Shown one piece after another: positions 1-64,000 of a stretch of 64,000 bases of DNA; position 1 is the stretch's first letter; each line of letters opens with the position of its first letter. The notes below the pieces were generated by a model. That model worked only from the letters and a program-made list of their open reading frames with translations. It was not told the origin of the DNA and searched no databases. The DNA is from Polyangiaceae bacterium. GTDB lineage: Bacteria; Myxococcota_A; Polyangia; Polyangiales; Polyangiaceae. Location: the NCBI GenBank assembly GCA_025937785.1, contig JAICQQ010000001.1, positions 1 through 64,000 of the forward strand. The letters run 5' to 3'. A program made the translations under genes and the position numbers.

Positions 1-204
1 GCGAGAATCAACGTGCGTTGGACGTTCTTCCGAGACCAGCGCGAGGAAACGCGCGACTCGTCCATCCGCGTCTACACCTGCCACGAGCTCTTGAGCATCT
101 TGAAGCGAGGTGGGCTCTCGACCTTCAATTGTTTGGGGCCCAATTGGACGCCGTTTCAAATCGGTTCAACGAAATTGTGGCTCGAAGCTCGCAAGGCTGC
201 TTAG
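1..204 (+). CDS. C-terminal end of a methyltransferase-like protein (partial)
   Basis: The reading frame is open from the first base to a TAG at 202-204, so the gene starts outside the window. The visible 67 residues have the shape of the C-terminal strand-helix-strand of class I SAM-dependent methyltransferases: a basic beta strand (RINVRWTFF), then RVYTCHEL leading into a helix, then GSTKLWLEARKA at the end. The SAM-binding motif would lie upstream and cannot be seen. It converges on the O-methyltransferase gene that follows. The family call is inference from this tail only. Confidence 0.5.
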   Translation, partial: ARINVRWTFFRDQREETRDSSIRVYTCHELLSILKRGGLSTFNCLGPNWTPFQIGSTKLWLEARKAA

Positions 205-225
205 ACCACCGACGTTCGGCACCCT

Positions 226-1329
226 TTAGACCGCGACTGCCTCGATGATCCCCATGCCCGTCGATGTGCTGAGGGTGCGCTGCATGCGGAACCCCGTCGC
301 TTGCAGCAGCCGCTCGAAATCTCGGCGCGAGCGCTCGCGGCCTTCGCCGCAGACGACCATCATGTGCATGTCGATCGTGACCCCGTAGTGATCGCAGTCC
401 GCTTCGACGATGAAATCGACGTTGACGAGACGCGCCCCGGGCTTCATCGCCGAGCGCACGATCGAGAGAATCTTTCTCGAACGTTCGTCGTCCCAGTCGT
501 GGAGGACCGTCTTCAGCACGTAGATGTCGGCGCCGCTCGGTACGGAGTCGAAGAAGCTGCCAGGCACGAGCTCGACGCGATCGCGTACTCCGCGCGCGTC
601 CAACAGGTGCTTCGCTGACGCGAGGACGCCAGGAGCATCGACGAGGACGCCGCGTACCTTCGGGTGATGAAGCAGGATTTCGCTGAGCAGTGTTCCGCGA
701 CCGCCACCCACGTCACACACCTTCTGCGCCTCACCGAAGGGGTAAGTCGAAGCAATACCCGCGGCTTCAGCGATCGTGATGCTCATCATCGCGCAGGCGA
801 ACGTCTCGCGTTCTTCGGGGTGAGCGTCGAACCAGTCCCAAACGCTAGTCCCATGGACGCGCTCGAATGCATTTTTTCCTGTACGGAGCGTCTCTGCGAA
901 GTCGGCCCAGGCGTGTTGGTTCGACTTGGAAGCAAAATAGATGGCGAATGCGCGCGACGAAGCGTCTTCATCGAGCAATGCGCGAGACACGCGGTTGTTT
1001 CCGAACTTCCCGTCCGCGCGCCGGGAAAAGACTCCCGCATAGACCAGAGCCCGCATCGTCCGCGCCATCGCGTCCGGATTGCTCCCCGTGCGCTCGGCGA
1101 TCTCATCCGCACTGAGCGGCTCTTGTTCGAGCAGATCCGCAACCCGGAGCCGTCCCAGTTCGCCGAGCATGTTCGCCTCACAACCCGCGATGACCCGTTC
1201 GAGGATTGCCACTCGAGCTGGAACGACCGCTTCGGCGGCGCGGAGCAGCGACCGGCGGAGGGTGATGGCTGCACGTACGGCCAGGCCCGGAGGCGGCGTG
1301 AGGGGCTTGGGAGTGAGTGCCACGCCCAC
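226..1329 (-). CDS. SAM-dependent O-methyltransferase (family 2 type)
   Basis: The 367-residue protein matches the architecture of family 2 O-methyltransferases (CrtF / acetylserotonin methyltransferase type). An N-terminal winged-helix dimerisation domain (about residues 40-130, with ADLLEQEPLSADEIAERTG) precedes a Rossmann domain with SAM-binding motif VCDVGGGRGTLLSEIL near residue 205. Later come the DAPGV segment and VLHDWDDERS, whose HDW contains the usual catalytic-base histidine. Such enzymes methylate hydroxyls on small aromatic or polyketide-like substrates; the substrate here cannot be read from sequence. The gene is monocistronic and convergent with the partial methyltransferase. 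A few in-frame residues precede the first likely secondary structure, so the exact start is uncertain. Confidence 0.8.
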   Translation of the reverse strand: MGVALTPKPLTPPPGLAVRAAITLRRSLLRAAEAVVPARVAILERVIAGCEANMLGELGRLRVADLLEQEPLSADEIAERTGSNPDAMARTMRALVYAGVFSRRADGKFGNNRVSRALLDEDASSRAFAIYFASKSNQHAWADFAETLRTGKNAFERVHGTSVWDWFDAHPEERETFACAMMSITIAEAAGIASTYPFGEAQKVCDVGGGRGTLLSEILLHHPKVRGVLVDAPGVLASAKHLLDARGVRDRVELVPGSFFDSVPSGADIYVLKTVLHDWDDERSRKILSIVRSAMKPGARLVNVDFIVEADCDHYGVTIDMHMMVVCGEGRERSRRDFERLLQATGFRMQRTLSTSTGMGIIEAVAV

Positions 1330-1439
1330 CCTGTTACACCGAGCGGCGCCTGGTCGTCGAGTCGTCCGTACCCCGAAGTCGAACCTGTGCGAATCGCCGC
1401 GATTTGCTAAGATGTGCTGCGGAGGTACCGGAGGTACGG

Positions 1440-1901
1440 ATGCTCGTCAGCAACCTGAACGAGGGCAAGGCGATCCTGGTCGTTCGCTACGCGAACCCAT
1501 ACGATCCAGCCGATTACGCCGCCTACCACAAGGAGTTCGTTCGTGTCGTCGCCGCCGCGCGGAAACACATCCGCCCCATCGTCCTGCTCATCGATCTCCA
1601 GGACGGTTACCCTCAGCCCAATGCCGTGCAACGCAAGGACATCGGCGAAGCCTGGGCGAAGATCCCCGACGTCGGTGGGGTCATCGCGATCATCACCAGT
1701 TCGGCCCTCATTCGCGGCATCATCACGGCCATCGAGTGGTTCATGAAGAACTCACCGACTCGTCGAGTCACTCGAGCCTTCTCCCGCTCGACTGATGCCG
1801 TGCCCTGGCTCGCGGAGCAGAGCGGAGTCTCCACGTCGGAGCTGAACGCGTCCGTCGAAGCATTGCGAACGCCGTCTCGCGTCGGCCGCGCGCGCCCCTG
1901 A
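1440..1901 (+). CDS. Hypothetical protein, possibly STAS/SpoIIAA-like
   Basis: I chose the ATG at 1440 because the upstream part of the ORF overlaps the divergent methyltransferase start and looks non-coding; a GGAGGTACGG purine-rich stretch lies just upstream. The 153-residue product has alternating strands and helices (ILVVRYANPYDPADY, IVLLIDLQDG, GVIAIITSSALIRGI) that resemble the SpoIIAA/STAS-like fold, with a conserved-looking WFMKNSPTRRV segment near the C-terminus. No catalytic motif is visible. It has no operon partner on this strand. The fold suggestion is inference and the function is unknown. Confidence 0.6.
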   Translation: MLVSNLNEGKAILVVRYANPYDPADYAAYHKEFVRVVAAARKHIRPIVLLIDLQDGYPQPNAVQRKDIGEAWAKIPDVGGVIAIITSSALIRGIITAIEWFMKNSPTRRVTRAFSRSTDAVPWLAEQSGVSTSELNASVEALRTPSRVGRARP

Positions 1902-1976
1902 GCCCTCTGCTCATTGGTTCGCGTGAAGCCCGTGGGTCGAGCGAAGCTCCGCCAGGCGCGGAACGGACATCGGCGT

Positions 1977-4897
<2,921 letters not shown>

Positions 4898-4964
4898 CTA
4901 GCACACGCGGAGCCGTGGGGGACTACTGGCATTTTCCCCGCAAGTGGGTACGTTCCACGCTTCG

Positions 4965-5717
4965 ATGTCGTCCGCGAGTGAAGCGCCCCCCGCCACAGCC
5001 TGGAAGGAAGCCAGCGGCCCGTGGACGGATCTCGGACTCACCCTTCCCATCTTCGTGGGCTATCACCTGGGCGTCGTCCTGCTCCCCGTGCGCAACGCCG
5101 CAGATCTCGTCACCTTCGAGCTCATCACGCTGGCGAACAACAACATGTTCGCCTACAGCGCGCTCACTCTAGCCATCGCCGCGGTCTACGTCGGCGTACT
5201 CTGGGTCGCCGGACGCGGGCGCGCTCTCCGCTGGGAGCGCTTCGTGTGGATCGGCATCGAAGGCATCGTCTATGCCTTCACCATGCGCCTGATCGCCGCC
5301 AACGTCGTCGGCAACCTCGGTCTCACGAGCCTCGTCGGCCCGACTGGCGTCCCTCTCGCGCGCGGCATCGACAGCGGCTTCGCCGGCCTGGTCATGTCCT
5401 TCGGCGCCGGCTTCTACGAAGAGGTCATGTTCCGCGTCGTGCTCTTCGGCCTGGGCGCACGCCTGCTCATCTACCTGTTCCCCATCCCCGTTCCGGCCAA
5501 GCGCTTCGTCGTCAAAGTCACTTGGGCCGTCGTCACCGCCGCCATCTTCAGCGGCTGGCACTACGTCGGCCCGATGGGCGACGACTTCGATCTGCTCTCC
5601 TTCGTCTTCCGCTGGGTCTGCGGCATCGTGTTCTGCTTCATCTACTGGTTCCGAGGCTTCGCCCCCGCCGTCTGGACCCACGCCCTCTACGACGTCTGGG
5701 TGCTCGTGCTCAACTAG
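4965..5717 (+). CDS. CPBP family intramembrane metalloprotease
   Basis: The product is a polytopic membrane protein of about 250 residues with the CPBP/Abi motifs: EE in FYEEVMFRVVLFG, a second motif with His in FSGWHYVGP, and a third in WTHALYDVW. These residues form the glutamate/histidine site of this intramembrane protease family (relatives of Rce1). The ATG at 4965 is preferred over the GTG at 4944 because the early residues look non-conserved. Substrate is unknown. The stop codon lies 1 nt before the inverted-end element at 5719. Confidence 0.8.
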   Translation: MSSASEAPPATAWKEASGPWTDLGLTLPIFVGYHLGVVLLPVRNAADLVTFELITLANNNMFAYSALTLAIAAVYVGVLWVAGRGRALRWERFVWIGIEGIVYAFTMRLIAANVVGNLGLTSLVGPTGVPLARGIDSGFAGLVMSFGAGFYEEVMFRVVLFGLGARLLIYLFPIPVPAKRFVVKVTWAVVTAAIFSGWHYVGPMGDDFDLLSFVFRWVCGIVFCFIYWFRGFAPAVWTHALYDVWVLVLN

Positions 5718-5890
5718 CCTGTCCCTGAATGGGCCGGCCCATGAACGTGACGTGCCCCTGCCCGTGCCGAGAAATCGAGGAAAGGGCTGTCCGCCTCGCG
5801 GTAGCCTTCGATGATCGCGCTCGCGATGCCGAGAAACTCCAGTGCGACTCGATACACTTCCAATCCCTCATATCGAGCATCATGCTCCGG
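5714..5890 (-). pseudogene. Relic of a four-helix-bundle (23S-IVS type) protein gene
   Basis: On the minus strand a frame is open for about 58 codons without an ATG start and ends at TAG (5714-5716). Its beginning, ARYEGLEVYRVALEFLGIA, closely resembles the N-terminal helix of the four-helix-bundle proteins encoded in 23S rRNA intervening sequences and in many myxobacterial intergenic spaces. After this helix the similarity stops and the rest is low-complexity. In-frame stops lie just upstream. I read it as a decayed, truncated copy carried inside the inverted-end element. Confidence 0.5.
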
Positions 5891-5982
5891 TCATCGTCAT
5901 CTTGGTATCGGTTGCACTGCTTCGGGCACGGGCACGTTTACGTTCACGTTTACGGGGTCGTTCAGCCGAATTCAGGGGCAGG
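5719..5982. mobile_element. Small MITE-like element with terminal inverted repeats
   Basis: The intergenic space between the CPBP gene and tlyA is delimited by a 13-bp imperfect inverted repeat: CCTGTCCCTGAAT at 5719-5731 and its complement ATTCAGGGGCAGG at 5970-5982 (12 of 13 match). Just inside, a second pair of related arms, rich in CACG/CGTG hexamers, lies at about 5743-5768 and 5924-5952 in inverted orientation. The interior carries a relic ORF of a four-helix-bundle protein. The element fills the space almost exactly, starting 1 nt after one stop codon and ending 2 nt before the other. No transposase is encoded, so it would be non-autonomous. No target-site duplication is obvious. Confidence 0.5.
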
Positions 5983-5984
5983 GC

Positions 5985-6737
5985 CTAGCCACCCCGGCGT
6001 GCCAACACGAAGTGCTCGAGGTTGCCCTTCGGGCCTTTGATGGGCGAGGGGCATTCGCCGACGATCTCGAAGCCATGGTTTCGAACCGCTGCGAGGGTCT
6101 GGGCAATCGCCGTCTCGCGCAGCGCCTCGTCCTTGATGACCCCGCGGTGCTTGCTCGCCTGCTCGCGCCCCACCTCGAACTGCGGCTTCACCAACGCCAA
6201 CAAATGCCCGCCCGGCTTCAAGATCTTCCCGATCGCCTCCAGCAGCTTCTCCAAGCTAATGAACGACGCGTCCACCACCACCAGATCGACCAGCTTCCCC
6301 AGGCTATCCGCCTCGAGGTGGCGCGCGTTCGTGCGCTCCATCACCACCACCCGCGCATCCCCGCGCAACGACTGCGCCAGCTGCCCATGGCCGACATCGA
6401 TAGCGAAGACCTGCACAGCTCCCCGCTGCAGCAGGCAATCGGTAAAGCCGCCAGTCGAAGCACCAACGTCCGCCGCGACCACGCCAGCGACATCGAAGCC
6501 CAGTGCCGTCAAGGCACCGTCGAGCTTCGTCCCCCCTCGCGAAACGAACTGCTCCGTCTGGCGCACCGTCAGCACGGCATCGCTCGAAAGCAGGGAACCG
6601 GCTTTGTCGACGCGCTGCTCGCCCACGTACACTCGCCCCGCCAAGATCAGCGCCTGCGCCTTCGCGCGCGAGTCTGCGAGCCCCTGTGCGAGCAAGAGTC
6701 GGTCAGCGCGATCGCGTTTGGGTGAAGCCGGAGACAT
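5985..6737 (-). CDS. tlyA: TlyA family rRNA methyltransferase
   Basis: The 250-residue protein has an N-terminal S4 RNA-binding domain (RADRLLLAQGLADSRAKAQ, then AGRVYVGEQRV) and an FtsJ-like methyltransferase domain with the SAM motif ADVGASTGGFTDCLLQ. Conserved Asp and Lys positions occur in VVVDASFISL and LALVKPQFEVGR. TlyA enzymes 2'-O-methylate 16S/23S rRNA and are often mis-annotated as haemolysins. Length and motif order are normal. The gene stands alone; its 3' end abuts the inverted-end element. Confidence 0.9.
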   Translation of the reverse strand: MSPASPKRDRADRLLLAQGLADSRAKAQALILAGRVYVGEQRVDKAGSLLSSDAVLTVRQTEQFVSRGGTKLDGALTALGFDVAGVVAADVGASTGGFTDCLLQRGAVQVFAIDVGHGQLAQSLRGDARVVVMERTNARHLEADSLGKLVDLVVVDASFISLEKLLEAIGKILKPGGHLLALVKPQFEVGREQASKHRGVIKDEALRETAIAQTLAAVRNHGFEIVGECPSPIKGPKGNLEHFVLARRGG

Positions 6738-7030
6738 GAGGGGGGGGTCGCTTCCGGCAATTGCCAGAGTTTAGGACCGCTGGGTAGTAACCGCGACGCC
6801 GTGAGTCAGCCAGCATCGCTCAACGCGGCATGAGCGTGGGGACCACCTGACGCTTGATCCGCCGGTATCTCTTTCTACAGGAGGGTATTACACCACGCGG
6901 TCCGGGGCAACCGCGCTCGGTACACGGGGCGACCGAGCCATACTTCGTCCGACGCTCGCTCGAGTCGCCAAGCACGGCGAGGGTCCGACCACATGGCGGC
7001 TCAGCCAGCCTGTGCTTCGCCGGAGTCTTG

Positions 7031-7447
7031 CTACAAAGCGAAGACTCCGATCCTTGAAAACGGTGCCGCGAGACGCCTGATGTCCTTGGGATCGCCGGTC
7101 GCGATCACAGCGGTATCGAACTGCAACGCAATCGCGACTACGAAAGCATCGATCGCGTGAGCGGAAGCGAGTTTGTGACGAGCCAACAGATGCCCGGCTT
7201 GCTGCGCGGCAGTGCGGCTCAACTCCACGACTCGGACCCCAGGGTTGTTCAGCAAATGGTTGACCGCCGAGTCGTAGCGCACGCCGCGACAAACTTCGGC
7301 GAGGACGGGTGCAGGAACGCGAACGAGCGCCCGCTTTTGATAGGCAAGTTGCAGAATCGCAGCAGCTCTGTGGGCCTGCGTACCGCGAGCCTTCGGGTCG
7401 GCGAGAGCGCTGACACCCTCGGAATCGAGAACTAGCGCTTCGGCCAT
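7031..7447 (-). CDS. PIN-domain toxin (VapC-like ribonuclease)
   Basis: This 138-residue PIN-domain protein keeps the acidic residues expected for metal binding: Asp in ALVLDSEGVSAL, Glu in APVLAEVCRG, Asp in HAIDAFVVAIA and Asp in VIATGDPKDI. PIN toxins of type II toxin-antitoxin modules cut tRNA or rRNA. It lies downstream of, and overlaps by 16 nt, a small gene for a ribbon-helix-helix-like protein, the usual antitoxin-first order. The target RNA is unknown. Confidence 0.8.
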   Translation of the reverse strand: MAEALVLDSEGVSALADPKARGTQAHRAAAILQLAYQKRALVRVPAPVLAEVCRGVRYDSAVNHLLNNPGVRVVELSRTAAQQAGHLLARHKLASAHAIDAFVVAIALQFDTAVIATGDPKDIRRLAAPFSRIGVFAL

Positions 7448-7659
7448 GCTCTGCGGGCCCGAGCCATGTCCGCCTTGGAAGGTTGACCAAGCTGGTCTTG
7501 GAGGTCGGTGAGAAGCACCTGAACACCTTCACGCTCGAGCTCGTGGGCAACAGCGCGCGCGACGAAGCCCGATAGACCGCGAGCACCAACGCGCTTTCGA
7601 ACAGCCTCGGCGAGTTCTCCCGGAATGCTGACGGACAACTTAGCGGCAGGCTGAGCCAT
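7432..7659 (-). CDS. RHH-type antitoxin of the PIN toxin
   Basis: The 75-residue product starts with a beta strand and two helices (KLSVSIPGELAEAVRKRV, then SGFVARAVAHELER) in the pattern of MetJ/Arc ribbon-helix-helix DNA-binding proteins. A C-terminal tail (QPSKADMARARRAW) would wrap and neutralise the toxin. Such antitoxins normally autoregulate their own promoter together with the toxin; the upstream 7660-7700 region would hold the operator but no clear palindrome was found. The assignment rests on size, order and overlap with the PIN gene. Confidence 0.75.
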   Translation of the reverse strand: MAQPAAKLSVSIPGELAEAVRKRVGARGLSGFVARAVAHELEREGVQVLLTDLQDQLGQPSKADMARARRAWPKR

Positions 7660-7874
7660 GGCAGATTCCTACCAGAGTAGGAAGCCCCAAGCAAGCTGAG
7701 TGCATTCGTAACCTACGACGCGCGACTGACCCTGACACGCCGCTTCGCCAGTCCGGTGGCTACTCTTTGGTTGTCGTCGTTTCGGCCCCGGAGGATCCGG
7801 CCGCACGACGGAGCGAGGGCTTGCTGCCTTTGCCAGGGGAGGCCACCCCGACTGCACGTGCTAGCCTCCGGTTA

Positions 7875-9107
7875 ATGTCGATCGCCATCGTCTCCCTAGG
7901 TACCGAAGTCGTGCGCGGCGAGCTCGTGAACACGAACTCGCAGTGGTTGGCTGAGGCGGTGTCGGACGACGGGTTCGAAGTTTCCGAACTCGTTTCGGTG
8001 GCCGACGATCACGCGCAGATCATCGAGTGTTTGACGCGGCTGGCGGGGCGCAACGACGCAATCGTATGCACGGGCGGGCTGGGACCGACTACGGATGACC
8101 TGACGACGGAGGCGGTGGCCGCGATGCTGGGCGAACCGCTGGTGCTCGACGAAGCTTCGCTGGAGCACATCCGGCAGCGGTTTCGGCGGGCAGGTAGGAC
8201 GATGGGGCCGAGCAACGAGAAGCAGGCGCGTTTTCCGAGGGGAGCGCGGATCTTGAGCAACCCGGAGGGGACCGCGCCGGGGTTTGCGGTGACGATCGGG
8301 CAGGCTGAGGCGTTCTTCATGCCGGGCGTGCCGCTGGAGATGCGCGCGATGTTCGAAGCGCACGTGCGGGCGGCGCTGCCGCGACGCGGCGGCGAGAGCG
8401 TGGTGCATCAGATCCGGTTGAACACGTTCGGTCAGACTGAATCCGCCGTGAACGACGCGCTGGCGGGGATCGAGGCGGAGCATGGCGTCGTGCTCGGGTA
8501 CCGCGCGCACTTTCCGGAGATCCAGGTGAAGGTGTTGGCGCGAGGCCCCGACAAGGCGGCGGCAGCAGCGCGCGCGGCGCGGGTGGCGGACGTCGTGCAG
8601 CAGCGCCTCGGTCCCATCGTGTTTTCACGCGGCACCACGTCGCTCGCGGGGGCTGTCGGCGAGCTGCTCGAGCAGCGCGGACTGACGTTGGGCGTGGCCG
8701 AATCGTGCACGGGTGGCTGGGTGGCCCAGCTGCTCACCGAAAACGCGGGTGCGAGCGCGTACTTCGCGGGTGGGGTGGTGTCGTACGCGAATCAGGTGAA
8801 GCACGACGTGCTCGGGGTGCCCGAAGAACTGCTGGCGGCGCACGGGGCGGTGAGTCAGCCGGTAGCGGAGGCAATGGCCCGCGGGGCGCATCGTGTGTTG
8901 CGAGCGGGCGTCGCACTCGCCATCACGGGGATCGCAGGACCGAGCGGCGGCAGCGAGGAAAAGCCGGTCGGAACGGTGCACATTGCGGTGTTCGACGGCA
9001 CGACGCTGCTGCACGAGAAGTGTTTGTTTCCGTGGGACCGGAAGCGGGTTCAGCTGGTGTCGGCGTTCAGGGGGCTCAGTCTGGTGCGCCAGCTGATTTC
9101 CGGCTAA
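7875..9107 (+). CDS. cinA: CinA family protein (NMN amidohydrolase / ADP-ribose pyrophosphatase type)
   Basis: The ATG at 7875 gives a 410-residue protein beginning MSIAIVSLGTEVVRGELVNTNS, the typical start of the MoCF-like domain (COG1058) with CTGGLGPTTDDLT. A C-terminal CinA domain follows (VAESCTGGWVAQLLT, then ALAITGIAGPSGGSEEKPVGTVHIA), which carries pyridine-nucleotide deamidase activity in characterised members. It is therefore a full two-domain CinA acting in NAD-cycle salvage or repair. It is followed 10 nt later by thpR in the same direction, so the two are probably co-transcribed. Confidence 0.93.
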   Translation: MSIAIVSLGTEVVRGELVNTNSQWLAEAVSDDGFEVSELVSVADDHAQIIECLTRLAGRNDAIVCTGGLGPTTDDLTTEAVAAMLGEPLVLDEASLEHIRQRFRRAGRTMGPSNEKQARFPRGARILSNPEGTAPGFAVTIGQAEAFFMPGVPLEMRAMFEAHVRAALPRRGGESVVHQIRLNTFGQTESAVNDALAGIEAEHGVVLGYRAHFPEIQVKVLARGPDKAAAAARAARVADVVQQRLGPIVFSRGTTSLAGAVGELLEQRGLTLGVAESCTGGWVAQLLTENAGASAYFAGGVVSYANQVKHDVLGVPEELLAAHGAVSQPVAEAMARGAHRVLRAGVALAITGIAGPSGGSEEKPVGTVHIAVFDGTTLLHEKCLFPWDRKRVQLVSAFRGLSLVRQLISG

Positions 9108-9117
9108 GTCGGACGCT

Positions 9118-9687
9118 GTGCATCGCTGCTTCATTGCCCTCGAGCTCGACGATTCGGTCAAGGCTGCGCTCAAGGGTTCGGTCGAGCCGTTCAAGCGCGC
9201 GAGCCGGGCGGAGAAGCCGCGCCTCGTGGATACGACCGGATACCACGTCACGCTGAAGTTTCTGGGTGCGGTGACAGCGGAGCGCCTCGCGGAGCTTCGC
9301 AGGCAACTGCCGCCAGCGCTCGCGGGGAAGTCGGCCGTCGACACGGGCTGGGCGGGCTTCGGGGGATTTCCGCGGCGCGGGAGCGCGAACGTGCTGGTGG
9401 CGGTGCTGCGCGACGACCTGGGGCAGCTGACGGAGCTGTACGAGGCCGTTGAGGCGGTGTGCGAGGGTTTGGGGTTTGCGCGCGAGAGCCGGCCTTTCAA
9501 GCCACACGCCACGCTGGCCCGCTTCCGAACCAGCGTGGATCTGCGGCCGTACCTGACCGGCATGCCTCCGGCCGGGGCGGTGCCGCTCAGGGCGGTGGCG
9601 CTTTACGAGTCGGTGCTGGCCCCGGGCGGCGCGCAGTACAGCGTGCTCGAGCGTTATCCGCTCGCCGCAGCGGTCACCGACGGGTAG
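9118..9687 (+). CDS. thpR: RNA 2',3'-cyclic phosphodiesterase (ThpR/LigT)
   Basis: The 189-residue protein is a 2H phosphoesterase. The two HxTx catalytic motifs are visible as GYHVTLKFLG (about residue 43) and KPHATLARF (about residue 127). The family hydrolyses 2',3'-cyclic phosphates on RNA to 2'-phosphates. The start is a GTG at 9118, 10 nt after the cinA stop codon, which suggests co-transcription with cinA. Its 3' end converges on clpB with only a 10-nt gap. Confidence 0.9.
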   Translation: MHRCFIALELDDSVKAALKGSVEPFKRASRAEKPRLVDTTGYHVTLKFLGAVTAERLAELRRQLPPALAGKSAVDTGWAGFGGFPRRGSANVLVAVLRDDLGQLTELYEAVEAVCEGLGFARESRPFKPHATLARFRTSVDLRPYLTGMPPAGAVPLRAVALYESVLAPGGAQYSVLERYPLAAAVTDG

Positions 9688-9697
9688 CCGTGACCCG

Positions 9698-12352
<2,655 letters not shown>

Positions 12353-12589
12353 GAGAAAGTCTCCACGCAAGTAGTGCTCGAGGAATCGCAGACACCGGCG
12401 CTCCCGTCGCCCGCAGGTTCTGGGCGTTCCCGCGCGATGGCCGGCGCGGAAACCAACCTAAGTCGTCGCACCGATGGATCAAGCCCCCGAAATTGATGAG
12501 GCGTGAACGGGCACTCTCCCCCACGCGGACAGGCGCGAGGGCCCGCTCGCACTGGACAAACGCCTACGTTTGACGCGCGGGTTCGGGGC

Positions 12590-13252
12590 TTACGGGGCCC
12601 CGCCGGCGCCGCTCGGACCCGGGTCGCAGTCCGGCGGATCGTCGAAGTCCGGATTCGGAAGCTCGCGGCTGTCGATGCAGCCCAGGTTCAGCTGCACCGC
12701 GCCGAGCAGCGCTTCATCCAGCAAGAACCCACACTTGCCGGAGGGTAAGCAGCACCCCGGGAAACCCGGCAAGGATAGGGTTTCGCTCGGCCTCAATGGC
12801 GGACTGTCCGGACAGTTCTCGTCGAGCTCGCCGGGGCTGTTCAGCGGTTGGCACTCGCGATCGAGGTTGATGTCGTACATCTCGAGGAAGTCCGTCCGCA
12901 CGCCGCAGGGATCGACCTCGGGGTCGTCCGGGCAGCAGGCATCCGTCTGGAGGCCGAGGATCTCCAGTTCGAGACCTTCGCAGAGCATGCCGTCGCACAT
13001 CGCGCTCTGGGGCTCGGAGCTGGTGCCGCCGCCCGCGGTAGTAGTGCCGCCCGCGCCGCTCGTTCCCCCGTCGCTATTCGCGCCACCGGTGCTGGTGTTT
13101 GCGGTTCCGCCGTCTCCTATAGGCGCGGTTCCCCCGCTGCCGTCGGTGTTCGAGCCGTTACTGTTGGACTCGGACTCACCGCACGCCGCCAGAGCCAATG
13201 CCAAAAGGCCGCCAGCGGCCAGGGGTCGAAGCCAGCTGTTCGCTCGAAGCAT
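12590..13252 (-). CDS. Cys-rich lipoprotein with Gly/Ser/Thr linker
   Basis: A signal sequence with lipobox LALAAC marks an outer-envelope lipoprotein of about 220 residues. The mature part starts with a low-complexity Ser/Asn/Gly/Thr linker of about 70 residues, then a compact domain with many cysteines (MCDGMLCEG, DACCPDD, FPGCCLPSGKCGF) likely to be disulphide-bonded outside the cytoplasm. I do not recognise the domain. The ATG at 13252 is preferred over 13270 because it sits directly before the basic n-region. It lies between clpB and gyrB on the same strand but the spacing suggests an independent gene. Confidence 0.7.
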   Translation of the reverse strand: MLRANSWLRPLAAGGLLALALAACGESESNSNGSNTDGSGGTAPIGDGGTANTSTGGANSDGGTSGAGGTTTAGGGTSSEPQSAMCDGMLCEGLELEILGLQTDACCPDDPEVDPCGVRTDFLEMYDINLDRECQPLNSPGELDENCPDSPPLRPSETLSLPGFPGCCLPSGKCGFLLDEALLGAVQLNLGCIDSRELPNPDFDDPPDCDPGPSGAGGAP

Positions 13253-13308
13253 GCACGAAGCTTGACCCAACTCTGCCGCGCTGAAAAGACCGCGCGGCGG
13301 GGCGGGCG

Positions 13309-15932
<2,624 letters not shown>

Positions 15933-15975
15933 AGCGGCCCTCTGGCGGCAAAACGAGGAGGAAAACCGGCTTTGA

Positions 15976-16004
15976 TTTATAACCACTCGCACGCTTCCAA
16001 GCAA
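15976..16004 (-). promoter_or_regulatory. Putative sigma70-type promoter of gyrB
   Basis: On the minus strand a TTGCTT hexamer (15999-16004) and a TATAAA hexamer (15976-15981) are separated by exactly 17 bp, in the one AT-rich stretch of the recF-gyrB spacer. This would start transcription near 15968 and give a leader of about 200 nt that contains the 14-bp repeats. The -10 box is 5/6 and the -35 box 3/6 of consensus. This is prediction from sequence only. Confidence 0.45.
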
Positions 16005-16164
16005 GTCGTTTGCTGCATTAAAACAGCTAGAATGTTGATTTTTTGGCACTTGGGCCGAACCGCGATTCGTGCGGGGCAGCGGCGCCGAAAAACGGCCCTG
16101 CAGGCGGCTCGGGTGACACCCCGAAACCTGCGCCTCGACCCCTGCCCCGGTGCTGCGCGAACAG

Positions 16165-17262
16165 CTACGAGAACCGACCCTGTCGCAATACGAAATCGGA
16201 GCGTTCACCCAGGCTCAGTGTGGGTGTGACGAACAGGTCTGGGCGGGTCGTCGTCACGAACACCTGGCTTTGGCTCTGGCGGACGAAATCGTAAACCGCG
16301 CCGGTCCGCGTAGGATCGAGCTCACTCGAAACATCGTCCAAGAGCAGCAGGGGCTCGGCGTGGCTGGTCTCGGCGACGCACTCGAGCTCGCCCATTTTGA
16401 TGGCCAAGGCGAGCAGTCGCTGCTGCCCCTGAGAGGCGTACGCCTTGGCGGCGCGGCCATCGACATCCAAGCTGAGATCGTCGCGCTGTGGCCCGAAGCT
16501 GGCGGAGCGGCGGAGACGGTCTTTGTCGCGACGGATCCTGAGCTGCTCGGCGAACTCGCCCGCGTCGGAACTCCCACCGGGGACGTAACGCGCGCCGAGC
16601 GCGAGGGCCTGTCCGGTCAAGGTGCCAAACGCGCGGCTCACGGCGCCGCCCAGGCTCTCGGCGGCCTGGGCGCGGGCTTGCGCCAGACGCGCCCCCTGCC
16701 CGGCTGCCACGGCTTCGAGCGCCGCGAGCTCGCGCGCCCCACTGCCGCGCTGTTCGAGGATGCGCTGGCGGGACTTCAGCGCGCGCGTGTAACGCTGGCG
16801 GGCGTCGCTGCTTACCGGATCGCTGAAGAGCGCCACGCGATCGAGCAGCGTGCGGCGCCCCTGAGCGGAGCCGTGCACGAGCGCGAGATCGCCCGGGTGA
16901 AACACGACGACGGGCGTGCGCGTAGCGTAGTCCACCAGGCGCGGCGGCTTCTTGCCATCCAAGCGCCAGGAACGCCCGCGTGCGCTCAGCTGACCCCGCT
17001 GCTCGCCGCGTTGCCCGTCCCGCATGACGCGAAGCTCGATGTTGGCGTAGGCGTTGCCTTGTCGAATCACCTCTGCGAGGCGATTGGTGCGGAAACTTCG
17101 GCTCGTGGCCACCACATACAAGGCTTCGATCAGGCTGGTCTTGCCTTGCCCGTTGTCACCCGCGATCACGTTGAGGCGGGCGGCAGGCGTGAGTTCGAGC
17201 TGCTCGAGGTTGCGGAAACCGGCGAGGCGCAGTCGCTCGACGACGATGCGACTTCGCGCCAC
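16165..17262 (-). CDS. recF: DNA repair and replication protein RecF
   Basis: The 365-residue SMC-like ATPase helps load RecA at gaps. Walker A is GDNGQGKTSLIEALY near residue 35. The basic RLRLAGFRNLEQLEL start is typical. The signature and Walker B region (YASQGQQRLLALAIK, then PLLLLDDVSSELD) is intact. The GTG start at 17262 lies 3 nt after the dnaN stop codon, so the two genes are translationally close and surely co-transcribed. This is the classical dnaN-recF-gyrB order. Confidence 0.95.
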   Translation of the reverse strand: MARSRIVVERLRLAGFRNLEQLELTPAARLNVIAGDNGQGKTSLIEALYVVATSRSFRTNRLAEVIRQGNAYANIELRVMRDGQRGEQRGQLSARGRSWRLDGKKPPRLVDYATRTPVVVFHPGDLALVHGSAQGRRTLLDRVALFSDPVSSDARQRYTRALKSRQRILEQRGSGARELAALEAVAAGQGARLAQARAQAAESLGGAVSRAFGTLTGQALALGARYVPGGSSDAGEFAEQLRIRRDKDRLRRSASFGPQRDDLSLDVDGRAAKAYASQGQQRLLALAIKMGELECVAETSHAEPLLLLDDVSSELDPTRTGAVYDFVRQSQSQVFVTTTRPDLFVTPTLSLGERSDFVLRQGRFS

Positions 17263-17265
17263 GGG

Positions 17266-18396
17266 TCAGATGCGCATGGGCATGACTACCGCCAAGTAGT
17301 CGAGGTTGGTGGCAGGCCCGCCCGGGCGCAGCACGGCGGGGTCGAGCTCACCGCTGATCGCCAGCAAGAGCTCGTCGGTCTCGATGGCCATCGCCGCATC
17401 CAGGAAGTAGCGGGCGTTGAAGCCCACCGTGATCTCTTCTCCATCGTAGTCGACGGGCACTTCGTCGAAGCCCTCGCCGCTCTCGGGGCTCTCGCTTTCG
17501 AAGCGCAGGTTCCCACCGGAGAGCGTCAACTTGACACCGCCGGTGCGATCGCTCGCTGCCAGGGACACCGCCTTCAGCGCGTCGGACACCTGCGCGCGGG
17601 GCGCTCGGACCACACGCGCGCTAGTTTCGGGGATCACCTGCTGGTAGGGCGGGAACTGCGCCTCGACGAGCTTGACGCTGAAGCGGAAACCCGCCGCGGT
17701 GAAGAACACGTTCGCGCCCGACTTGACCATGTGCAGCGTCGCGGCGGCATCGACGGCGATCGCTTCGTCGCACAGACGGCGAAGCTCTTGCACGCCCTTC
17801 AGCGGGATCAGCATGCTCACGGGTGACTTGGGGTTGTCCGCGCGGATCTCGATCTTCGAAAGGCGGTGACCGTCGGTGGTCACCATGCGCACGCGTTCGG
17901 CATCCCACTCGAACAGCGCGCTGTTCAGGTGCAACCGCGTCTCGTCGGTCGAGATCGAGAAGTGCGTTGCCGAGATCAGCTTCGCGAGTGACGTCGCACC
18001 CAGCTCGAACTCGTCGCTCGAGGGGTCGGGCGCGGGCAAGGTCGGGAACTCGTCACCGGGCAGTCCGTGCAGCGTATAGCGGCGTGCTGAACCCACGGCA
18101 CGCAACACTGTCGCAGCGTTGTCGCCCACCGCGATCGAGACCTGTCCGTCGGGCATCATCTTGACGCGATCGAACAAATCTCGCGCCGGGACGGCTACGG
18201 ATCCCGGCTTCTCCAGCTGTGCTTCGATGGTACCGCTCACCGCGAGGTACAGGTCCGTCGCTGCAACGCGCAGGCCCTCTTTGCTGGCTTCGAGCAGCAC
18301 GTTGCCGAGCACGGGCATGGTGCTCTTCTTGTCGGCGACCCCCTGGCAGCGCGCGAGCACTCGCACCAAGTCTTTTTTGCTGACGGTAACTTGCAT
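17266..18396 (-). CDS. dnaN: DNA polymerase III beta sliding clamp
   Basis: The 376-residue protein has the three repeated clamp domains, with MQVTVSKKDLVRVLARCQGV at the start, GLRVAATDLYLAVSG in domain I, RMVTTDGHRLSKIEI in domain II and the C-terminal LDYLAVVMPMRI that ends most clamps. The ATG at 18396 has AGGTGG upstream and removes 16 non-conserved residues from the track ORF. It tethers Pol III and other enzymes to DNA. It is the first gene of the dnaN-recF unit and its upstream region is the oriC-like DNA. Confidence 0.97.
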   Translation of the reverse strand: MQVTVSKKDLVRVLARCQGVADKKSTMPVLGNVLLEASKEGLRVAATDLYLAVSGTIEAQLEKPGSVAVPARDLFDRVKMMPDGQVSIAVGDNAATVLRAVGSARRYTLHGLPGDEFPTLPAPDPSSDEFELGATSLAKLISATHFSISTDETRLHLNSALFEWDAERVRMVTTDGHRLSKIEIRADNPKSPVSMLIPLKGVQELRRLCDEAIAVDAAATLHMVKSGANVFFTAAGFRFSVKLVEAQFPPYQQVIPETSARVVRAPRAQVSDALKAVSLAASDRTGGVKLTLSGGNLRFESESPESGEGFDEVPVDYDGEEITVGFNARYFLDAAMAIETDELLLAISGELDPAVLRPGGPATNLDYLAVVMPMRI

Positions 18397-18828
18397 CCGG
18401 CATCCACCTACTAGTCGCGCTTCAAGGCCAACACCAGGATTCACGTGCGGGAAGAACAGCGGGGTGTAGTGCCCTCACCCCGTCTCTCCACAGATCTTCG
18501 GAATGACTATGGATCGATCGATCTTAAATTTAATTTTGGTCATCGTAGTAGGGGCTGTGGAGAGTGGGGAAAACATTGCAAACAGTTGATTTAATAGATG
18601 AATCTCTCGTTCCAGTAGTAGAGAAACTCGTGGGTCCGCTTGTAGGTGAACTGGGAACGGCCCGCGGTATGTGGATACATCGAAGGGTTGCGCACACCCA
18701 CTTCCTCAGGGTTCTCCGGAGGTTATCCGCAGCCTGTGGATTACAGTAATTCGGCACGCTCGCCGCCCCCCGGACTCCACGTTCGGGGGCTCGTCAGGGC
18801 GTAGCCGCAGAGCGGATCGGAGGGGAAG
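18397..18828. other. oriC-like intergenic region with DnaA-box-like sites
   Basis: This gene-free stretch upstream of dnaN holds several 9-mers near the DnaA box TTATCCACA. One-mismatch sites are GTATCCACA (18670-18678, reverse), TTATCCGCA (18723-18731) and TAATCCACA (18735-18743, reverse). Two-mismatch CTCTCCACA sites occur at 18484-18492 and, inverted, at 18556-18564. Between the outer sites lies the most AT-rich stretch of the area, TCTTAAATTTAATTTTGG (about 18522-18539), preceded by GATCGATCGATC. AT-rich unwinding element plus box cluster next to dnaN is the common bacterial origin layout. dnaA is not adjacent: a ccmF-type operon lies on the other side. Origin function is inferred. Confidence 0.6.
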
Positions 18829-20355
18829 TCAAGACTGCCCGGAGACCCCGGGCTGCACGATGCGCGCCAGGGCCGTCACGAGCGCTCGACGGGTCTGTTC
18901 GTAGCTCTGGGGGCCGACCTTGCCCTGGGTCTTGGCGCGCTCGAGCTGCACCAGCTCGTCGAGCAAAACGTCGCGAGCCTTCTTCAGCTCGCCGGTGAGC
19001 TTGCGCCGGCGGCCGCGGCTCGCTGGCGGCGCCTGGCTGGCGACGTAGATGCCGCTCGCCGCCGTCGCCATCGCGAGCAACACCGCGAGCCACGGAGCGT
19101 TGCCTCGCGTCGGCAAGCCGGTGAGCTCGAAGTGCACGTTGTCGAGGTCGTGGTTCTGAGCGCGCTGCTGCGTCACGAGCACGCGCTCGCCTTGGGGTCC
19201 GACCGAGACCTGAACCGGCGGGAAGTCGCGGGCGCTCAGGCTCATGCCTTTGGCCGCTGCCGCGACGACCCGGAACTCACCGACCTTGGGTGGCAGCCCG
19301 AGCTGGAAGGCCACAGCTGCGTCCTGCGGGTTGTCGATGTGGAAGTTGAAGCGAACGTCGTGCTGCCCTGGCGTGAATGTGCCGAGCAGCTTCACGCGCG
19401 AATCACCGTCAGCTTCGGCGCGCGTGTCCGCCTCGCTCTCTCGCGGAGAGAATGCTTTCACGCCGGCGGGGAGCTGCATGCCCACGCCCGACGGTACCCA
19501 GGTCACACCGCCGAGGTTGTACACCTGCAGCCAGACTTCGAACTGGAAGACGTCGTCACGCGGCTCGACGTACACCAGACCCCGCATCGCGATCCGCGCT
19601 TCGTCGATGTTGCTGGTGACGGGGTACACGTGGAGCAGCACCCGTTGGCCTCGATCTTCGGCCAAGCGAAACGGGGTGGTCGCGTACTCGGCCGGACCTT
19701 TGCTGACCGTGACGCGGTAGCTGAAGCGAGTCGAGGCTTCGAGCTTCGAGAAGCGGACCTCGCCTTGCGCGTTGCTGGTTTGGGTCTCGGAGTCGCGTTG
19801 GTCACCCTCGGCAATCGACTGGAACATCTTGCTCAGGCGCACGGGGACGCCCGCGAGGGGCTGGCCGGAACCGTCCACGATGGTGGCGACGATGCTGCCG
19901 ATCGGCACGGAGGCGTCCGGCTTCGAGCTGTCGCGCGCCGCGTTCATGCCGCCGTGGGGGCTCGCCGCGGCCTGAGGGGCGCCGCCGGCTGCAGGAGGGG
20001 GGGCGGCTGCGCTCGGCGCGGCAGTCGTTGCGGGGCCTGTCCCAGGTACCGGAGGGTGCCCCGCCGGCAGGGGACCGCTGGGCGCGGGAGCCACTGGGGC
20101 GGTGCCTGCGACGGGGGGGTGCCCCGCGGGCAAGGGGCCGCTGGGCGCGGGAGCCGCTGGGGCGGTGCTTGCGACGGGGGGATGCCCCGCGGGCAGGGGA
20201 CCGCTGGGGGTTGGAGCTGCGGGAGCCGTTGCTCCGGCCGCTACCGGGGGATGCCCGGGGGGCAGTGGGCCCTGAGGCGGTGCTTGCCCCTGCGCAGCGG
20301 CAGCCAGTGGCCAGGCGACGGCCAGCACGCACAACCAACGGGTGTAGCCCTTCAC
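18829..20355 (-). CDS. Secreted/membrane protein with Pro-rich repeats and carboxypeptidase-regulatory-like domain
   Basis: The GTG at 20355 overlaps the stop of the upstream gene (GTGA), which fixes the start and gives 508 residues. A signal peptide (WLCVLAVAWPLAAAAQG) is followed by four or five Pro/Gly repeats of the form GPLPAGHPPVAGTAPVAPAPS. A domain around residues 170-260 (IVATIVDGSGQPLAGVPVRLSK, NAQGEVRFSKL) resembles the beta-sandwich carboxypeptidase-regulatory fold. A further beta-rich region and a C-terminal membrane helix (WLAVLLAMATAASGIYVAS) with a basic cytoplasmic tail follow. It is third in the unit led by ccmF, suggesting an envelope role connected with cytochrome c maturation. 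The function is unknown. Confidence 0.7.
   Translation of the reverse strand: MKGYTRWLCVLAVAWPLAAAAQGQAPPQGPLPPGHPPVAAGATAPAAPTPSGPLPAGHPPVASTAPAAPAPSGPLPAGHPPVAGTAPVAPAPSGPLPAGHPPVPGTGPATTAAPSAAAPPPAAGGAPQAAASPHGGMNAARDSSKPDASVPIGSIVATIVDGSGQPLAGVPVRLSKMFQSIAEGDQRDSETQTSNAQGEVRFSKLEASTRFSYRVTVSKGPAEYATTPFRLAEDRGQRVLLHVYPVTSNIDEARIAMRGLVYVEPRDDVFQFEVWLQVYNLGGVTWVPSGVGMQLPAGVKAFSPRESEADTRAEADGDSRVKLLGTFTPGQHDVRFNFHIDNPQDAAVAFQLGLPPKVGEFRVVAAAAKGMSLSARDFPPVQVSVGPQGERVLVTQQRAQNHDLDNVHFELTGLPTRGNAPWLAVLLAMATAASGIYVASQAPPASRGRRRKLTGELKKARDVLLDELVQLERAKTQGKVGPQSYEQTRRALVTALARIVQPGVSGQS
20050..20275. repeat. 63-bp in-frame tandem repeats coding a Pro-rich region
   Basis: Near-identical DNA units of about 63 bp encode the repeated 21-residue motif starting GPLPAGHPPV in the ccmF-linked membrane protein. 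Two central copies differ at only a few bases, and the flanking copies are more diverged. The period is a multiple of three, so copy number can change without frameshift. Confidence 0.75.
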
Positions 20356-20963
20356 GATGCCGCCTCCAGCGGGGTGCCGCAGCTCTTGCAGAAGCGCGCG
20401 TCGGGGTCGTTCGCGGTGTTGCACTCGGGACACTCGGTGTCCTTCTCGAGCGGCGCGCTCTTTTCGCCGTCGCTTGCCCGTTTCTCGCGCTTGACCTTGT
20501 GCGGTTTGGATTCCTTGGCAGGCTCCGCTGCCTCGCCCATGCGCTTCGCCAACAGGCGCTCGACCTGGGAGCGTGCGTCGCCCATGTCGGCGTCGACCGC
20601 CTGGATCAGCTCCTTCGCCCGCGCCGTGTACTTCGCCACCAGCTCTGCGTAGTCTTCGTCGCTGATTTTTCCGACGCTCTTCTCGTACTCGAGATCTTTC
20701 AGGGTGCGGAGCACGGAGCGCTTCTCTTCTTCTTCCGCCGAAGGGGCCGCGAGGCTCAGCGCCTCTTCCAGCGTGAGCTCCGCCTCACCCGTCAGCCCTT
20801 GCACGCTGTTCCACAGGATGAAGATCACGCCCACCAGCACCGCGCCCGCGAGCACCAGGATGCCGAGCTCGATGCCCATGAGCACGCCGACCACCACGCT
20901 CGCCAGGGCAGCGCAGAGCGGCAGCACCCAGCGCAGCGTTCTCGAAAGCTCGGGTTGGTTCAT
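20352..20963 (-). CDS. Membrane protein with C-terminal zinc ribbon, ccmF-linked
   Basis: Two hydrophobic segments at the N-terminus (about residues 12-52) are followed by an acidic helical region (LKDLEYEKSVGKISDEDYAEL) that recalls the cytoplasmic segments found next to CcmH/CcmI-type genes. A terminal zinc ribbon follows (CPECNTANDPDARFCKSCG). The start ATG overlaps the ccmF stop codon by 1 nt (TGATG), and its own stop overlaps the GTG of the next gene, so the three are translationally coupled. A role in cytochrome c biogenesis is inferred from context. The domain combination is not one I recognise by name. Confidence 0.7.
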   Translation of the reverse strand: MNQPELSRTLRWVLPLCAALASVVVGVLMGIELGILVLAGAVLVGVIFILWNSVQGLTGEAELTLEEALSLAAPSAEEEEKRSVLRTLKDLEYEKSVGKISDEDYAELVAKYTARAKELIQAVDADMGDARSQVERLLAKRMGEAAEPAKESKPHKVKREKRASDGEKSAPLEKDTECPECNTANDPDARFCKSCGTPLEAAS

Positions 20964-23305
20964 CAGAGCTGGTGAGTGCGACGAATTCGCTTGCGACTCA
21001 ACCCCGCAATGCTGAGGCCGCCCAAGGCCAGGCCCAGGCCCGCCGTTGCCATCACCCAGGTGAGGTCGGGAGCGGGTGCCGTGCGGGTGACCGCGCGCGC
21101 CGCGGTCTGCTTGGTTTCAGGCCGCGGGTGCGCATAAGCGGTCGCGGGCGCCATCGCCAGATAGATCGAGAGCGCGATGCCGGCGGTCGCCCCGCCTGCC
21201 GCTCGCACGTAGGCCCAGACACCGAGCTCACGCGTGCGGACCTCGGGCCAGAGCGAGATCGAGCAGCCGGCGATCAGGATCAGCACCCCGAGCCAGATCC
21301 AACCCACCAGCGGGTTGACATGGAACTGGAAGGTCGCGCGCTTCGAGCTCGGATCGACGGTGCCGACGATGACGTACAGATCCTCGCGCAGGCCACGCAA
21401 CAGCGCGACCTCGGTCGTCGGCCCCATCGGACTGTTCTTGTAGATGAACTTGGCGGGATCCAGCGAGGCGACGACCTCGCCGCCGCGCGCGACCGACACG
21501 CGCGCAAAGATCATGCGCTTCTCTACGTCCGCTGCTTCGGCGGGGCTGCAGTCCGGGTTGCCGGGGCACATGCGCGGACCCTCGTAGGTGATGTCGTAGC
21601 TCCCGATCTGGTAGGTCTGCCCCGGCGTCATGCTGGTCTCTTTGTCGATACCCCAGGCCTGACCCACGAAGCCGATGTACATCGCGATGATGCCGAGGTG
21701 CACGATGTACCCGCCATAACGACGGCGGCTCTTGGCGACGAGGCGCCACAGGGCGACGCCGGCAGTCTCCTGATCGTTGCGCTTCTCGGCAGCGGTTTGG
21801 CGCGCCCGCACGCCGCGGTAGAACTCTTGAACGATGACCGCGATGTTGAAGCCCACGAGCGTCATCGTCACGAGCGGCAGCGCCTTCTTGAGCGGGTCCA
21901 GGATCACCGAAGCGGCACCGGTATCGAACGAGGCGGAGTCGACGAAGGCGGGGAAGCCGAGCGTACCGCCGAGAGTGAGGTGCGCGAGCGCGAACACCGC
22001 CGCCGCGCTGAGCGGGAAGGCGAAAGCCCGTTTCAATGAAACCTGACTCGTCTTGCGCCAGCCGAACAACGGGGCGAGGCCCATCAACGCGAACACGACG
22101 ATCCCGAGCGGAGCGATCCAGCGATCGAAGAAGGGCTTGCCGAAGGTCACGGACTCGTCGCTGAAGAGCTCGCTGATCTTCGGCCACATCGTGAAGATCA
22201 GGATGAAGGTCATCATGCCGAGCAGCGCCCAGTTGTTGATGACGAACATCGCCTCGCGGCTGGCCATCGACTCGATCTGCGCGCGGCCGCGCAGGCGGGG
22301 CATGCGCCACACGATGAGCCCGGCCGTCACCGCCACGATCACCCCCATGAAGCCGACGAAGTAGATGCCGATATCGCTCTTCGCGAAGCTGTGCACGCTG
22401 GCGATGAGCCCGGAGCGCGTGAGGAAGGTCCCGAAGATGGTCAGGAAAAACGTGAGGCAGATCAAGAACACGTTCCAGATCTTCAGGAAGTTCCTGCGCT
22501 CCTGGATCATCGTCGAGTGCACGTAGGCGGCCGCGGTGAACCAGGGCAAGCAGGCGGCGTTCTCGACCGGGTCCCACGCCCAGTAGCCGCCCCAGCCCAG
22601 CTCTTCGTACGCCCAGAGCATGCCGAGCACGTTTCCGATCGAGAGAAACAGGAACGCGAACAGCATCCATTTACGCACCGCGATGATCCACTCGTTGTCG
22701 AGGCGGCCGGTGACCAGGGCCGCGACCGCGAACGCGAACGGAACCGCGCAGCCCACGAAGCCCATGTACAGCGCGGGTGGGTGGATGATCATCCAGTAGT
22801 TCTGCAGCAGTGGGTTCAGGCCCTCACCGTCCGCCGCCGCCCCGCTCATGTTGGTCTGGAAGGGGTTCGCCGCGAAAATCATGAGGATCGCGAAGAACCC
22901 CACGATCACCATGAGGGTCGCGATCACGTACGGTTGGAGCTCGCGATAGCGCCCGCGCAGCCAGCGGATGCAGGTCGCGATGTAGCCGCCGAGCAGGAGT
23001 GACCACCAGAGCAAAGAACCGTCCTGCCCACCCCACAGCGCGGTCAGCAGATAGGTGGTCGACATCGAGCGATCGCTGTACCGCGACACGTAACGGATGC
23101 GAAAGTCGTGGGTCACGAACGCGTACGCGAGCAGCAGCACCGCGAACAGGATCAGGCCCGACGTGGCGTAAGCCCCCAGGCGCGCCGAGCTCAGCAGGCG
23201 GGGTCGCCCGCTACCAGCTGCTACGGCGACTGCGAACGTGTACGCGGCGCAGATCAACACGGCGTACACCATGAGTGATCCGAACTGAGGAAGGGTGAGC
23301 CACAT
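20963..23305 (-). CDS. ccmF: Cytochrome c-type biogenesis protein CcmF (haem lyase)
   Basis: The 780-residue polytopic protein carries the CcmF WWD haem-handling motif as WGGYWAWDPVENA. Conserved segments GQDGSLLWWSLLLG, WMIIHPPALYMGFVG and FGTFLTRSG are also present. CcmF works with CcmH to attach haem to apocytochrome c in the periplasm. Its usual System I partners (ccmA-E, G, H) are not in the window; instead a zinc-ribbon membrane protein and a Pro-repeat protein are coupled to it. The long extracytoplasmic segment before the last helices is normal for the family. Confidence 0.93.
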   Translation of the reverse strand: MWLTLPQFGSLMVYAVLICAAYTFAVAVAAGSGRPRLLSSARLGAYATSGLILFAVLLLAYAFVTHDFRIRYVSRYSDRSMSTTYLLTALWGGQDGSLLWWSLLLGGYIATCIRWLRGRYRELQPYVIATLMVIVGFFAILMIFAANPFQTNMSGAAADGEGLNPLLQNYWMIIHPPALYMGFVGCAVPFAFAVAALVTGRLDNEWIIAVRKWMLFAFLFLSIGNVLGMLWAYEELGWGGYWAWDPVENAACLPWFTAAAYVHSTMIQERRNFLKIWNVFLICLTFFLTIFGTFLTRSGLIASVHSFAKSDIGIYFVGFMGVIVAVTAGLIVWRMPRLRGRAQIESMASREAMFVINNWALLGMMTFILIFTMWPKISELFSDESVTFGKPFFDRWIAPLGIVVFALMGLAPLFGWRKTSQVSLKRAFAFPLSAAAVFALAHLTLGGTLGFPAFVDSASFDTGAASVILDPLKKALPLVTMTLVGFNIAVIVQEFYRGVRARQTAAEKRNDQETAGVALWRLVAKSRRRYGGYIVHLGIIAMYIGFVGQAWGIDKETSMTPGQTYQIGSYDITYEGPRMCPGNPDCSPAEAADVEKRMIFARVSVARGGEVVASLDPAKFIYKNSPMGPTTEVALLRGLREDLYVIVGTVDPSSKRATFQFHVNPLVGWIWLGVLILIAGCSISLWPEVRTRELGVWAYVRAAGGATAGIALSIYLAMAPATAYAHPRPETKQTAARAVTRTAPAPDLTWVMATAGLGLALGGLSIAGLSRKRIRRTHQL

Positions 23306-23552
23306 GGCCCGCCCAGCTTACTCCAAGGCCTCGCGCATACCAGAGAATCACGCTGGGCGAACCCGCGCCGCGCCGGCTCCAACGCCTGTCGTTACGCCTG
23401 GTAAATTCCGTTACTAACGGTGTTCTCGTGCTTTTCTCGCGAGCCATCGCCGGAAACCCGCAGCCTTTGGGTTTCATTCCCCGCGCCTTCGAAGTGACCT
23501 CGATGAACACCGGATCGGTAGGATCGCCGCGGGCCCCCGCAGGCGGCGTACC

Positions 23553-24296
23553 TCAGACCTCGCCGGTCACGGTGGTGCCGACATCGCCGCCGAGGCAGAC
23601 CCGGCGGATGTTGCCGGGAGTCATCTTGAACACCCGGATCGGCAGACCGTTTTCGCGACAGAGCGTCACCGCTGTCGAATCCATCACGCCCAGCTTTTTC
23701 TCGAGGAAACGATCGTAGCTGAGTCGAGACAACAGCGTAGCCGAGGGATCACGCTTCGGGTCTCGATCGTAGATGCCGTCGACCTTGGTGGCTTTGAATA
23801 GCCCGTCCGCGCGGATCTCGGTGGCGCGCAGGGCGGCCGCGGTGTCAGTCGAAAAGTAGGGGTTGCCGGTGCCGGCGGCGAAGATGACGATGTAGCCGCG
23901 TTCGAGGTGGTGCATCGCGCGGCGGCGGATGTACGGCTCTGCGACCTGCTTGATCTCGAGAGCGGTCATGACTCGGGTGGGCACGTTGCAGCGTTCGAGC
24001 GCATCTTGCAGCGCCAATGAGTTGATGACGGTGGCCAGCATGCCCATGTAATCGCTCTGCGCGCGGTCCATGCCGTGAGAAGCGCCCCGCAGCCCGCGAA
24101 AGATGTTGCCACCGCCCACGACGATACCGATCTGTACGCCGGTCGCGTGCACCTCACCGAGCTCGGTCGCGGTGGCGCGCAGGGTCGCGGTGTCGATGCC
24201 GAACCCGCCTTCCTGACCGCAAAGTGCCTCGCCACTCAACTTGAGGAGGACACGCCGATAGTGAAGCTTCCCGGATTGTGCTTGTACTTCGTCCAC
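23553..24296 (-). CDS. pyrH: UMP kinase
   Basis: The GTG at 24296 gives 247 residues, close to the normal UMP kinase length; the longer track ORF adds non-conserved residues. Amino-acid-kinase fold motifs are present: [14 protein letters not shown] (phosphate-binding Lys), [35 protein letters not shown] and [11 protein letters not shown]. It phosphorylates UMP to UDP in pyrimidine nucleotide synthesis. The usual neighbours tsf and frr are not adjacent. About 250 bp with no recognisable feature separates it from ccmF downstream. Confidence 0.95.
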
Positions 24297-24405
24297 GAAG
24301 GCGAGTCGTAGCCTCCTCGCTCGTGAATCGCAATCGCCAGGTCGCCACAACCTCGCATTTGCCCGTGGCCAAAGCCGAGTGTGCGTAGTAATCCGTGGCG
24401 GGTCT

Positions 24406-25416
24406 ATGCACGCGTGCCGCAGCCTGCGGAGAGCCCTGTTGGGGGCATTCCTTACCGTGACAGCGGCAGGCTGTGCGGACGGATGTCAGAGTTCGGACCC
24501 AGTCGCAGGTGCACCGAGCGCGAGCGCGTCTGCTGCAGCCGCGCCGCCCGCTGTCGCGCTGAGCCCCGAGCTGCGGGGCAAGGTGCTCGCCCGCGTCGGC
24601 AAGCGCGAGATCACGCTGGGTGAGTACGCAGCCACGCTCGAGCGCATGAACGAGTTCGAACGGCTGCGCTACCAGTCGCCGGATCGACGCAAGCTGCTGT
24701 TAGAGGAAATGATCCAAGTGGAGTTGCTCGCCGAAGAGGCGCGGCGCCGCGGCCTCGACAAGCAGCCAGCGACCCAGGCGCGTCTGCGACAGATCCTGCG
24801 CGACGAGGTACTCAGAAGCGCGCGCGAGGCGTTGCCCAAGCCTGAAGCGATCCCGGTTTCGGAGGTGCGAGCCTACTACGACAAGCACCAGGCAGAGTTC
24901 CAAGAGCCCGAGCGCCGGCGTGTCGCACACCTCGAGGTGCTGAGCGAAAAAGAGGGCACGGAGCTGTTGAAGAAAGCCAGTACGGCCTCGCCCAAGGAAT
25001 GGGGCCAACTCGTGGGTGCGCACTCGGTCGACCGCGGTCGCTCGACCGCCATCGGCGATCCCGACGAATTCGCCGGCGACCTCGGCATCGTCGCCAAGCC
25101 GGGCGTCGAAGGTGGTGAGAATCCGAAGGTCCCCGAAGCCGTCCGCGCGGCGGTCTTCCAGATCGCCAAGGTCGGTCAAGTCCATCCCGAGCTGGTGCGC
25201 GTGGGCAACTCGTTTCACATCGTGCGTTTGATCGGAAAGACCGACGCCCGTGCCCGCAGCGTGCAAGAGGCGGAGCGCGCGATCCGCGTGCGCTTGCTCG
25301 AGGAGCGCGCCAAAAAGCTCGAGGCCGATCTCGAACGAGAACTGCGGGCGAAGTACCCCGTCGTGCTCGACGAGGCGCAGCTCGCGAAGCTCAAGATTCC
25401 CAAGCACGCGCCATGA
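24406..25416 (+). CDS. Peptidyl-prolyl isomerase-like lipoprotein (PpiC/SurA type)
   Basis: A lipobox (VTAAGC) follows a short signal sequence, so this is a lipoprotein of about 336 residues. After an Ala/Pro/Ser linker there is a SurA_N-like helical region ([21 protein letters not shown], then [20 protein letters not shown]). A parvulin-like domain follows ([20 protein letters not shown] to [15 protein letters not shown]), ending in a helical tail. Such proteins chaperone outer-membrane or secreted proteins. The stop overlaps the next gene's ATG by 4 nt (ATGA), coupling it to the radical SAM gene. That pairing is not obviously functional. Confidence 0.8.
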
Positions 25417-26525
25417 CGGAGCCGCACCAGAACCTCGACCTCGTCACCCTCGAGCATCCGACCCGGGAGTCGTGGCGCTGGCAGCTCCAGAACAGCGTGC
25501 GCAGCGTCGCGGATTTGCGGCGGGCGCTCGACCTGACGGCAGAGGAACTCGCGGGCGCGGAGCGCGCCGAACGCGGTGGTTTCCCGTTCGCGATCCCGCC
25601 TTATTACCTCGCCCTCTGCGACAAAAGCGATCCCAGCTGCCCGATCCGGCGCCAGGTCGTGCCGCACGCGGCGGAGGGCCAACCGACGCAGGGAGATCTG
25701 CGCGACCCCCTGGGCGAAGAGGCCCACGAAGTCGCTCCGGATCTGATCCAGCGCTATCCCGATCGCGCGCTCTTGTTGGTGAGCGACCGCTGCGCCGTGT
25801 ACTGCCGCTTCTGCACGCGCAGCCGCATGGTCGGCGCAGGCGGCGGGCCGCGTTCGATCGCACGGCTCGAGCCCGCCTTCGCCTACCTCGCCGCCCACCC
25901 CGAGGTCAGCGACGTGATCGTGAGCGGTGGCGACCCCCTGATCATGGCCACGCCGCGCCTCGCCGCGATCCTCGCGCGGCTGCGCGAAATCCCGAGCGTG
26001 CAAACGCTGCGGCTCGCCACGCGGGTGCCTGTGGTGCTGCCCCAACGTATCACCGCCGAGCTCGTCGAAGCGCTGCGTCCCTACCACCCGATCTGGGTCA
26101 TGACCCATTTCAACCATCCGAACGAGGTCACGCCCGAGGCGAGCCAGGCCTGCCAACGCCTGGCCGATGCCGGCTTTCCCGTGATGAACCACACCGTGCT
26201 CTTGCGCGGCATCAACGACGACGCGGCGTGCCTCGCTACCCTCTTCCGCGAACTCGTGCGAAACCGCGTGCGCCCGTACTACCTGCTCCAAGCCGACCCC
26301 GTCAGCGGCACCGGTCACCTGCGCACACCGCTACGAACCGGCGTCGAGATCATGCGCCAGCTCCAGGGCAAGCTCTCCGGCATCGCGCTGCCGAAGCTCA
26401 TCGTCGACACCCCCGGCGGCCACGGCAAGGTCCCGGTATCACCGGACTTCGTCATCGGCAGCTCCCCCGGCGCCACGCGCTTTCTGGCGCCTAACGGCGT
26501 CGAGGTCGACTACATCGACCCGTAA
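25413..26525 (+). CDS. KamA family radical SAM protein (lysine 2,3-aminomutase-like)
   Basis: The 370-residue protein has the radical SAM cluster motif CAVYCRFC (CxxxCxxC), followed by SGGDPLIM, HFNHPNEVTPEA and LLRGINDDA, all typical of lysine 2,3-aminomutase and EpmB relatives. The C-terminal VDTPGGHGKVPV contains the lysine that binds PLP in the aminomutases. The family moves the alpha-amino group of lysine to the beta position, in free lysine or before attachment to EF-P. Which of these applies cannot be decided here because no efp or epmA gene is nearby. It is coupled by a 4-nt overlap to the upstream lipoprotein gene. Confidence 0.88.
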   Translation: MTEPHQNLDLVTLEHPTRESWRWQLQNSVRSVADLRRALDLTAEELAGAERAERGGFPFAIPPYYLALCDKSDPSCPIRRQVVPHAAEGQPTQGDLRDPLGEEAHEVAPDLIQRYPDRALLLVSDRCAVYCRFCTRSRMVGAGGGPRSIARLEPAFAYLAAHPEVSDVIVSGGDPLIMATPRLAAILARLREIPSVQTLRLATRVPVVLPQRITAELVEALRPYHPIWVMTHFNHPNEVTPEASQACQRLADAGFPVMNHTVLLRGINDDAACLATLFRELVRNRVRPYYLLQADPVSGTGHLRTPLRTGVEIMRQLQGKLSGIALPKLIVDTPGGHGKVPVSPDFVIGSSPGATRFLAPNGVEVDYIDP

Positions 26526-26990
26526 CGTGACGCGACGACTTCGCGCAGATCTCGGAAAAACTCGGGTGCGAGTTCGCGGCTGGGCAGGCCCGCCACTTGA
26601 CCGTCGCCGAGCTCGATCACGATCCAGGTTCCGTCCTCTTTCAACGCGACGTCCATGGTGAAGAAGGCGCTATCGATGCGCCCCACCACTCCTTGCATCC
26701 AAGCGAGCGGCAGCTCGGTATCGAACGACGTCAGGTCGCCCCAGTACTTGTGAGACAGGACCAGCTTTCCGTCGAACCAAAACGAACGAAACTCGGCGGC
26801 GAGCGGCATTCCGCTTTCCGGGTGCTGCCCAACGACCTCGAGCGGCAGGTACGAGCGGAACACGAGGCCGCCGTTCAGCTCGGATCCCTGCAACTCTAGA
26901 AACCGGCGCACCACCCACGCTGCTGAAGCGTGTCGATCAGCTCTGCAGGCAGGGCCTCGCGGCAAGCAGCGGCTAGCGTACCGGCTCGAC
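26510..26990 (-). pseudogene. Broken ATP-grasp (R2K-type) gene, C-terminal fragment with frameshift
   Basis: The frame ending at 26510 codes for the C-terminal half of an ATP-grasp domain of the R2K type: VVRRFLELQGSELNGGLVFR, AAEFRSFWFDGKL, FFTMDVALKEDG and WIVIELGDGQV, with the acidic metal ligands. The N-terminal half is absent. Immediately upstream a different frame continues the expected helix (REALPAELIDTLQQRGW), which indicates a frameshift near 26895. The remaining upstream DNA belongs to the next gene. It is therefore read as a truncated, frameshifted remnant and not a working enzyme. Confidence 0.6.
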
Positions 26991-27596
26991 AGGCTTGACG
27001 AACGGATTCGCCGACCCGGCCGTAGGCGTTTTAGGTGCGCGGCTGCTGGCGCCAGCGTCGCTGCCCGCGCCGGGGGCGGGTCGCACGTCGTCCACCCAGC
27101 GTAGGGCCAACACGCGCAGTTGGAGATCGGGTAACGCGCGCGCCATGCCGACGAGTTCGTCGCGGCTCGCACCCTCGTTGCGGCGGCGCAGCATCGCATG
27201 AACCGCCGGGGGTGGTTCGCGCTGGAGTTCGCGTTCGATGCGTCCGAGCAGCTGGAGATCCGCGGGTTGCGCAGCGGCCCGCGCGCGCGAGACGGTGTTG
27301 CCCCCGCTGGCGGCCGGTGAGGTTTCGGTCAACGCGGGCGCGGTAGCGACGGTGTCGCTCGCCGGCTCAGCGTCGTCCTGCGTGGGATCGACGACCGACT
27401 CGCGGGCACGGGCGGGCGCCACCTGATTCGGCTCGCCGGGGTTGGTCTGGGCCGGAGCTGGCGCTGTCCGTTCCGAGGCCGCGGGGCCCTGCGCCGATCG
27501 TGGTTCCCCGTCGGTGCAACGCGCGAGCGCGAGTGCCCCGCCGAGCGCACCCAGCGCTACGAGCCCGAATCCAACCAGTGCGCTCTCGCGTTTCAT
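26973..27596 (-). CDS. Hypothetical membrane-anchored or exported protein
   Basis: The 207-residue product begins with a basic residue pair and a hydrophobic helix (SALVGFGLVALGALGGALALARC) that could be a signal anchor or a lipoprotein signal. A long Ala/Pro/Glu-rich low-complexity linker follows, then a short helical segment (LLGRIERELQREPPPAVHAMLRRR, ALPDLQLRVLALRWVDDVR). No known domain is recognised. Its 3' end meets the ATP-grasp remnant. Codon use matches its neighbours. Confidence 0.55.
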   Translation of the reverse strand: MKRESALVGFGLVALGALGGALALARCTDGEPRSAQGPAASERTAPAPAQTNPGEPNQVAPARARESVVDPTQDDAEPASDTVATAPALTETSPAASGGNTVSRARAAAQPADLQLLGRIERELQREPPPAVHAMLRRRNEGASRDELVGMARALPDLQLRVLALRWVDDVRPAPGAGSDAGASSRAPKTPTAGSANPFVKPVEPVR

Positions 27597-27628
27597 GCTG
27601 AAGGTCTCGAGCTTAGCTCAGCACTGGA

Positions 27629-29779
27629 CTATTGCCCCAGCGGTTCGAGCAGAACCACTGCGTCGCCTTCCGCCCCAATGTTGCCCCACACGTCGCTGAG
27701 TAGATTCAGCAGCACGTAGGTGCCTGCATCGAGGTAACCGAGCGAGAACGCATACTCTCCGCTCTCTGGCAGCGCCATCGGATCGCCCGCGACCATGGTC
27801 AGCTCGCTCGTGGTGACGTCGACCACGTAGTAAAGGGGCGTGAGCGTCGCCGACGGCGCCGCTTCCGCGATCTCTGCGAGCGACAGCGTGCTCCCGACGC
27901 TGCCGAGCGAAACGACCGCGACGCTGGCGGCCCCTTCCGAGGGGCTGAACACGAGGTTCGCTTGGAGCGGCTCTTCCGCCACCCCATCGAGCAGAACGGG
28001 CACCGAGAGCACGGGTTCTAGAGATGCGGAGCCGCTATCCAGCCAGATGTCCAGCATCGCGGGCTGCCCGTCCGGGAAGAGCGCGACGGCAGCGTCCCAG
28101 GCGAACTCGTAGGGCTCGTCGGCCTCCACGATTCCGCTGCCCACGAGCCCGTAGAGCAGCACCTGATCGCCGTCGACCTCGCCGGCGTACACCGCGGACT
28201 TGGCGATGTCGGCCGCATCCGACTGAAATTGGAGCACCGGCGGATATGAAAGGCTGGCGCCTTCCGCGTTCGCGACCGCGTGTTCCGAGGTCGGCGCCTC
28301 GGCATCTGCGGCGTCCGCCAGCGCCTCGAGCACGCGCGGCCAACCGCTGGCCTCGACCCAGGCGCCGGCTCGCTCGTCGTACTGCTCGGCTCTCTCCGCC
28401 GTGATCTGCGACGCGAGGCTCAGCTCGACGTGCACACCCACCTGCTGCGCCGCCTCGCGGAGCTCGCCCTGAGAACGCGCGAGCACCAGTTCTTCCAGAG
28501 CGTTCCCCGCAGCCGTCGCAGCTTCAGCGACGTTCGAGTCCGAGCCCACCTGCCCGAGCGCGCGGAACACTTGCCCGGCGTCACGCAACCCGGGGGTCTC
28601 GCTACCGCTCTCGAATTTGCTCCAATACGGGGGCGATGCGAAGAACCCGGCGCGCCCGAGCTCCACCACCTCGAACCCGGCGCTGCTCACCAACGTCGAC
28701 GTGAACTCGGCGGCGGCCTCGACGAAAGCATCGACCTTCGACATGTCGATCGCCACGTGTGACCGGAGCAGCGCGTCGTTCGGCGATGCCGCGGCGTGAT
28801 GCTCGTCCCAGTGACCCACCTCAGCGCGCGCGATCTCGATCGCCGACGCATCCAGATTGTCGGCAATATACGAGAGCGTGGCGGTGTAGTCCCAGCCCGC
28901 TCCGTAGTCGATTTCTGCGTTTGCGATGTAGACCTTGGTGAGATCCCGGAATGGATACGCGACCTCGGCGCCCGCCATCAGGCACGTGTCGAACGCGAAG
29001 AAATCGAGCGGGGGTTCCGCCTCGACGCCGGCCGCCGCCAGACCTTTCGCCACGGCCGGCGCGATCGCCTCGATCGGCATCGGCGTCGTGCGCGTGGCCG
29101 TGCCGTTCTGCGAGTCAGCACCGAAACCACCACTCCACGCGCCGCCGTGATCCCACAGCACCACGCCTCGGCGCCGCGCTGGGAAGGCCTCGAAGACGTC
29201 GCCCACGATGCTCGTCAGAATCTTCGGATCGTCGAGGTTCTGTTCGGACCCAGTCGCCACCACGTCGGGCTCCTCCCCGCTTCCGGGGATCCGATACAGC
29301 TCGACGCCGGCCGGAAACTGATCGCCCGCGGTGGTCTGCTGCGACGCGTCCCAGTCGGCGAGGACCAACACGTTCACGTCGCCAGGGTCACCCAGGTCGG
29401 CATCCATCATCTCGAAAATATCAGCCAGCAAGCTGTTCGAGAGATTGTGGTCGCCGTGTCCGTACACGAAGATCGTCCACTCGGCCTCCGCAGCCGGATC
29501 CAGATCGTCGAGCCCCGGAGCCGTTCCGCCCCCGGAGCCGCCGCTCCCGCCCGCCGCTGACCCCCCCGCCGACGACCCGCCGGAATCGCCGCTTCCGCCT
29601 GAACCGCCGCTTCCGCCTGAACCGCCGCTTCCGCCTGAACCGCCACTGCCACCATCGCCATCGGAAGTGCCATCACCACCGCCACCACCGCAGGCCGCCG
29701 TTGCAGCGAGCGACGTGAATGCTGCGAGCAGTGCGGGAGTGTAGCTACGAGCGAGGCGGCGGAAGCGAGGTGTAGACAT
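27629..29779 (-). CDS. Clostripain-type (C11) cysteine protease lipoprotein
   Basis: The ATG at 29779 starts a lipoprotein (lipobox AATAAC) of about 716 residues. A Gly/Ser repeat linker (residues 33-75) precedes a C11 peptidase domain: EWTIFVYGHGDHNLSNSLL and VLVLADWDAS, with the catalytic His in GVVLWDHGGAWSGG and Cys in FAFDTCLMAGAEVAY. Clostripain relatives cleave after Arg or Lys. The C-terminal 250 residues look beta-rich and may bind substrate. The surface location and linker suggest an extracellular protease tethered to the outer membrane. The gene stands alone with a long divergent upstream region. Confidence 0.85.
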   Translation of the reverse strand: MSTPRFRRLARSYTPALLAAFTSLAATAACGGGGGDGTSDGDGGSGGSGGSGGSGGSGGSGGSGDSGGSSAGGSAAGGSGGSGGGTAPGLDDLDPAAEAEWTIFVYGHGDHNLSNSLLADIFEMMDADLGDPGDVNVLVLADWDASQQTTAGDQFPAGVELYRIPGSGEEPDVVATGSEQNLDDPKILTSIVGDVFEAFPARRRGVVLWDHGGAWSGGFGADSQNGTATRTTPMPIEAIAPAVAKGLAAAGVEAEPPLDFFAFDTCLMAGAEVAYPFRDLTKVYIANAEIDYGAGWDYTATLSYIADNLDASAIEIARAEVGHWDEHHAAASPNDALLRSHVAIDMSKVDAFVEAAAEFTSTLVSSAGFEVVELGRAGFFASPPYWSKFESGSETPGLRDAGQVFRALGQVGSDSNVAEAATAAGNALEELVLARSQGELREAAQQVGVHVELSLASQITAERAEQYDERAGAWVEASGWPRVLEALADAADAEAPTSEHAVANAEGASLSYPPVLQFQSDAADIAKSAVYAGEVDGDQVLLYGLVGSGIVEADEPYEFAWDAAVALFPDGQPAMLDIWLDSGSASLEPVLSVPVLLDGVAEEPLQANLVFSPSEGAASVAVVSLGSVGSTLSLAEIAEAAPSATLTPLYYVVDVTTSELTMVAGDPMALPESGEYAFSLGYLDAGTYVLLNLLSDVWGNIGAEGDAVVLLEPLGQ
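29588..29641. repeat. Three exact 18-bp repeats in the Gly/Ser linker
   Basis: GCCGCTTCCGCCTGAACC occurs three times in a row without mismatch (29588-29605, 29606-29623, 29624-29641), with more degenerate Gly/Ser codons on both sides. It encodes GGSGGS units of the clostripain-like lipoprotein linker and is prone to slippage in multiples of six codons. Confidence 0.85.
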
Positions 29780-30086
29780 AATGGCGGGATGGTCGGCGAC
29801 CCCGCGTGACGAGACAAGTCCATTCGACCGTTGGCACCGGCGTGCGTGTGCACGGGCGTAACAGAGCAAGCGACCGGCGCTGCGGCGCGCAGACTCGGGT
29901 AAGCGCAAAGCCTTGGCACGCCAAGGGCCGTCGGCGGCGAACGCTGTCCGTGAACCCACCCTCAGTGTCAGGTCTACTTGACAATGCGGCGCGCCGTCGA
30001 ATGCCCGTGGACCGAGCTTCGAGCGAGACGTAGCCTATGGGATGAACGGCGGGTCGCGTCCGGCGCCGCTGGCGAGGCCGGAAGTC
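29780..30086. other. Divergent intergenic region, 307 bp
   Basis: This spacer separates the clostripain-like gene (left, minus) from the small membrane protein gene (right, plus). The only noticeable pattern is an inverted repeat TGTCA-N8-TGACA at 29966-29983, whose right half is part of a perfect TTGACA hexamer (29978-29983). No convincing -10 hexamer follows at 16-18 bp, so a promoter is only a possibility. Nothing else was recognised. Confidence 0.35.
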
Positions 30087-30614
30087 ATGGACAAAGACAA
30101 CAATCCGTTGGCCGCAAAAACATGGCTTCGCCTCGGTGTTTCCAGCGCCGCGCTCGCGGTCCTCGTCATCAACCTTGCGGTCGTGAAGCTCGACGCGATC
30201 GGCCTCGGCCTGGTGGCGCTTGCGGTGTTGCCTTGGCTGTCGCCCATCGTCGAAAGCGCGAAGCTACCAGGCGGGTGGGAAGTCAAGTTTCGCCAGGTCG
30301 AGCGCGAGCAAGAGCGGCAGCGCACGGATCTCGATCGGCTCGTTAAGTTTCTGGTGGAGAATTTCGTGTCCGAGTACGAGTTGATTCACCTGAAGAAGCT
30401 TGCGTCGAAGGACCCGTTCCCATTCAATCGCTCCGATGCTTTCGCGGCTGAGCTCCGCCGCTTACTCAGCCTGGGTTTGCTCCGCCGCAAACCCGACAAA
30501 GGTATTCGATCACTTTTTAGAACGGGGGACGACGTGCGAAATCATCTGGAGATCACTCCTCGTGGTGAGCAATACCTCAACGACCTGGCCACGTTGCTGC
30601 ATCCGAAGTCATGA
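30087..30614 (+). CDS. Small membrane protein with C-terminal winged-helix-like region
   Basis: The 175-residue product has two hydrophobic segments (about 15-35 and 42-60), then a charged coiled-coil-like helix (RQVEREQERQRTDLDRLVKFLVE). A soluble C-terminus (YELIHLKKLASKDPFPF, LRRLLSLGLLRRKP, LEITPRGEQYLNDL) has the strand and helix pattern of a winged helix, as in PadR/MarR-like wHTH domains. The ATG at 30087 is chosen over 30042 because the longer N-terminus is Pro/Arg-rich. The stop overlaps the acetyltransferase start by 4 nt. Function unknown. Confidence 0.65.
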   Translation: MDKDNNPLAAKTWLRLGVSSAALAVLVINLAVVKLDAIGLGLVALAVLPWLSPIVESAKLPGGWEVKFRQVEREQERQRTDLDRLVKFLVENFVSEYELIHLKKLASKDPFPFNRSDAFAAELRRLLSLGLLRRKPDKGIRSLFRTGDDVRNHLEITPRGEQYLNDLATLLHPKS

Positions 30615-31069
30615 ACACGCCGCGAGATCACCACGAGCGATTGGGCTATCGGATCACGACCGACGTTGCAGCAATGGACATCGATGCCGTGCACGCGTTC
30701 TTGACTCGGTCGTATTGGGCGCCGGGCGTTCCGCGCGAGGTGGTCGAGCGGTCGCTGCGGGGCGCGCTCTGCTTCGGCTTGTTCAAGGACGGGGCGCAGG
30801 TGGGGCTGGCGCGCGTGATCACGGACCAAGCAACTTTTGCCTATTTGTCCGACGTCTACGTGCTGGAAGAGCATCGCGGACAGGGGCTGGCCGCTTGGCT
30901 GGTGCAGGTGATCTTGGCGCACCCCGATCTTCAGGGGCTCCGGCGCTTCATGCTCGCGACCAAGGACGCACACGGCCTCTACGAAAAGCTCGGGTTCGCG
31001 CCGCTCGCGCACCCCGAGATGTTCCTCGAGATCCTGCAGCCGGACCCTCACCGACCTCCTCGAACTTAG
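30611..31069 (+). CDS. GNAT family N-acetyltransferase
   Basis: The 152-residue protein carries the acetyl-CoA binding motif A as DVYVLEEHRGQGLAAWLVQ and a C-terminal LYEKLGFAPL segment, the hallmarks of single-domain GNAT enzymes. The N-terminal DIDAVHAFLTRSYWAPG is a common feature of one GNAT subgroup of unknown substrate. It starts within the stop codon of the preceding membrane-protein gene (ATGA) and is followed 33 nt later by a CPBP protease gene on the same strand. Confidence 0.85.
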   Translation: MNTPRDHHERLGYRITTDVAAMDIDAVHAFLTRSYWAPGVPREVVERSLRGALCFGLFKDGAQVGLARVITDQATFAYLSDVYVLEEHRGQGLAAWLVQVILAHPDLQGLRRFMLATKDAHGLYEKLGFAPLAHPEMFLEILQPDPHRPPRT

Positions 31070-31102
31070 GAAACCTTCGCTACCTTCCGCTGTCTGCTGA
31101 CC

Positions 31103-31879
31103 ATGCCCGCGCTGCCGTCGGCGACTACGCGCTTCTTCGTTCTCACTTTTGCCATCACCTGGGGGTTGCAGCTGCCCGGGGTTTTCGCGCAGCGCGGGCT
31201 TTTGCCGGGCCCGATGCCGGTATACCTGGCGCTAGCGGGGCTCGGTATCTTCGGGCCGATGGTCGCCGCGACGGTGCTCGCGTTCCACGATGCTGGCGGT
31301 GCGGGGGCGCGGCAACTCTACACGCCCCTCCTCCGCTGGCGGGTGCATCCTGGGTGGTACGTGGTGGCGGTGGTGGTGCCGGGCCTGCTTTTCACGCTGC
31401 TTCTCACTGGCTTGAACCTCGCCGGTCGCGCGGGACCTACGTCGTACTTCCCCGCGAGCGGCGCGATCGCGTTCGCCCTGGTGATCTCGGTCGCAGAAGA
31501 GGTGGGCTGGCGCGGTTACGCACTGCCGCGGCTCGAGCAGCGCTTTGGGGCCTTCGCCGCGAGCACGCTGCTCGGTGTGATTTGGTACCTCTGGCACCTC
31601 CCGATGTTCGTCGGTCAAGGGCGCCCGCTCGATCTGGTGCTGGTGAAGCTACTGTACTTCACGGGCGCGAGCTTGATGTTCAACTGGATCTACAAGGGCA
31701 CCAACGGCAGTTTGCTGCTCGCGGTCCTGACGCACGTAGGGGGACACCTCAACAACTCGTTCCGCGCGCTGCCAGACGAAGTAGCGCCGCTCGTGGCGCA
31801 GTCGATCATATACGCGGGGCTCGGTCTGTGCCTGATGCGGCGCTCACTCGAAGTGCGGCAATTTGCACGCGCGCGCTGA
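31103..31879 (+). CDS. CPBP family intramembrane metalloprotease
   Basis: A polytopic protein of 258 residues with the three CPBP motifs: VAEEVGWRGYALPRLEQ (EExxxR), YLWHLPMF (second-motif His) and LTHVGGHLNNS (third-motif His). In bacteria such proteins process membrane substrates or act as self-immunity in some peptide clusters; no peptide cluster is evident here. It probably shares a transcript with the upstream GNAT gene. It is unrelated in position to the other CPBP gene at 4965. Confidence 0.85.
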   Translation: MPALPSATTRFFVLTFAITWGLQLPGVFAQRGLLPGPMPVYLALAGLGIFGPMVAATVLAFHDAGGAGARQLYTPLLRWRVHPGWYVVAVVVPGLLFTLLLTGLNLAGRAGPTSYFPASGAIAFALVISVAEEVGWRGYALPRLEQRFGAFAASTLLGVIWYLWHLPMFVGQGRPLDLVLVKLLYFTGASLMFNWIYKGTNGSLLLAVLTHVGGHLNNSFRALPDEVAPLVAQSIIYAGLGLCLMRRSLEVRQFARAR

Positions 31880-32013
31880 TGCAGGATCGGCGCCCGAGCG
31901 CCGTCCGCGGCGTGAATACTACGCTTACGACGTCTCCAGCGTGTCGCGGGCGCATCTGATCGACCTGCCGAGGCTCTAGCGGAGGCTGCTGGCGTCGGGC
32001 TAGGCTCAGCCGT

Positions 32014-33570
32014 ATGGCATCGAAGCTCCGGGACCGCGCAAACGACTTGGACGCCCTGAACGAGCGGGCGCTCGCGGGTGGAGGCGCCGATCAGGTGGCG
32101 CGCCAGCACGCGCAGGGGAAGCTGACGGCGCGCGAGCGACTCGACCTGTTGCTCGACCCAGACAGTTTCGTCGAGCTCGATCGGTTCGTCGTACACCAGT
32201 GCAGCGAGTTCGGAATGGAACAGAAGCGCGTGCCAGGGGACGGCGTGGTGACAGGGCACGGCACCATCGACGGGCGCAAGGTGTTCGTGTTCGCGCAAGA
32301 CTTCACGGTGCTCGGTGGCTCGTTGGGCCCGGCGCACGCGTCGAAGATCGTGAAGATTCTGGACCTGGCGCTCAGTGTGGGGGCGCCCGTGATCGGGTTG
32401 TGCGACTCCGGCGGGGCCCGCATTCAGGAAGGGGTGGCTGCGCTCGGGGGCTACGCCGAGATTTTCTATCGCAATACTCTCGCCAGCGGTGTTATCCCGC
32501 AAATCAGCGTGATTTTGGGGCCGAGCGCGGGCGGGGCAGTGTATTCACCGGCGCTCACCGACTTCGTCTTCATGGTCGAGGGGATCAGCTACATGTTCAT
32601 CACTGGGCCCGACGTGATCAAGGCGGTCACCCACGAGCAGGTCGACAAGGAGGCGCTGGGCGGCGCCGAGACGCATGCGACGACGAGCGGGGTGTGTCAC
32701 TTCGGGATGCCAGACGAAGCGAGCTGCATGCGAGCGGTGCGGACGCTGCTCTCATACCTGCCGGCAAACAACGCCGAGGATCCTCCGCTGACATTTTCGG
32801 ACGATCCGCCGGGGCGCCTGGTGCACCAGCTCGACGACTTCGTGCCGGTCGATAGCCACGAGCCGTACGACATGGCGGAGCTGGTGCGGCTGCTGGTCGA
32901 CGACGGCAAGCTGTGCATGGTGCACGAGCGCTACGCGAAGAACATGGTAACGGCGTTCGCTCGCATCGGCGGGCGGGCCGTGGGTATCGTGGCGAACCAG
33001 CCGAGCCATCTGGCGGGCGTGTTGGACGTGGACGCCAGCATCAAGGCGGCGCGTTTCGTGCGCTGCTGCGACTGTTTCAACGTGCCGCTGGTGACCTTCG
33101 TGGACGTGCCGGGCTTTCTGCCGGGCGTCGACCAAGAGCACTCGGGGATCATCAAGCACGGCGCCAAGCTGCTCTATGCTTTCTCGGAGGCAACGGTGCC
33201 GAAGATCACGGTCATCGTGCGCAAGGCCTATGGCGGCGCTTACGACGTGATGAGCAGTAAACACATCGGCGCCGACTGCAACTTTGCCTTTCCGACTGCC
33301 GAGATCGCGGTCATGGGGCCCGCGGGCGCCACCAACATCATCTTCCGGCGGGAGATCGAAAGCGCAGAAGATCCCGAGGCGCGTCGCGCGGAGCTGCTCG
33401 AGGACTATCGCCAGCGCTTCGCGAGCCCGTATCGCGCGGCGGAGCTAGGCTTCGTCGACGAGGTGATTCACCCGCGAGACGTGCGGCACCGGATCCACGC
33501 AGCGCTCTCCGTGCTGGCGACCAAGCGCAAGAGCTTGCCGCACAAGAAGCACGGCAACATACCCCTTTAG
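32014..33570 (+). CDS. Acyl-CoA carboxylase carboxyltransferase (beta) subunit
   Basis: The 518-residue protein is a biotin-dependent carboxyltransferase of the propionyl/acetyl-CoA type, with two crotonase-like halves. Markers are HAQGKLTARERLDLLLDPDSF near the N-terminus, GLCDSGGARIQEGV and GPSAGGAVYSPALTDF in the first half, and FVDVPGFLPGVDQEHSGII and KAYGGAYDVMSSKHIGAD in the second. It transfers CO2 from carboxybiotin to acyl-CoA, giving methylmalonyl-CoA or malonyl-CoA. The alpha (biotin carboxylase/BCCP) subunit is not in the window, so it must be encoded elsewhere. Which acyl-CoA is preferred cannot be stated. Confidence 0.92.
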   Translation: MASKLRDRANDLDALNERALAGGGADQVARQHAQGKLTARERLDLLLDPDSFVELDRFVVHQCSEFGMEQKRVPGDGVVTGHGTIDGRKVFVFAQDFTVLGGSLGPAHASKIVKILDLALSVGAPVIGLCDSGGARIQEGVAALGGYAEIFYRNTLASGVIPQISVILGPSAGGAVYSPALTDFVFMVEGISYMFITGPDVIKAVTHEQVDKEALGGAETHATTSGVCHFGMPDEASCMRAVRTLLSYLPANNAEDPPLTFSDDPPGRLVHQLDDFVPVDSHEPYDMAELVRLLVDDGKLCMVHERYAKNMVTAFARIGGRAVGIVANQPSHLAGVLDVDASIKAARFVRCCDCFNVPLVTFVDVPGFLPGVDQEHSGIIKHGAKLLYAFSEATVPKITVIVRKAYGGAYDVMSSKHIGADCNFAFPTAEIAVMGPAGATNIIFRREIESAEDPEARRAELLEDYRQRFASPYRAAELGFVDEVIHPRDVRHRIHAALSVLATKRKSLPHKKHGNIPL

Positions 33571-33574
33571 ACCA

Positions 33575-34984
33575 TCACAAGAAGCCGCGGAGCAGCAGGT
33601 ACGCGAGCGCGAAGACGAATGGCGCGAGCGCGAGTTTGATACCCAGCGCGTACGTCCCGTGGTCGTAGGCACCCAGCGCGAGGGTGAGCTTCTCGACCTC
33701 CCTTTCGTGTGCCTCGACCCGGTCGTCGGCACCCTGGACGCGATCCAGCAGGATTCGATCCACGGGGATGGCGCCTTTCAGGTCGAGCACGGCGAAGGCG
33801 ATGCGCTTGGCCACGCCGACGTAGCTCGCCTTCGCGCTGCGGGTTCGTGAAACTTCCTGCTCGACTTGCTGCTGAGTGTTCCTGACAGTCAATGCTCTCT
33901 CGGCGCGGACGGCGGCGATTTGTCGCTCGATATCGAAGAGAGGCTGCTCGCCCTCTTCGAGCGCCAGGCTCGCCGCTGCCACCGGCGCTTCGCAGCCTTT
34001 CAGCTCGGCCTCCAGCGTGGCTTCGGTCCCGCTCAGCTCGGAGTGCAGGCGAGCCAGCGCCGCGGGCATCGCGCCGCCGTCGGGCCCCACGATGGCGCGG
34101 GCCTTCTCGGTAGCGTTGCGAAGCTCGATCCGCACGCGCTTGAGCTTGGCGCTCGTACGCTGATGATCGGCTGCCCGTGCGTCACGCTCGCGCCGGAGCT
34201 TCTCGACGACTTTGGCTCGTTCCCCTCGTTCGGATTCGAGTCGGTTCAAGTCCGCGTCGTGAACGCCGATCACCTGGCTGACGGTCGAGTTGGTGGTTGC
34301 CAGCGTCTGCTCCTGACCTTCGAGCGCCCGCTTCGCCTCCGACAGCTCGGCCAGCAAAGCCTGGAAGCGGTCTTGTTTCTCGAGCTGCTCCGTGAGCGAC
34401 AGCGTCAGATCGACGAGTAAACGGTCGCGCTCGGCTTCGCGTGTGGCAAGTTCATCCTGCCGGAAACGCAGCAGACGCGCGAGCTCGTGCTTACGGTTCC
34501 AGACGCGCCACGCGTAAGCAGGCGCGAGGTAAAACGCAGTGCCCCTCCCATAAGCCGCGCACTCGGCGATCTCCTCGGGGGTCACGCTGCTCGGTTTTGC
34601 GTCGTTCGCCCGTCCTCGCGGCCACGGTCGCGTGTCGACGGGTGCATCGACGGGTTCGACCGCGACGACCTCGTCGAGCGCGAAGTCGTCGTCCAGGGAC
34701 GCGAGTGTGCCATAGCCCGGCGCGGGCTGATGGCGTTGGGTGCGCGCGAACGGCGCTTCGCTTTCGAGCTCGAGGGATCCAGCCAGCTCCAGGTCCAGCT
34801 CGAGGTCAGCCTCCGCTCCGGCGGGGGATCGTCCGCGCGTTCCGATCTGGTGAGAGCCCGATCGGGGCCGGGTCGCCGTGGACCGAACAGCGGGGGTACG
34901 AGCTGGCGGCAGAGGCGGCCCGAGGTCGAGGTCCGGTACGTCGAACGTTGGCGCGGGAGGGGCTCTCCTGGAAGTGGACACCAT
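33575..34984 (-). CDS. Coiled-coil membrane protein, unknown function
   Basis: The ATG at 34984 is preferred to the GTG at 35005. About 130 Pro/acidic disordered residues precede a long coiled coil (about residues 170-400, e.g. RFRQDELATREAERDRLLVDL, EQTLATTNSTVSQVIG), and a C-terminal membrane helix (LALAPFVFALAYLLLRGFL) anchors the protein. It is third in a run with a TPR-like membrane protein and cytochrome oxidase subunit III. No enzymatic motif is seen. A structural or envelope-spanning role is conceivable but unproven. Confidence 0.65.
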   Translation of the reverse strand: MVSTSRRAPPAPTFDVPDLDLGPPLPPARTPAVRSTATRPRSGSHQIGTRGRSPAGAEADLELDLELAGSLELESEAPFARTQRHQPAPGYGTLASLDDDFALDEVVAVEPVDAPVDTRPWPRGRANDAKPSSVTPEEIAECAAYGRGTAFYLAPAYAWRVWNRKHELARLLRFRQDELATREAERDRLLVDLTLSLTEQLEKQDRFQALLAELSEAKRALEGQEQTLATTNSTVSQVIGVHDADLNRLESERGERAKVVEKLRRERDARAADHQRTSAKLKRVRIELRNATEKARAIVGPDGGAMPAALARLHSELSGTEATLEAELKGCEAPVAAASLALEEGEQPLFDIERQIAAVRAERALTVRNTQQQVEQEVSRTRSAKASYVGVAKRIAFAVLDLKGAIPVDRILLDRVQGADDRVEAHEREVEKLTLALGAYDHGTYALGIKLALAPFVFALAYLLLRGFL

Positions 34985-35012
34985 CGCAAAGTCTAGCGTC
35001 CCCACGCCACCC

Positions 35013-35768
35013 CTACAAACGCTCTTCTAACTCTCGTTGGAAGTGATGGAAGACGGAGTCTTCGGGCCAATTGGGTACGCTCTGGAGCAGCTCGCGCGCC
35101 TTCAGTGGCTGACCTAGGTCTACATAGGCGACTGCCGCCGCATACCGCATGGGCCAGTGGACGAGCGGGTTCTCTCCGGCAGCGTGCTTCAGCGCGGCGA
35201 TGTCGCGGTCCTCGGCCTGGTGTGCGAACGACTTGGCGAACGCCACGACCGCTGCGCGCAGCGACGCGATGCGCGCCTGCATGAAGGGGCTCGCCGGCAC
35301 GATCGGCAGGCTGGCAAGGTGGTTCGCGCTGCTCAGCGCTTGCGCGGACTGCCCGTCGAAGGCCGAAATCAGGGTCTGCAACAGCAGTCGGTGTTCCAGC
35401 GCAGCGTCCCAGGCGCGTCCGCGTTTGGCTTGATCGAGGGCGCGCCGCGCCCCGTCGAGCATCCCGTGCGCGGCGAGCAGCGTGGCGATCACTAGCGGGC
35501 GCATCGTTTCCGAGTGGGGGACGCGCCGCAGGGACTCGTGCCAGGCTTCGAGCACCAGCGCGACGTTGCCGGAGGTGAGCAGTCGCCGCATGCGCCGGCG
35601 ATCGAGGAAACGCTTGAGTGCGAACACGCCGAGGCCGAGCGCCAGCGCAGCACCCAACCATGGGGTTTCGATGCCGGTTTGAATCGTCAGGGCGACCGCG
35701 GCGGCGGAGCCCACGAAGAAGAGCCAGGCGCCTAGCTTCGAGCGCATGAACCAAGGAATCAGCATCAA
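35013..35768 (-). CDS. Membrane-anchored helical-repeat (TPR-like) protein
   Basis: An N-terminal hydrophobic stretch of two segments (WLFFVGSAAAVALTIQ, GAALALGLGVFAL) is followed by about 180 residues of helical hairpins resembling TPRs (AAHGMLDGARRALDQAKRGR, YAAAVAYVDLGQPLKARELL). The ATG overlaps the end of the oxidase subunit III gene by 4 nt. It is likely to face the cytoplasm or periplasm as a scaffold. The function is unknown, and the coupling to an oxidase subunit is the only hint. Confidence 0.6.
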   Translation of the reverse strand: MMLIPWFMRSKLGAWLFFVGSAAAVALTIQTGIETPWLGAALALGLGVFALKRFLDRRRMRRLLTSGNVALVLEAWHESLRRVPHSETMRPLVIATLLAAHGMLDGARRALDQAKRGRAWDAALEHRLLLQTLISAFDGQSAQALSSANHLASLPIVPASPFMQARIASLRAAVVAFAKSFAHQAEDRDIAALKHAAGENPLVHWPMRYAAAVAYVDLGQPLKARELLQSVPNWPEDSVFHHFQRELEERL

Positions 35769-36367
35769 GTACCTACGAGCAAGGTGACGAAGAGCAGCAG
35801 CCAGACGATTCCCAGAAAGTGCCAGTATTGCACGCAGTATTCGAGCCCTGCGCTGCGCGAGCTCGAATAGTCACCGCCGTTCATCTTGCTGGTGACGATC
35901 GCCAGCGGAACGAAGCCCGCCAGCACGTGCGCCGCGTGGAGCCCGGTCAAAAAGTAGAACGTGAACGGATAGAGCGTGTTTTGCTCTGGGACGGCGCGAC
36001 CGAGATACAACCAGCACAAAACCTGGCACAAGACGAACAAGAGCGCGAGCAGCCAAGCGGCGCTGAGCGCACGGCCTGCGCTCAGCAGTCGATTCTGGCG
36101 CGTGCTCCGCAGGCTGAACTCGAGCGTGGCGCTGAGTGCGACGATCGTCGCCGTGCTAAGCCATAGCGTCTTGGGCAACGGAGGCATGCCCGGCGCGATC
36201 CAAGTGGTGTTTTGCGCGCGCGTGATGGCGTAGCCGGCGACGCTGGCGGCGAACAAGACCGTCAGAGACGCGAGCAGGATGCACATCCCCAGCTGGCCGC
36301 TGGACACGCGAAACGAGGGTTCGCGCGGGCCGTGCCGTTCGGTGTCGGCGGCAGAGGGACGGTGCAC
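35765..36367 (-). CDS. Haem-copper oxidase subunit III
   Basis: The 200-residue protein has five predicted membrane helices and subunit III features: QLGMCILLASLTVLFAAS near the start, the YPFTFYFLTGLHAAHVLAG segment with its conserved His residues, and the terminal YWHFLGIVWLLLFVTL. Subunits I, II and assembly factors are not nearby, which is unusual for a terminal oxidase operon. It leads a small unit with a TPR-like and a coiled-coil membrane protein. It might serve a cytochrome c or quinol oxidase encoded elsewhere. Confidence 0.85.
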   Translation of the reverse strand: MHRPSAADTERHGPREPSFRVSSGQLGMCILLASLTVLFAASVAGYAITRAQNTTWIAPGMPPLPKTLWLSTATIVALSATLEFSLRSTRQNRLLSAGRALSAAWLLALLFVLCQVLCWLYLGRAVPEQNTLYPFTFYFLTGLHAAHVLAGFVPLAIVTSKMNGGDYSSSRSAGLEYCVQYWHFLGIVWLLLFVTLLVGT

Positions 36368-36526
36368 CCGCTAAGTTTGGCTCTTCGTCTCCGGAACGCC
36401 CACCCGTGCACCGAAAACTCGCCGTGGGCGCTGGCTCGTACGGCAAAAAAGCCCGCGATTGCCCGGTGGGCGCTGGACAAAGCCTCCGCCCTGCATTAAG
36501 TCGACTCGAGAGTTCGAGGACTCCAT

Positions 36527-36609
36527 GTGGGTCCGCCAACAGCGCAGCCAGAACCCCGCCAGGCCCGGAAGGGAGCAACGGTACGGAAAAGCGAGTGTGG
36601 CGGGCCCTT
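36527..36609 (+). ncRNA. ffs: Signal recognition particle RNA (small, 4.5S type)
   Basis: The sequence contains the universal SRP domain IV core, CCAGGCCCGGAAGGGAGCA, with GGAA tetraloop, flanked by the asymmetric internal-loop bases. The outer ends pair perfectly except one G-U: GGGTCCGCCA at 36529-36538 with TGGCGGGCCC at 36598-36607. A run of five T follows at 36613-36617. This gives the roughly 80-100 nt hairpin of bacterial small SRP RNA, which binds Ffh. Exact 5' and 3' ends are estimated from the helix. Confidence 0.88.
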
Positions 36610-36623
36610 CAATTTTTCGTGGG

Positions 36624-37307
36624 TCAGACGCCGAACATCTCGATCACACCGCCGTTGTGGGCGAGCGGTGCCTCGAGCGCGTAGTGCACTAGCGTGCTCG
36701 CGACGTCTGCGGGCGTCATGCGCGGTGAGAACCCGCTGCCAGCGAGCATGGTGGTATCTACTGAACCGGGGAGCACGGCGACCGCCATCAATCCGTGGTC
36801 GCTCACTTCTTCCGCCAGACTTTTCACGAAGCCGACGAGTCCCCATTTCGAAGCACAGTAGGCGGCTGCCCCCGCTGATCCCAACGTGGACGAAATGCTC
36901 CCGACGAACACCAGGCGGCCCGAGCGCCGCTCCAGCATGCTCGGCAGCCACTCGCGCGTGATCAGGAATGGCGCCGTCAAGTTCACCGCCAGCTGGCGTG
37001 CGAGCGAGCCCGGTGTGGTGTCGACGATGCGGGCACGCTCGACGACGCCGGCGTTGTGAATGACGGCCGCGGGGGTACCGAGCGAGTCCTGCACGCGGCG
37101 CGCGACGGCCACGGTTTGCCCGGTGTCGGCGAGGTCGGCGTGAAAGCTCGTAGCGCTGACCCCCTGGCTCGCGAGTTCGCGGACCGTCTCCGCCAGCTCG
37201 GGGGACTCGCGGCCGATGAGCGCCACTGCCGCACCCCGGCGCCCCAGCATGATCGCGGTGGCCCGGCCAATACCGCGGCTCGCGCCGGTGATCGCGACCA
37301 GGGTCAC
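36624..37307 (-). CDS. Short-chain dehydrogenase/reductase (FolE-linked)
   Basis: The GTG at 37307 overlaps the folE stop codon (GTGA), which fixes the start and discards the long N-terminus of the track ORF. The 227-residue protein has the Rossmann motif TGASRGIGRA, the IHNAGVVE motif, and the catalytic Ser and YxxxK in SISSTLGSAGAAAYCASKWG. Its coupling to a GTP cyclohydrolase I gene suggests a pteridine substrate (a dihydropterin or sepiapterin-like reductase), but SDR sequence alone does not show it. The MerR regulator upstream may control the unit. Confidence 0.85.
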   Translation of the reverse strand: MTLVAITGASRGIGRATAIMLGRRGAAVALIGRESPELAETVRELASQGVSATSFHADLADTGQTVAVARRVQDSLGTPAAVIHNAGVVERARIVDTTPGSLARQLAVNLTAPFLITREWLPSMLERRSGRLVFVGSISSTLGSAGAAAYCASKWGLVGFVKSLAEEVSDHGLMAVAVLPGSVDTTMLAGSGFSPRMTPADVASTLVHYALEAPLAHNGGVIEMFGV

Positions 37308-37882
37308 TGCTCGGGTTCCGAGCCGAGCGCCAGTGAGAGCGCTGCCAGACCGGGGGCCGTGGCGAAGCTGCCAGCGGCGGCCGTGCTCGCGACCGAAGCG
37401 TGGTGCTGTTCGGCGCCACGGGCGCTCAGGCAGCTGTGCCGCAGTTCGAGCCGGCAGTACGCGCCGCCGGCACCGTGGCTGACCAGGCTGTCCACGACGT
37501 TGGTGCCGATCTGCTCTTGGAGGCTCAGCCGACGAGCGTAGGTTTGCACCAACTTCGCGAGCGTTCCGAGCCCGAGGATGCGCGGCCCAGGCTCGTAGGC
37601 CACGGTCGCGGCGCCCACGGCGGGCATCAGATGGTGAGGGCACACGGTGGAAACGTTCACGCCGCGCACCACCACGATCCCGGAGCGTCCGCCGGGGGAG
37701 GGTTCTGAACCCGCCTGCAAAAGCTCCGGGATATCGACGCTGTAGCCGGCCAAGAGCTCGTCGAGGAAGGCGTCGACGACCCGGCGTGGCGTGTCGCGCA
37801 GGATTTCCGTGGTCGGGTCATGACCGAGAGCTTTCAGGAAGTCCCGGATGGCCCGTTCGGCGTCGGGTCTCGAAATGGCCAT
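37304..37882 (-). CDS. folE: GTP cyclohydrolase I
   Basis: The ATG at 37882 (TGATG overlap with the merR stop) gives 192 residues. FolE landmarks are present: IRDFLKALGHDPTTEILRDTPRRV at the N-terminus, the zinc and catalytic segment STVCPHHLMPAVGAATVAYEPG, ILGLGTLAKLVQTYARRLSLQEQIG, and the second zinc ligand region ELRHSCLSARGAEQHH. It converts GTP to 7,8-dihydroneopterin triphosphate, the first step of folate and tetrahydropterin synthesis. It sits between a MerR regulator and an SDR gene with no other fol genes nearby. Confidence 0.93.
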   Translation of the reverse strand: MAISRPDAERAIRDFLKALGHDPTTEILRDTPRRVVDAFLDELLAGYSVDIPELLQAGSEPSPGGRSGIVVVRGVNVSTVCPHHLMPAVGAATVAYEPGPRILGLGTLAKLVQTYARRLSLQEQIGTNVVDSLVSHGAGGAYCRLELRHSCLSARGAEQHHASVASTAAAGSFATAPGLAALSLALGSEPEQ

Positions 37883-38421
37883 CACTCGGTTCGGTCGAGC
37901 TTCCACAATACGCCCACCGCACTCGGGAGCTCCTTGTCTCCGTGAAAGCGTTCGCACTCCGCGCAGCGCTTGGGGAACAAGGGACTCGAGGTGCAATCCT
38001 TGCAGCGCTCCAGGTACTGGCACGCTCCGCTCAGGCTGTCTTTGACGCGTTGCAAGACGGTGAGGCGTTCGGTGATCGTCGCGAGTTGCTCGTTGAGGCG
38101 GGCCAAGAGCAGGTTCACGGCCTCGGCGCCGCTGGCCGCAGTGTCCTTCATGTCGAGCAGCTCTTTGATGCTCTCGAGGGAAAAGCCAGCTGCCCTGAGG
38201 TCGGTGACGAGCGCCAGCTTCTTCAACTCCCAAGCACCGAACAGCCGATGGCCGCCCTCGGTGCGGTGCTGAGGAACCAAGATACCGGCCTCTTCGTAGA
38301 AGCGCACCGTACGCAACGTGCTGCCCGAGAGGCGCGCCATGTCGCCCGTCGTGAGCAAGCCGTCGCGGCGGCGGGGCGAATCTTCGTCAGGCTTGTCCGC
38401 GGGTGCGGATCGAGTGGACAT
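37882..38421 (-). CDS. MerR family transcriptional regulator with Cys-rich C-terminus
   Basis: The 179-residue protein has a MerR winged-helix DNA-binding domain (LTTGDMARLSGSTLRTVRFYEEAGIL, then GGHRLFGAWELKKLALVTDLRAAGF), a dimerisation coiled coil (AEAVNLLLARLNEQLATITERL) and a C-terminal cysteine group (CQYLERCKDC...KRCAEC). Five cysteines in this pattern could bind a metal or an iron-sulphur cluster, as in some MerR sensors. It is the first gene of the merR-folE-SDR unit with overlapping stop/start codons, so it probably regulates that unit. No operator is identified upstream. Confidence 0.85.
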   Translation of the reverse strand: MSTRSAPADKPDEDSPRRRDGLLTTGDMARLSGSTLRTVRFYEEAGILVPQHRTEGGHRLFGAWELKKLALVTDLRAAGFSLESIKELLDMKDTAASGAEAVNLLLARLNEQLATITERLTVLQRVKDSLSGACQYLERCKDCTSSPLFPKRCAECERFHGDKELPSAVGVLWKLDRTE

Positions 38422-38564
38422 CGAGGAAAACTTTCGCGGGACTCATGAGGAAGATAGAAGCAGCCCGCCAACCGGTCAAGCGGGCGGCTCGAATCCGGGC
38501 GTGAGGACGGCCGCCACCTCGCGTGAAACCCCGCGATTCCACGCCGCAGTTGGTCGCTCGCTGC

Positions 38565-39449
38565 CTATTCGGCAGCTGCGGGCCAGAGGGAGATCACGAA
38601 CTTGGTCAGGAAGAAGTCTGCGATCAGAATGGCGATGGAAATGACCACGACCGTTCGAGTCGTGCTGTTCCCGACCCCGGCGGTGCCTCCGGTAGTCATC
38701 ATTCCGAAGTAGCAACCCGTAAGGGCGATGATGGCGCCGAAGAACGGCGTCTTCGCGAGCCCCATCAGTACGTCCATCATCTGCAGGGTCTCGAGCGCGC
38801 TCGTGTAGAAGAAGGCAGCCGGGATGTCGAACTGAGTGTCGACGATCAGCATCGCGCCGCCGAAGCCGAGGTAGAGCGAAAACATACCCACCACGGGAAT
38901 GACGATCACGGACGCCACGAAGCGCGGCCATACCAATTTCTTGAGAGGGTCGGCGCCGAGCGCGCGGATGGCGTCAATCTGCTCCGTGACAGCCATCGAG
39001 CCGACTTCAGCCGCCATACCGGCGCCGATGCGCCCACCGACGATCACGGCGGTCAACGTCGGTGACAACTCGCGCGCGAAGGTGAGCGCGATCACGCGGC
39101 CCGTGTATTCGAGCCCGCCGAACTTTCGCAGACCAAAGGCGAACTGCACGGCCATCACCATGCCTACGAACACGCTCGTCACGACGACGATGCCGAGTGA
39201 TCGGACCCCCACCGTCTCTAGCTGTCGGACGATCTCGCCCCACTCGAAAGGTCGTCGGAAGCCGGCCCGGAAGGTGCCGACCGTCATCTCGAAGATGCGA
39301 CCCAAGTGGTTGAGAAATGCCAAGAGCTTCGCGCGCCGCTCCTGGGCGGGGGTCGGCAGCGGCGGCGGCAGCACGCTGGCTCGGCCGACGCTGGGCCGAT
39401 CGACCATGCTGGGCCGATCGACGGAGTCGGGTGACGTCTGATCCGTCAT
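38565..39449 (-). CDS. mlaE: MlaE family lipid ABC transporter permease
   Basis: The 294-residue protein matches the MlaE/YrbE permease family: GEIVRQLETVGVRSLGIVVVTSVFVGMVMAVQ, LSPTLTAVIVGGRIGAGMAAEVGSM, and AVTEQIDAIRALGADPLKKLVWPR, then further membrane helices to the C-terminus. MlaE works with an MlaF-type ATPase and MCE proteins to move phospholipids across the envelope. Neither is adjacent; instead a small lipoprotein gene overlaps its start by 4 nt. The first 50 residues are a low-complexity cytoplasmic extension (VDRPSMVDRPSVGRASVLPP). Confidence 0.9.
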   Translation of the reverse strand: MTDQTSPDSVDRPSMVDRPSVGRASVLPPPLPTPAQERRAKLLAFLNHLGRIFEMTVGTFRAGFRRPFEWGEIVRQLETVGVRSLGIVVVTSVFVGMVMAVQFAFGLRKFGGLEYTGRVIALTFARELSPTLTAVIVGGRIGAGMAAEVGSMAVTEQIDAIRALGADPLKKLVWPRFVASVIVIPVVGMFSLYLGFGGAMLIVDTQFDIPAAFFYTSALETLQMMDVLMGLAKTPFFGAIIALTGCYFGMMTTGGTAGVGNSTTRTVVVISIAILIADFFLTKFVISLWPAAAE

Positions 39450-39976
39450 GTCTTCACCGTCTCGAAGCCACCGACGAACGCGTCGAAGGGTTGAACCTCG
39501 ACCCCGTCGGAGTCAGCGATGAGCATGAAGTCGAACACGCAGCCGTCCTTCTTCAGGACGTACACCACGTAGCGCTTGGGCACGCCGTCGAGGCTCGCCG
39601 TAATCTCGGTCCGGAGCGACTCGCGGCCTGCGACGTCGATGCGCTTTTGCGAGTGCACCTGGCGTTCGGTGAAATGCAAAAAGAGATGGTGGGTTAGCGA
39701 AGCCAGGGGAACGTCGTCACCGTCCAAGTTGCAGCGACCGTTCACCGCAACGGTGGCCCCGTGCTGATCGTCGCGGTACGCGAGCAGCGCTTGGTTCACC
39801 TCGATCGGACGCCAACTGTCAGGCGTGGGCCCGACGCGGAACGCGAACTCGTCGTTCTGGTAAACCCGCCCATCGAAGCTCGGCCCCGACGCACATCCGA
39901 AGACCGCCAGCGCCAGCGCGAGCCCGGCGCAGCTCTGCTGAACGCGACCGAAAGTGTTGGCGGTTCGGGAACCCAT
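39446..39976 (-). CDS. Small lipoprotein coupled to mlaE
   Basis: The ATG at 39976 starts a signal sequence with lipobox AVFGCAS, so the mature 150-residue protein should be membrane-anchored. The mature sequence is a mixed alpha/beta domain (NDEFAFRVGPTPDSWRPIEV, TAVNGRCNLDGDDVPLASLTHHLF-type segments). It shares a 4-nt overlap with the MlaE permease gene downstream, so a role in lipid trafficking is plausible but not proven. No named family was recognised. Confidence 0.7.
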   Translation of the reverse strand: MGSRTANTFGRVQQSCAGLALALAVFGCASGPSFDGRVYQNDEFAFRVGPTPDSWRPIEVNQALLAYRDDQHGATVAVNGRCNLDGDDVPLASLTHHLFLHFTERQVHSQKRIDVAGRESLRTEITASLDGVPKRYVVYVLKKDGCVFDFMLIADSDGVEVQPFDAFVGGFETVKT

Positions 39977-40042
39977 TCGGCGCGAGAGTAGCACGGGTTC
40001 GCGCGGTGGCGGCCCCGACACGCGGTTTCGGAATGGAAAGCG

Positions 40043-40780
40043 TCAGACGCCGATGAACAGCCGGTGGGCGAAGTTACGTTCCAGCTTGGCGCGAAGCACC
40101 TTGTCGGCCGCAGTCTCGATATCGTATTCGACACGCTTGAATTCGAAGCGCTTTTTGTCGGTATCATAGACCGTGTAGCTGGCGCGATTGTCGTAGTCGC
40201 GGGGTTGACCCACCGAGCCCACGCTAACGATGTACTTCTGATCGGGGTGTAGGTCGAAGTCGATCGGGGGTAGCTCTTCTACCGAATTGCGGGTGAGCGC
40301 GAAGACCTTGCACAGGTGAGAATGCCCGATCAGGGTGAGGTGCCCGAGCTCTTCGTACATGGGCAGGCACTCGCGCGCTTGTTCGGGCGCGAAGATATAC
40401 TCGAACTCTTCCAGGCGCACGGGTGAGCCGTGGCAAAGTTGCACGTTGTGTTCCGGCAATCGCACCTGGTACGGGAGCCCGCGCAGCCACACCATGTTCT
40501 CTTCAGAGAGCAGCTGCGCGTGAGTGTCGAGGGCGTTGCGAGCGGCCTCGTAGTAGTACGAGTAGTCCATGCGGCCGGCGACCGCGGCGTCGTGGTTCCC
40601 CAGGATCGTCGCCTCGACCAGCCCGCGCACCACGTCCGCGCACTCGTTCGGCGAGCCCCCGTAACCCACCGTGTCGCCCAAGCAGTAGTAACGGTCGATG
40701 GATTCGGACTTGAACGCCTCGAGCACCGCGCTGAGCGCTTCGTAGTTGGCGTGGATATCGCTGAGAATGCCCAGACGCAT
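40043..40780 (-). CDS. Calcineurin-like metallophosphoesterase
   Basis: The 245-residue protein has the full metallophosphoesterase motif set: GILSDIHANYEALSAV (DxH), YYCLGDTVGYGGSPNE (GDxxGYG), ATILGNHDAAVAG (GNHD), VQLCHGSPV and IGHSHLCKVF (GHSH). The family cleaves phosphomono- or diesters, including cyclic nucleotides and dinucleoside polyphosphates in related members. The specific substrate is unknown. The start MRLGILSD is the only plausible one. It stands alone. Confidence 0.88.
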   Translation of the reverse strand: MRLGILSDIHANYEALSAVLEAFKSESIDRYYCLGDTVGYGGSPNECADVVRGLVEATILGNHDAAVAGRMDYSYYYEAARNALDTHAQLLSEENMVWLRGLPYQVRLPEHNVQLCHGSPVRLEEFEYIFAPEQARECLPMYEELGHLTLIGHSHLCKVFALTRNSVEELPPIDFDLHPDQKYIVSVGSVGQPRDYDNRASYTVYDTDKKRFEFKRVEYDIETAADKVLRAKLERNFAHRLFIGV

Positions 40781-41030
40781 GAGAACAGGTAGCCTAGCAC
40801 GGCCGGCCCTAAACCGGACGTAGGGTTAGATATTCCGCCGCCAGGGGGTGGCACAAGGGGGTTGGGGGCCGATTTCTAGCCAAGTCCTGCAGGGTGCGCG
40901 GAAAGGCGTCCGTTTTCCAGAAAAAAAGGGACAGGCGGCGGGCCCGCCCGCGTGCTGCCCGCTCATTGGCGGGAACCCTTTCCAGCCGGCGCGGCGTACC
41001 CCCGGATCTGGCGGCCTGGGGCGAGCGAGG

Positions 41031-41633
41031 ATGCTACCTTCGCAGACCGTGCTGGAGTCAGTCCAAACCCCCGAGAACGTGCGTGAGCTGGCTGAGGCGT
41101 GTGAACAGTACGTGGTACGCGCGCTTGGATTTCAGCTCGACTACTCGACCGAAACCTTGCCCGTGCTGGACCAGTACCTGCTCGACGTGCGCGAGAGCGT
41201 CGAACGACGCCCGGATTTGATGCCGCTGCTGTCCCACGCCGTCGGGGCGTACTTCGGCGAGGTGATGTGCCGCACCATGGGCGGTTTCTGGCGCACGCCC
41301 TCGGCAAACGTCGTCGACTGGCAGGTGTGCTTGACCCATGTGTTCCTGTGGCTGAATCCGGTGGGCGCGGCGTGCGACGCGATCGCCGGCCACACCGGCC
41401 ACGGAGGGCCCAGCTCACAGCTGCGGGTCTCGCCCGAAGATCGCGAGTTCGTCCGTGCGCGGCTGGCACGTCTCGCGGAGGTCGACGAGGCGCAATACTA
41501 TCGCCTCTCGACACGGATCGAAGCCCTCGAGGTCGTCATCGAGGAGCTGCGCCGCCGGATGGAAGAACGCGGCTACGGCGACAGCGAGTTCGACGCCTCC
41601 GACTACGAAGCCGAGCAGCAACCGCCGATTTAG
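41031..41633 (+). CDS. Hypothetical soluble protein
   Basis: The ATG at 41031 gives 200 residues; the ORF upstream of it runs through a region with an A-run and a GGCGGGCCCGCC palindrome (40937-40948) that looks non-coding. The product is helical and acidic at the end, with a central segment RRPDLMPLLSHAVGAYFGEV and YRLSTRIEALEVVIEELRRRMEE near the C-terminus. No known domain is recognised. It is convergent with the lipoprotein gene downstream. Confidence 0.6.
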   Translation: MLPSQTVLESVQTPENVRELAEACEQYVVRALGFQLDYSTETLPVLDQYLLDVRESVERRPDLMPLLSHAVGAYFGEVMCRTMGGFWRTPSANVVDWQVCLTHVFLWLNPVGAACDAIAGHTGHGGPSSQLRVSPEDREFVRARLARLAEVDEAQYYRLSTRIEALEVVIEELRRRMEERGYGDSEFDASDYEAEQQPPI

Positions 41634-41647
41634 AGCTGAAAGCCCCC

Positions 41648-42931
41648 TTACAGCGCGTCTTCGTCGCGCTTCGGGGTTCCGAGCCAACGCCGGCCAGGCG
41701 TGTTGAGCACGAGCGTCTGCTCTGACTCGAGCCCCAAAAAGTCACGCGCGACCACGTTGTAACTGCCTGGACGCAGGCCCTTCAGCGCGAGCTCGGCGCC
41801 CGGCGCCACCCACCCGGTGAGGTCGCCGTTGATCAGAATGTAGCGCGGAGTCTCGTGGTGGTTGACGAGCACGAGGCCCTTGGTCGGCAGCGGGGCCGCG
41901 TCGGCCGGAATGTCGGCGGGCGTTGGCTTCACCCTCGCGCCGGGCTCCAACCGCTGTTGGCCGGCCTCGTCGAGCCAGGGCCTCGGGGGCTTCTCGGGCA
42001 GCTGGCGGTCGCGGAAACCACCCTTCTCGGGGGGTGTGAGAAAGTCGGTGGTTTTCAGATCGGTGACGCGCTCGAGCGTGTTCACGAGGAAGCCGAAGCG
42101 TCCGCTTTCGACCCAACCGAACTCGGCTTTCAGCGGCACCCAGTCGCGGCGGCACGCGGCGTTGTCGGGGGTAGCCAGTACCAGCTCGGACAACATCCGG
42201 CACAAGAGCACGCCGCTTTCACCGAGATCGCCGACTTGCGCTTGCTCCAGCACCAGCGTGCCCATCGCGGTCTGAATCGTGTCGACGTTCACCGGCAGCC
42301 CCAGGAGCTTGCCGCCGCCCGTGCGCAGTGTCTTGGCGGCCTGGAGCGGCGACACGTCGGCGCGCAGTTCTTCGAAGACGGAGCGCAGCGTGCCGGGCGC
42401 CACCACGCGATAGCCACCGTCGTCGGGCCACACCAGCACGTGACCGTAGCGGTCGAGCCGGGCTCGCAGCTCGGTGTGCTTCGGCAGCGGCATACGGTCG
42501 GACTCGACCGTCAGCCGCATGCGACCGATCGCCGACAAGTCGATGCGCAGCGGAAACCTGCTGCGCGGATCACCGCGTCCCGCGGTGCGCGGCTGCCAGG
42601 TGAAATGCGCCTCGAGCCGAGCGCCGGGTGTCTCGGTGGCTGCGAGCGACTCGAGCTCCAGGGCACGGCTGGTCTCGAGGTAGGTCGGCGGTGGGGTCGC
42701 CAAGTCCACCGAAGCATCCCCGGCGGCCGCAGCGTCGGAGGCGGGAGCCGGTGCGCCCGCATCTTTCAGCGGCAGGGGCCGCGCGGACGCGAGCGGGGAA
42801 GGCAGGATGCTGGCGTTGGGGCTCGGCTCGCTGCTGACAGGTTCCGCCTCTTCTGGTTCGTCTTGGCAAGCCCAGAGCATGCCTACGAGCAGCGCAGCAC
42901 CACCCACCCGCCTCAGCGCGCAACGCATCAC
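41648..42931 (-). CDS. Hypothetical lipoprotein, PEGA-like C-terminus
   Basis: A signal sequence with lipobox GMLWAC starts a 427-residue protein. About 70 Pro/Ala/Ser-rich linker residues follow, then a large domain (about 100-330) of unknown type containing three cysteines (CRMLSEL, AACRRDW). The last 70 residues (VLVNHHETPRYILINGDLTGWVAPGAE, LKGLRPGSYNVVARDFLG) resemble a PEGA-type beta domain. It overlaps rimI by 4 nt at its 5' end. The function is unknown. Confidence 0.65.
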   Translation of the reverse strand: MMRCALRRVGGAALLVGMLWACQDEPEEAEPVSSEPSPNASILPSPLASARPLPLKDAGAPAPASDAAAAGDASVDLATPPPTYLETSRALELESLAATETPGARLEAHFTWQPRTAGRGDPRSRFPLRIDLSAIGRMRLTVESDRMPLPKHTELRARLDRYGHVLVWPDDGGYRVVAPGTLRSVFEELRADVSPLQAAKTLRTGGGKLLGLPVNVDTIQTAMGTLVLEQAQVGDLGESGVLLCRMLSELVLATPDNAACRRDWVPLKAEFGWVESGRFGFLVNTLERVTDLKTTDFLTPPEKGGFRDRQLPEKPPRPWLDEAGQQRLEPGARVKPTPADIPADAAPLPTKGLVLVNHHETPRYILINGDLTGWVAPGAELALKGLRPGSYNVVARDFLGLESEQTLVLNTPGRRWLGTPKRDEDAL

Positions 42932-43389
42932 TGCGCTGGCCCTCGGGGCGGGCGCGGATCGAGGTCGAGGCGCATGCAGACCGCGTTCTCCACGGGGTCA
43001 CGGTAGTAGTTCTTGCGCTCGTGGACCACTCGAAACCCGTGTTTGGCGTAGAGCGCAAGCGCCCCGTGATTGCTGCTCCGCAGCTCGAGGAACACGGCGC
43101 TGGCGGCGAGGCTCACAGCGGTGCTCGTGAGCTCCTGCAAGAGCGCGCTGGCGACGCCGCGTCGGCGCTGGCTCGGCTCGGTCGCGAGGTCGAGCAACTC
43201 GATCTCGTCAGCGACGTGCCAGGCGCTGAGAAACCCGAGGAATCGTCCGTCGATCCGCTCGCGCGCGCACGACAGGCGCGCGTGGGGCAAGGTCAGCGAG
43301 CGGGCAGCGTCGACCTCGAGCCCGGCGAGTCGTGCCAGCCGATCGATGTCGGGCACGTCGAGCGGCGTGGCGTTCGTGCAGGCTATCAC
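42928..43389 (-). CDS. rimI: Ribosomal protein S18 alanine N-acetyltransferase (RimI-like)
   Basis: A 153-residue GNAT protein with the RimI pattern: IDRLARLAG near the N-terminus, LLDLATEPSQRRRGVASALLQEL (acetyl-CoA motif A), AVFLELRSSNHGALALYAKHGFRVVHERKNYYRDP in the C-terminal half, and the typical NYY(R)DP ending. RimI acetylates the N-terminal alanine of S18. The symbol is given because of the NYYRDP motif, but other GNATs share parts of it. It overlaps the downstream lipoprotein gene by 4 nt. Confidence 0.8.
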   Translation of the reverse strand: MIACTNATPLDVPDIDRLARLAGLEVDAARSLTLPHARLSCARERIDGRFLGFLSAWHVADEIELLDLATEPSQRRRGVASALLQELTSTAVSLAASAVFLELRSSNHGALALYAKHGFRVVHERKNYYRDPVENAVCMRLDLDPRPPRGPAQ

Positions 43390-43431
43390 AGGGCCAGCTA
43401 TGCCACGCGTTCGCGCGCGCGCCAGCTCCGC

Positions 43432-44826
43432 TCAGGCGGCGTGACGTCGCACCAGGCGCGAGTTCAAGAACTGGTACAAGATCTTGCACAGCTCGAAAGA
43501 GCTACCGCCCATCACGTCGACGATCTCGCGCACGGTGCGCTCGCCGTTGATGGCGTCGAGCACCGCCCGCTCTTGTGCGGTCAACTTGGAGCGCTCCGCA
43601 AGAGCCTTGATCGCGGCTTGGTCGCGGAACAGCACCTCATTGAAGTCGAAGCTGCCCTCGATCAGCTGCCACTCGTCTACCCGCCGGAAGCCCTCCATGA
43701 TGAGCCCGCCCACAGCGAGCTGAAGCTCGGACTTCTTCGCGATGGGATTGTCCGCGGCAGCCACGAATTGGAAGCGACCCTTCTTCCAGCGCACCACTTC
43801 GTACAACAGTTCCGAAGTCTGCTGCACCAAAGCGCGCTTGACCTGCTCTTCGGTCACGAGCTGCAACCGCACCAAGGTTTCGCCGAGGAGCCGCAGCGAG
43901 CCCGCCCGATTCTCGAGCACGTTACGCAGATCTTTGCGCGACACCGCCTTGCTTTGGATCAAGTAGCGTCCGAGCAGATACTCGCGCGGCAAGCCTTTGC
44001 TCGCGGCATAATCGAGATTGCCCTGGCCGAGGTAGAGCGTCACCTCGGTGGAACGCTGCATCAGCTTCAGCGCCCCGGTCTGTCGCTGCATTTGCAACAT
44101 CTGCAACACCTCGGGCAGCGCGATCACCGAGAGGTCGCCAGAGAGTACTTCGTGGCTCTCTTCGCCGAGCTCCATGTTCTTCAGCAGCGCACCGAGTTCG
44201 GTGACGCATTCGGGTGTGATGGCCTGCTGGATGGCGCGCCCCAAGAGCGCGTCGTCACCGCGCAGGGCGTGCGCGCGGCGGAGCTCGGGCGTGAGCAGCT
44301 GGCTCATGTAGTTGCCCACCTCTTGCGAAGCTTGGACTTGCCGCAGGCCTGGGTCGTCACTCAAGCTGATGCGTACGGCGGCTGGATAGATGCTCTCGCG
44401 CGGCTCTTCGGCGGGCATGTGCTGCGCGTCGGGGATGGGCCGCCCCCGCCCCTCCTTGGTGCGATGCAGCGCGTGCTCCACGACTGCCACCAGGCCGCGC
44501 GCATCGAAGGGCTTGGTGATCGCGTCGATGGCGCCGGTCTGCTGCACGAACTGCCCCCGGATCTTGTCCGCCTTGGCGCTCATCAGGATGACTGGTAGCT
44601 CTTTCAACTTCTCGTTGGCCCTGAGTTCGCGGCAAAACTGGTAGCCGTTCATGCGTGGCATCACGAAATCCAACAGGATCAGATCGACGGAGCGCCACGC
44701 CAGCGTCGACAGCGCCTCTTGGCCGTCACGCGCGGCCAATGTTTCGTAATCGCGTCGTTCGAGGATCGCCGAGACGACCTTGCGGATCGTGGGGCTGTCG
44801 TCGACGATGAGGATCCGCGCGCCCAT
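43432..44826 (-). CDS. Response regulator with receiver and DUF4388 (PATAN-like) domains
   Basis: The ATG at 44826 gives 464 residues. An N-terminal receiver domain has the acidic pair and phospho-acceptor in ILIVDDSPTIRKV and LILLDFVMPRMNGYQF, and the conserved Lys in PVILMSAKADK. A DUF4388 domain follows (SGDLSVIALPEVLQMLQMQRQTGALKL, then LYLGQGNLDYAASKG), and a second helical region ends near residue 460. This domain combination is abundant in myxobacteria and usually acts by protein binding, not DNA binding. No cognate kinase is nearby. Confidence 0.85.
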   Translation of the reverse strand: MGARILIVDDSPTIRKVVSAILERRDYETLAARDGQEALSTLAWRSVDLILLDFVMPRMNGYQFCRELRANEKLKELPVILMSAKADKIRGQFVQQTGAIDAITKPFDARGLVAVVEHALHRTKEGRGRPIPDAQHMPAEEPRESIYPAAVRISLSDDPGLRQVQASQEVGNYMSQLLTPELRRAHALRGDDALLGRAIQQAITPECVTELGALLKNMELGEESHEVLSGDLSVIALPEVLQMLQMQRQTGALKLMQRSTEVTLYLGQGNLDYAASKGLPREYLLGRYLIQSKAVSRKDLRNVLENRAGSLRLLGETLVRLQLVTEEQVKRALVQQTSELLYEVVRWKKGRFQFVAAADNPIAKKSELQLAVGGLIMEGFRRVDEWQLIEGSFDFNEVLFRDQAAIKALAERSKLTAQERAVLDAINGERTVREIVDVMGGSSFELCKILYQFLNSRLVRRHAA

Positions 44827-45006
44827 GGCTCCCACGATCGTGAATGCGACCGTGAACACAGGTCAAGGCACGCTGGAGCGCCTCCCTCGACAGGTGTGCG
44901 ACCGAGTGGCACGCAGTGGTTGTCAGGCATACCAAGGGGAATGGCAGCCTGTACCTCGGGCACAAAATTATGATGGGACGCTCACGATTCGTCGTCGTGG
45001 GCCAGG

Positions 45007-45698
45007 TCAGACAACGATGTTCGACGGCCGAAGTAGGTTTTTCGCGCTCAGCAGCGAAGGGTCACCCGCCTTCAAGAGCTTGACGAACACTCGGTACTGA
45101 CCCAAGCGATGTAGCAAGAGGTCTTGTGCACGAGCTGAGTCCCTCTCGCCATAATGCACGCAGATTGCGGTCAACTGGGTTAGATAGAAATGGGCATGGG
45201 AGACGAGGTCGCGCACGCGGTCTGACCCGGACCCAACGTGCGCAATGCTGTTTCGGGCCCGGTAGATCCGTGCCACTTGTCGAGAGACACGTTCACGAGA
45301 TTGCTCGTGATACTCCGCTAGATGCGCTCCAGTTTGCTCCGGCGTGCTGGAGCCCAGCGCCTTCCAGATGTGAGGGCCGTCTCGAAACCTCGCGCGCCAG
45401 CGGTCATGCGCTCCATGCCGCTCCAGAGCAGGAGCAGACGACTTTCCGGGTCTGGCGCGAGCAACGCCGCGTAGCCTGATGGCGTCGTGGAGTGGGTCGG
45501 AGGCACGCAGCGTGCTTACTCGCCATGCGGATCGCAGAATCCGCTCGGCTCATCGAGAGCGGCAAACGTGCTGAGTGTCTTAGGGCGACGGGGGACGAAC
45601 GTGGTTTGGAGCTGCTCGAACCATCGCTCAAAGAATAGCGTTAGAGCGCGTGCTCGACCGTCCGTCATGCTCTCTCCCCAACAAAGGAAAGGCCGCAC
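45007..45698 (-). pseudogene. Decayed HEPN-domain gene with stop and frameshifts
   Basis: Pieces of one protein are spread over two or three minus-strand frames. The first (from about 45698) gives RALTLFFERWFEQLQTTF to a stop codon near 45516. Next is YAALLAPDPESRLLLLWSGME in the same frame, beyond the stop. After a frame change near 45400 come HIWKALGS and ARIYRARNSIAHVGS. The RNxxxxH motif of HEPN ribonuclease domains is present as RNSIAH. A working start-to-end frame does not exist. Many HEPN proteins belong to defence or toxin systems, but this copy looks inactivated. The region from 44827 to 45006 and from 45699 to 45793 shows nothing else. Confidence 0.65.
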
Positions 45699-45793
45699 GG
45701 ACTCGCAAGTCCTGCACGAACTCTAATGCGGGCTGCTCATATGTCGAGTGCCGAACGCGCGCAAGGCGGCCCGAGCCGACGCAGCCGTTCCAG

Positions 45794-47686
45794 CTACTCG
45801 CTCTTGGCGACGACGCGGATGCCGAGCTCGACCAGCTGCTCCGGCGCCACGAGGTTCGGGGCGTCGCTCATCTGGTCGGAGCCGCGCTGCGTCTTGGGGA
45901 ACGCGATCACGTCGCGCAAGCTCTCGCGGCCCGCGAGGAGCATCGCCAGGCGATCCATGCCGACGGCGATACCGCCGTGCGGGGGAGCGCCGAACTTCAA
46001 CGCCGACAATAAGAAGCCGAACTTTTGCTGCGCTTCTTCCTTGTCGATGCCGAGTGCGTTGAACACGCGCTCTTGCACCTCGGGGTCGTGGAGGCGGATC
46101 GAGCCGCCCGCGATCTCGAAGCCGTTCAGCACCAGATCGTAGCGGTAGCAAAGGACGCGGCCCGGATCTGTCTCGATCAGCTCGACGTGTTCGTCGTGCG
46201 GGCGCGTGAACGCGTGGTGCGCCGCGACCCAACCCTTGCGATCCTCGTCGTACTCGAACAGCGGCGGATCGACCACCCACAGGAACTGGAACGCGTTGCC
46301 GTGACCGACTTGCGGGATCAGACCGAGCTGTTTGCCGAGGTGCACGCGCAGGTTCGCGAGCACCGTGTGCACGAGCGAGGCTTTGCCGAACTGGAACAGG
46401 ATGACGTCGCCTGCTTGGGCTCCCACGGCCTGGTTGATGGCGACGCGCATCGCATCGCTGACCGTCTTGGCCAGGGGCGATTGCGTCCACTCGCCAGCTT
46501 CGCCCACCTTCGCGCGCGCGAGACCAGCGGCGCCCATGCCGCGCGCGATCTGCTCGAGTTTGTCACCGTCGCTGCGCGAGAGCCCTGCGGACGCGGGAAT
46601 CACGAGCGCCTTCACGATTTCTGCGGGCAGATCGGTGCGGTAGGTGCCGGCCTTGAACTTTTCGGCGATCGGCGTCCAGAACGGGATGTTGCCGCCGTCG
46701 TGCTCGACCACCAGCGCCGTGAGATCGACGTGCTTCATGCCGAAGCGTAGGTCGGGCTTGTCATTGCCATAGTCGCGCATCGAGTCGTCGAAGCGCATGC
46801 GGGGGAACTTGCCGCCGGGGTACTGCTGCTCGAGATCGATGCCGAGCGCCGCCTGCCAGACCGCGCAGATCAGGCCTTCGACGTGTGAGAAGATATCGTC
46901 TTGGTTGACGAAGCTCGCCTCGATGTCGATCTGAGTGAACTCGGGCTGGCGGTCGAGCCTGAGATCTTCGTCCCGGAAGCAGCGCACGATCTGAAAGTAC
47001 TTTTCGAAGCCCGCCACCATGAACAGCTGTTTGAAGAGCTGAGGGCTCTCTGCGAGGGCGAAGAACTTGCCGTTCTGGACCCGCGACGGCACCAAGAAGT
47101 TGCGCGCGCCGCCCGGCGTGTACTTGACGAGGAAAGGCGTTTCTAGTTCCAAAAACCCTTGACTACTCAAGTAGTTACGAGTCGCCTGGTTGATGTTGTG
47201 CCGCTGTCGCAAGGCGGCCTGCAACGGCGCGCGGCGCAGGTCGAGGTAGCGGTACTGCAGCCGGACCTCTTCGCGCGTGTCGATGTTGTCCTCGAGCGGG
47301 AACGGCGGCGTCTCGGACTTGTTGAAGACGGTGGACTCGAGCACCTCGACCTCGATCTCGCCGGTGGCGAGATTGGGGTTCGCGGCGCTGACCATCTTGT
47401 TTTCTTTCTTGCTGAACTGTTCCCCGCGCGAGCGAACCTTGCCGCGTACACCCACGACCCACTCCGGGCGCAACGAGTCTGCGACCCGGTGCGCCTCGGC
47501 AGACGAGTCCAGATCGAACACGATCTGAGTCAGACCTTCGCGGTCGCGCAGATCGACGAACACGAGGTGACCGTGGTCGCGCCGGTTGGCGACCCAGCCG
47601 AACAGCACTACTTCGCTGCCGATATCGGCGGCGCGCAGCGCACCGCAGTCGTGGGTTCGTTTGAGTTCGTCGATGAAGCGAGCCAT
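45794..47686 (-). CDS. aspS: Aspartyl-tRNA synthetase
   Basis: The ATG at 47686 gives 630 residues; the track ORF extends 97 residues further through non-conserved sequence. The N-terminal anticodon-binding OB fold (VVLFGWVANRRDHGHLVFVDLRD) is followed by the class II core with motif 2 CFRDEDLRLDRQPEFTQID and motif 3 GIAVGMDRLAMLLAG, and the bacterial insertion domain (about residues 290-420). It charges tRNA-Asp. The divergent gene at 47841 shares the intervening promoter region. No abnormality is seen. Confidence 0.96.
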   Translation of the reverse strand: MARFIDELKRTHDCGALRAADIGSEVVLFGWVANRRDHGHLVFVDLRDREGLTQIVFDLDSSAEAHRVADSLRPEWVVGVRGKVRSRGEQFSKKENKMVSAANPNLATGEIEVEVLESTVFNKSETPPFPLEDNIDTREEVRLQYRYLDLRRAPLQAALRQRHNINQATRNYLSSQGFLELETPFLVKYTPGGARNFLVPSRVQNGKFFALAESPQLFKQLFMVAGFEKYFQIVRCFRDEDLRLDRQPEFTQIDIEASFVNQDDIFSHVEGLICAVWQAALGIDLEQQYPGGKFPRMRFDDSMRDYGNDKPDLRFGMKHVDLTALVVEHDGGNIPFWTPIAEKFKAGTYRTDLPAEIVKALVIPASAGLSRSDGDKLEQIARGMGAAGLARAKVGEAGEWTQSPLAKTVSDAMRVAINQAVGAQAGDVILFQFGKASLVHTVLANLRVHLGKQLGLIPQVGHGNAFQFLWVVDPPLFEYDEDRKGWVAAHHAFTRPHDEHVELIETDPGRVLCYRYDLVLNGFEIAGGSIRLHDPEVQERVFNALGIDKEEAQQKFGFLLSALKFGAPPHGGIAVGMDRLAMLLAGRESLRDVIAFPKTQRGSDQMSDAPNLVAPEQLVELGIRVVAKSE

Positions 47687-47840
47687 GGGGCGGCGGTCAT
47701 AGCGCGCCCGGCCCGCCCGCTCAACTCCCCACCCCTGCGTCGCCGCCGCACACCGCATGCCGAGCCGCGGGCCTGGCCGTTGCTCGCAAAGTGGTGCGCG
47801 AAAGTGGGCCAAAATCCTCGAAAATGGCAGGCAAGGTGCG

Positions 47841-49655
47841 GTGAGTCCCCCTGCAAGCGTCACCCTGGGTGGCCCTGGGGCCCCGCACTGGCTGCGAGGC
47901 ACCTGCCGCTGGCTCGCCGTCGTCGTCCCGCTGTTCGTCGCGATCGCCGGCCTTTCGCCCGCCAGCCAGTGGCGCAACGACGTCGCGATCGTCCGTAGCT
48001 TGGGCTTCGTTCCGATCGGAGCGGAAGGCGTGCTTTCGGCGGTGCTGGCGCAAGTCAGCTCGCTGCTCCCGCTCGGGGGGCGGGTACTCCGCGCCGCCCT
48101 GCCCAGCGCGCTCGGCGCAGCCTGCGCAGCCCGCCTGATCTACGAGTTCGCGTTGCGCCTGCTCGACAAGAATGCGCCGACCGAGCGCCTGGCTCCCGTG
48201 CTCGCTCTGATCGCCGCCTGGGGCGTCGTGCTCACGCCCGCGTGGCAGGCCGAAGCCACGCAAGCTGGCGGAGCCACGGTCGCGGTGACCCTCGTGCTCC
48301 TCGCGACCGCCGTGCGCTTCCGCCTCCGCCTCGACGAACGCGGCTGGCTCGTGTTCGGGGTGCTGCTTGGCGCGGCCTGCCTCGAGCAGCGGCTCGCCGG
48401 GCTCGCTTGCCTCGCCCTCTTACTCGCCGATGCAGCCCTACTGCGACAGCTCCCCACGCAGCGCCAGCTCCTCGAACTCGCGGGCAGCGCTGCCGGCGTC
48501 GTCGCTCTCGGCCTCGTGCCCTTCTGGTTCCAGCGGACCAGCGGCGGGATTTGGAGCGACTGGGGCACCGAGCTCGCCCGGCTCTCCGGTGCGGACACCG
48601 CCCTCCCCCTTTCCGGTACACTCGACGCCTGGCTCGACGCGCTCGGACTGCCCTTGCTCGCCGCGGCCGCCCTCGGCTGCGGCTGGGGCATCTCGCGGCC
48701 CCGGACGCGCCCCTGGATCTTGCCGCTCGCCGTGTTCCCGCTGCTCGACCTGGTGCTCCCCGCAGCAGCCCCAACGCTGGCCGGCCCGCTCACCGGGCGC
48801 GCGGTCGATCTGCTGGCGCTCGCCGTGCTCGGCATCGCCGCAGCCGTCGGCGCGCAAGTCGCCGGCCTCGCGCTCGAGCGCGCCCGCGTCCCGCTCGCGC
48901 GCCCGGTGCAAGCTCTCGTGATCGTCGCGGGCCTCACCTTGGTGCTCGTCCGCATGGAGGAGTCGGGAGAGCAAGCCGAGGCGCAGACCCGCGGTGCCGC
49001 CGAAGCCTGGACCGACGAGGCCCTGAGCAGTCTGCCGCCGCATAGCTTGCTCATGGTGCGCTCCGAGCCCGCTGCCTGGCGCCTGTGGGCATCGCGCGTC
49101 GCGCGCGGTGAACGTCCCGACCTTACCGTGGTTCCGCTCCCGCTCCTCGATCGCGGCGACACCGCAGCGCGCCTGCTCGAGATCGAACCGCACCTGGCCC
49201 CGCTGGTGCGCGAGCTGCGCATGAACGGCAGACCCGGCGAGTACGCCCTCTCGACCCTGGCCGATGCGCGCCCGCTCTTCCTCGAGTTCGACCCGAGCTG
49301 GGACCGCCGCCTGCTCGAGCACGTCCTGCCGCACCCTTTCTGGATGCGCTTCGAAGCCCACGCCCTGGGCCGTTCGGATCGCACCGCCGCGCTCAGTCAG
49401 GGCAAGCAAGCCTTCGCGCGCGTGCTCGATTCCATCGACCCGCGCTACCCGGACCTCGCCACGCTTGGCGTGCTCACCACCCGAGCCCGCGAACAAACCG
49501 TCATGCTCGCCGCACTCGGTGACCGTGAGAGCGCCCTCACGCTGCTCGAGCAACTCCGCGACATCCCCAGCGAACGCGCCTTCGTGAGTTCCATGGAAAA
49601 GAAGCTCGCCGACAAGGAAAAGCGGCGCGTGGATTGGCTCGCCCAGCTGCAGTGA
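47841..49655 (+). CDS. Polytopic membrane protein (DUF2723-like, GT-C type possible)
   Basis: The GTG at 47841 is the first plausible start after non-coding sequence and gives 604 residues. About ten membrane helices (for example ALIAAWGVVLTPAWQ and LLLADAALLRQ) precede a soluble C-terminal 230 residues. The N-terminal QWRNDVAIVRSLGFVPIGAEG and the layout resemble the DUF2723/TMEM260 family, which includes protein O-mannosyltransferase-like enzymes, but a catalytic acidic pair is not certain. It is divergent from aspS. Function remains open. Confidence 0.65.
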   Translation: MSPPASVTLGGPGAPHWLRGTCRWLAVVVPLFVAIAGLSPASQWRNDVAIVRSLGFVPIGAEGVLSAVLAQVSSLLPLGGRVLRAALPSALGAACAARLIYEFALRLLDKNAPTERLAPVLALIAAWGVVLTPAWQAEATQAGGATVAVTLVLLATAVRFRLRLDERGWLVFGVLLGAACLEQRLAGLACLALLLADAALLRQLPTQRQLLELAGSAAGVVALGLVPFWFQRTSGGIWSDWGTELARLSGADTALPLSGTLDAWLDALGLPLLAAAALGCGWGISRPRTRPWILPLAVFPLLDLVLPAAAPTLAGPLTGRAVDLLALAVLGIAAAVGAQVAGLALERARVPLARPVQALVIVAGLTLVLVRMEESGEQAEAQTRGAAEAWTDEALSSLPPHSLLMVRSEPAAWRLWASRVARGERPDLTVVPLPLLDRGDTAARLLEIEPHLAPLVRELRMNGRPGEYALSTLADARPLFLEFDPSWDRRLLEHVLPHPFWMRFEAHALGRSDRTAALSQGKQAFARVLDSIDPRYPDLATLGVLTTRAREQTVMLAALGDRESALTLLEQLRDIPSERAFVSSMEKKLADKEKRRVDWLAQLQ

Positions 49656-49670
49656 GCGCGCGGCGCCTAC

Positions 49671-50813
49671 CTACTGGGCCTTGTCCTTCTTCTTCTTCCG
49701 CTTGGGCTTCGTTTCCCTGTCTTTGTCGGCCGTATCGGTGGGTTTCGCCGGCTCGTCCGCCTTGGCTTCGTCTTTGTCTTGGTCCTTCGGATCGCTCGGA
49801 GCGGTGCCGCCGTTGCCGCCTGCAACCCGGTCGATCTTCTTCCGCACTTCCTTCAGCTTGTTGTCCTTGAGGGTCCACTCGGTGCGGATCTTCAGCAAGT
49901 CCTCGGTCTTCTTCGGATCGAACTCCTCCCAGACGCCGACGAGTCGATCGCTTTCCACGGAGTACACGGGTGGCTTGAGTACGCTAGTCGTCGCGCCGTG
50001 AACGGTGGCGATGGAGTCGCGGTGCCGGATGTTGCATTGCCCGTCGCCCTCGAAGACCGCGACCATCGAGGAGGTAATGGATGCCCGGGCGTCGTCCGGT
50101 TGCACGTCCGCGCCAACCAACGCCTCCGTTGAGCCATCGCCGTCGAGATCGGCGTGCAGAATCTGATTCAGGCGCACTTGGTGCACCTGGCTTTTGCTCG
50201 CCCCGGCCTTGATCTCCCAGAAGTTGTCGTCGTCTTGCCCGGCAATCTTGAAGAAGCCCTGCGGGTACCGGTGGTTCTTCCAGTCGACGGTTTTGATGTT
50301 GCACGTGACGTCGATCAGCCGATTCAAGTACTCCTGGCAAGAAGCGGGCGCTTCGCCCGTGAGGCAGCCGTTCTGGATACCGTGGTGCAGTCGGGAGCAA
50401 GAACGCGATTGATTGGCGAAGCAATTCTCCCTCTGAAGGTTGTCCGGGCTACGGTCGGCGGACGCCGCTAGGCAGTCGCGCCAGAGCGTGCGGGCGCGAT
50501 CCACGCCCACTTCTTTGGAGCACGTCGGGATGATGTCCTCGGGCTTCGTGGTCTCGGCGGACGCGGCGGGTTCTGCACTGGCACTGGCACTGGCGCTGGC
50601 GGACGCGGACGCCGCCTCGGCCGCGCTCGCGGAGGCCGAGGGTGTTTGAGCAGTACTTACGGGAGCGGGTGCGGTCGGGGCCGCGGCGCTGCCGGAGGCC
50701 GCGGGCGTGGCGGCGTCCTTCTCGGCCCTGAGGTCGGCGATCTTCTTGGCGAGGTTGCAGCCGGTCGTGGTCGCTGCACAAAGAAACACGAGTATCGAAA
50801 ATCGAGGTGACAA
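49671..50813 (-). CDS. Lipoprotein with Ala/Ser repeats and FG-GAP-like segment
   Basis: Signal sequence and lipobox (ATTTGCN) start a 380-residue lipoprotein. An Ala/Ser/Pro low-complexity stretch (residues 33-95) includes a perfect Ala-Ser alternation. The central region has cysteines likely in disulphides (CSKEVGVDRARTLWRDC, CFANQSRSC, CLTGEAPASC) and a DLDGDGSTEAL segment that resembles calcium-binding FG-GAP/VCBS repeats. The C-terminus is a highly charged Lys/Asp/Glu tail (KPKRKKKKDKAQ). No function is recognised. Confidence 0.65.
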   Translation of the reverse strand: MSPRFSILVFLCAATTTGCNLAKKIADLRAEKDAATPAASGSAAAPTAPAPVSTAQTPSASASAAEAASASASASASASAEPAASAETTKPEDIIPTCSKEVGVDRARTLWRDCLAASADRSPDNLQRENCFANQSRSCSRLHHGIQNGCLTGEAPASCQEYLNRLIDVTCNIKTVDWKNHRYPQGFFKIAGQDDDNFWEIKAGASKSQVHQVRLNQILHADLDGDGSTEALVGADVQPDDARASITSSMVAVFEGDGQCNIRHRDSIATVHGATTSVLKPPVYSVESDRLVGVWEEFDPKKTEDLLKIRTEWTLKDNKLKEVRKKIDRVAGGNGGTAPSDPKDQDKDEAKADEPAKPTDTADKDRETKPKRKKKKDKAQ

Positions 50814-50932
50814 GTTCGGGGGCTACCTTCCGCGAGTAGAAGAGCTCACCCTCGCTTACGCCGCAACCTCGAACAGCTTCCAAAGCTTTCACTCGTGGCC
50901 AAGCGATCGTCCCGACGTTGGGACGCCTCCCG

Positions 50933-51433
50933 TTATTCGGCGGGATGGCTCGAGCTCGCCACTCGGTCCCACGCTCGACCGTTCTCGATGGCCTGCTTTC
51001 GCGCCTGCATGCGCTCAGCGAGCTCCACGAGTTCCTGCTTGGTGAAAGCTTCTCGTGCGCGAGGAAACATCTCGTTCTCTTCTTCCTCGACGTGATGTTC
51101 GATGAGCTCTTTCAGCACCTTGGCCTTGGCCCCGAACGCGACGGATGACGCGTCCGCACGGGCTAAATCTTTGAGCACCGCCTTGGCCGCCTTGTGCTCC
51201 TCGTGCGCCTCGTAATACAGGCGCTTGTCTTTCTTGCGTTCCACGGCGGCCTTGAACGCAGGGTAGAAAATCTCCTCCTCGAGCAGCATGTGCTGCGTCA
51301 GCTCGCTCCTCAGCTTCGCCAGTAGCTCATGGCGGATCTTGATGCCGCGCTCGGTAGTATTCGTCAGGGCCATCAAGGTTTCCTGCGTCGACTTGTGTTG
51401 TTGCTTCAGAAGAGAGATTGCATCCTGTGGCAT
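50933..51433 (-). CDS. Hemerythrin HHE domain protein
   Basis: The ATG at 51433 starts a 166-residue protein with the histidine/glutamate ligands of a hemerythrin-like diiron site on a four-helix bundle: ISLLKQQHKSTQE, MLLEEEIFYPAF, YEAHEEHKAAK and LIEHHVEEEENEMFP. Such single-domain proteins bind O2 or NO or protect iron centres. It stands alone between a lipoprotein gene and a DUF4169 gene. The track start at 51481 adds 16 non-conserved residues. Confidence 0.88.
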   Translation of the reverse strand: MPQDAISLLKQQHKSTQETLMALTNTTERGIKIRHELLAKLRSELTQHMLLEEEIFYPAFKAAVERKKDKRLYYEAHEEHKAAKAVLKDLARADASSVAFGAKAKVLKELIEHHVEEEENEMFPRAREAFTKQELVELAERMQARKQAIENGRAWDRVASSSHPAE

Positions 51434-51591
51434 GGTTACCTCGCGTCGTATGGACCGAGGCAGCTGCACATGGCGTGCCATGCCAGCCGCTGATTCTCGC
51501 GCGTAAACGACGGCAGGCTGGTGTCATCTGGCATCCTCGCCTCGCCCCGGCGCATTCCGCCGCGCCACACCGATAGGTTGCCCCCGTCAGA

Positions 51592-51816
51592 TCACCGGCG
51601 CGTCGGGTGCGGCTCATCGGCCGAATCTCCGTCGCCGGGGGGGCGCTCGAGCCGTGCCCCGTCCACTTGGCGCTGCAGCTGCCGCTTTTGCAGCTCATCG
51701 CGAGCGCGTTCCGCCTTGGTGCGGCCGTGCAAGCGGCGGTTCACCTCGGCGCGCTTGCTGCGCTCGGCCTTCGCCTTGCGCTTGCGAAACTTGTTCAAGT
51801 TGACGACGTTGCCCAT
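51592..51816 (-). CDS. Small basic DUF4169-type protein
   Basis: The ATG at 51816 gives a 74-residue protein starting MGNVVNLNKFRKRKAKAERS, the signature of the DUF4169 family, continuing as a Lys/Arg-rich helix (NRRLHGRTKAERARDEL). The size and charge suggest nucleic-acid or ribosome contact; no experimental role is known to me. It lies 51 nt downstream of a SUKH-like gene on the same strand and may share its transcript. Confidence 0.75.
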   Translation of the reverse strand: MGNVVNLNKFRKRKAKAERSKRAEVNRRLHGRTKAERARDELQKRQLQRQVDGARLERPPGDGDSADEPHPTRR

Positions 51817-51866
51817 GGCGCCCTCCAACCTGAGCACGCCTCGAGCCCCCGTGCCAGCACCCAGCG

Positions 51867-52484
51867 TCAGGTTCCGGGGTCGTCCTCGACGCAGCTCTTG
51901 CCCACGAAGAGCTTCCACGGATAGCGATCGCGCTGGGTTTCGGCTTCGGTCGCCAGCGCGGTCAGTAACGCAGCAAACGAGCGGGCCACCTTGGAGGAGC
52001 CCCACTCGGGAGCGAAGCCGTGAACGACGGCGCCGTCCGAGAGCCGGACTGCGAGGTAGTCGTAGTCGGAGTGGACTGCGAGCATCACCGGGAAGTGCCC
52101 GTCCCAAAACGACCGCACCTCGGCTTGCTGCGCCGGGTCACCTTCAGCATCCTCGAGCATCATCAGCTCGATTTCGTTCCAGTGGAACCCCGAGCCACGC
52201 TTGCGCGCAAAGTCGCGGGCGGTCAGAAACCACGCGCTCTCGTTGGGACTGACGCAGATGTCGAGCGTAGTCAGGAAGGCTTCGACGCCGGCGGGGAGGA
52301 TCGGATAGCGCTTGGCGAGGGTGGCTGGCAGGAGCTTTCCAACGCTAGCAGCGAGCTCGACGGACCAACCGCGCCGGCGGAGGATCTGCAGCAGGTTGCG
52401 CTTACGTCGGGTTGGCGTTGAGGTCGGCGTCGGCTGCTGCTTGCCGGGGCGCACCCGAACTTTGAGCTTGCGGCGTTGGGTCAT
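51867..52484 (-). CDS. SMI1/KNR4 (SUKH) family protein
   Basis: After a basic, Pro/Thr-rich N-terminus (residues 1-35) the 205-residue protein shows the SUKH fold pattern: LPATLAKRYPILPAGVEAFLTTLD, ESAWFLTARDFARK, FPVMLAVHSDYDYLAVRLSDGAVVHGFAPEWGSSKVARSFAALL. SUKH proteins often serve as immunity proteins to contact-dependent or polymorphic toxins, but single chromosomal copies also have other roles. No toxin gene is adjacent, so it is an orphan here. Confidence 0.75.
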   Translation of the reverse strand: MTQRRKLKVRVRPGKQQPTPTSTPTRRKRNLLQILRRRGWSVELAASVGKLLPATLAKRYPILPAGVEAFLTTLDICVSPNESAWFLTARDFARKRGSGFHWNEIELMMLEDAEGDPAQQAEVRSFWDGHFPVMLAVHSDYDYLAVRLSDGAVVHGFAPEWGSSKVARSFAALLTALATEAETQRDRYPWKLFVGKSCVEDDPGT

Positions 52485-52669
52485 TGGCTACTCGTCCTCC
52501 TCGAATCGATAGTCACTGAATCCCTTCTCGCGCTGACGATCGGCTGGTAGACCGTTTCCTCGAGGCGCTGGCAGTCTTCGAAGCCCGCTCAGGCGAATTT
52601 CGAGCAATGGGAACGGAAATGCGACTCGGCAGGTTGTAGAAGGCGCTGAAGTCGCTGGCGACACGCCCG

Positions 52670-53317
52670 TCATTCTAGCGCATTGGAAGCCTCGCCGGTG
52701 TCGCTCGAAGCTGCGGTCATGATCCGCCGTAGACAGTGCACCAGATACACACCGATCCCGAACCACACGGCTCCGATCACACCCAGTACAGGGCTGCCCA
52801 GGTGCCATTGTGAAGAGGCGAAGATCAGGCTCCAGGCCGCGCACACGACGAGGGGTGGGCACAGGGACGCGAGCGTGCCCAGGGGGACGGCCGGATCGCT
52901 GCCGCCGTCAGTAAGCATCGGCAAGCTGGGGGGGTGTGTGCCCGCTCTGTGGTACGCCACGAGCAAATGTTGGATCGCCCTGTGCGCCGCATAGATTCCA
53001 CTGGCAGCTGCCAGGCCGATCAAAATTCCAAAAAGCGGAATACCCCACGTGGCGAGCGCCTGGAGCACGTCGCCAGCGCCCAAGGAAGGATTCCCCTTCG
53101 TACTGACGAGTGCGAACGCCGCGAATGCGAAGGACTGGATCGTGAGGCTCCACACCAACCGGTTGTTGATGAGCCCGTCCTCATGCTTGAGGTAGTCGCG
53201 GAAAAGCTCGTAGCGCTTCGTGGGGTCGAGCGTGGGTTCACGCTTGATTCCGGCCGTGCGAGCGAATTGCGCAGGTAACGGGCGAGCCGCGCGGGTGCAA
53301 ATGAGTTTCAGAGCCAT
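52670..53317 (-). CDS. Hypothetical membrane protein, four helices
   Basis: The 215-residue product has a soluble N-terminus (KRYELFRDYLKHEDGLINNRLVWSL) and about four membrane helices (IQSFAFAAFALVS, GIPLFGILIGLAAASGIY, LCPPLVVCAAWSLIF, VLGVIGAVWFGIGVYLV). It resembles small two-helix-pair membrane proteins seen near effector and phage-related loci, but no domain is recognised. The short gap before it (52485-52669) shows nothing. Its reading frame is the only plausible one in this stretch. Confidence 0.6.
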   Translation of the reverse strand: MALKLICTRAARPLPAQFARTAGIKREPTLDPTKRYELFRDYLKHEDGLINNRLVWSLTIQSFAFAAFALVSTKGNPSLGAGDVLQALATWGIPLFGILIGLAAASGIYAAHRAIQHLLVAYHRAGTHPPSLPMLTDGGSDPAVPLGTLASLCPPLVVCAAWSLIFASSQWHLGSPVLGVIGAVWFGIGVYLVHCLRRIMTAASSDTGEASNALE

Positions 53318-53412
53318 CGCAACTCTCTGCGGGCAAACTTGTCACCTCGCCGGGCTCGGCGACAGTGCGTCAGCCACGGTTGGTTCAAGTGTCCCGACGT
53401 CGGGACAGCTCA

Positions 53413-55350
53413 TCAGCGGGTGCGCGATCGCGCTCCATCGGACAGCGGTGGGAAGCTGCGCAACTTGTTTCTGAGCCATTCGGCGCCGGCCTGGGCTTCG
53501 AGCTCGGTGTCGCCGCCGTTCTTGGAGATGCCGAGGGAGACGTGCTTGCCGCCGACGACGAGCGCGACGCGACTCTGCTTTTCGCCGACGTACACTCGAC
53601 CCGTGAGATCCAGGACGTCGCTTTGGACCTCGTCGAGCACGATGTCGATGACGCCGGGGTGCTTGCGGAACTTCGCGTCGACGTTGAGATTGTCGAGGCT
53701 GACGAGGTCGGCCACGACATCGGGCACCTCGTCTTTCTTGGCGAGCGCTTGCAGGATGGGCTCGGCGTTCTTGGCGACGATGGAGAGGTCGGTCGTGACT
53801 CGCTCCGGGGGCCAGCCGACGGCGCTCACGAGCGGGCTTTCGAGGCGCATCCACCAGTCATTCACGCGAACGTCGCCGGCGTGGAGGCTGACGGGGCGTA
53901 GCTCCCCTGAGAGTTTGCCGAGCGCAGCGGCGCGTGCGTCGAGATCCACATCGAGGTAGCCCGCCAGGTGGCCTGTGCCGGCCAGCGCGATGCCCCCGAA
54001 GCGAACAGAAACGCCGTCGAAGCGCAGGCGCGCGGGGCCTTGCAGCGAGCCGCGTTCGCTCTCGGTGAGCGTGAGGCTCCCGCGCAAGCTGCCGCGCTTG
54101 CTTTCGACGCGGCGCTCGTCGCCGAGCAGGTTGTCGAGGTCGTCGACATCGGAGGAGGTGATGTTGGGGAAGCGCAGCCGGTAGTCTCCGACCGCCGTTT
54201 GTCGATCGATCTGCGTGGAGCTCAGCGCTGCTGATTGCTCATGCCCGTGGAGCTGAAGCGTGAAGGGCGAGCTCTTGCCTCGAGCCCAGGACAGCGTGCT
54301 GAGCTCGGCACGGGAGCGCAGGCGCGGCAGCTCGTCTTGATCACCAGCTGCGTCGGGCGCCCCCCCGACGAAGGCAGCCAGCTCCCAGTCGCTCTTGATA
54401 GCGTAGCCGTCGCCGAAGACGCGGATGTCGTCGGTCTCGAAAGCGACCTCGGTCTTGCGGCTGAGCTTGCCCCGTTGCATGCCGAGGCGGATTCTCAAAG
54501 GTCCGGCGCCGCCTGTGACGCGCAGACCCTCCACGTAGTCGCCCAAGTGCTCGAGAGAGACCAGGTCGCCGTCGAGCTGAATGTCGGCGTCGACCACCTC
54601 GAAGATGCCGAGTACGCCGCGATCGGATGGATCGATTTCGGGGATGTGACCCCGCACGCGACCCCGAAAATTCTTCGAGATGACGTGCTTTTCACCGAAG
54701 CTGAGCCTCCCGGGTGACAGCTCTTGGACGGAGTCGTCGACGTAGAGTCGCTCCGGGCTCTTCATGAATCCGCCGCGGACCCGGCCCTGGCCGACGTAGC
54801 GGTATTGGAGGAACCAAAGTTCGCTCGCGCGCGCGTCGATGCCGTCGATGCGCACGGTCCACTTCTTCTTCTTGGGCTTGTCGTCGTCGTTTTTCTCTTT
54901 CTCTTTCTCGTCGGGTTCGCGCACGATGCCCGTGTCACCCGGGAGTTCCGGCATGGGCGGGAACGCTGCCACGTAAGGCGCGGTCTTCTGCGATTCCGGA
55001 ACGCGCGTCCGTAGGCGAAAGCGAATGTCGTTGGCGGACAACCGGTTCACGTGAAAGCGCCGCTGCAAGAGCTCCATCAGCTCGACATCCACCCGTGCGT
55101 CGGCGACGGAAAGCGTAACTTGCGTGTCGCCGTTCACGTACACGCCGATGCGCTTGACATGCAACGAGCCCGGCCAAATCGTCCAGGCCGGGTTCTCGAG
55201 TTCGACCCTCACGTCGTCGCCCGAGATCAGGCGTTCGACCAAGCCTGATGTGAGCGCCAGCGTCGTGATCACAGGATACGCAGCGACCACGGCTGCGGTG
55301 ATTGCGATCCAGCGCGACCACTTGCGAAGGAACGCTGTTACTCGAGACAC
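53413..55350 (-). CDS. AsmA/DUF748-like envelope protein
   Basis: The GTG at 55350 gives 645 residues and avoids the overlap with the divergent lipoprotein gene. An N-terminal membrane helix (WIAITAAVVAAYPVITTLAL) is followed by a long beta-rich region with repeated short strands: LHVKRIGVYVNGDTQVTLSV, LSANDIRFRLRTR, VRFGGIALAGTG, and VDLDARAAALGKLSGEL. This is the layout of AsmA/TamB/DUF748 proteins, which carry lipids across the periplasm in studied cases. A charged insertion (EKEKEKNDDDKPKKKK) lies near residue 150. The exact subfamily is not resolved. Confidence 0.7.
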   Translation of the reverse strand: MSRVTAFLRKWSRWIAITAAVVAAYPVITTLALTSGLVERLISGDDVRVELENPAWTIWPGSLHVKRIGVYVNGDTQVTLSVADARVDVELMELLQRRFHVNRLSANDIRFRLRTRVPESQKTAPYVAAFPPMPELPGDTGIVREPDEKEKEKNDDDKPKKKKWTVRIDGIDARASELWFLQYRYVGQGRVRGGFMKSPERLYVDDSVQELSPGRLSFGEKHVISKNFRGRVRGHIPEIDPSDRGVLGIFEVVDADIQLDGDLVSLEHLGDYVEGLRVTGGAGPLRIRLGMQRGKLSRKTEVAFETDDIRVFGDGYAIKSDWELAAFVGGAPDAAGDQDELPRLRSRAELSTLSWARGKSSPFTLQLHGHEQSAALSSTQIDRQTAVGDYRLRFPNITSSDVDDLDNLLGDERRVESKRGSLRGSLTLTESERGSLQGPARLRFDGVSVRFGGIALAGTGHLAGYLDVDLDARAAALGKLSGELRPVSLHAGDVRVNDWWMRLESPLVSAVGWPPERVTTDLSIVAKNAEPILQALAKKDEVPDVVADLVSLDNLNVDAKFRKHPGVIDIVLDEVQSDVLDLTGRVYVGEKQSRVALVVGGKHVSLGISKNGGDTELEAQAGAEWLRNKLRSFPPLSDGARSRTR

Positions 55351-55525
55351 TCTACCGTGGAAGCTGGAGTCGGACACAGCGATCGGCAAGGTAGGTCCGC
55401 GCAACACGGCAATATCTCCAGACTGCCCCGTGGCCGAACGCGCCGGCGGAGAACCCCGGGCGAGGAAACAGGCGGATCTGCGAGGGTGTTGCCGCCCGGC
55501 CGGGCCTACGGCAAGACAGTGCCGC

Positions 55526-56224
55526 ATGAGACAGGCCGCATTCAGACTAGTCGCGCTCGCGTTGATCGCGGCCGCGAGTGCCGCCTGCAAGGAGCACGAC
55601 CCCGCCACGGCGCGCGCGGCGCTGGATGAACAGATGGCACCCGCGCGCACGTTGGAACAAACCTTTCAGCGGATCCACGCGCAGCTAGGCACGCTCGAGC
55701 CGGGCCCCTGTTCTGATCTGACGATCCGTAGCGCCATCGCCCAGAGCCAGAGCCGCAAAGTTCCCTTCATCGACGCGTCAGCGCTCGCGTTGACGGCGAA
55801 GGGCGCGCCCGTCGATCCCAAGTTGCCGCTGGCACGCTTCGTCTCGAAGGTGCTGCTCGATCGACGCGCGACCGGCGCGGTCACGGATCAGCAATCGGCG
55901 ACCGACGCCGCCTTCGACGCCCTCACGCTCACGAAGGGCCACGACTTCCTCGCCGCGATTCGTTACGAGTTTCGGGCGCCCAAGGCGGATGACCAGGGGT
56001 TTCACGGCGGAGAGCTCAAGGGCACGCTGGGCCTGTTCGAGCTCCGTAGCGGCAAGCTGGTGTGCGCCGCGCCGGTTTTCGCGCAGAGCCACGAGGAGAT
56101 CGCTGCGAAACCGGGCCAGACGCCACAAGAAGCTGCTGCCACCGATCTGGAGCTCGAGAGCCGGCGCGCGCTCCATGAAGCCTTCGCGGGCATGACCAGC
56201 GAGCTGAACCTGGACCTCGGCTGA
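55526..56224 (+). CDS. Hypothetical lipoprotein
   Basis: The ATG at 55526 starts a signal sequence with lipobox AAASAAC and a 232-residue protein. The mature part is helical then alpha/beta (RTLEQTFQRIHAQLGT, DLTIRSAIAQSQS, FLAAIRYEFRAPKA, LGLFELRSGKLVCAAPVFAQS). It shows a single internal cysteine pair and no enzyme motif. The longer track ORF upstream overlaps the divergent AsmA-like gene and is not used. Confidence 0.65.
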   Translation: MRQAAFRLVALALIAAASAACKEHDPATARAALDEQMAPARTLEQTFQRIHAQLGTLEPGPCSDLTIRSAIAQSQSRKVPFIDASALALTAKGAPVDPKLPLARFVSKVLLDRRATGAVTDQQSATDAAFDALTLTKGHDFLAAIRYEFRAPKADDQGFHGGELKGTLGLFELRSGKLVCAAPVFAQSHEEIAAKPGQTPQEAAATDLELESRRALHEAFAGMTSELNLDLG

Positions 56225-56533
56225 CGTTGGCCCTCGACGCGCCGAGCGACGCGCGTCCGGGGTCATATCGGCTCGCGCCGACGGCGACACGCGATCGCTT
56301 GAAGTAGTGCACCCGGTACCTGCGACTGCTTTGAAAGACGTTGGCTCGTGCGAGGCTCGTGGTGAACTCGCTGCCCTCGATGGTCCCCGTGAACCCCGGT
56401 CTCTCCATACGAGAAGCGGATCGCGCGCGCTCCTTGGGATGCGCGGCCCGTACGACTTGACCTCCATTCACGAAACTGACCCTCGACCCCGCAGGTATGG
56501 CCTGAACAGCCATAGGAGCAGTCCTTCGGCAGC
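56225..56533. other. Gene-free interval, 309 bp
   Basis: Between a lipoprotein gene and a convergent small gene no clear gene is visible. A minus-strand frame runs through most of it (from 56513, e.g. PGFTGTIEGSEFTTSLARAN) with GC-rich third positions, but it continues into the antisense of the lipoprotein gene and shows no known domain. It is left as a possible decayed or unknown short ORF. Confidence 0.35.
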
Positions 56534-56890
56534 TCAGAGTAACCCCTTCGACCGAAGCAGCTCGTAGATCCTGCGGTTGTGCTCGAAGTAGGCGCGCTCG
56601 GCGCGCTCGCGATCACCAGGCACCTTGGGATCGTGGATGAAAAGCTCTAGCGGAGCGTCGAGGTGCTCGAGGCGTCCGTCCTCGTGAATGCGGACGTGCC
56701 GGTCGTTCGTGAAGCGGTTCGTTGCGTAAAAGTCGAGACACGGCCGCCCGTCACTCTCGCTCAGCAGGTAGTTCACGCTCCAGCGAGCCATGGTCACTTG
56801 ACCGCGCACCGCCAGCGGCGCTTGCGGCAGCGTGACCGTTCCGGAAAAGTAGGCAGCAAACGCCTGACGGATCGCGGCATGGGCTAGCAT
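56534..56890 (-). CDS. Small hypothetical protein
   Basis: The ATG at 56890 gives 118 residues, starting MLAHAAIRQAFAAYFSG. The sequence is alpha/beta (GQVTMARWSVNYLLSES, CLDFYATNRFTNDRHVRI, HEDGRLEHLDAPLELF) and ends with a helix (RAYFEHNRRIYELLRSKG). No domain is recognised. It is divergent from the DUF72 gene, with about 100 bp between the two starts. Confidence 0.6.
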   Translation of the reverse strand: MLAHAAIRQAFAAYFSGTVTLPQAPLAVRGQVTMARWSVNYLLSESDGRPCLDFYATNRFTNDRHVRIHEDGRLEHLDAPLELFIHDPKVPGDRERAERAYFEHNRRIYELLRSKGLL

Positions 56891-56989
56891 GCGTGGCTCA
56901 CTGTAGCATGCGATCGCGGGGCGAGAGGGCGGCGCAAACAGCGGGTGACCCACCCTCCGATAGGCACGATCATTGCTGGGATCATCCCC

Positions 56990-57922
56990 ATGCAGCGCGA
57001 GGTGCGGATCGGCATTTCTGGATGGAACTACGCTCCCTGGCGCGGCGTGTTTTATCCGAAAGGGCTCAAGCACTCGCGCGAGCTTGCTTTCGCCGGCGGC
57101 ATCTTCTCGAGCGTGGAAGTCAACGGCACCTTCTATTCCTTGCAGCGTCCCTCGAGCTTTCGACGCTGGTACGCCGACACACCGCCGGGGTTCGTGTTCG
57201 CGCTGAAGGGCAGCCGCTACATCACGCACATGTTGCGACTGAGGAATGCCGAGCAAGCGCTCGCGAACTTCTTCGCATCGGGGTTGCTGTGCTTGGGCGA
57301 AAAGCTAGGTCCCATCTTGTGGCAATTGCCGCCGCGGACCGTGTACGATCCGGGGCTGCTAGACGCATTCTTCGAGCAGCTTCCGCGTACATTGGGTGAA
57401 GCGGCTCGGCTGGCTCAGAACCACGATCAGCGGGTAGCAGGCCGCAGCGTCGTCGACGTGCCGAGCGAACTGGCGGCCCAGGCAGTGCGTCACGTCTGCG
57501 AAATTCGCCATGAAAGCTTTCGCGATCGCGAGTACGTGCGCCTGCTCCAGCGCCACGAAATTGCCCACTGCATCGCCGACACAGCGGGGCTTTACCCGTG
57601 CTTTGGCGACGTCACGACCGACTTCGTGTACGTGCGTTTGCATGGCTCGAGCGAGCTCTACGCGAGTGGGTACGATGTCCGGGAGCTCGCTACCTGGGCG
57701 TCGCGTATTCGCGCGTGGACACGCGGTGAGGCCCCTGCGACTCCTCCCCGCGTGAGCGGCGGCGGGCTGCGCCCGCGGCCGCGACAAGTGTTCGTTTACT
57801 TCGACAACGACATCAAGGTGCACGCGCCGTTCGATGCGCAGAATCTGACTCGTTTGCTGGAAGGAAGGCGGATCAGGAAGCGGCCGGCTGTGCCGGCTGA
57901 TGGGCGAGCAGTTCGCGCTTGA
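56990..57922 (+). CDS. DUF72 (YecE) family protein
   Basis: The ATG at 56990 starts MQREVRIGISGWNYAPWRG, the family's typical beginning (GxSGWxYxxWxGxFYP). FASGLLCLGEKLGPILWQLPP and ADTAGLYPCFGDVTTDFVYVRLHG follow, completing the TIM-barrel-like DUF72 domain; YVRLHG is a signature. The 310-residue length is normal for the family. The molecular function of YecE-like proteins is not known to me. It lies just upstream of a TPR lipoprotein gene in the same direction. Confidence 0.85.
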   Translation: MQREVRIGISGWNYAPWRGVFYPKGLKHSRELAFAGGIFSSVEVNGTFYSLQRPSSFRRWYADTPPGFVFALKGSRYITHMLRLRNAEQALANFFASGLLCLGEKLGPILWQLPPRTVYDPGLLDAFFEQLPRTLGEAARLAQNHDQRVAGRSVVDVPSELAAQAVRHVCEIRHESFRDREYVRLLQRHEIAHCIADTAGLYPCFGDVTTDFVYVRLHGSSELYASGYDVRELATWASRIRAWTRGEAPATPPRVSGGGLRPRPRQVFVYFDNDIKVHAPFDAQNLTRLLEGRRIRKRPAVPADGRAVRA

Positions 57923-57987
57923 ACCCCGGGGTTCCGGTGGCGCGCCCACGCTCCTTCCCGTCCGAGTAACGTGCTAAATTCCCGCCC

Positions 57988-58950
57988 GTGAAACGGCTTC
58001 GGGCAGTCTGGATAGGCGGGTTCACGTTGGCCTGCGGCGCGCAGCCGGTGGCAGGCCCAACTGCACCACGCCCCGTTGCACCTGGTCCGGTCCCCGCGTC
58101 CACCGAATGCGTGGAGGCGCCCGGGGCAGTCACCCAGGACGAGATTCGGCCGCTCACCGAGCCGCTGGCGTTCTACGAGGATCGATCGAGGGCGCATCCG
58201 AACGACAGGGCGGCGCTCGTCGATCTGCTGCGTGCGTACGAGCGGGAAGGGCGCTGGGGCTACGCTGCGGCGGTCGCCTGGCGTTTGACCCAGTACGCGC
58301 CGGACAACGCAGACTACCAGCACCGCCGCGCCTTGAATCTCATGCGCGTACTCCAGGCGACGCACGATAGGGTGCGAGTCGGGGAAATGCAGGAGCCGCT
58401 CGACAAATGCATCGAGTTGGATCCCAAATTCGCCGACTGCCACTTCCTGCTCGGCGAAGTCGCCTTGTGGTCGGACGACGAAGAGCTCGCCGAGGAGCGC
58501 TACCGGCGGGCGATCGAGCTCGACCCGCGGCGAGCCGCTTACTACCAGCGCCTCGCCGAGTTGTATGCGGCTTACCGGCAAGATCGAGCGGCGGCGGCGG
58601 TGCTGAGCGAGGCCTTGCGTTTCGCGCCGGTGAACGGTGAGCACGCGCAGGCCCGCTTTCCGTTGCTGATCTTGCTCGCAGATCTGACAGCGAAAGGGGA
58701 CGATCCCCCGAGCGCTCTGCGTTACCTCGAGCAGGCGGAGCCCCTGGCGACAGCAGGCCCGGCTCCGCTCGCTTATGAGCTCGCTGCGGCCTACGCCAAC
58801 ACCGATCCGCCACGAAACAGTCAGGTGCAGGAGAAGGTGGTCACGTTCATGAAGCGGTTCTACGAGGCGGCGTGTCGCGGAGACTCTGCGGTCAACTACA
58901 GGGAACAGTGCCTGCGGGCCAGCCTCTGGGTCATGGGCTACGCGCAATGA
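57988..58950 (+). CDS. TPR-repeat lipoprotein
   Basis: A short signal sequence with lipobox FTLAC starts a 320-residue lipoprotein. After a Pro/Ala linker, helical TPR units are visible (HPNDRAALVDLLRAYEREGRW, CIELDPKFADCHFLLGEVALW, EERYRRAIELDPRRAAYYQRL, ELYAAYRQDRAAAAVLSEAL). TPR lipoproteins usually act as scaffolds for envelope complexes. The stop overlaps the next gene's ATG by 4 nt, so the two are coupled. Confidence 0.75.
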   Translation: MKRLRAVWIGGFTLACGAQPVAGPTAPRPVAPGPVPASTECVEAPGAVTQDEIRPLTEPLAFYEDRSRAHPNDRAALVDLLRAYEREGRWGYAAAVAWRLTQYAPDNADYQHRRALNLMRVLQATHDRVRVGEMQEPLDKCIELDPKFADCHFLLGEVALWSDDEELAEERYRRAIELDPRRAAYYQRLAELYAAYRQDRAAAAVLSEALRFAPVNGEHAQARFPLLILLADLTAKGDDPPSALRYLEQAEPLATAGPAPLAYELAAAYANTDPPRNSQVQEKVVTFMKRFYEAACRGDSAVNYREQCLRASLWVMGYAQ

Positions 58951-59672
58951 CGGCCCTCCATCGTTCGGCGGGTTGGCTATGGGGTGCCCTTGCTTGCGCG
59001 TGCGCGAGCGAGCCGACGGCGCCTCCAGCGGCGCCGCCTCACGCAGGCGTGGTGATCGCACCGGTGAAGCCGTGCCCCCCTGCCGATCCTGAGGCGGGCC
59101 CAGAGCTGCCAACGGTCGAGCTGCGCAAGCAACCGATCAAGGTGGACGACGGGTACACGGTGTGGGGCCTTGGCTATTTGCTGCGGAGCCGCCAGCACCG
59201 CAGCGCAGTCACGGGCGAGCCCGTCACCGTTCTTGGCTACGTGGTGGCCACTAACCTATCCAGCGCGCCCGCGTGCGCGGTGCACGAGACCGGCCAGGCC
59301 GATCCCGAGGACTGCTCCGCCCCCGTCCCCGCGTTCTGGCTCGGCGATCGCCCGGACGCGCCCCGCGCCGAGTCGGTGAAGGTCATGGGTTTCGCCTCGA
59401 ATTACGCACAAATCTACGACGCCATCCGGCAATTCGATAGCGGTCACCCGGCGCACGACGCTTTCTGGGGTCAGGAGATCCCGAACCCGCTACCCGCGGC
59501 AGGCGCTCGCGTGCGCGTGCGGGGGCGCTTCGGCCCGACGTTTTCCTTGGCCTCGAGCGGTGGCGAGAGCGACGACACTATGGGGATCGTCACCTTCATC
59601 TCGATGGAAACACTCGAGCCTGCCAGCGAGCTAGCCACGCTACCGGGAGTAACACGGTCCCCGCAGCCCTGA
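58947..59672 (+). CDS. Lipoprotein coupled to the TPR lipoprotein
   Basis: The ATG at 58947 overlaps the preceding stop codon (ATGA). The 241-residue product has a lipoprotein signal (GALACACAS). The mature part has a segment like an OB or beta-barrel domain (SAVTGEPVTVLGYVVATNL, VKVMGFASNYAQIYDAIRQF, GARVRVRGRFGPTF) and four cysteines. It probably works with the TPR protein in the envelope. No named family was recognised. Confidence 0.65.
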   Translation: MTALHRSAGWLWGALACACASEPTAPPAAPPHAGVVIAPVKPCPPADPEAGPELPTVELRKQPIKVDDGYTVWGLGYLLRSRQHRSAVTGEPVTVLGYVVATNLSSAPACAVHETGQADPEDCSAPVPAFWLGDRPDAPRAESVKVMGFASNYAQIYDAIRQFDSGHPAHDAFWGQEIPNPLPAAGARVRVRGRFGPTFSLASSGGESDDTMGIVTFISMETLEPASELATLPGVTRSPQP

Positions 59673-59834
59673 GACGCAGCGCGGTGGGTTGGCGTTCGAG
59701 TAAATCCTGTAAGCCAAATAAAGACGCCACCGAATGCCCAGATCGAGGCCGAGCTCCGACCTCTGCCGGGTTCCCCCGGGCCGCAGTTCGGTCAGGCGAA
59801 GGGAACACAGCCGCCCTCTCAATGGGCGGCTGGG

Positions 59835-59919
59835 CGGAGGCGAAGGGATTCGAACCCCTGGTAGGTTGCCCTACGGCGGTTTTCAAAACCGCTGCCTTCG
59901 ACCACTCGGCCACGCCTCC
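59835..59919 (-). tRNA. tRNA-Ser (UGA anticodon)
   Basis: On the minus strand an 85-nt cloverleaf is visible. The acceptor stem GGAGGCG pairs with CGCCTCC, followed by a G discriminator; CCA is not encoded. The anticodon stem GCGGT/ACCGC encloses loop TTTGAAA with anticodon TGA, which reads the serine codon UCA. The long variable arm (GTAGGGCAACCTAC) is typical of type II tRNAs, and the T loop TTCGAAT is normal. A weak TTGCCA-N17-TATCTC pair lies just upstream (59927-59955), too close to be certain. Confidence 0.95.
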
Positions 59920-60000
59920 GCCGGTCGAGATAGTGTCTTGCTGCCGGCCTGGCAAGAGGCTTCAAGGCGCCAGATTGTCAGGCCGCTGCCAAGCTGGCAG

Positions 60001-63000
60001 TCAGAGCTTGTCCTTGGGGACGGCGGAGGGGGGCGGGGCTATGTGGAGGGGAGCTCCGCGCTGGAACGTACGACCTTCGCTGACGACGTAGGCGATGCTG
60101 AGCGTGTTGTGGATGTCAACGAGCGGATCCTTGTCGAGCAGGACCAGATCGGCGAATTTGCCGGGTGCGAGGGAGCCGAAGTGTTCCGCCGTGCCGAGCG
60201 CTTCGGCGTTGCCCAGCGTGGCTTGGCGCAGGATTTGGAGCGGGGTGAGGCCCGCGTGGGCGAGGTGCCAAAGCTCGGTATGGAGGCAGTGGCCGTAGAA
60301 GCAATCGGCGTCGGGCGTGCCGCTGCCGACCGCGATGCGAACATCCCCATGGTGGGCGAGCTGAAAGCCCCCGACGGTGCGATCGTAGGCTTGCTGCCGG
60401 AGCTCGGGGGTGAGGCTGCGAGCCCAGTCTGGACTGTGACTACGCTCGGCCGCGGAGGTGAGGGCCGCCAGCAGGGGGTCGTTGCGGCGTTCGGACTCTT
60501 GCCGGAAGAGAACGAGGTTGCCCCAGGGAGCGGCGAGCGAGGTCACCACGGTGGTTTGGGTTTTGGCGAGAAGCTGCACCAGGTCGTTCGCGATGGGGGT
60601 GGCTCCGCTGAGGCCCGGCGCTGACCAATGGCCGAGGAGGGCACCGAGGACGAGCTGCTCGCGGTCGTGGCCCGCGCCTGAAATGACGAGACCTTGCTTG
60701 GCGGCTTCGTTCGCGAGTACGCGCTGCAGTGGCCACGAGAGCTCCGGGGCTGCGAGGAGGCCGTGGGCGCCTTCCGCCTTCGCGGCCCGTACTCGCTCGC
60801 GCAGCGCCTGTTCGGTCAGGACGGGTCCGCCCCCGTTTGAGTACGCGACTGTTTTTATAATGCTGGGGTGGCTGAGAATCCGGGGGACGGCAGCGCCCCA
60901 GACCCGACGCCGGTCGGTCCAGCCCTGACTCAGCGCCTGGTCGCTCCCGACATCCAGCACGGTCGTGACCCCGAAGGCGAGGAAGGCGGCGAGCTGCGCG
61001 ACGCCAGCCGGAGCGCTCCTCGTAGAGCGCGGGGCGAGGCGGGTACGGGCGTCAATGAGGCCCGGGAGGGCAAAGCGGCCGGCGGCGTCGAGGATTCGAG
61101 CTTCCAGGGTCGGTTTGTGGTCCTTTTCGGCGCCGATCCACTGGATGCGGCCCTTGTCGATGTAGATGGAGACTGGATCGTTGAAACGGCCGCGCTCGAA
61201 GTCGATGGGGCGGGCGTTGCGCACCAGCAGGGGTTCATCCGCCGAAGGCGGTAGCTCGAGCGACGCGATGGCCTTCCTGTCCGTGGCCACGCTCTGTTGC
61301 AGGACCTGGCGGCCGCTCGCGTAGACGAAGGTTGGGGCCGTGCCGCTAGCGCTCGGAGCAAAGCTGAAATCGCGGCCCCCGGTCGCTGACACCATCATGG
61401 CCCCTTCGTCGGGGATGGTGACCGACTCGGACTTGGGTGATGCCCACCACAGCTCGTCACCGCGACCGAAGGCGACCGATTGACCGTCGGGAGCCACGAG
61501 CGCGCGGTCGAAGGGGGTCGCGAAGCTGGTGACGGGGACAGGCACGACTTTCCCGGTCGCTTTCAGGGGCAGCTTCATGACCTGGCCGCCGTCGCTGTAA
61601 TAGAGCCAGGCCCCGTCGCCGGAGAAGTGTGGCGTCGGCTGCCAGCTGCCCTGAGTCCCCCAGGTCGAGCGCTTCGCCGAAGGCAGATCGATGAGGTGGA
61701 TGTGCGGCACTCCGGCTACCGGGGCGACGTAGGCCAGTTCCGTGCCGTTCGGGTGCCAAGCGGGTTGAAAGTTAACGGTGCGATCACTGGTCGCCAGCGT
61801 GCGCACGGTGGTGCCGCTCAGCAGCTCGATGACCCGAAGCTCCTGGTTGAAGCCCTGGGTGACCTGCACCGCCACGCGGGTGCCGTCGGGTGAGGGCGCG
61901 GCGGGTCCCCATTCGAAGCCGTCGAGATCGCGGAGCACCCGTCTCGCCCGGGTAGCGTCCTTGGCCTGGTGCCAGAGAAAGCCGGCGGCCGTGAACAGGA
62001 GCTCGCCGCTCTTCGGGATCACGCGGGGATCGGTGGGCGCCATCGGTCCCGCTGCGGGCAGACTCCAGCGCGGCGTCGCATGCGGCAGCACCTCGAGGGA
62101 GGCCTGAAGCGAGAGGCGCAACGGCTGCTTCTTGCCGGTCCCCGTATCCACCTGCCAGAGCGTGCCGCGTTCACACAGCCAGAGCTGGCCGCCCTGGGCG
62201 CTGAAACGCGCATTCGGAGCCGCAGGTTCCACGCTGGTGACGGGCTTGGGGTCGCCTCCCGGCAGCCGCACGCTCACGATGCTGGTGGGCTGAGGATCGG
62301 CGGGACCGCCGCCGGGAGCCGGCAGCACCTCGAGAAAGATGCTGTCGCTCTCGGGGTCGCGGACGATGTCGACGACCGCACCCTTCACGTTGAGTTCCGT
62401 CGTCGCCTTTCCGGTCTTGTCCAGCGCCAGAAGCTGGCTCGTAGCGGCCCCGGGCTCGCGCGCGGACCACACCAGCCGGCCATCATCGAGAAAGCCGACG
62501 GCTTCGATCGGCCCGGGTTCGGAGCGCGTGTAAATGCGCCCCGCGCCGAGCTCGACCCAGCGCGCCTGGGTACCGCCCGTGGGTGGTCGGCTCAAAAAGC
62601 TGAGTGCCTTGCCGTCCGGAGACCACGAGGGTTGAGATGCGTGCGTCGCTCCCTTGATCTCGGAAGTCTCCCCCGTGCTGAGATTCAGCAGGAACAGGTT
62701 GGCCACGCCGCTTGGGCCTCGGTTCGACACGAACGCGAGGCGGCGGCCGTCGGGCGAAACGGCCGGCTCTCGGTCGTAGTGAGGGCCGAAGGTCAGCTGC
62801 TCGGCGTCACCACCTTTGGCCGAGAGGCGGTACAAATGGCCGAGGGCGTTGAAGGCGAGCCACTTGCCGTCGGGCGCGATCGCGACGTCAGCCGCGGTGA
62901 CGTGCGCTGCGACGATCTCCAGGCTTTCGGTGCCGGGGGTGCGCTTTGCCGCTGATTTCGCGGAGGCAGATGGGGGCGGCGGCAAGGTCGACGGCGCATT

Positions 63001-63096
63001 CGTCGGCGGCGGTGAACCGCACGCCGCGCTGCTCAGGGCCACCAGCACGAACGGCCATGGAAACCTACGGGACCCCTGCTTCCGCTTGCCTCGCAT
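60001..63096 (-). CDS. Beta-propeller (PD40) and amidohydrolase fusion lipoprotein, HxH missing
   Basis: The ATG at 63096 starts a lipoprotein signal (LSSAAC) and a 1031-residue protein. Residues 60-600 contain repeated WD40-like/PD40 (TolB-type) units, e.g. LTFGPHYDREPAVSPDGRRLAF and FQPAWHPNGTELAYV, which form beta propellers. Residues 640-1031 form an amidohydrolase-like domain: GRFALPGLIDARTRLAPR where active members have PGLIDxHxH, later AGHDREQLVLGAL, and GDVRIAVGSGTPDAD. The HxH metal ligands are absent, so normal hydrolase activity is doubtful. The terminal EHFGSLAPGKFADLVLLDKDPL is typical of the family. Confidence 0.85.
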   Translation of the reverse strand: MRGKRKQGSRRFPWPFVLVALSSAACGSPPPTNAPSTLPPPPSASAKSAAKRTPGTESLEIVAAHVTAADVAIAPDGKWLAFNALGHLYRLSAKGGDAEQLTFGPHYDREPAVSPDGRRLAFVSNRGPSGVANLFLLNLSTGETSEIKGATHASQPSWSPDGKALSFLSRPPTGGTQARWVELGAGRIYTRSEPGPIEAVGFLDDGRLVWSAREPGAATSQLLALDKTGKATTELNVKGAVVDIVRDPESDSIFLEVLPAPGGGPADPQPTSIVSVRLPGGDPKPVTSVEPAAPNARFSAQGGQLWLCERGTLWQVDTGTGKKQPLRLSLQASLEVLPHATPRWSLPAAGPMAPTDPRVIPKSGELLFTAAGFLWHQAKDATRARRVLRDLDGFEWGPAAPSPDGTRVAVQVTQGFNQELRVIELLSGTTVRTLATSDRTVNFQPAWHPNGTELAYVAPVAGVPHIHLIDLPSAKRSTWGTQGSWQPTPHFSGDGAWLYYSDGGQVMKLPLKATGKVVPVPVTSFATPFDRALVAPDGQSVAFGRGDELWWASPKSESVTIPDEGAMMVSATGGRDFSFAPSASGTAPTFVYASGRQVLQQSVATDRKAIASLELPPSADEPLLVRNARPIDFERGRFNDPVSIYIDKGRIQWIGAEKDHKPTLEARILDAAGRFALPGLIDARTRLAPRSTRSAPAGVAQLAAFLAFGVTTVLDVGSDQALSQGWTDRRRVWGAAVPRILSHPSIIKTVAYSNGGGPVLTEQALRERVRAAKAEGAHGLLAAPELSWPLQRVLANEAAKQGLVISGAGHDREQLVLGALLGHWSAPGLSGATPIANDLVQLLAKTQTTVVTSLAAPWGNLVLFRQESERRNDPLLAALTSAAERSHSPDWARSLTPELRQQAYDRTVGGFQLAHHGDVRIAVGSGTPDADCFYGHCLHTELWHLAHAGLTPLQILRQATLGNAEALGTAEHFGSLAPGKFADLVLLDKDPLVDIHNTLSIAYVVSEGRTFQRGAPLHIAPPPSAVPKDKL

Positions 63097-63199
63097 GCTC
63101 GAAAAACTAACACCCCCGCCCCGGCCGCCGTCGAGGAAAAGCCGAGGCCATCGAAAGCGGCTGTTGCTTCTCGTTGGCGCCGACCATAATCCCCAAGCC

Positions 63200-63970
63200 G
63201 TGCAGTCAGCTCGCACTTTTCAGATTTGGTCACTGTTCGCTCTACCGCTCGCTTTGGCAGCAAGCTGCGGACCGGGATTGCCCTCGGAAGTACCTTTGGG
63301 CGGGTTCGACAGCCCTGTTGACTCCGAGTCGCGGGGAGGCAGCTCGCGTGCGCCGGACGGAGCGCGCGCCGAGGGCTCGGATTTCGAGGGTGAAGGGGGC
63401 GCGGGGGACGAGGCCGAGGCGGAGAAAGACGGCGCCGACGGCTCCGACGACACCGACGAAGCGACCGCCACACCAAGCGCTCCCGCGCCCAAAAAGGACG
63501 AGAAGAAGCCAGCAACGGAGGGGCCCGCCGCGCCGGCAGCCGCCGCTACCACACCCGCGGCACCCTGCGACGACACGAGCGGGAGTGAACCGGGCTGCGG
63601 CGAGCTCCAGAGCGGTGCCTGCGGCTCCGTCTTCGGTCCCCTGTGCGAACAGCTGGGCGCCGCCCTCAAGCCGAAGGTCGCGACGGCGATCGTTCAGTGT
63701 CTGGTCGAAAACAACCGGCGTTCGCGCTGCGAGTCGATCGAAGAGTGCCTCGAGCGGGGGCTCGAGCAGGTCTGCGTGGCACCCCCCGATCGCGAGGTGT
63801 GCGAGAAGCTGTTCGCTCGCTGCGATCCGCCTGAGGAGGGCCCGTGGCAGGACGTCGACCACTGCGCCAAAGGCGTGGCGTCGCTCAAGAAGGCGGCCCG
63901 AGCGAAGGTCGTGGAGTGCCTCGAGGACAGCTGCGGCCTCGAGACGTGTTTCCTGAAAGCTGGCACCTGA
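63200..63970 (+). CDS. Acidic lipoprotein with Cys-rich C-terminus
   Basis: The GTG at 63200 starts a signal sequence with lipobox LAASC and a 256-residue protein; upstream parts of the track ORF overlap the antisense of the amidohydrolase gene. A long acidic, Ala/Pro-rich linker (residues 20-115) is followed by a compact C-terminal domain with about twelve cysteines (CGELQSGACGSVFGPLC, CESIEECLERGLEQVC, CAKGVASLKKAARAKVVECLEDSC). Regular Cys pairs suggest disulphides. No family is recognised. Its stop codon lies in the loop of a tandem hairpin repeat. Confidence 0.7.
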   Translation: MQSARTFQIWSLFALPLALAASCGPGLPSEVPLGGFDSPVDSESRGGSSRAPDGARAEGSDFEGEGGAGDEAEAEKDGADGSDDTDEATATPSAPAPKKDEKKPATEGPAAPAAAATTPAAPCDDTSGSEPGCGELQSGACGSVFGPLCEQLGAALKPKVATAIVQCLVENNRRSRCESIEECLERGLEQVCVAPPDREVCEKLFARCDPPEEGPWQDVDHCAKGVASLKKAARAKVVECLEDSCGLETCFLKAGT

Positions 63971-64000
63971 GCCAGCCCGCTGGCACCTGAGCCAGCCCGC
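63959..64000. repeat. Exact 20-bp tandem repeat forming two hairpins at window end
   Basis: TGGCACCTGAGCCAGCCCGC occurs twice without mismatch at 63961-63980 and 63981-64000, and the array may continue beyond the window. Each copy can fold as GCTGGC-ACCTGA-GCCAGC (6-bp stem, 6-nt loop), at 63959-63976 and 63979-63996. The first loop contains the stop codon of the preceding lipoprotein gene. It could act as a terminator, although no T-run is seen. Confidence 0.7.

Follow-up and report, generated by a model that had tools for sequence, protein, structure and literature searches.

A predicted lipoprotein from a member of the Polyangiaceae joining a beta-propeller to an amidohydrolase domain with all six metal-site residues replaced

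The gene at 60001..63096 (minus strand) of the window, by which we mean the whole 64,000-nucleotide stretch of DNA that was analysed, encodes a protein whose amidohydrolase domain has other residues at all six metal positions of its superfamily. In an alignment with 82 relatives, these positions are R684, R686, L781, A808, G828 and G926, where the same columns hold H, H, K, E or H, H, and H or D. We consider the protein to be, with good probability, an exported and likely lipid-anchored relative of other propeller–amidohydrolase fusions, the barrel of which has turned into a pseudoenzyme. Its features, and the one tRNA gene of the window, are as follows.

60001..63096, minus strand: whole gene (1,030 aa), with signal peptide and lipobox, beta-propeller region and probable pseudo-amidohydrolase domain
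63019..63096, minus strand: predicted signal peptide with lipobox FVLVALSSAAC, Cys26 being the predicted lipidation residue (PROSITE-style lipobox pattern, sequence)
61285..62934, minus strand: PD40/TolB-like beta-propeller region, residues 55-604 (Pfam PD40; collinear alignment to the fusion L064)
60031..61260, minus strand: amidohydrolase-like domain, residues about 613-1022 (Pfam Amidohydro_1; family profile matches PDB amidohydrolases)
61039..61047, minus strand: R684-T-R686 replacing HxH, metal alpha site (His at both columns in 81/81 relatives reaching them)
60754..60756, minus strand: L781 replacing the bridging Lys (K in 82/82 relatives)
60673..60675, minus strand: A808 replacing the strand 5 Glu/His, beta site (E in 47/82 relatives, H in 35/82)
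60613..60615, minus strand: G828 replacing the strand 6 His, beta site (H in 82/82 relatives)
60319..60321, minus strand: G926 replacing the strand-8 Asp/His (H in 53/82 relatives, D in 29/82)
60280..60312, minus strand: strand-8 loop DADCFYGHCLH with C932, H936, C937 and H939, a candidate disulfide or replacement metal site (alignment)
60064..60276, minus strand: conserved C-terminal segment, residues 941-1011, GSLAPGKFADLVLLDKDPL... (identity to full-length fusions)
59831-59920, minus strand: tRNA-Ser (TGA), 80 bp downstream of the gene and the sole tRNA in the window

Gene, domain order and relatives

The minus-strand reading frame opens with an ATG at 63096 and closes with a stop codon at 60001-60003, giving 1,030 residues plus stop, and the gene stands alone, outside any operon. 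Upstream and divergent from it, at a distance of about 105 bp, lies a cysteine-rich, lipoprotein-like open reading frame (63202-63970, plus strand, start approximate) with a long Ala/Glu/Asp/Pro-rich linker. Elsewhere on the contig, a DUF72 protein is 59% identical to its counterpart in genome G020, so that at least one gene besides the one studied ties the contig to its stated family.

The lipobox pattern is satisfied at C26 (PROSITE-style match), which makes the protein a candidate outer-membrane or surface lipoprotein. Pfam recognizes PD40 propeller repeats (E 3.6e-24 to 3.9e-26) and Amidohydro_1 (PF01979; E 5.5e-12 to 5e-13), the latter match being confined to residues 938-1009; together with the alignment to the 82 relatives, this match makes the domain a member of the amidohydrolase superfamily by descent. 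Predicted export, a PD40 propeller followed by an amidohydrolase domain, and collinear homology likewise assign the whole protein to the propeller–amidohydrolase fusion family. The earlier note had called a large lipoprotein of this kind unusual, a judgement that is not supported: of the full-length sequences examined, 13 others share this architecture, and the lipobox pattern is found in L064, L135 and L136 as well.

Full-length fusions of the kind called subtype 1 below are collinear with the studied protein over about 950 residues, at E values down to 5e-42; L064, from the same order as the window genome, aligns at residues 57-1011 with 24% identity (E 2e-40). A scan of 84,980 species genomes with exact 8-residue patterns, a procedure that misses most relatives below about 70-80% identity, recovered L065, several Undibacterium fusions and Bacteroidota fusions, and the phylum genome draw and class genomes supplied further fusions by the dozen. 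The known fusions split into two subtypes, each with every metal ligand. Subtype 1 (among others L064, L065, L136 and the Undibacterium sequence L067) resembles the studied protein in domain order and length, at 18-26% identity by domain, but carries the motifs HxH, K, PEGG, IEH and GAHGQ, none of which is present here. Subtype 2 (L135, L158-L160) is alike in architecture, at 21-26% identity, and differs in having six intact ligands within the motifs ESHTH, VKTY, ASH, H and GTDSP. L158-L160 come from the window genome's own family, and subtype 2 as a whole (L138-L140, L158-L160, L135) is found both in one genus of that family and in another class of the same phylum. The studied protein lies about equally far from both subtypes (propeller 18-23%, amidohydrolase 21-26% identity) and belongs to neither: it falls outside the 41-row subtype-1 clade, and its tree placement is unstable because its branch is very long.

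No orthologue was found in the order (184 genomes), queried with the amidohydrolase part and then with the propeller part, nor among 59 relatives, in the class, in the even phylum draw or in another class of the phylum. One orthologue search used a cut-off so strict that nothing at all passed it, and it carries no weight alone. In the host genome, no second propeller–amidohydrolase fusion was visible to the searches; the best other amidohydrolase match is L137 on contig 165, an intact separate protein. L137 has about 765 aa and an extra C-terminal domain of unknown type. The studied protein is thus a singleton so far, and our literature search returned no description of the propeller–amidohydrolase fusion family, subtype 2 included.

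The family profile and the fold search both place among the nearest solved structures PDB 2qs8, 3mtw, 3be7 and 2p9b, Xaa-Pro dipeptidase or Arg carboxypeptidase-like amidohydrolases that, unlike the studied protein, are active metalloenzymes without a propeller. AlphaFold models were of low confidence both at full length (mean pLDDT 49) and for the amidohydrolase domain alone (10 sequences; mean pLDDT 47, pTM 0.47); they display helix/strand alternation, with geometry too poor to resolve a TIM barrel plus beta-sandwich or the barrel centre. With the weak domain model as a Foldseek query, amidohydrolases top the list at a TM of about 0.3 and an rmsd of about 16 A, which amounts to local similarity only.

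Loss of the metal site

The earlier note had reported the HxH motif missing at the start of the amidohydrolase domain, and this is confirmed: residues 678-689 read PGLIDARTRLAP, and both Arg columns hold His in all relatives scored there, one of the 82 ending short of them. Its check of HxH in orthologues came out in part, in that every relative reaching the region has the motif but none of these relatives is an orthologue. Its statement that later conserved segments are present holds for the structural glycines and prolines and for the C-terminal GSLAPGKFADLVLLDKDPL segment, all retained, and fails for the later ligands, replaced by L781, A808, G828 and G926. Measured against the published superfamily motif, His-X-His-X83-140-Lys-X25-70-His-X18-25-His-X52-143-Asp (PMC4407906), the spacing fits (X94, X26, X19, X97) but the residues do not. 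Since all four spacings lie within the motif ranges, the identification of the six positions is supported, and the catalytic metal motif of the superfamily is altered at six of six residues.

The missing HxH need not by itself mean inactivity, because molinate hydrolase, whose HxH contains one Asn, and the NagA of E. coli, with QxN, are both active with a single beta-site metal (PMC4407906, PMC3880350). Molinate hydrolase loses its activity when the Lys, or either of the His residues that bind metal, is changed to Ala (PMC4407906). As such mononuclear enzymes keep the beta-site His residues that the studied protein lacks, a pseudo-amidohydrolase is the most fitting reading of the latter. The proposal of a pseudoenzyme or binding protein, made before this analysis, is therefore well supported, the whole metal site being gone.

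Columns were counted as conserved when 85% or more of the relatives share one residue, and the studied protein retains 27 of the 38 such columns, all four single-residue ligand columns being among the 11 lost. Non-ligand conserved columns are thus retained in 27 of 34 cases (seven lost), against none of the four single-residue ligand columns (Fisher p = 0.0045). Another relative, L024, is off consensus at 12 conserved columns, yet has all its ligands. By these column counts, the ligand loss is directed rather than a part of overall decay.

Decay, relocation and artefact

First, the gene might be a decaying pseudogene, or its amidohydrolase part non-functional ballast behind a working propeller, which we hold to be rather unlikely. 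A singleton that is orthologue-free in its order would agree with decay, as would the faster evolution of its amidohydrolase part, on which the terminal branch measures 4.1 versus 2.95 on the propeller; subtype 1 follows the opposite trend, with the amidohydrolase part more conserved than the propeller. However, the losses cluster on ligands rather than scattering, the scaffold residues are conserved, and identity to the other full-length fusions, 17-23% in the barrel core, reaches 32-53% in the C-terminal segment. The frame has zero stops across 1,030 codons, whereas base composition predicts about eight for the amidohydrolase part by itself, and the GC content at the three codon positions (73.5/50.4/80.7) is that of a normal gene. 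Given the intact frame, the normal codon periodicity and the conserved C-terminal segment, recent decay is unlikely; frame, codon composition and scaffold conservation are indirect signs that suggest selection on the product as a protein.

Second, the domain might still catalyse, or use metal structurally, through a non-canonical site in a new location, such as C932/H936/C937/H939. The loop cluster has the pattern C-X3-H-C-X-H, and its residues C932, H936 and C937, missing from nearly all relatives and directly following the lost strand-8 ligand, are nearly private to the studied protein; H939 and E941 are widely conserved. Amidohydrolases with altered alpha sites are known (PMC4407906, PMC3880350), but these variants retain the beta-site His pair, whereas the studied protein has neither these residues nor the Lys, and the two cysteines, spaced by five residues, could in an exported protein just as easily form a disulfide. 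We therefore consider relocation, and with it the different metal site envisaged in the earlier note, unlikely, though the loop cluster keeps it conceivable. That the Cys/His cluster is a new metal centre replacing the canonical site, by which the barrel would catalyse a different reaction or would sense or bind metal in the envelope, appears more doubtful still.

Third, it is conceivable, if very improbable, that an alignment error hides a canonical site persisting in another part of the barrel. Two histidines, H810 and H823, are close to lost ligands, and in some alignments the strand-8 His of subtype 1 is matched to H916. The HxH position is nonetheless set unambiguously by PGLID, the surroundings of residue 781 contain no Lys, and H810 and H823 are only 12 residues apart where the motif requires 18-25. 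As a strand-8 ligand, H916 was rejected, since VRIAVGS aligns with strand 8 of the solved enzymes (VKIAFGTD) and H915/H916 precede the strand; even with H916 granted, five of the six ligands are still lost.

Finally, a sequencing or assembly error behind RTR has a negligible chance, for although either Arg codon (CGT and CGC) is one A-to-G transition from His, four more ligand positions, at distances of as much as about 730 bases, are also replaced, in several cases by a change of two bases, and six scattered replacements exclude a single base error in practice.

Proposed role and known pseudo-amidohydrolases

If the barrel has indeed become a pseudoenzyme, it would presumably still fold, while binding no catalytic metal pair and hydrolysing nothing, and could act as a ligand-binding or oligomerization module beside the propeller. 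By analogy, the role we regard as most likely is that the barrel was retained for binding or assembly in an envelope lipoprotein, a use paralleled by the CRMPs and by an inactive dihydroorotase. Which of the two roles applies can only be guessed, assembly being, on the same analogies, perhaps somewhat more likely.

The CRMP/DPYSL pseudo-dihydropyrimidinases of animals kept the fold and lost the metal site, with the bridging Lys changed to Leu, as in the studied protein (PMC4051505). CRMP-4 has lost four of the six metal residues, including this Lys-to-Leu change (PMC4051505), and so retains two ligands where the studied protein has none; the CRMPs are moreover cytosolic, without a propeller, and from a different amidohydrolase branch. 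An inactive dihydroorotase is required for the assembly of some bacterial aspartate transcarbamoylases, a bacterial amidohydrolase fold being retained for assembly after catalysis was lost (PMC4581275), which is the parallel proposed here. That protein, unlike ours, is a cytosolic, separate subunit of a biosynthetic enzyme, again without a propeller.

The general importance of a single sequence is limited. Within this limit, the gene illustrates that, metal-dependent amidohydrolases being usually annotated by fold and C-terminal signature, Pfam would label a protein an amidohydrolase despite its having no metal ligand at all. It also clearly exemplifies the loss of an entire metal site in a predicted bacterial envelope protein whose relatives keep theirs, and, if the barrel folds, it would be a case from nature of a TIM-barrel enzyme turned to binding or assembly.
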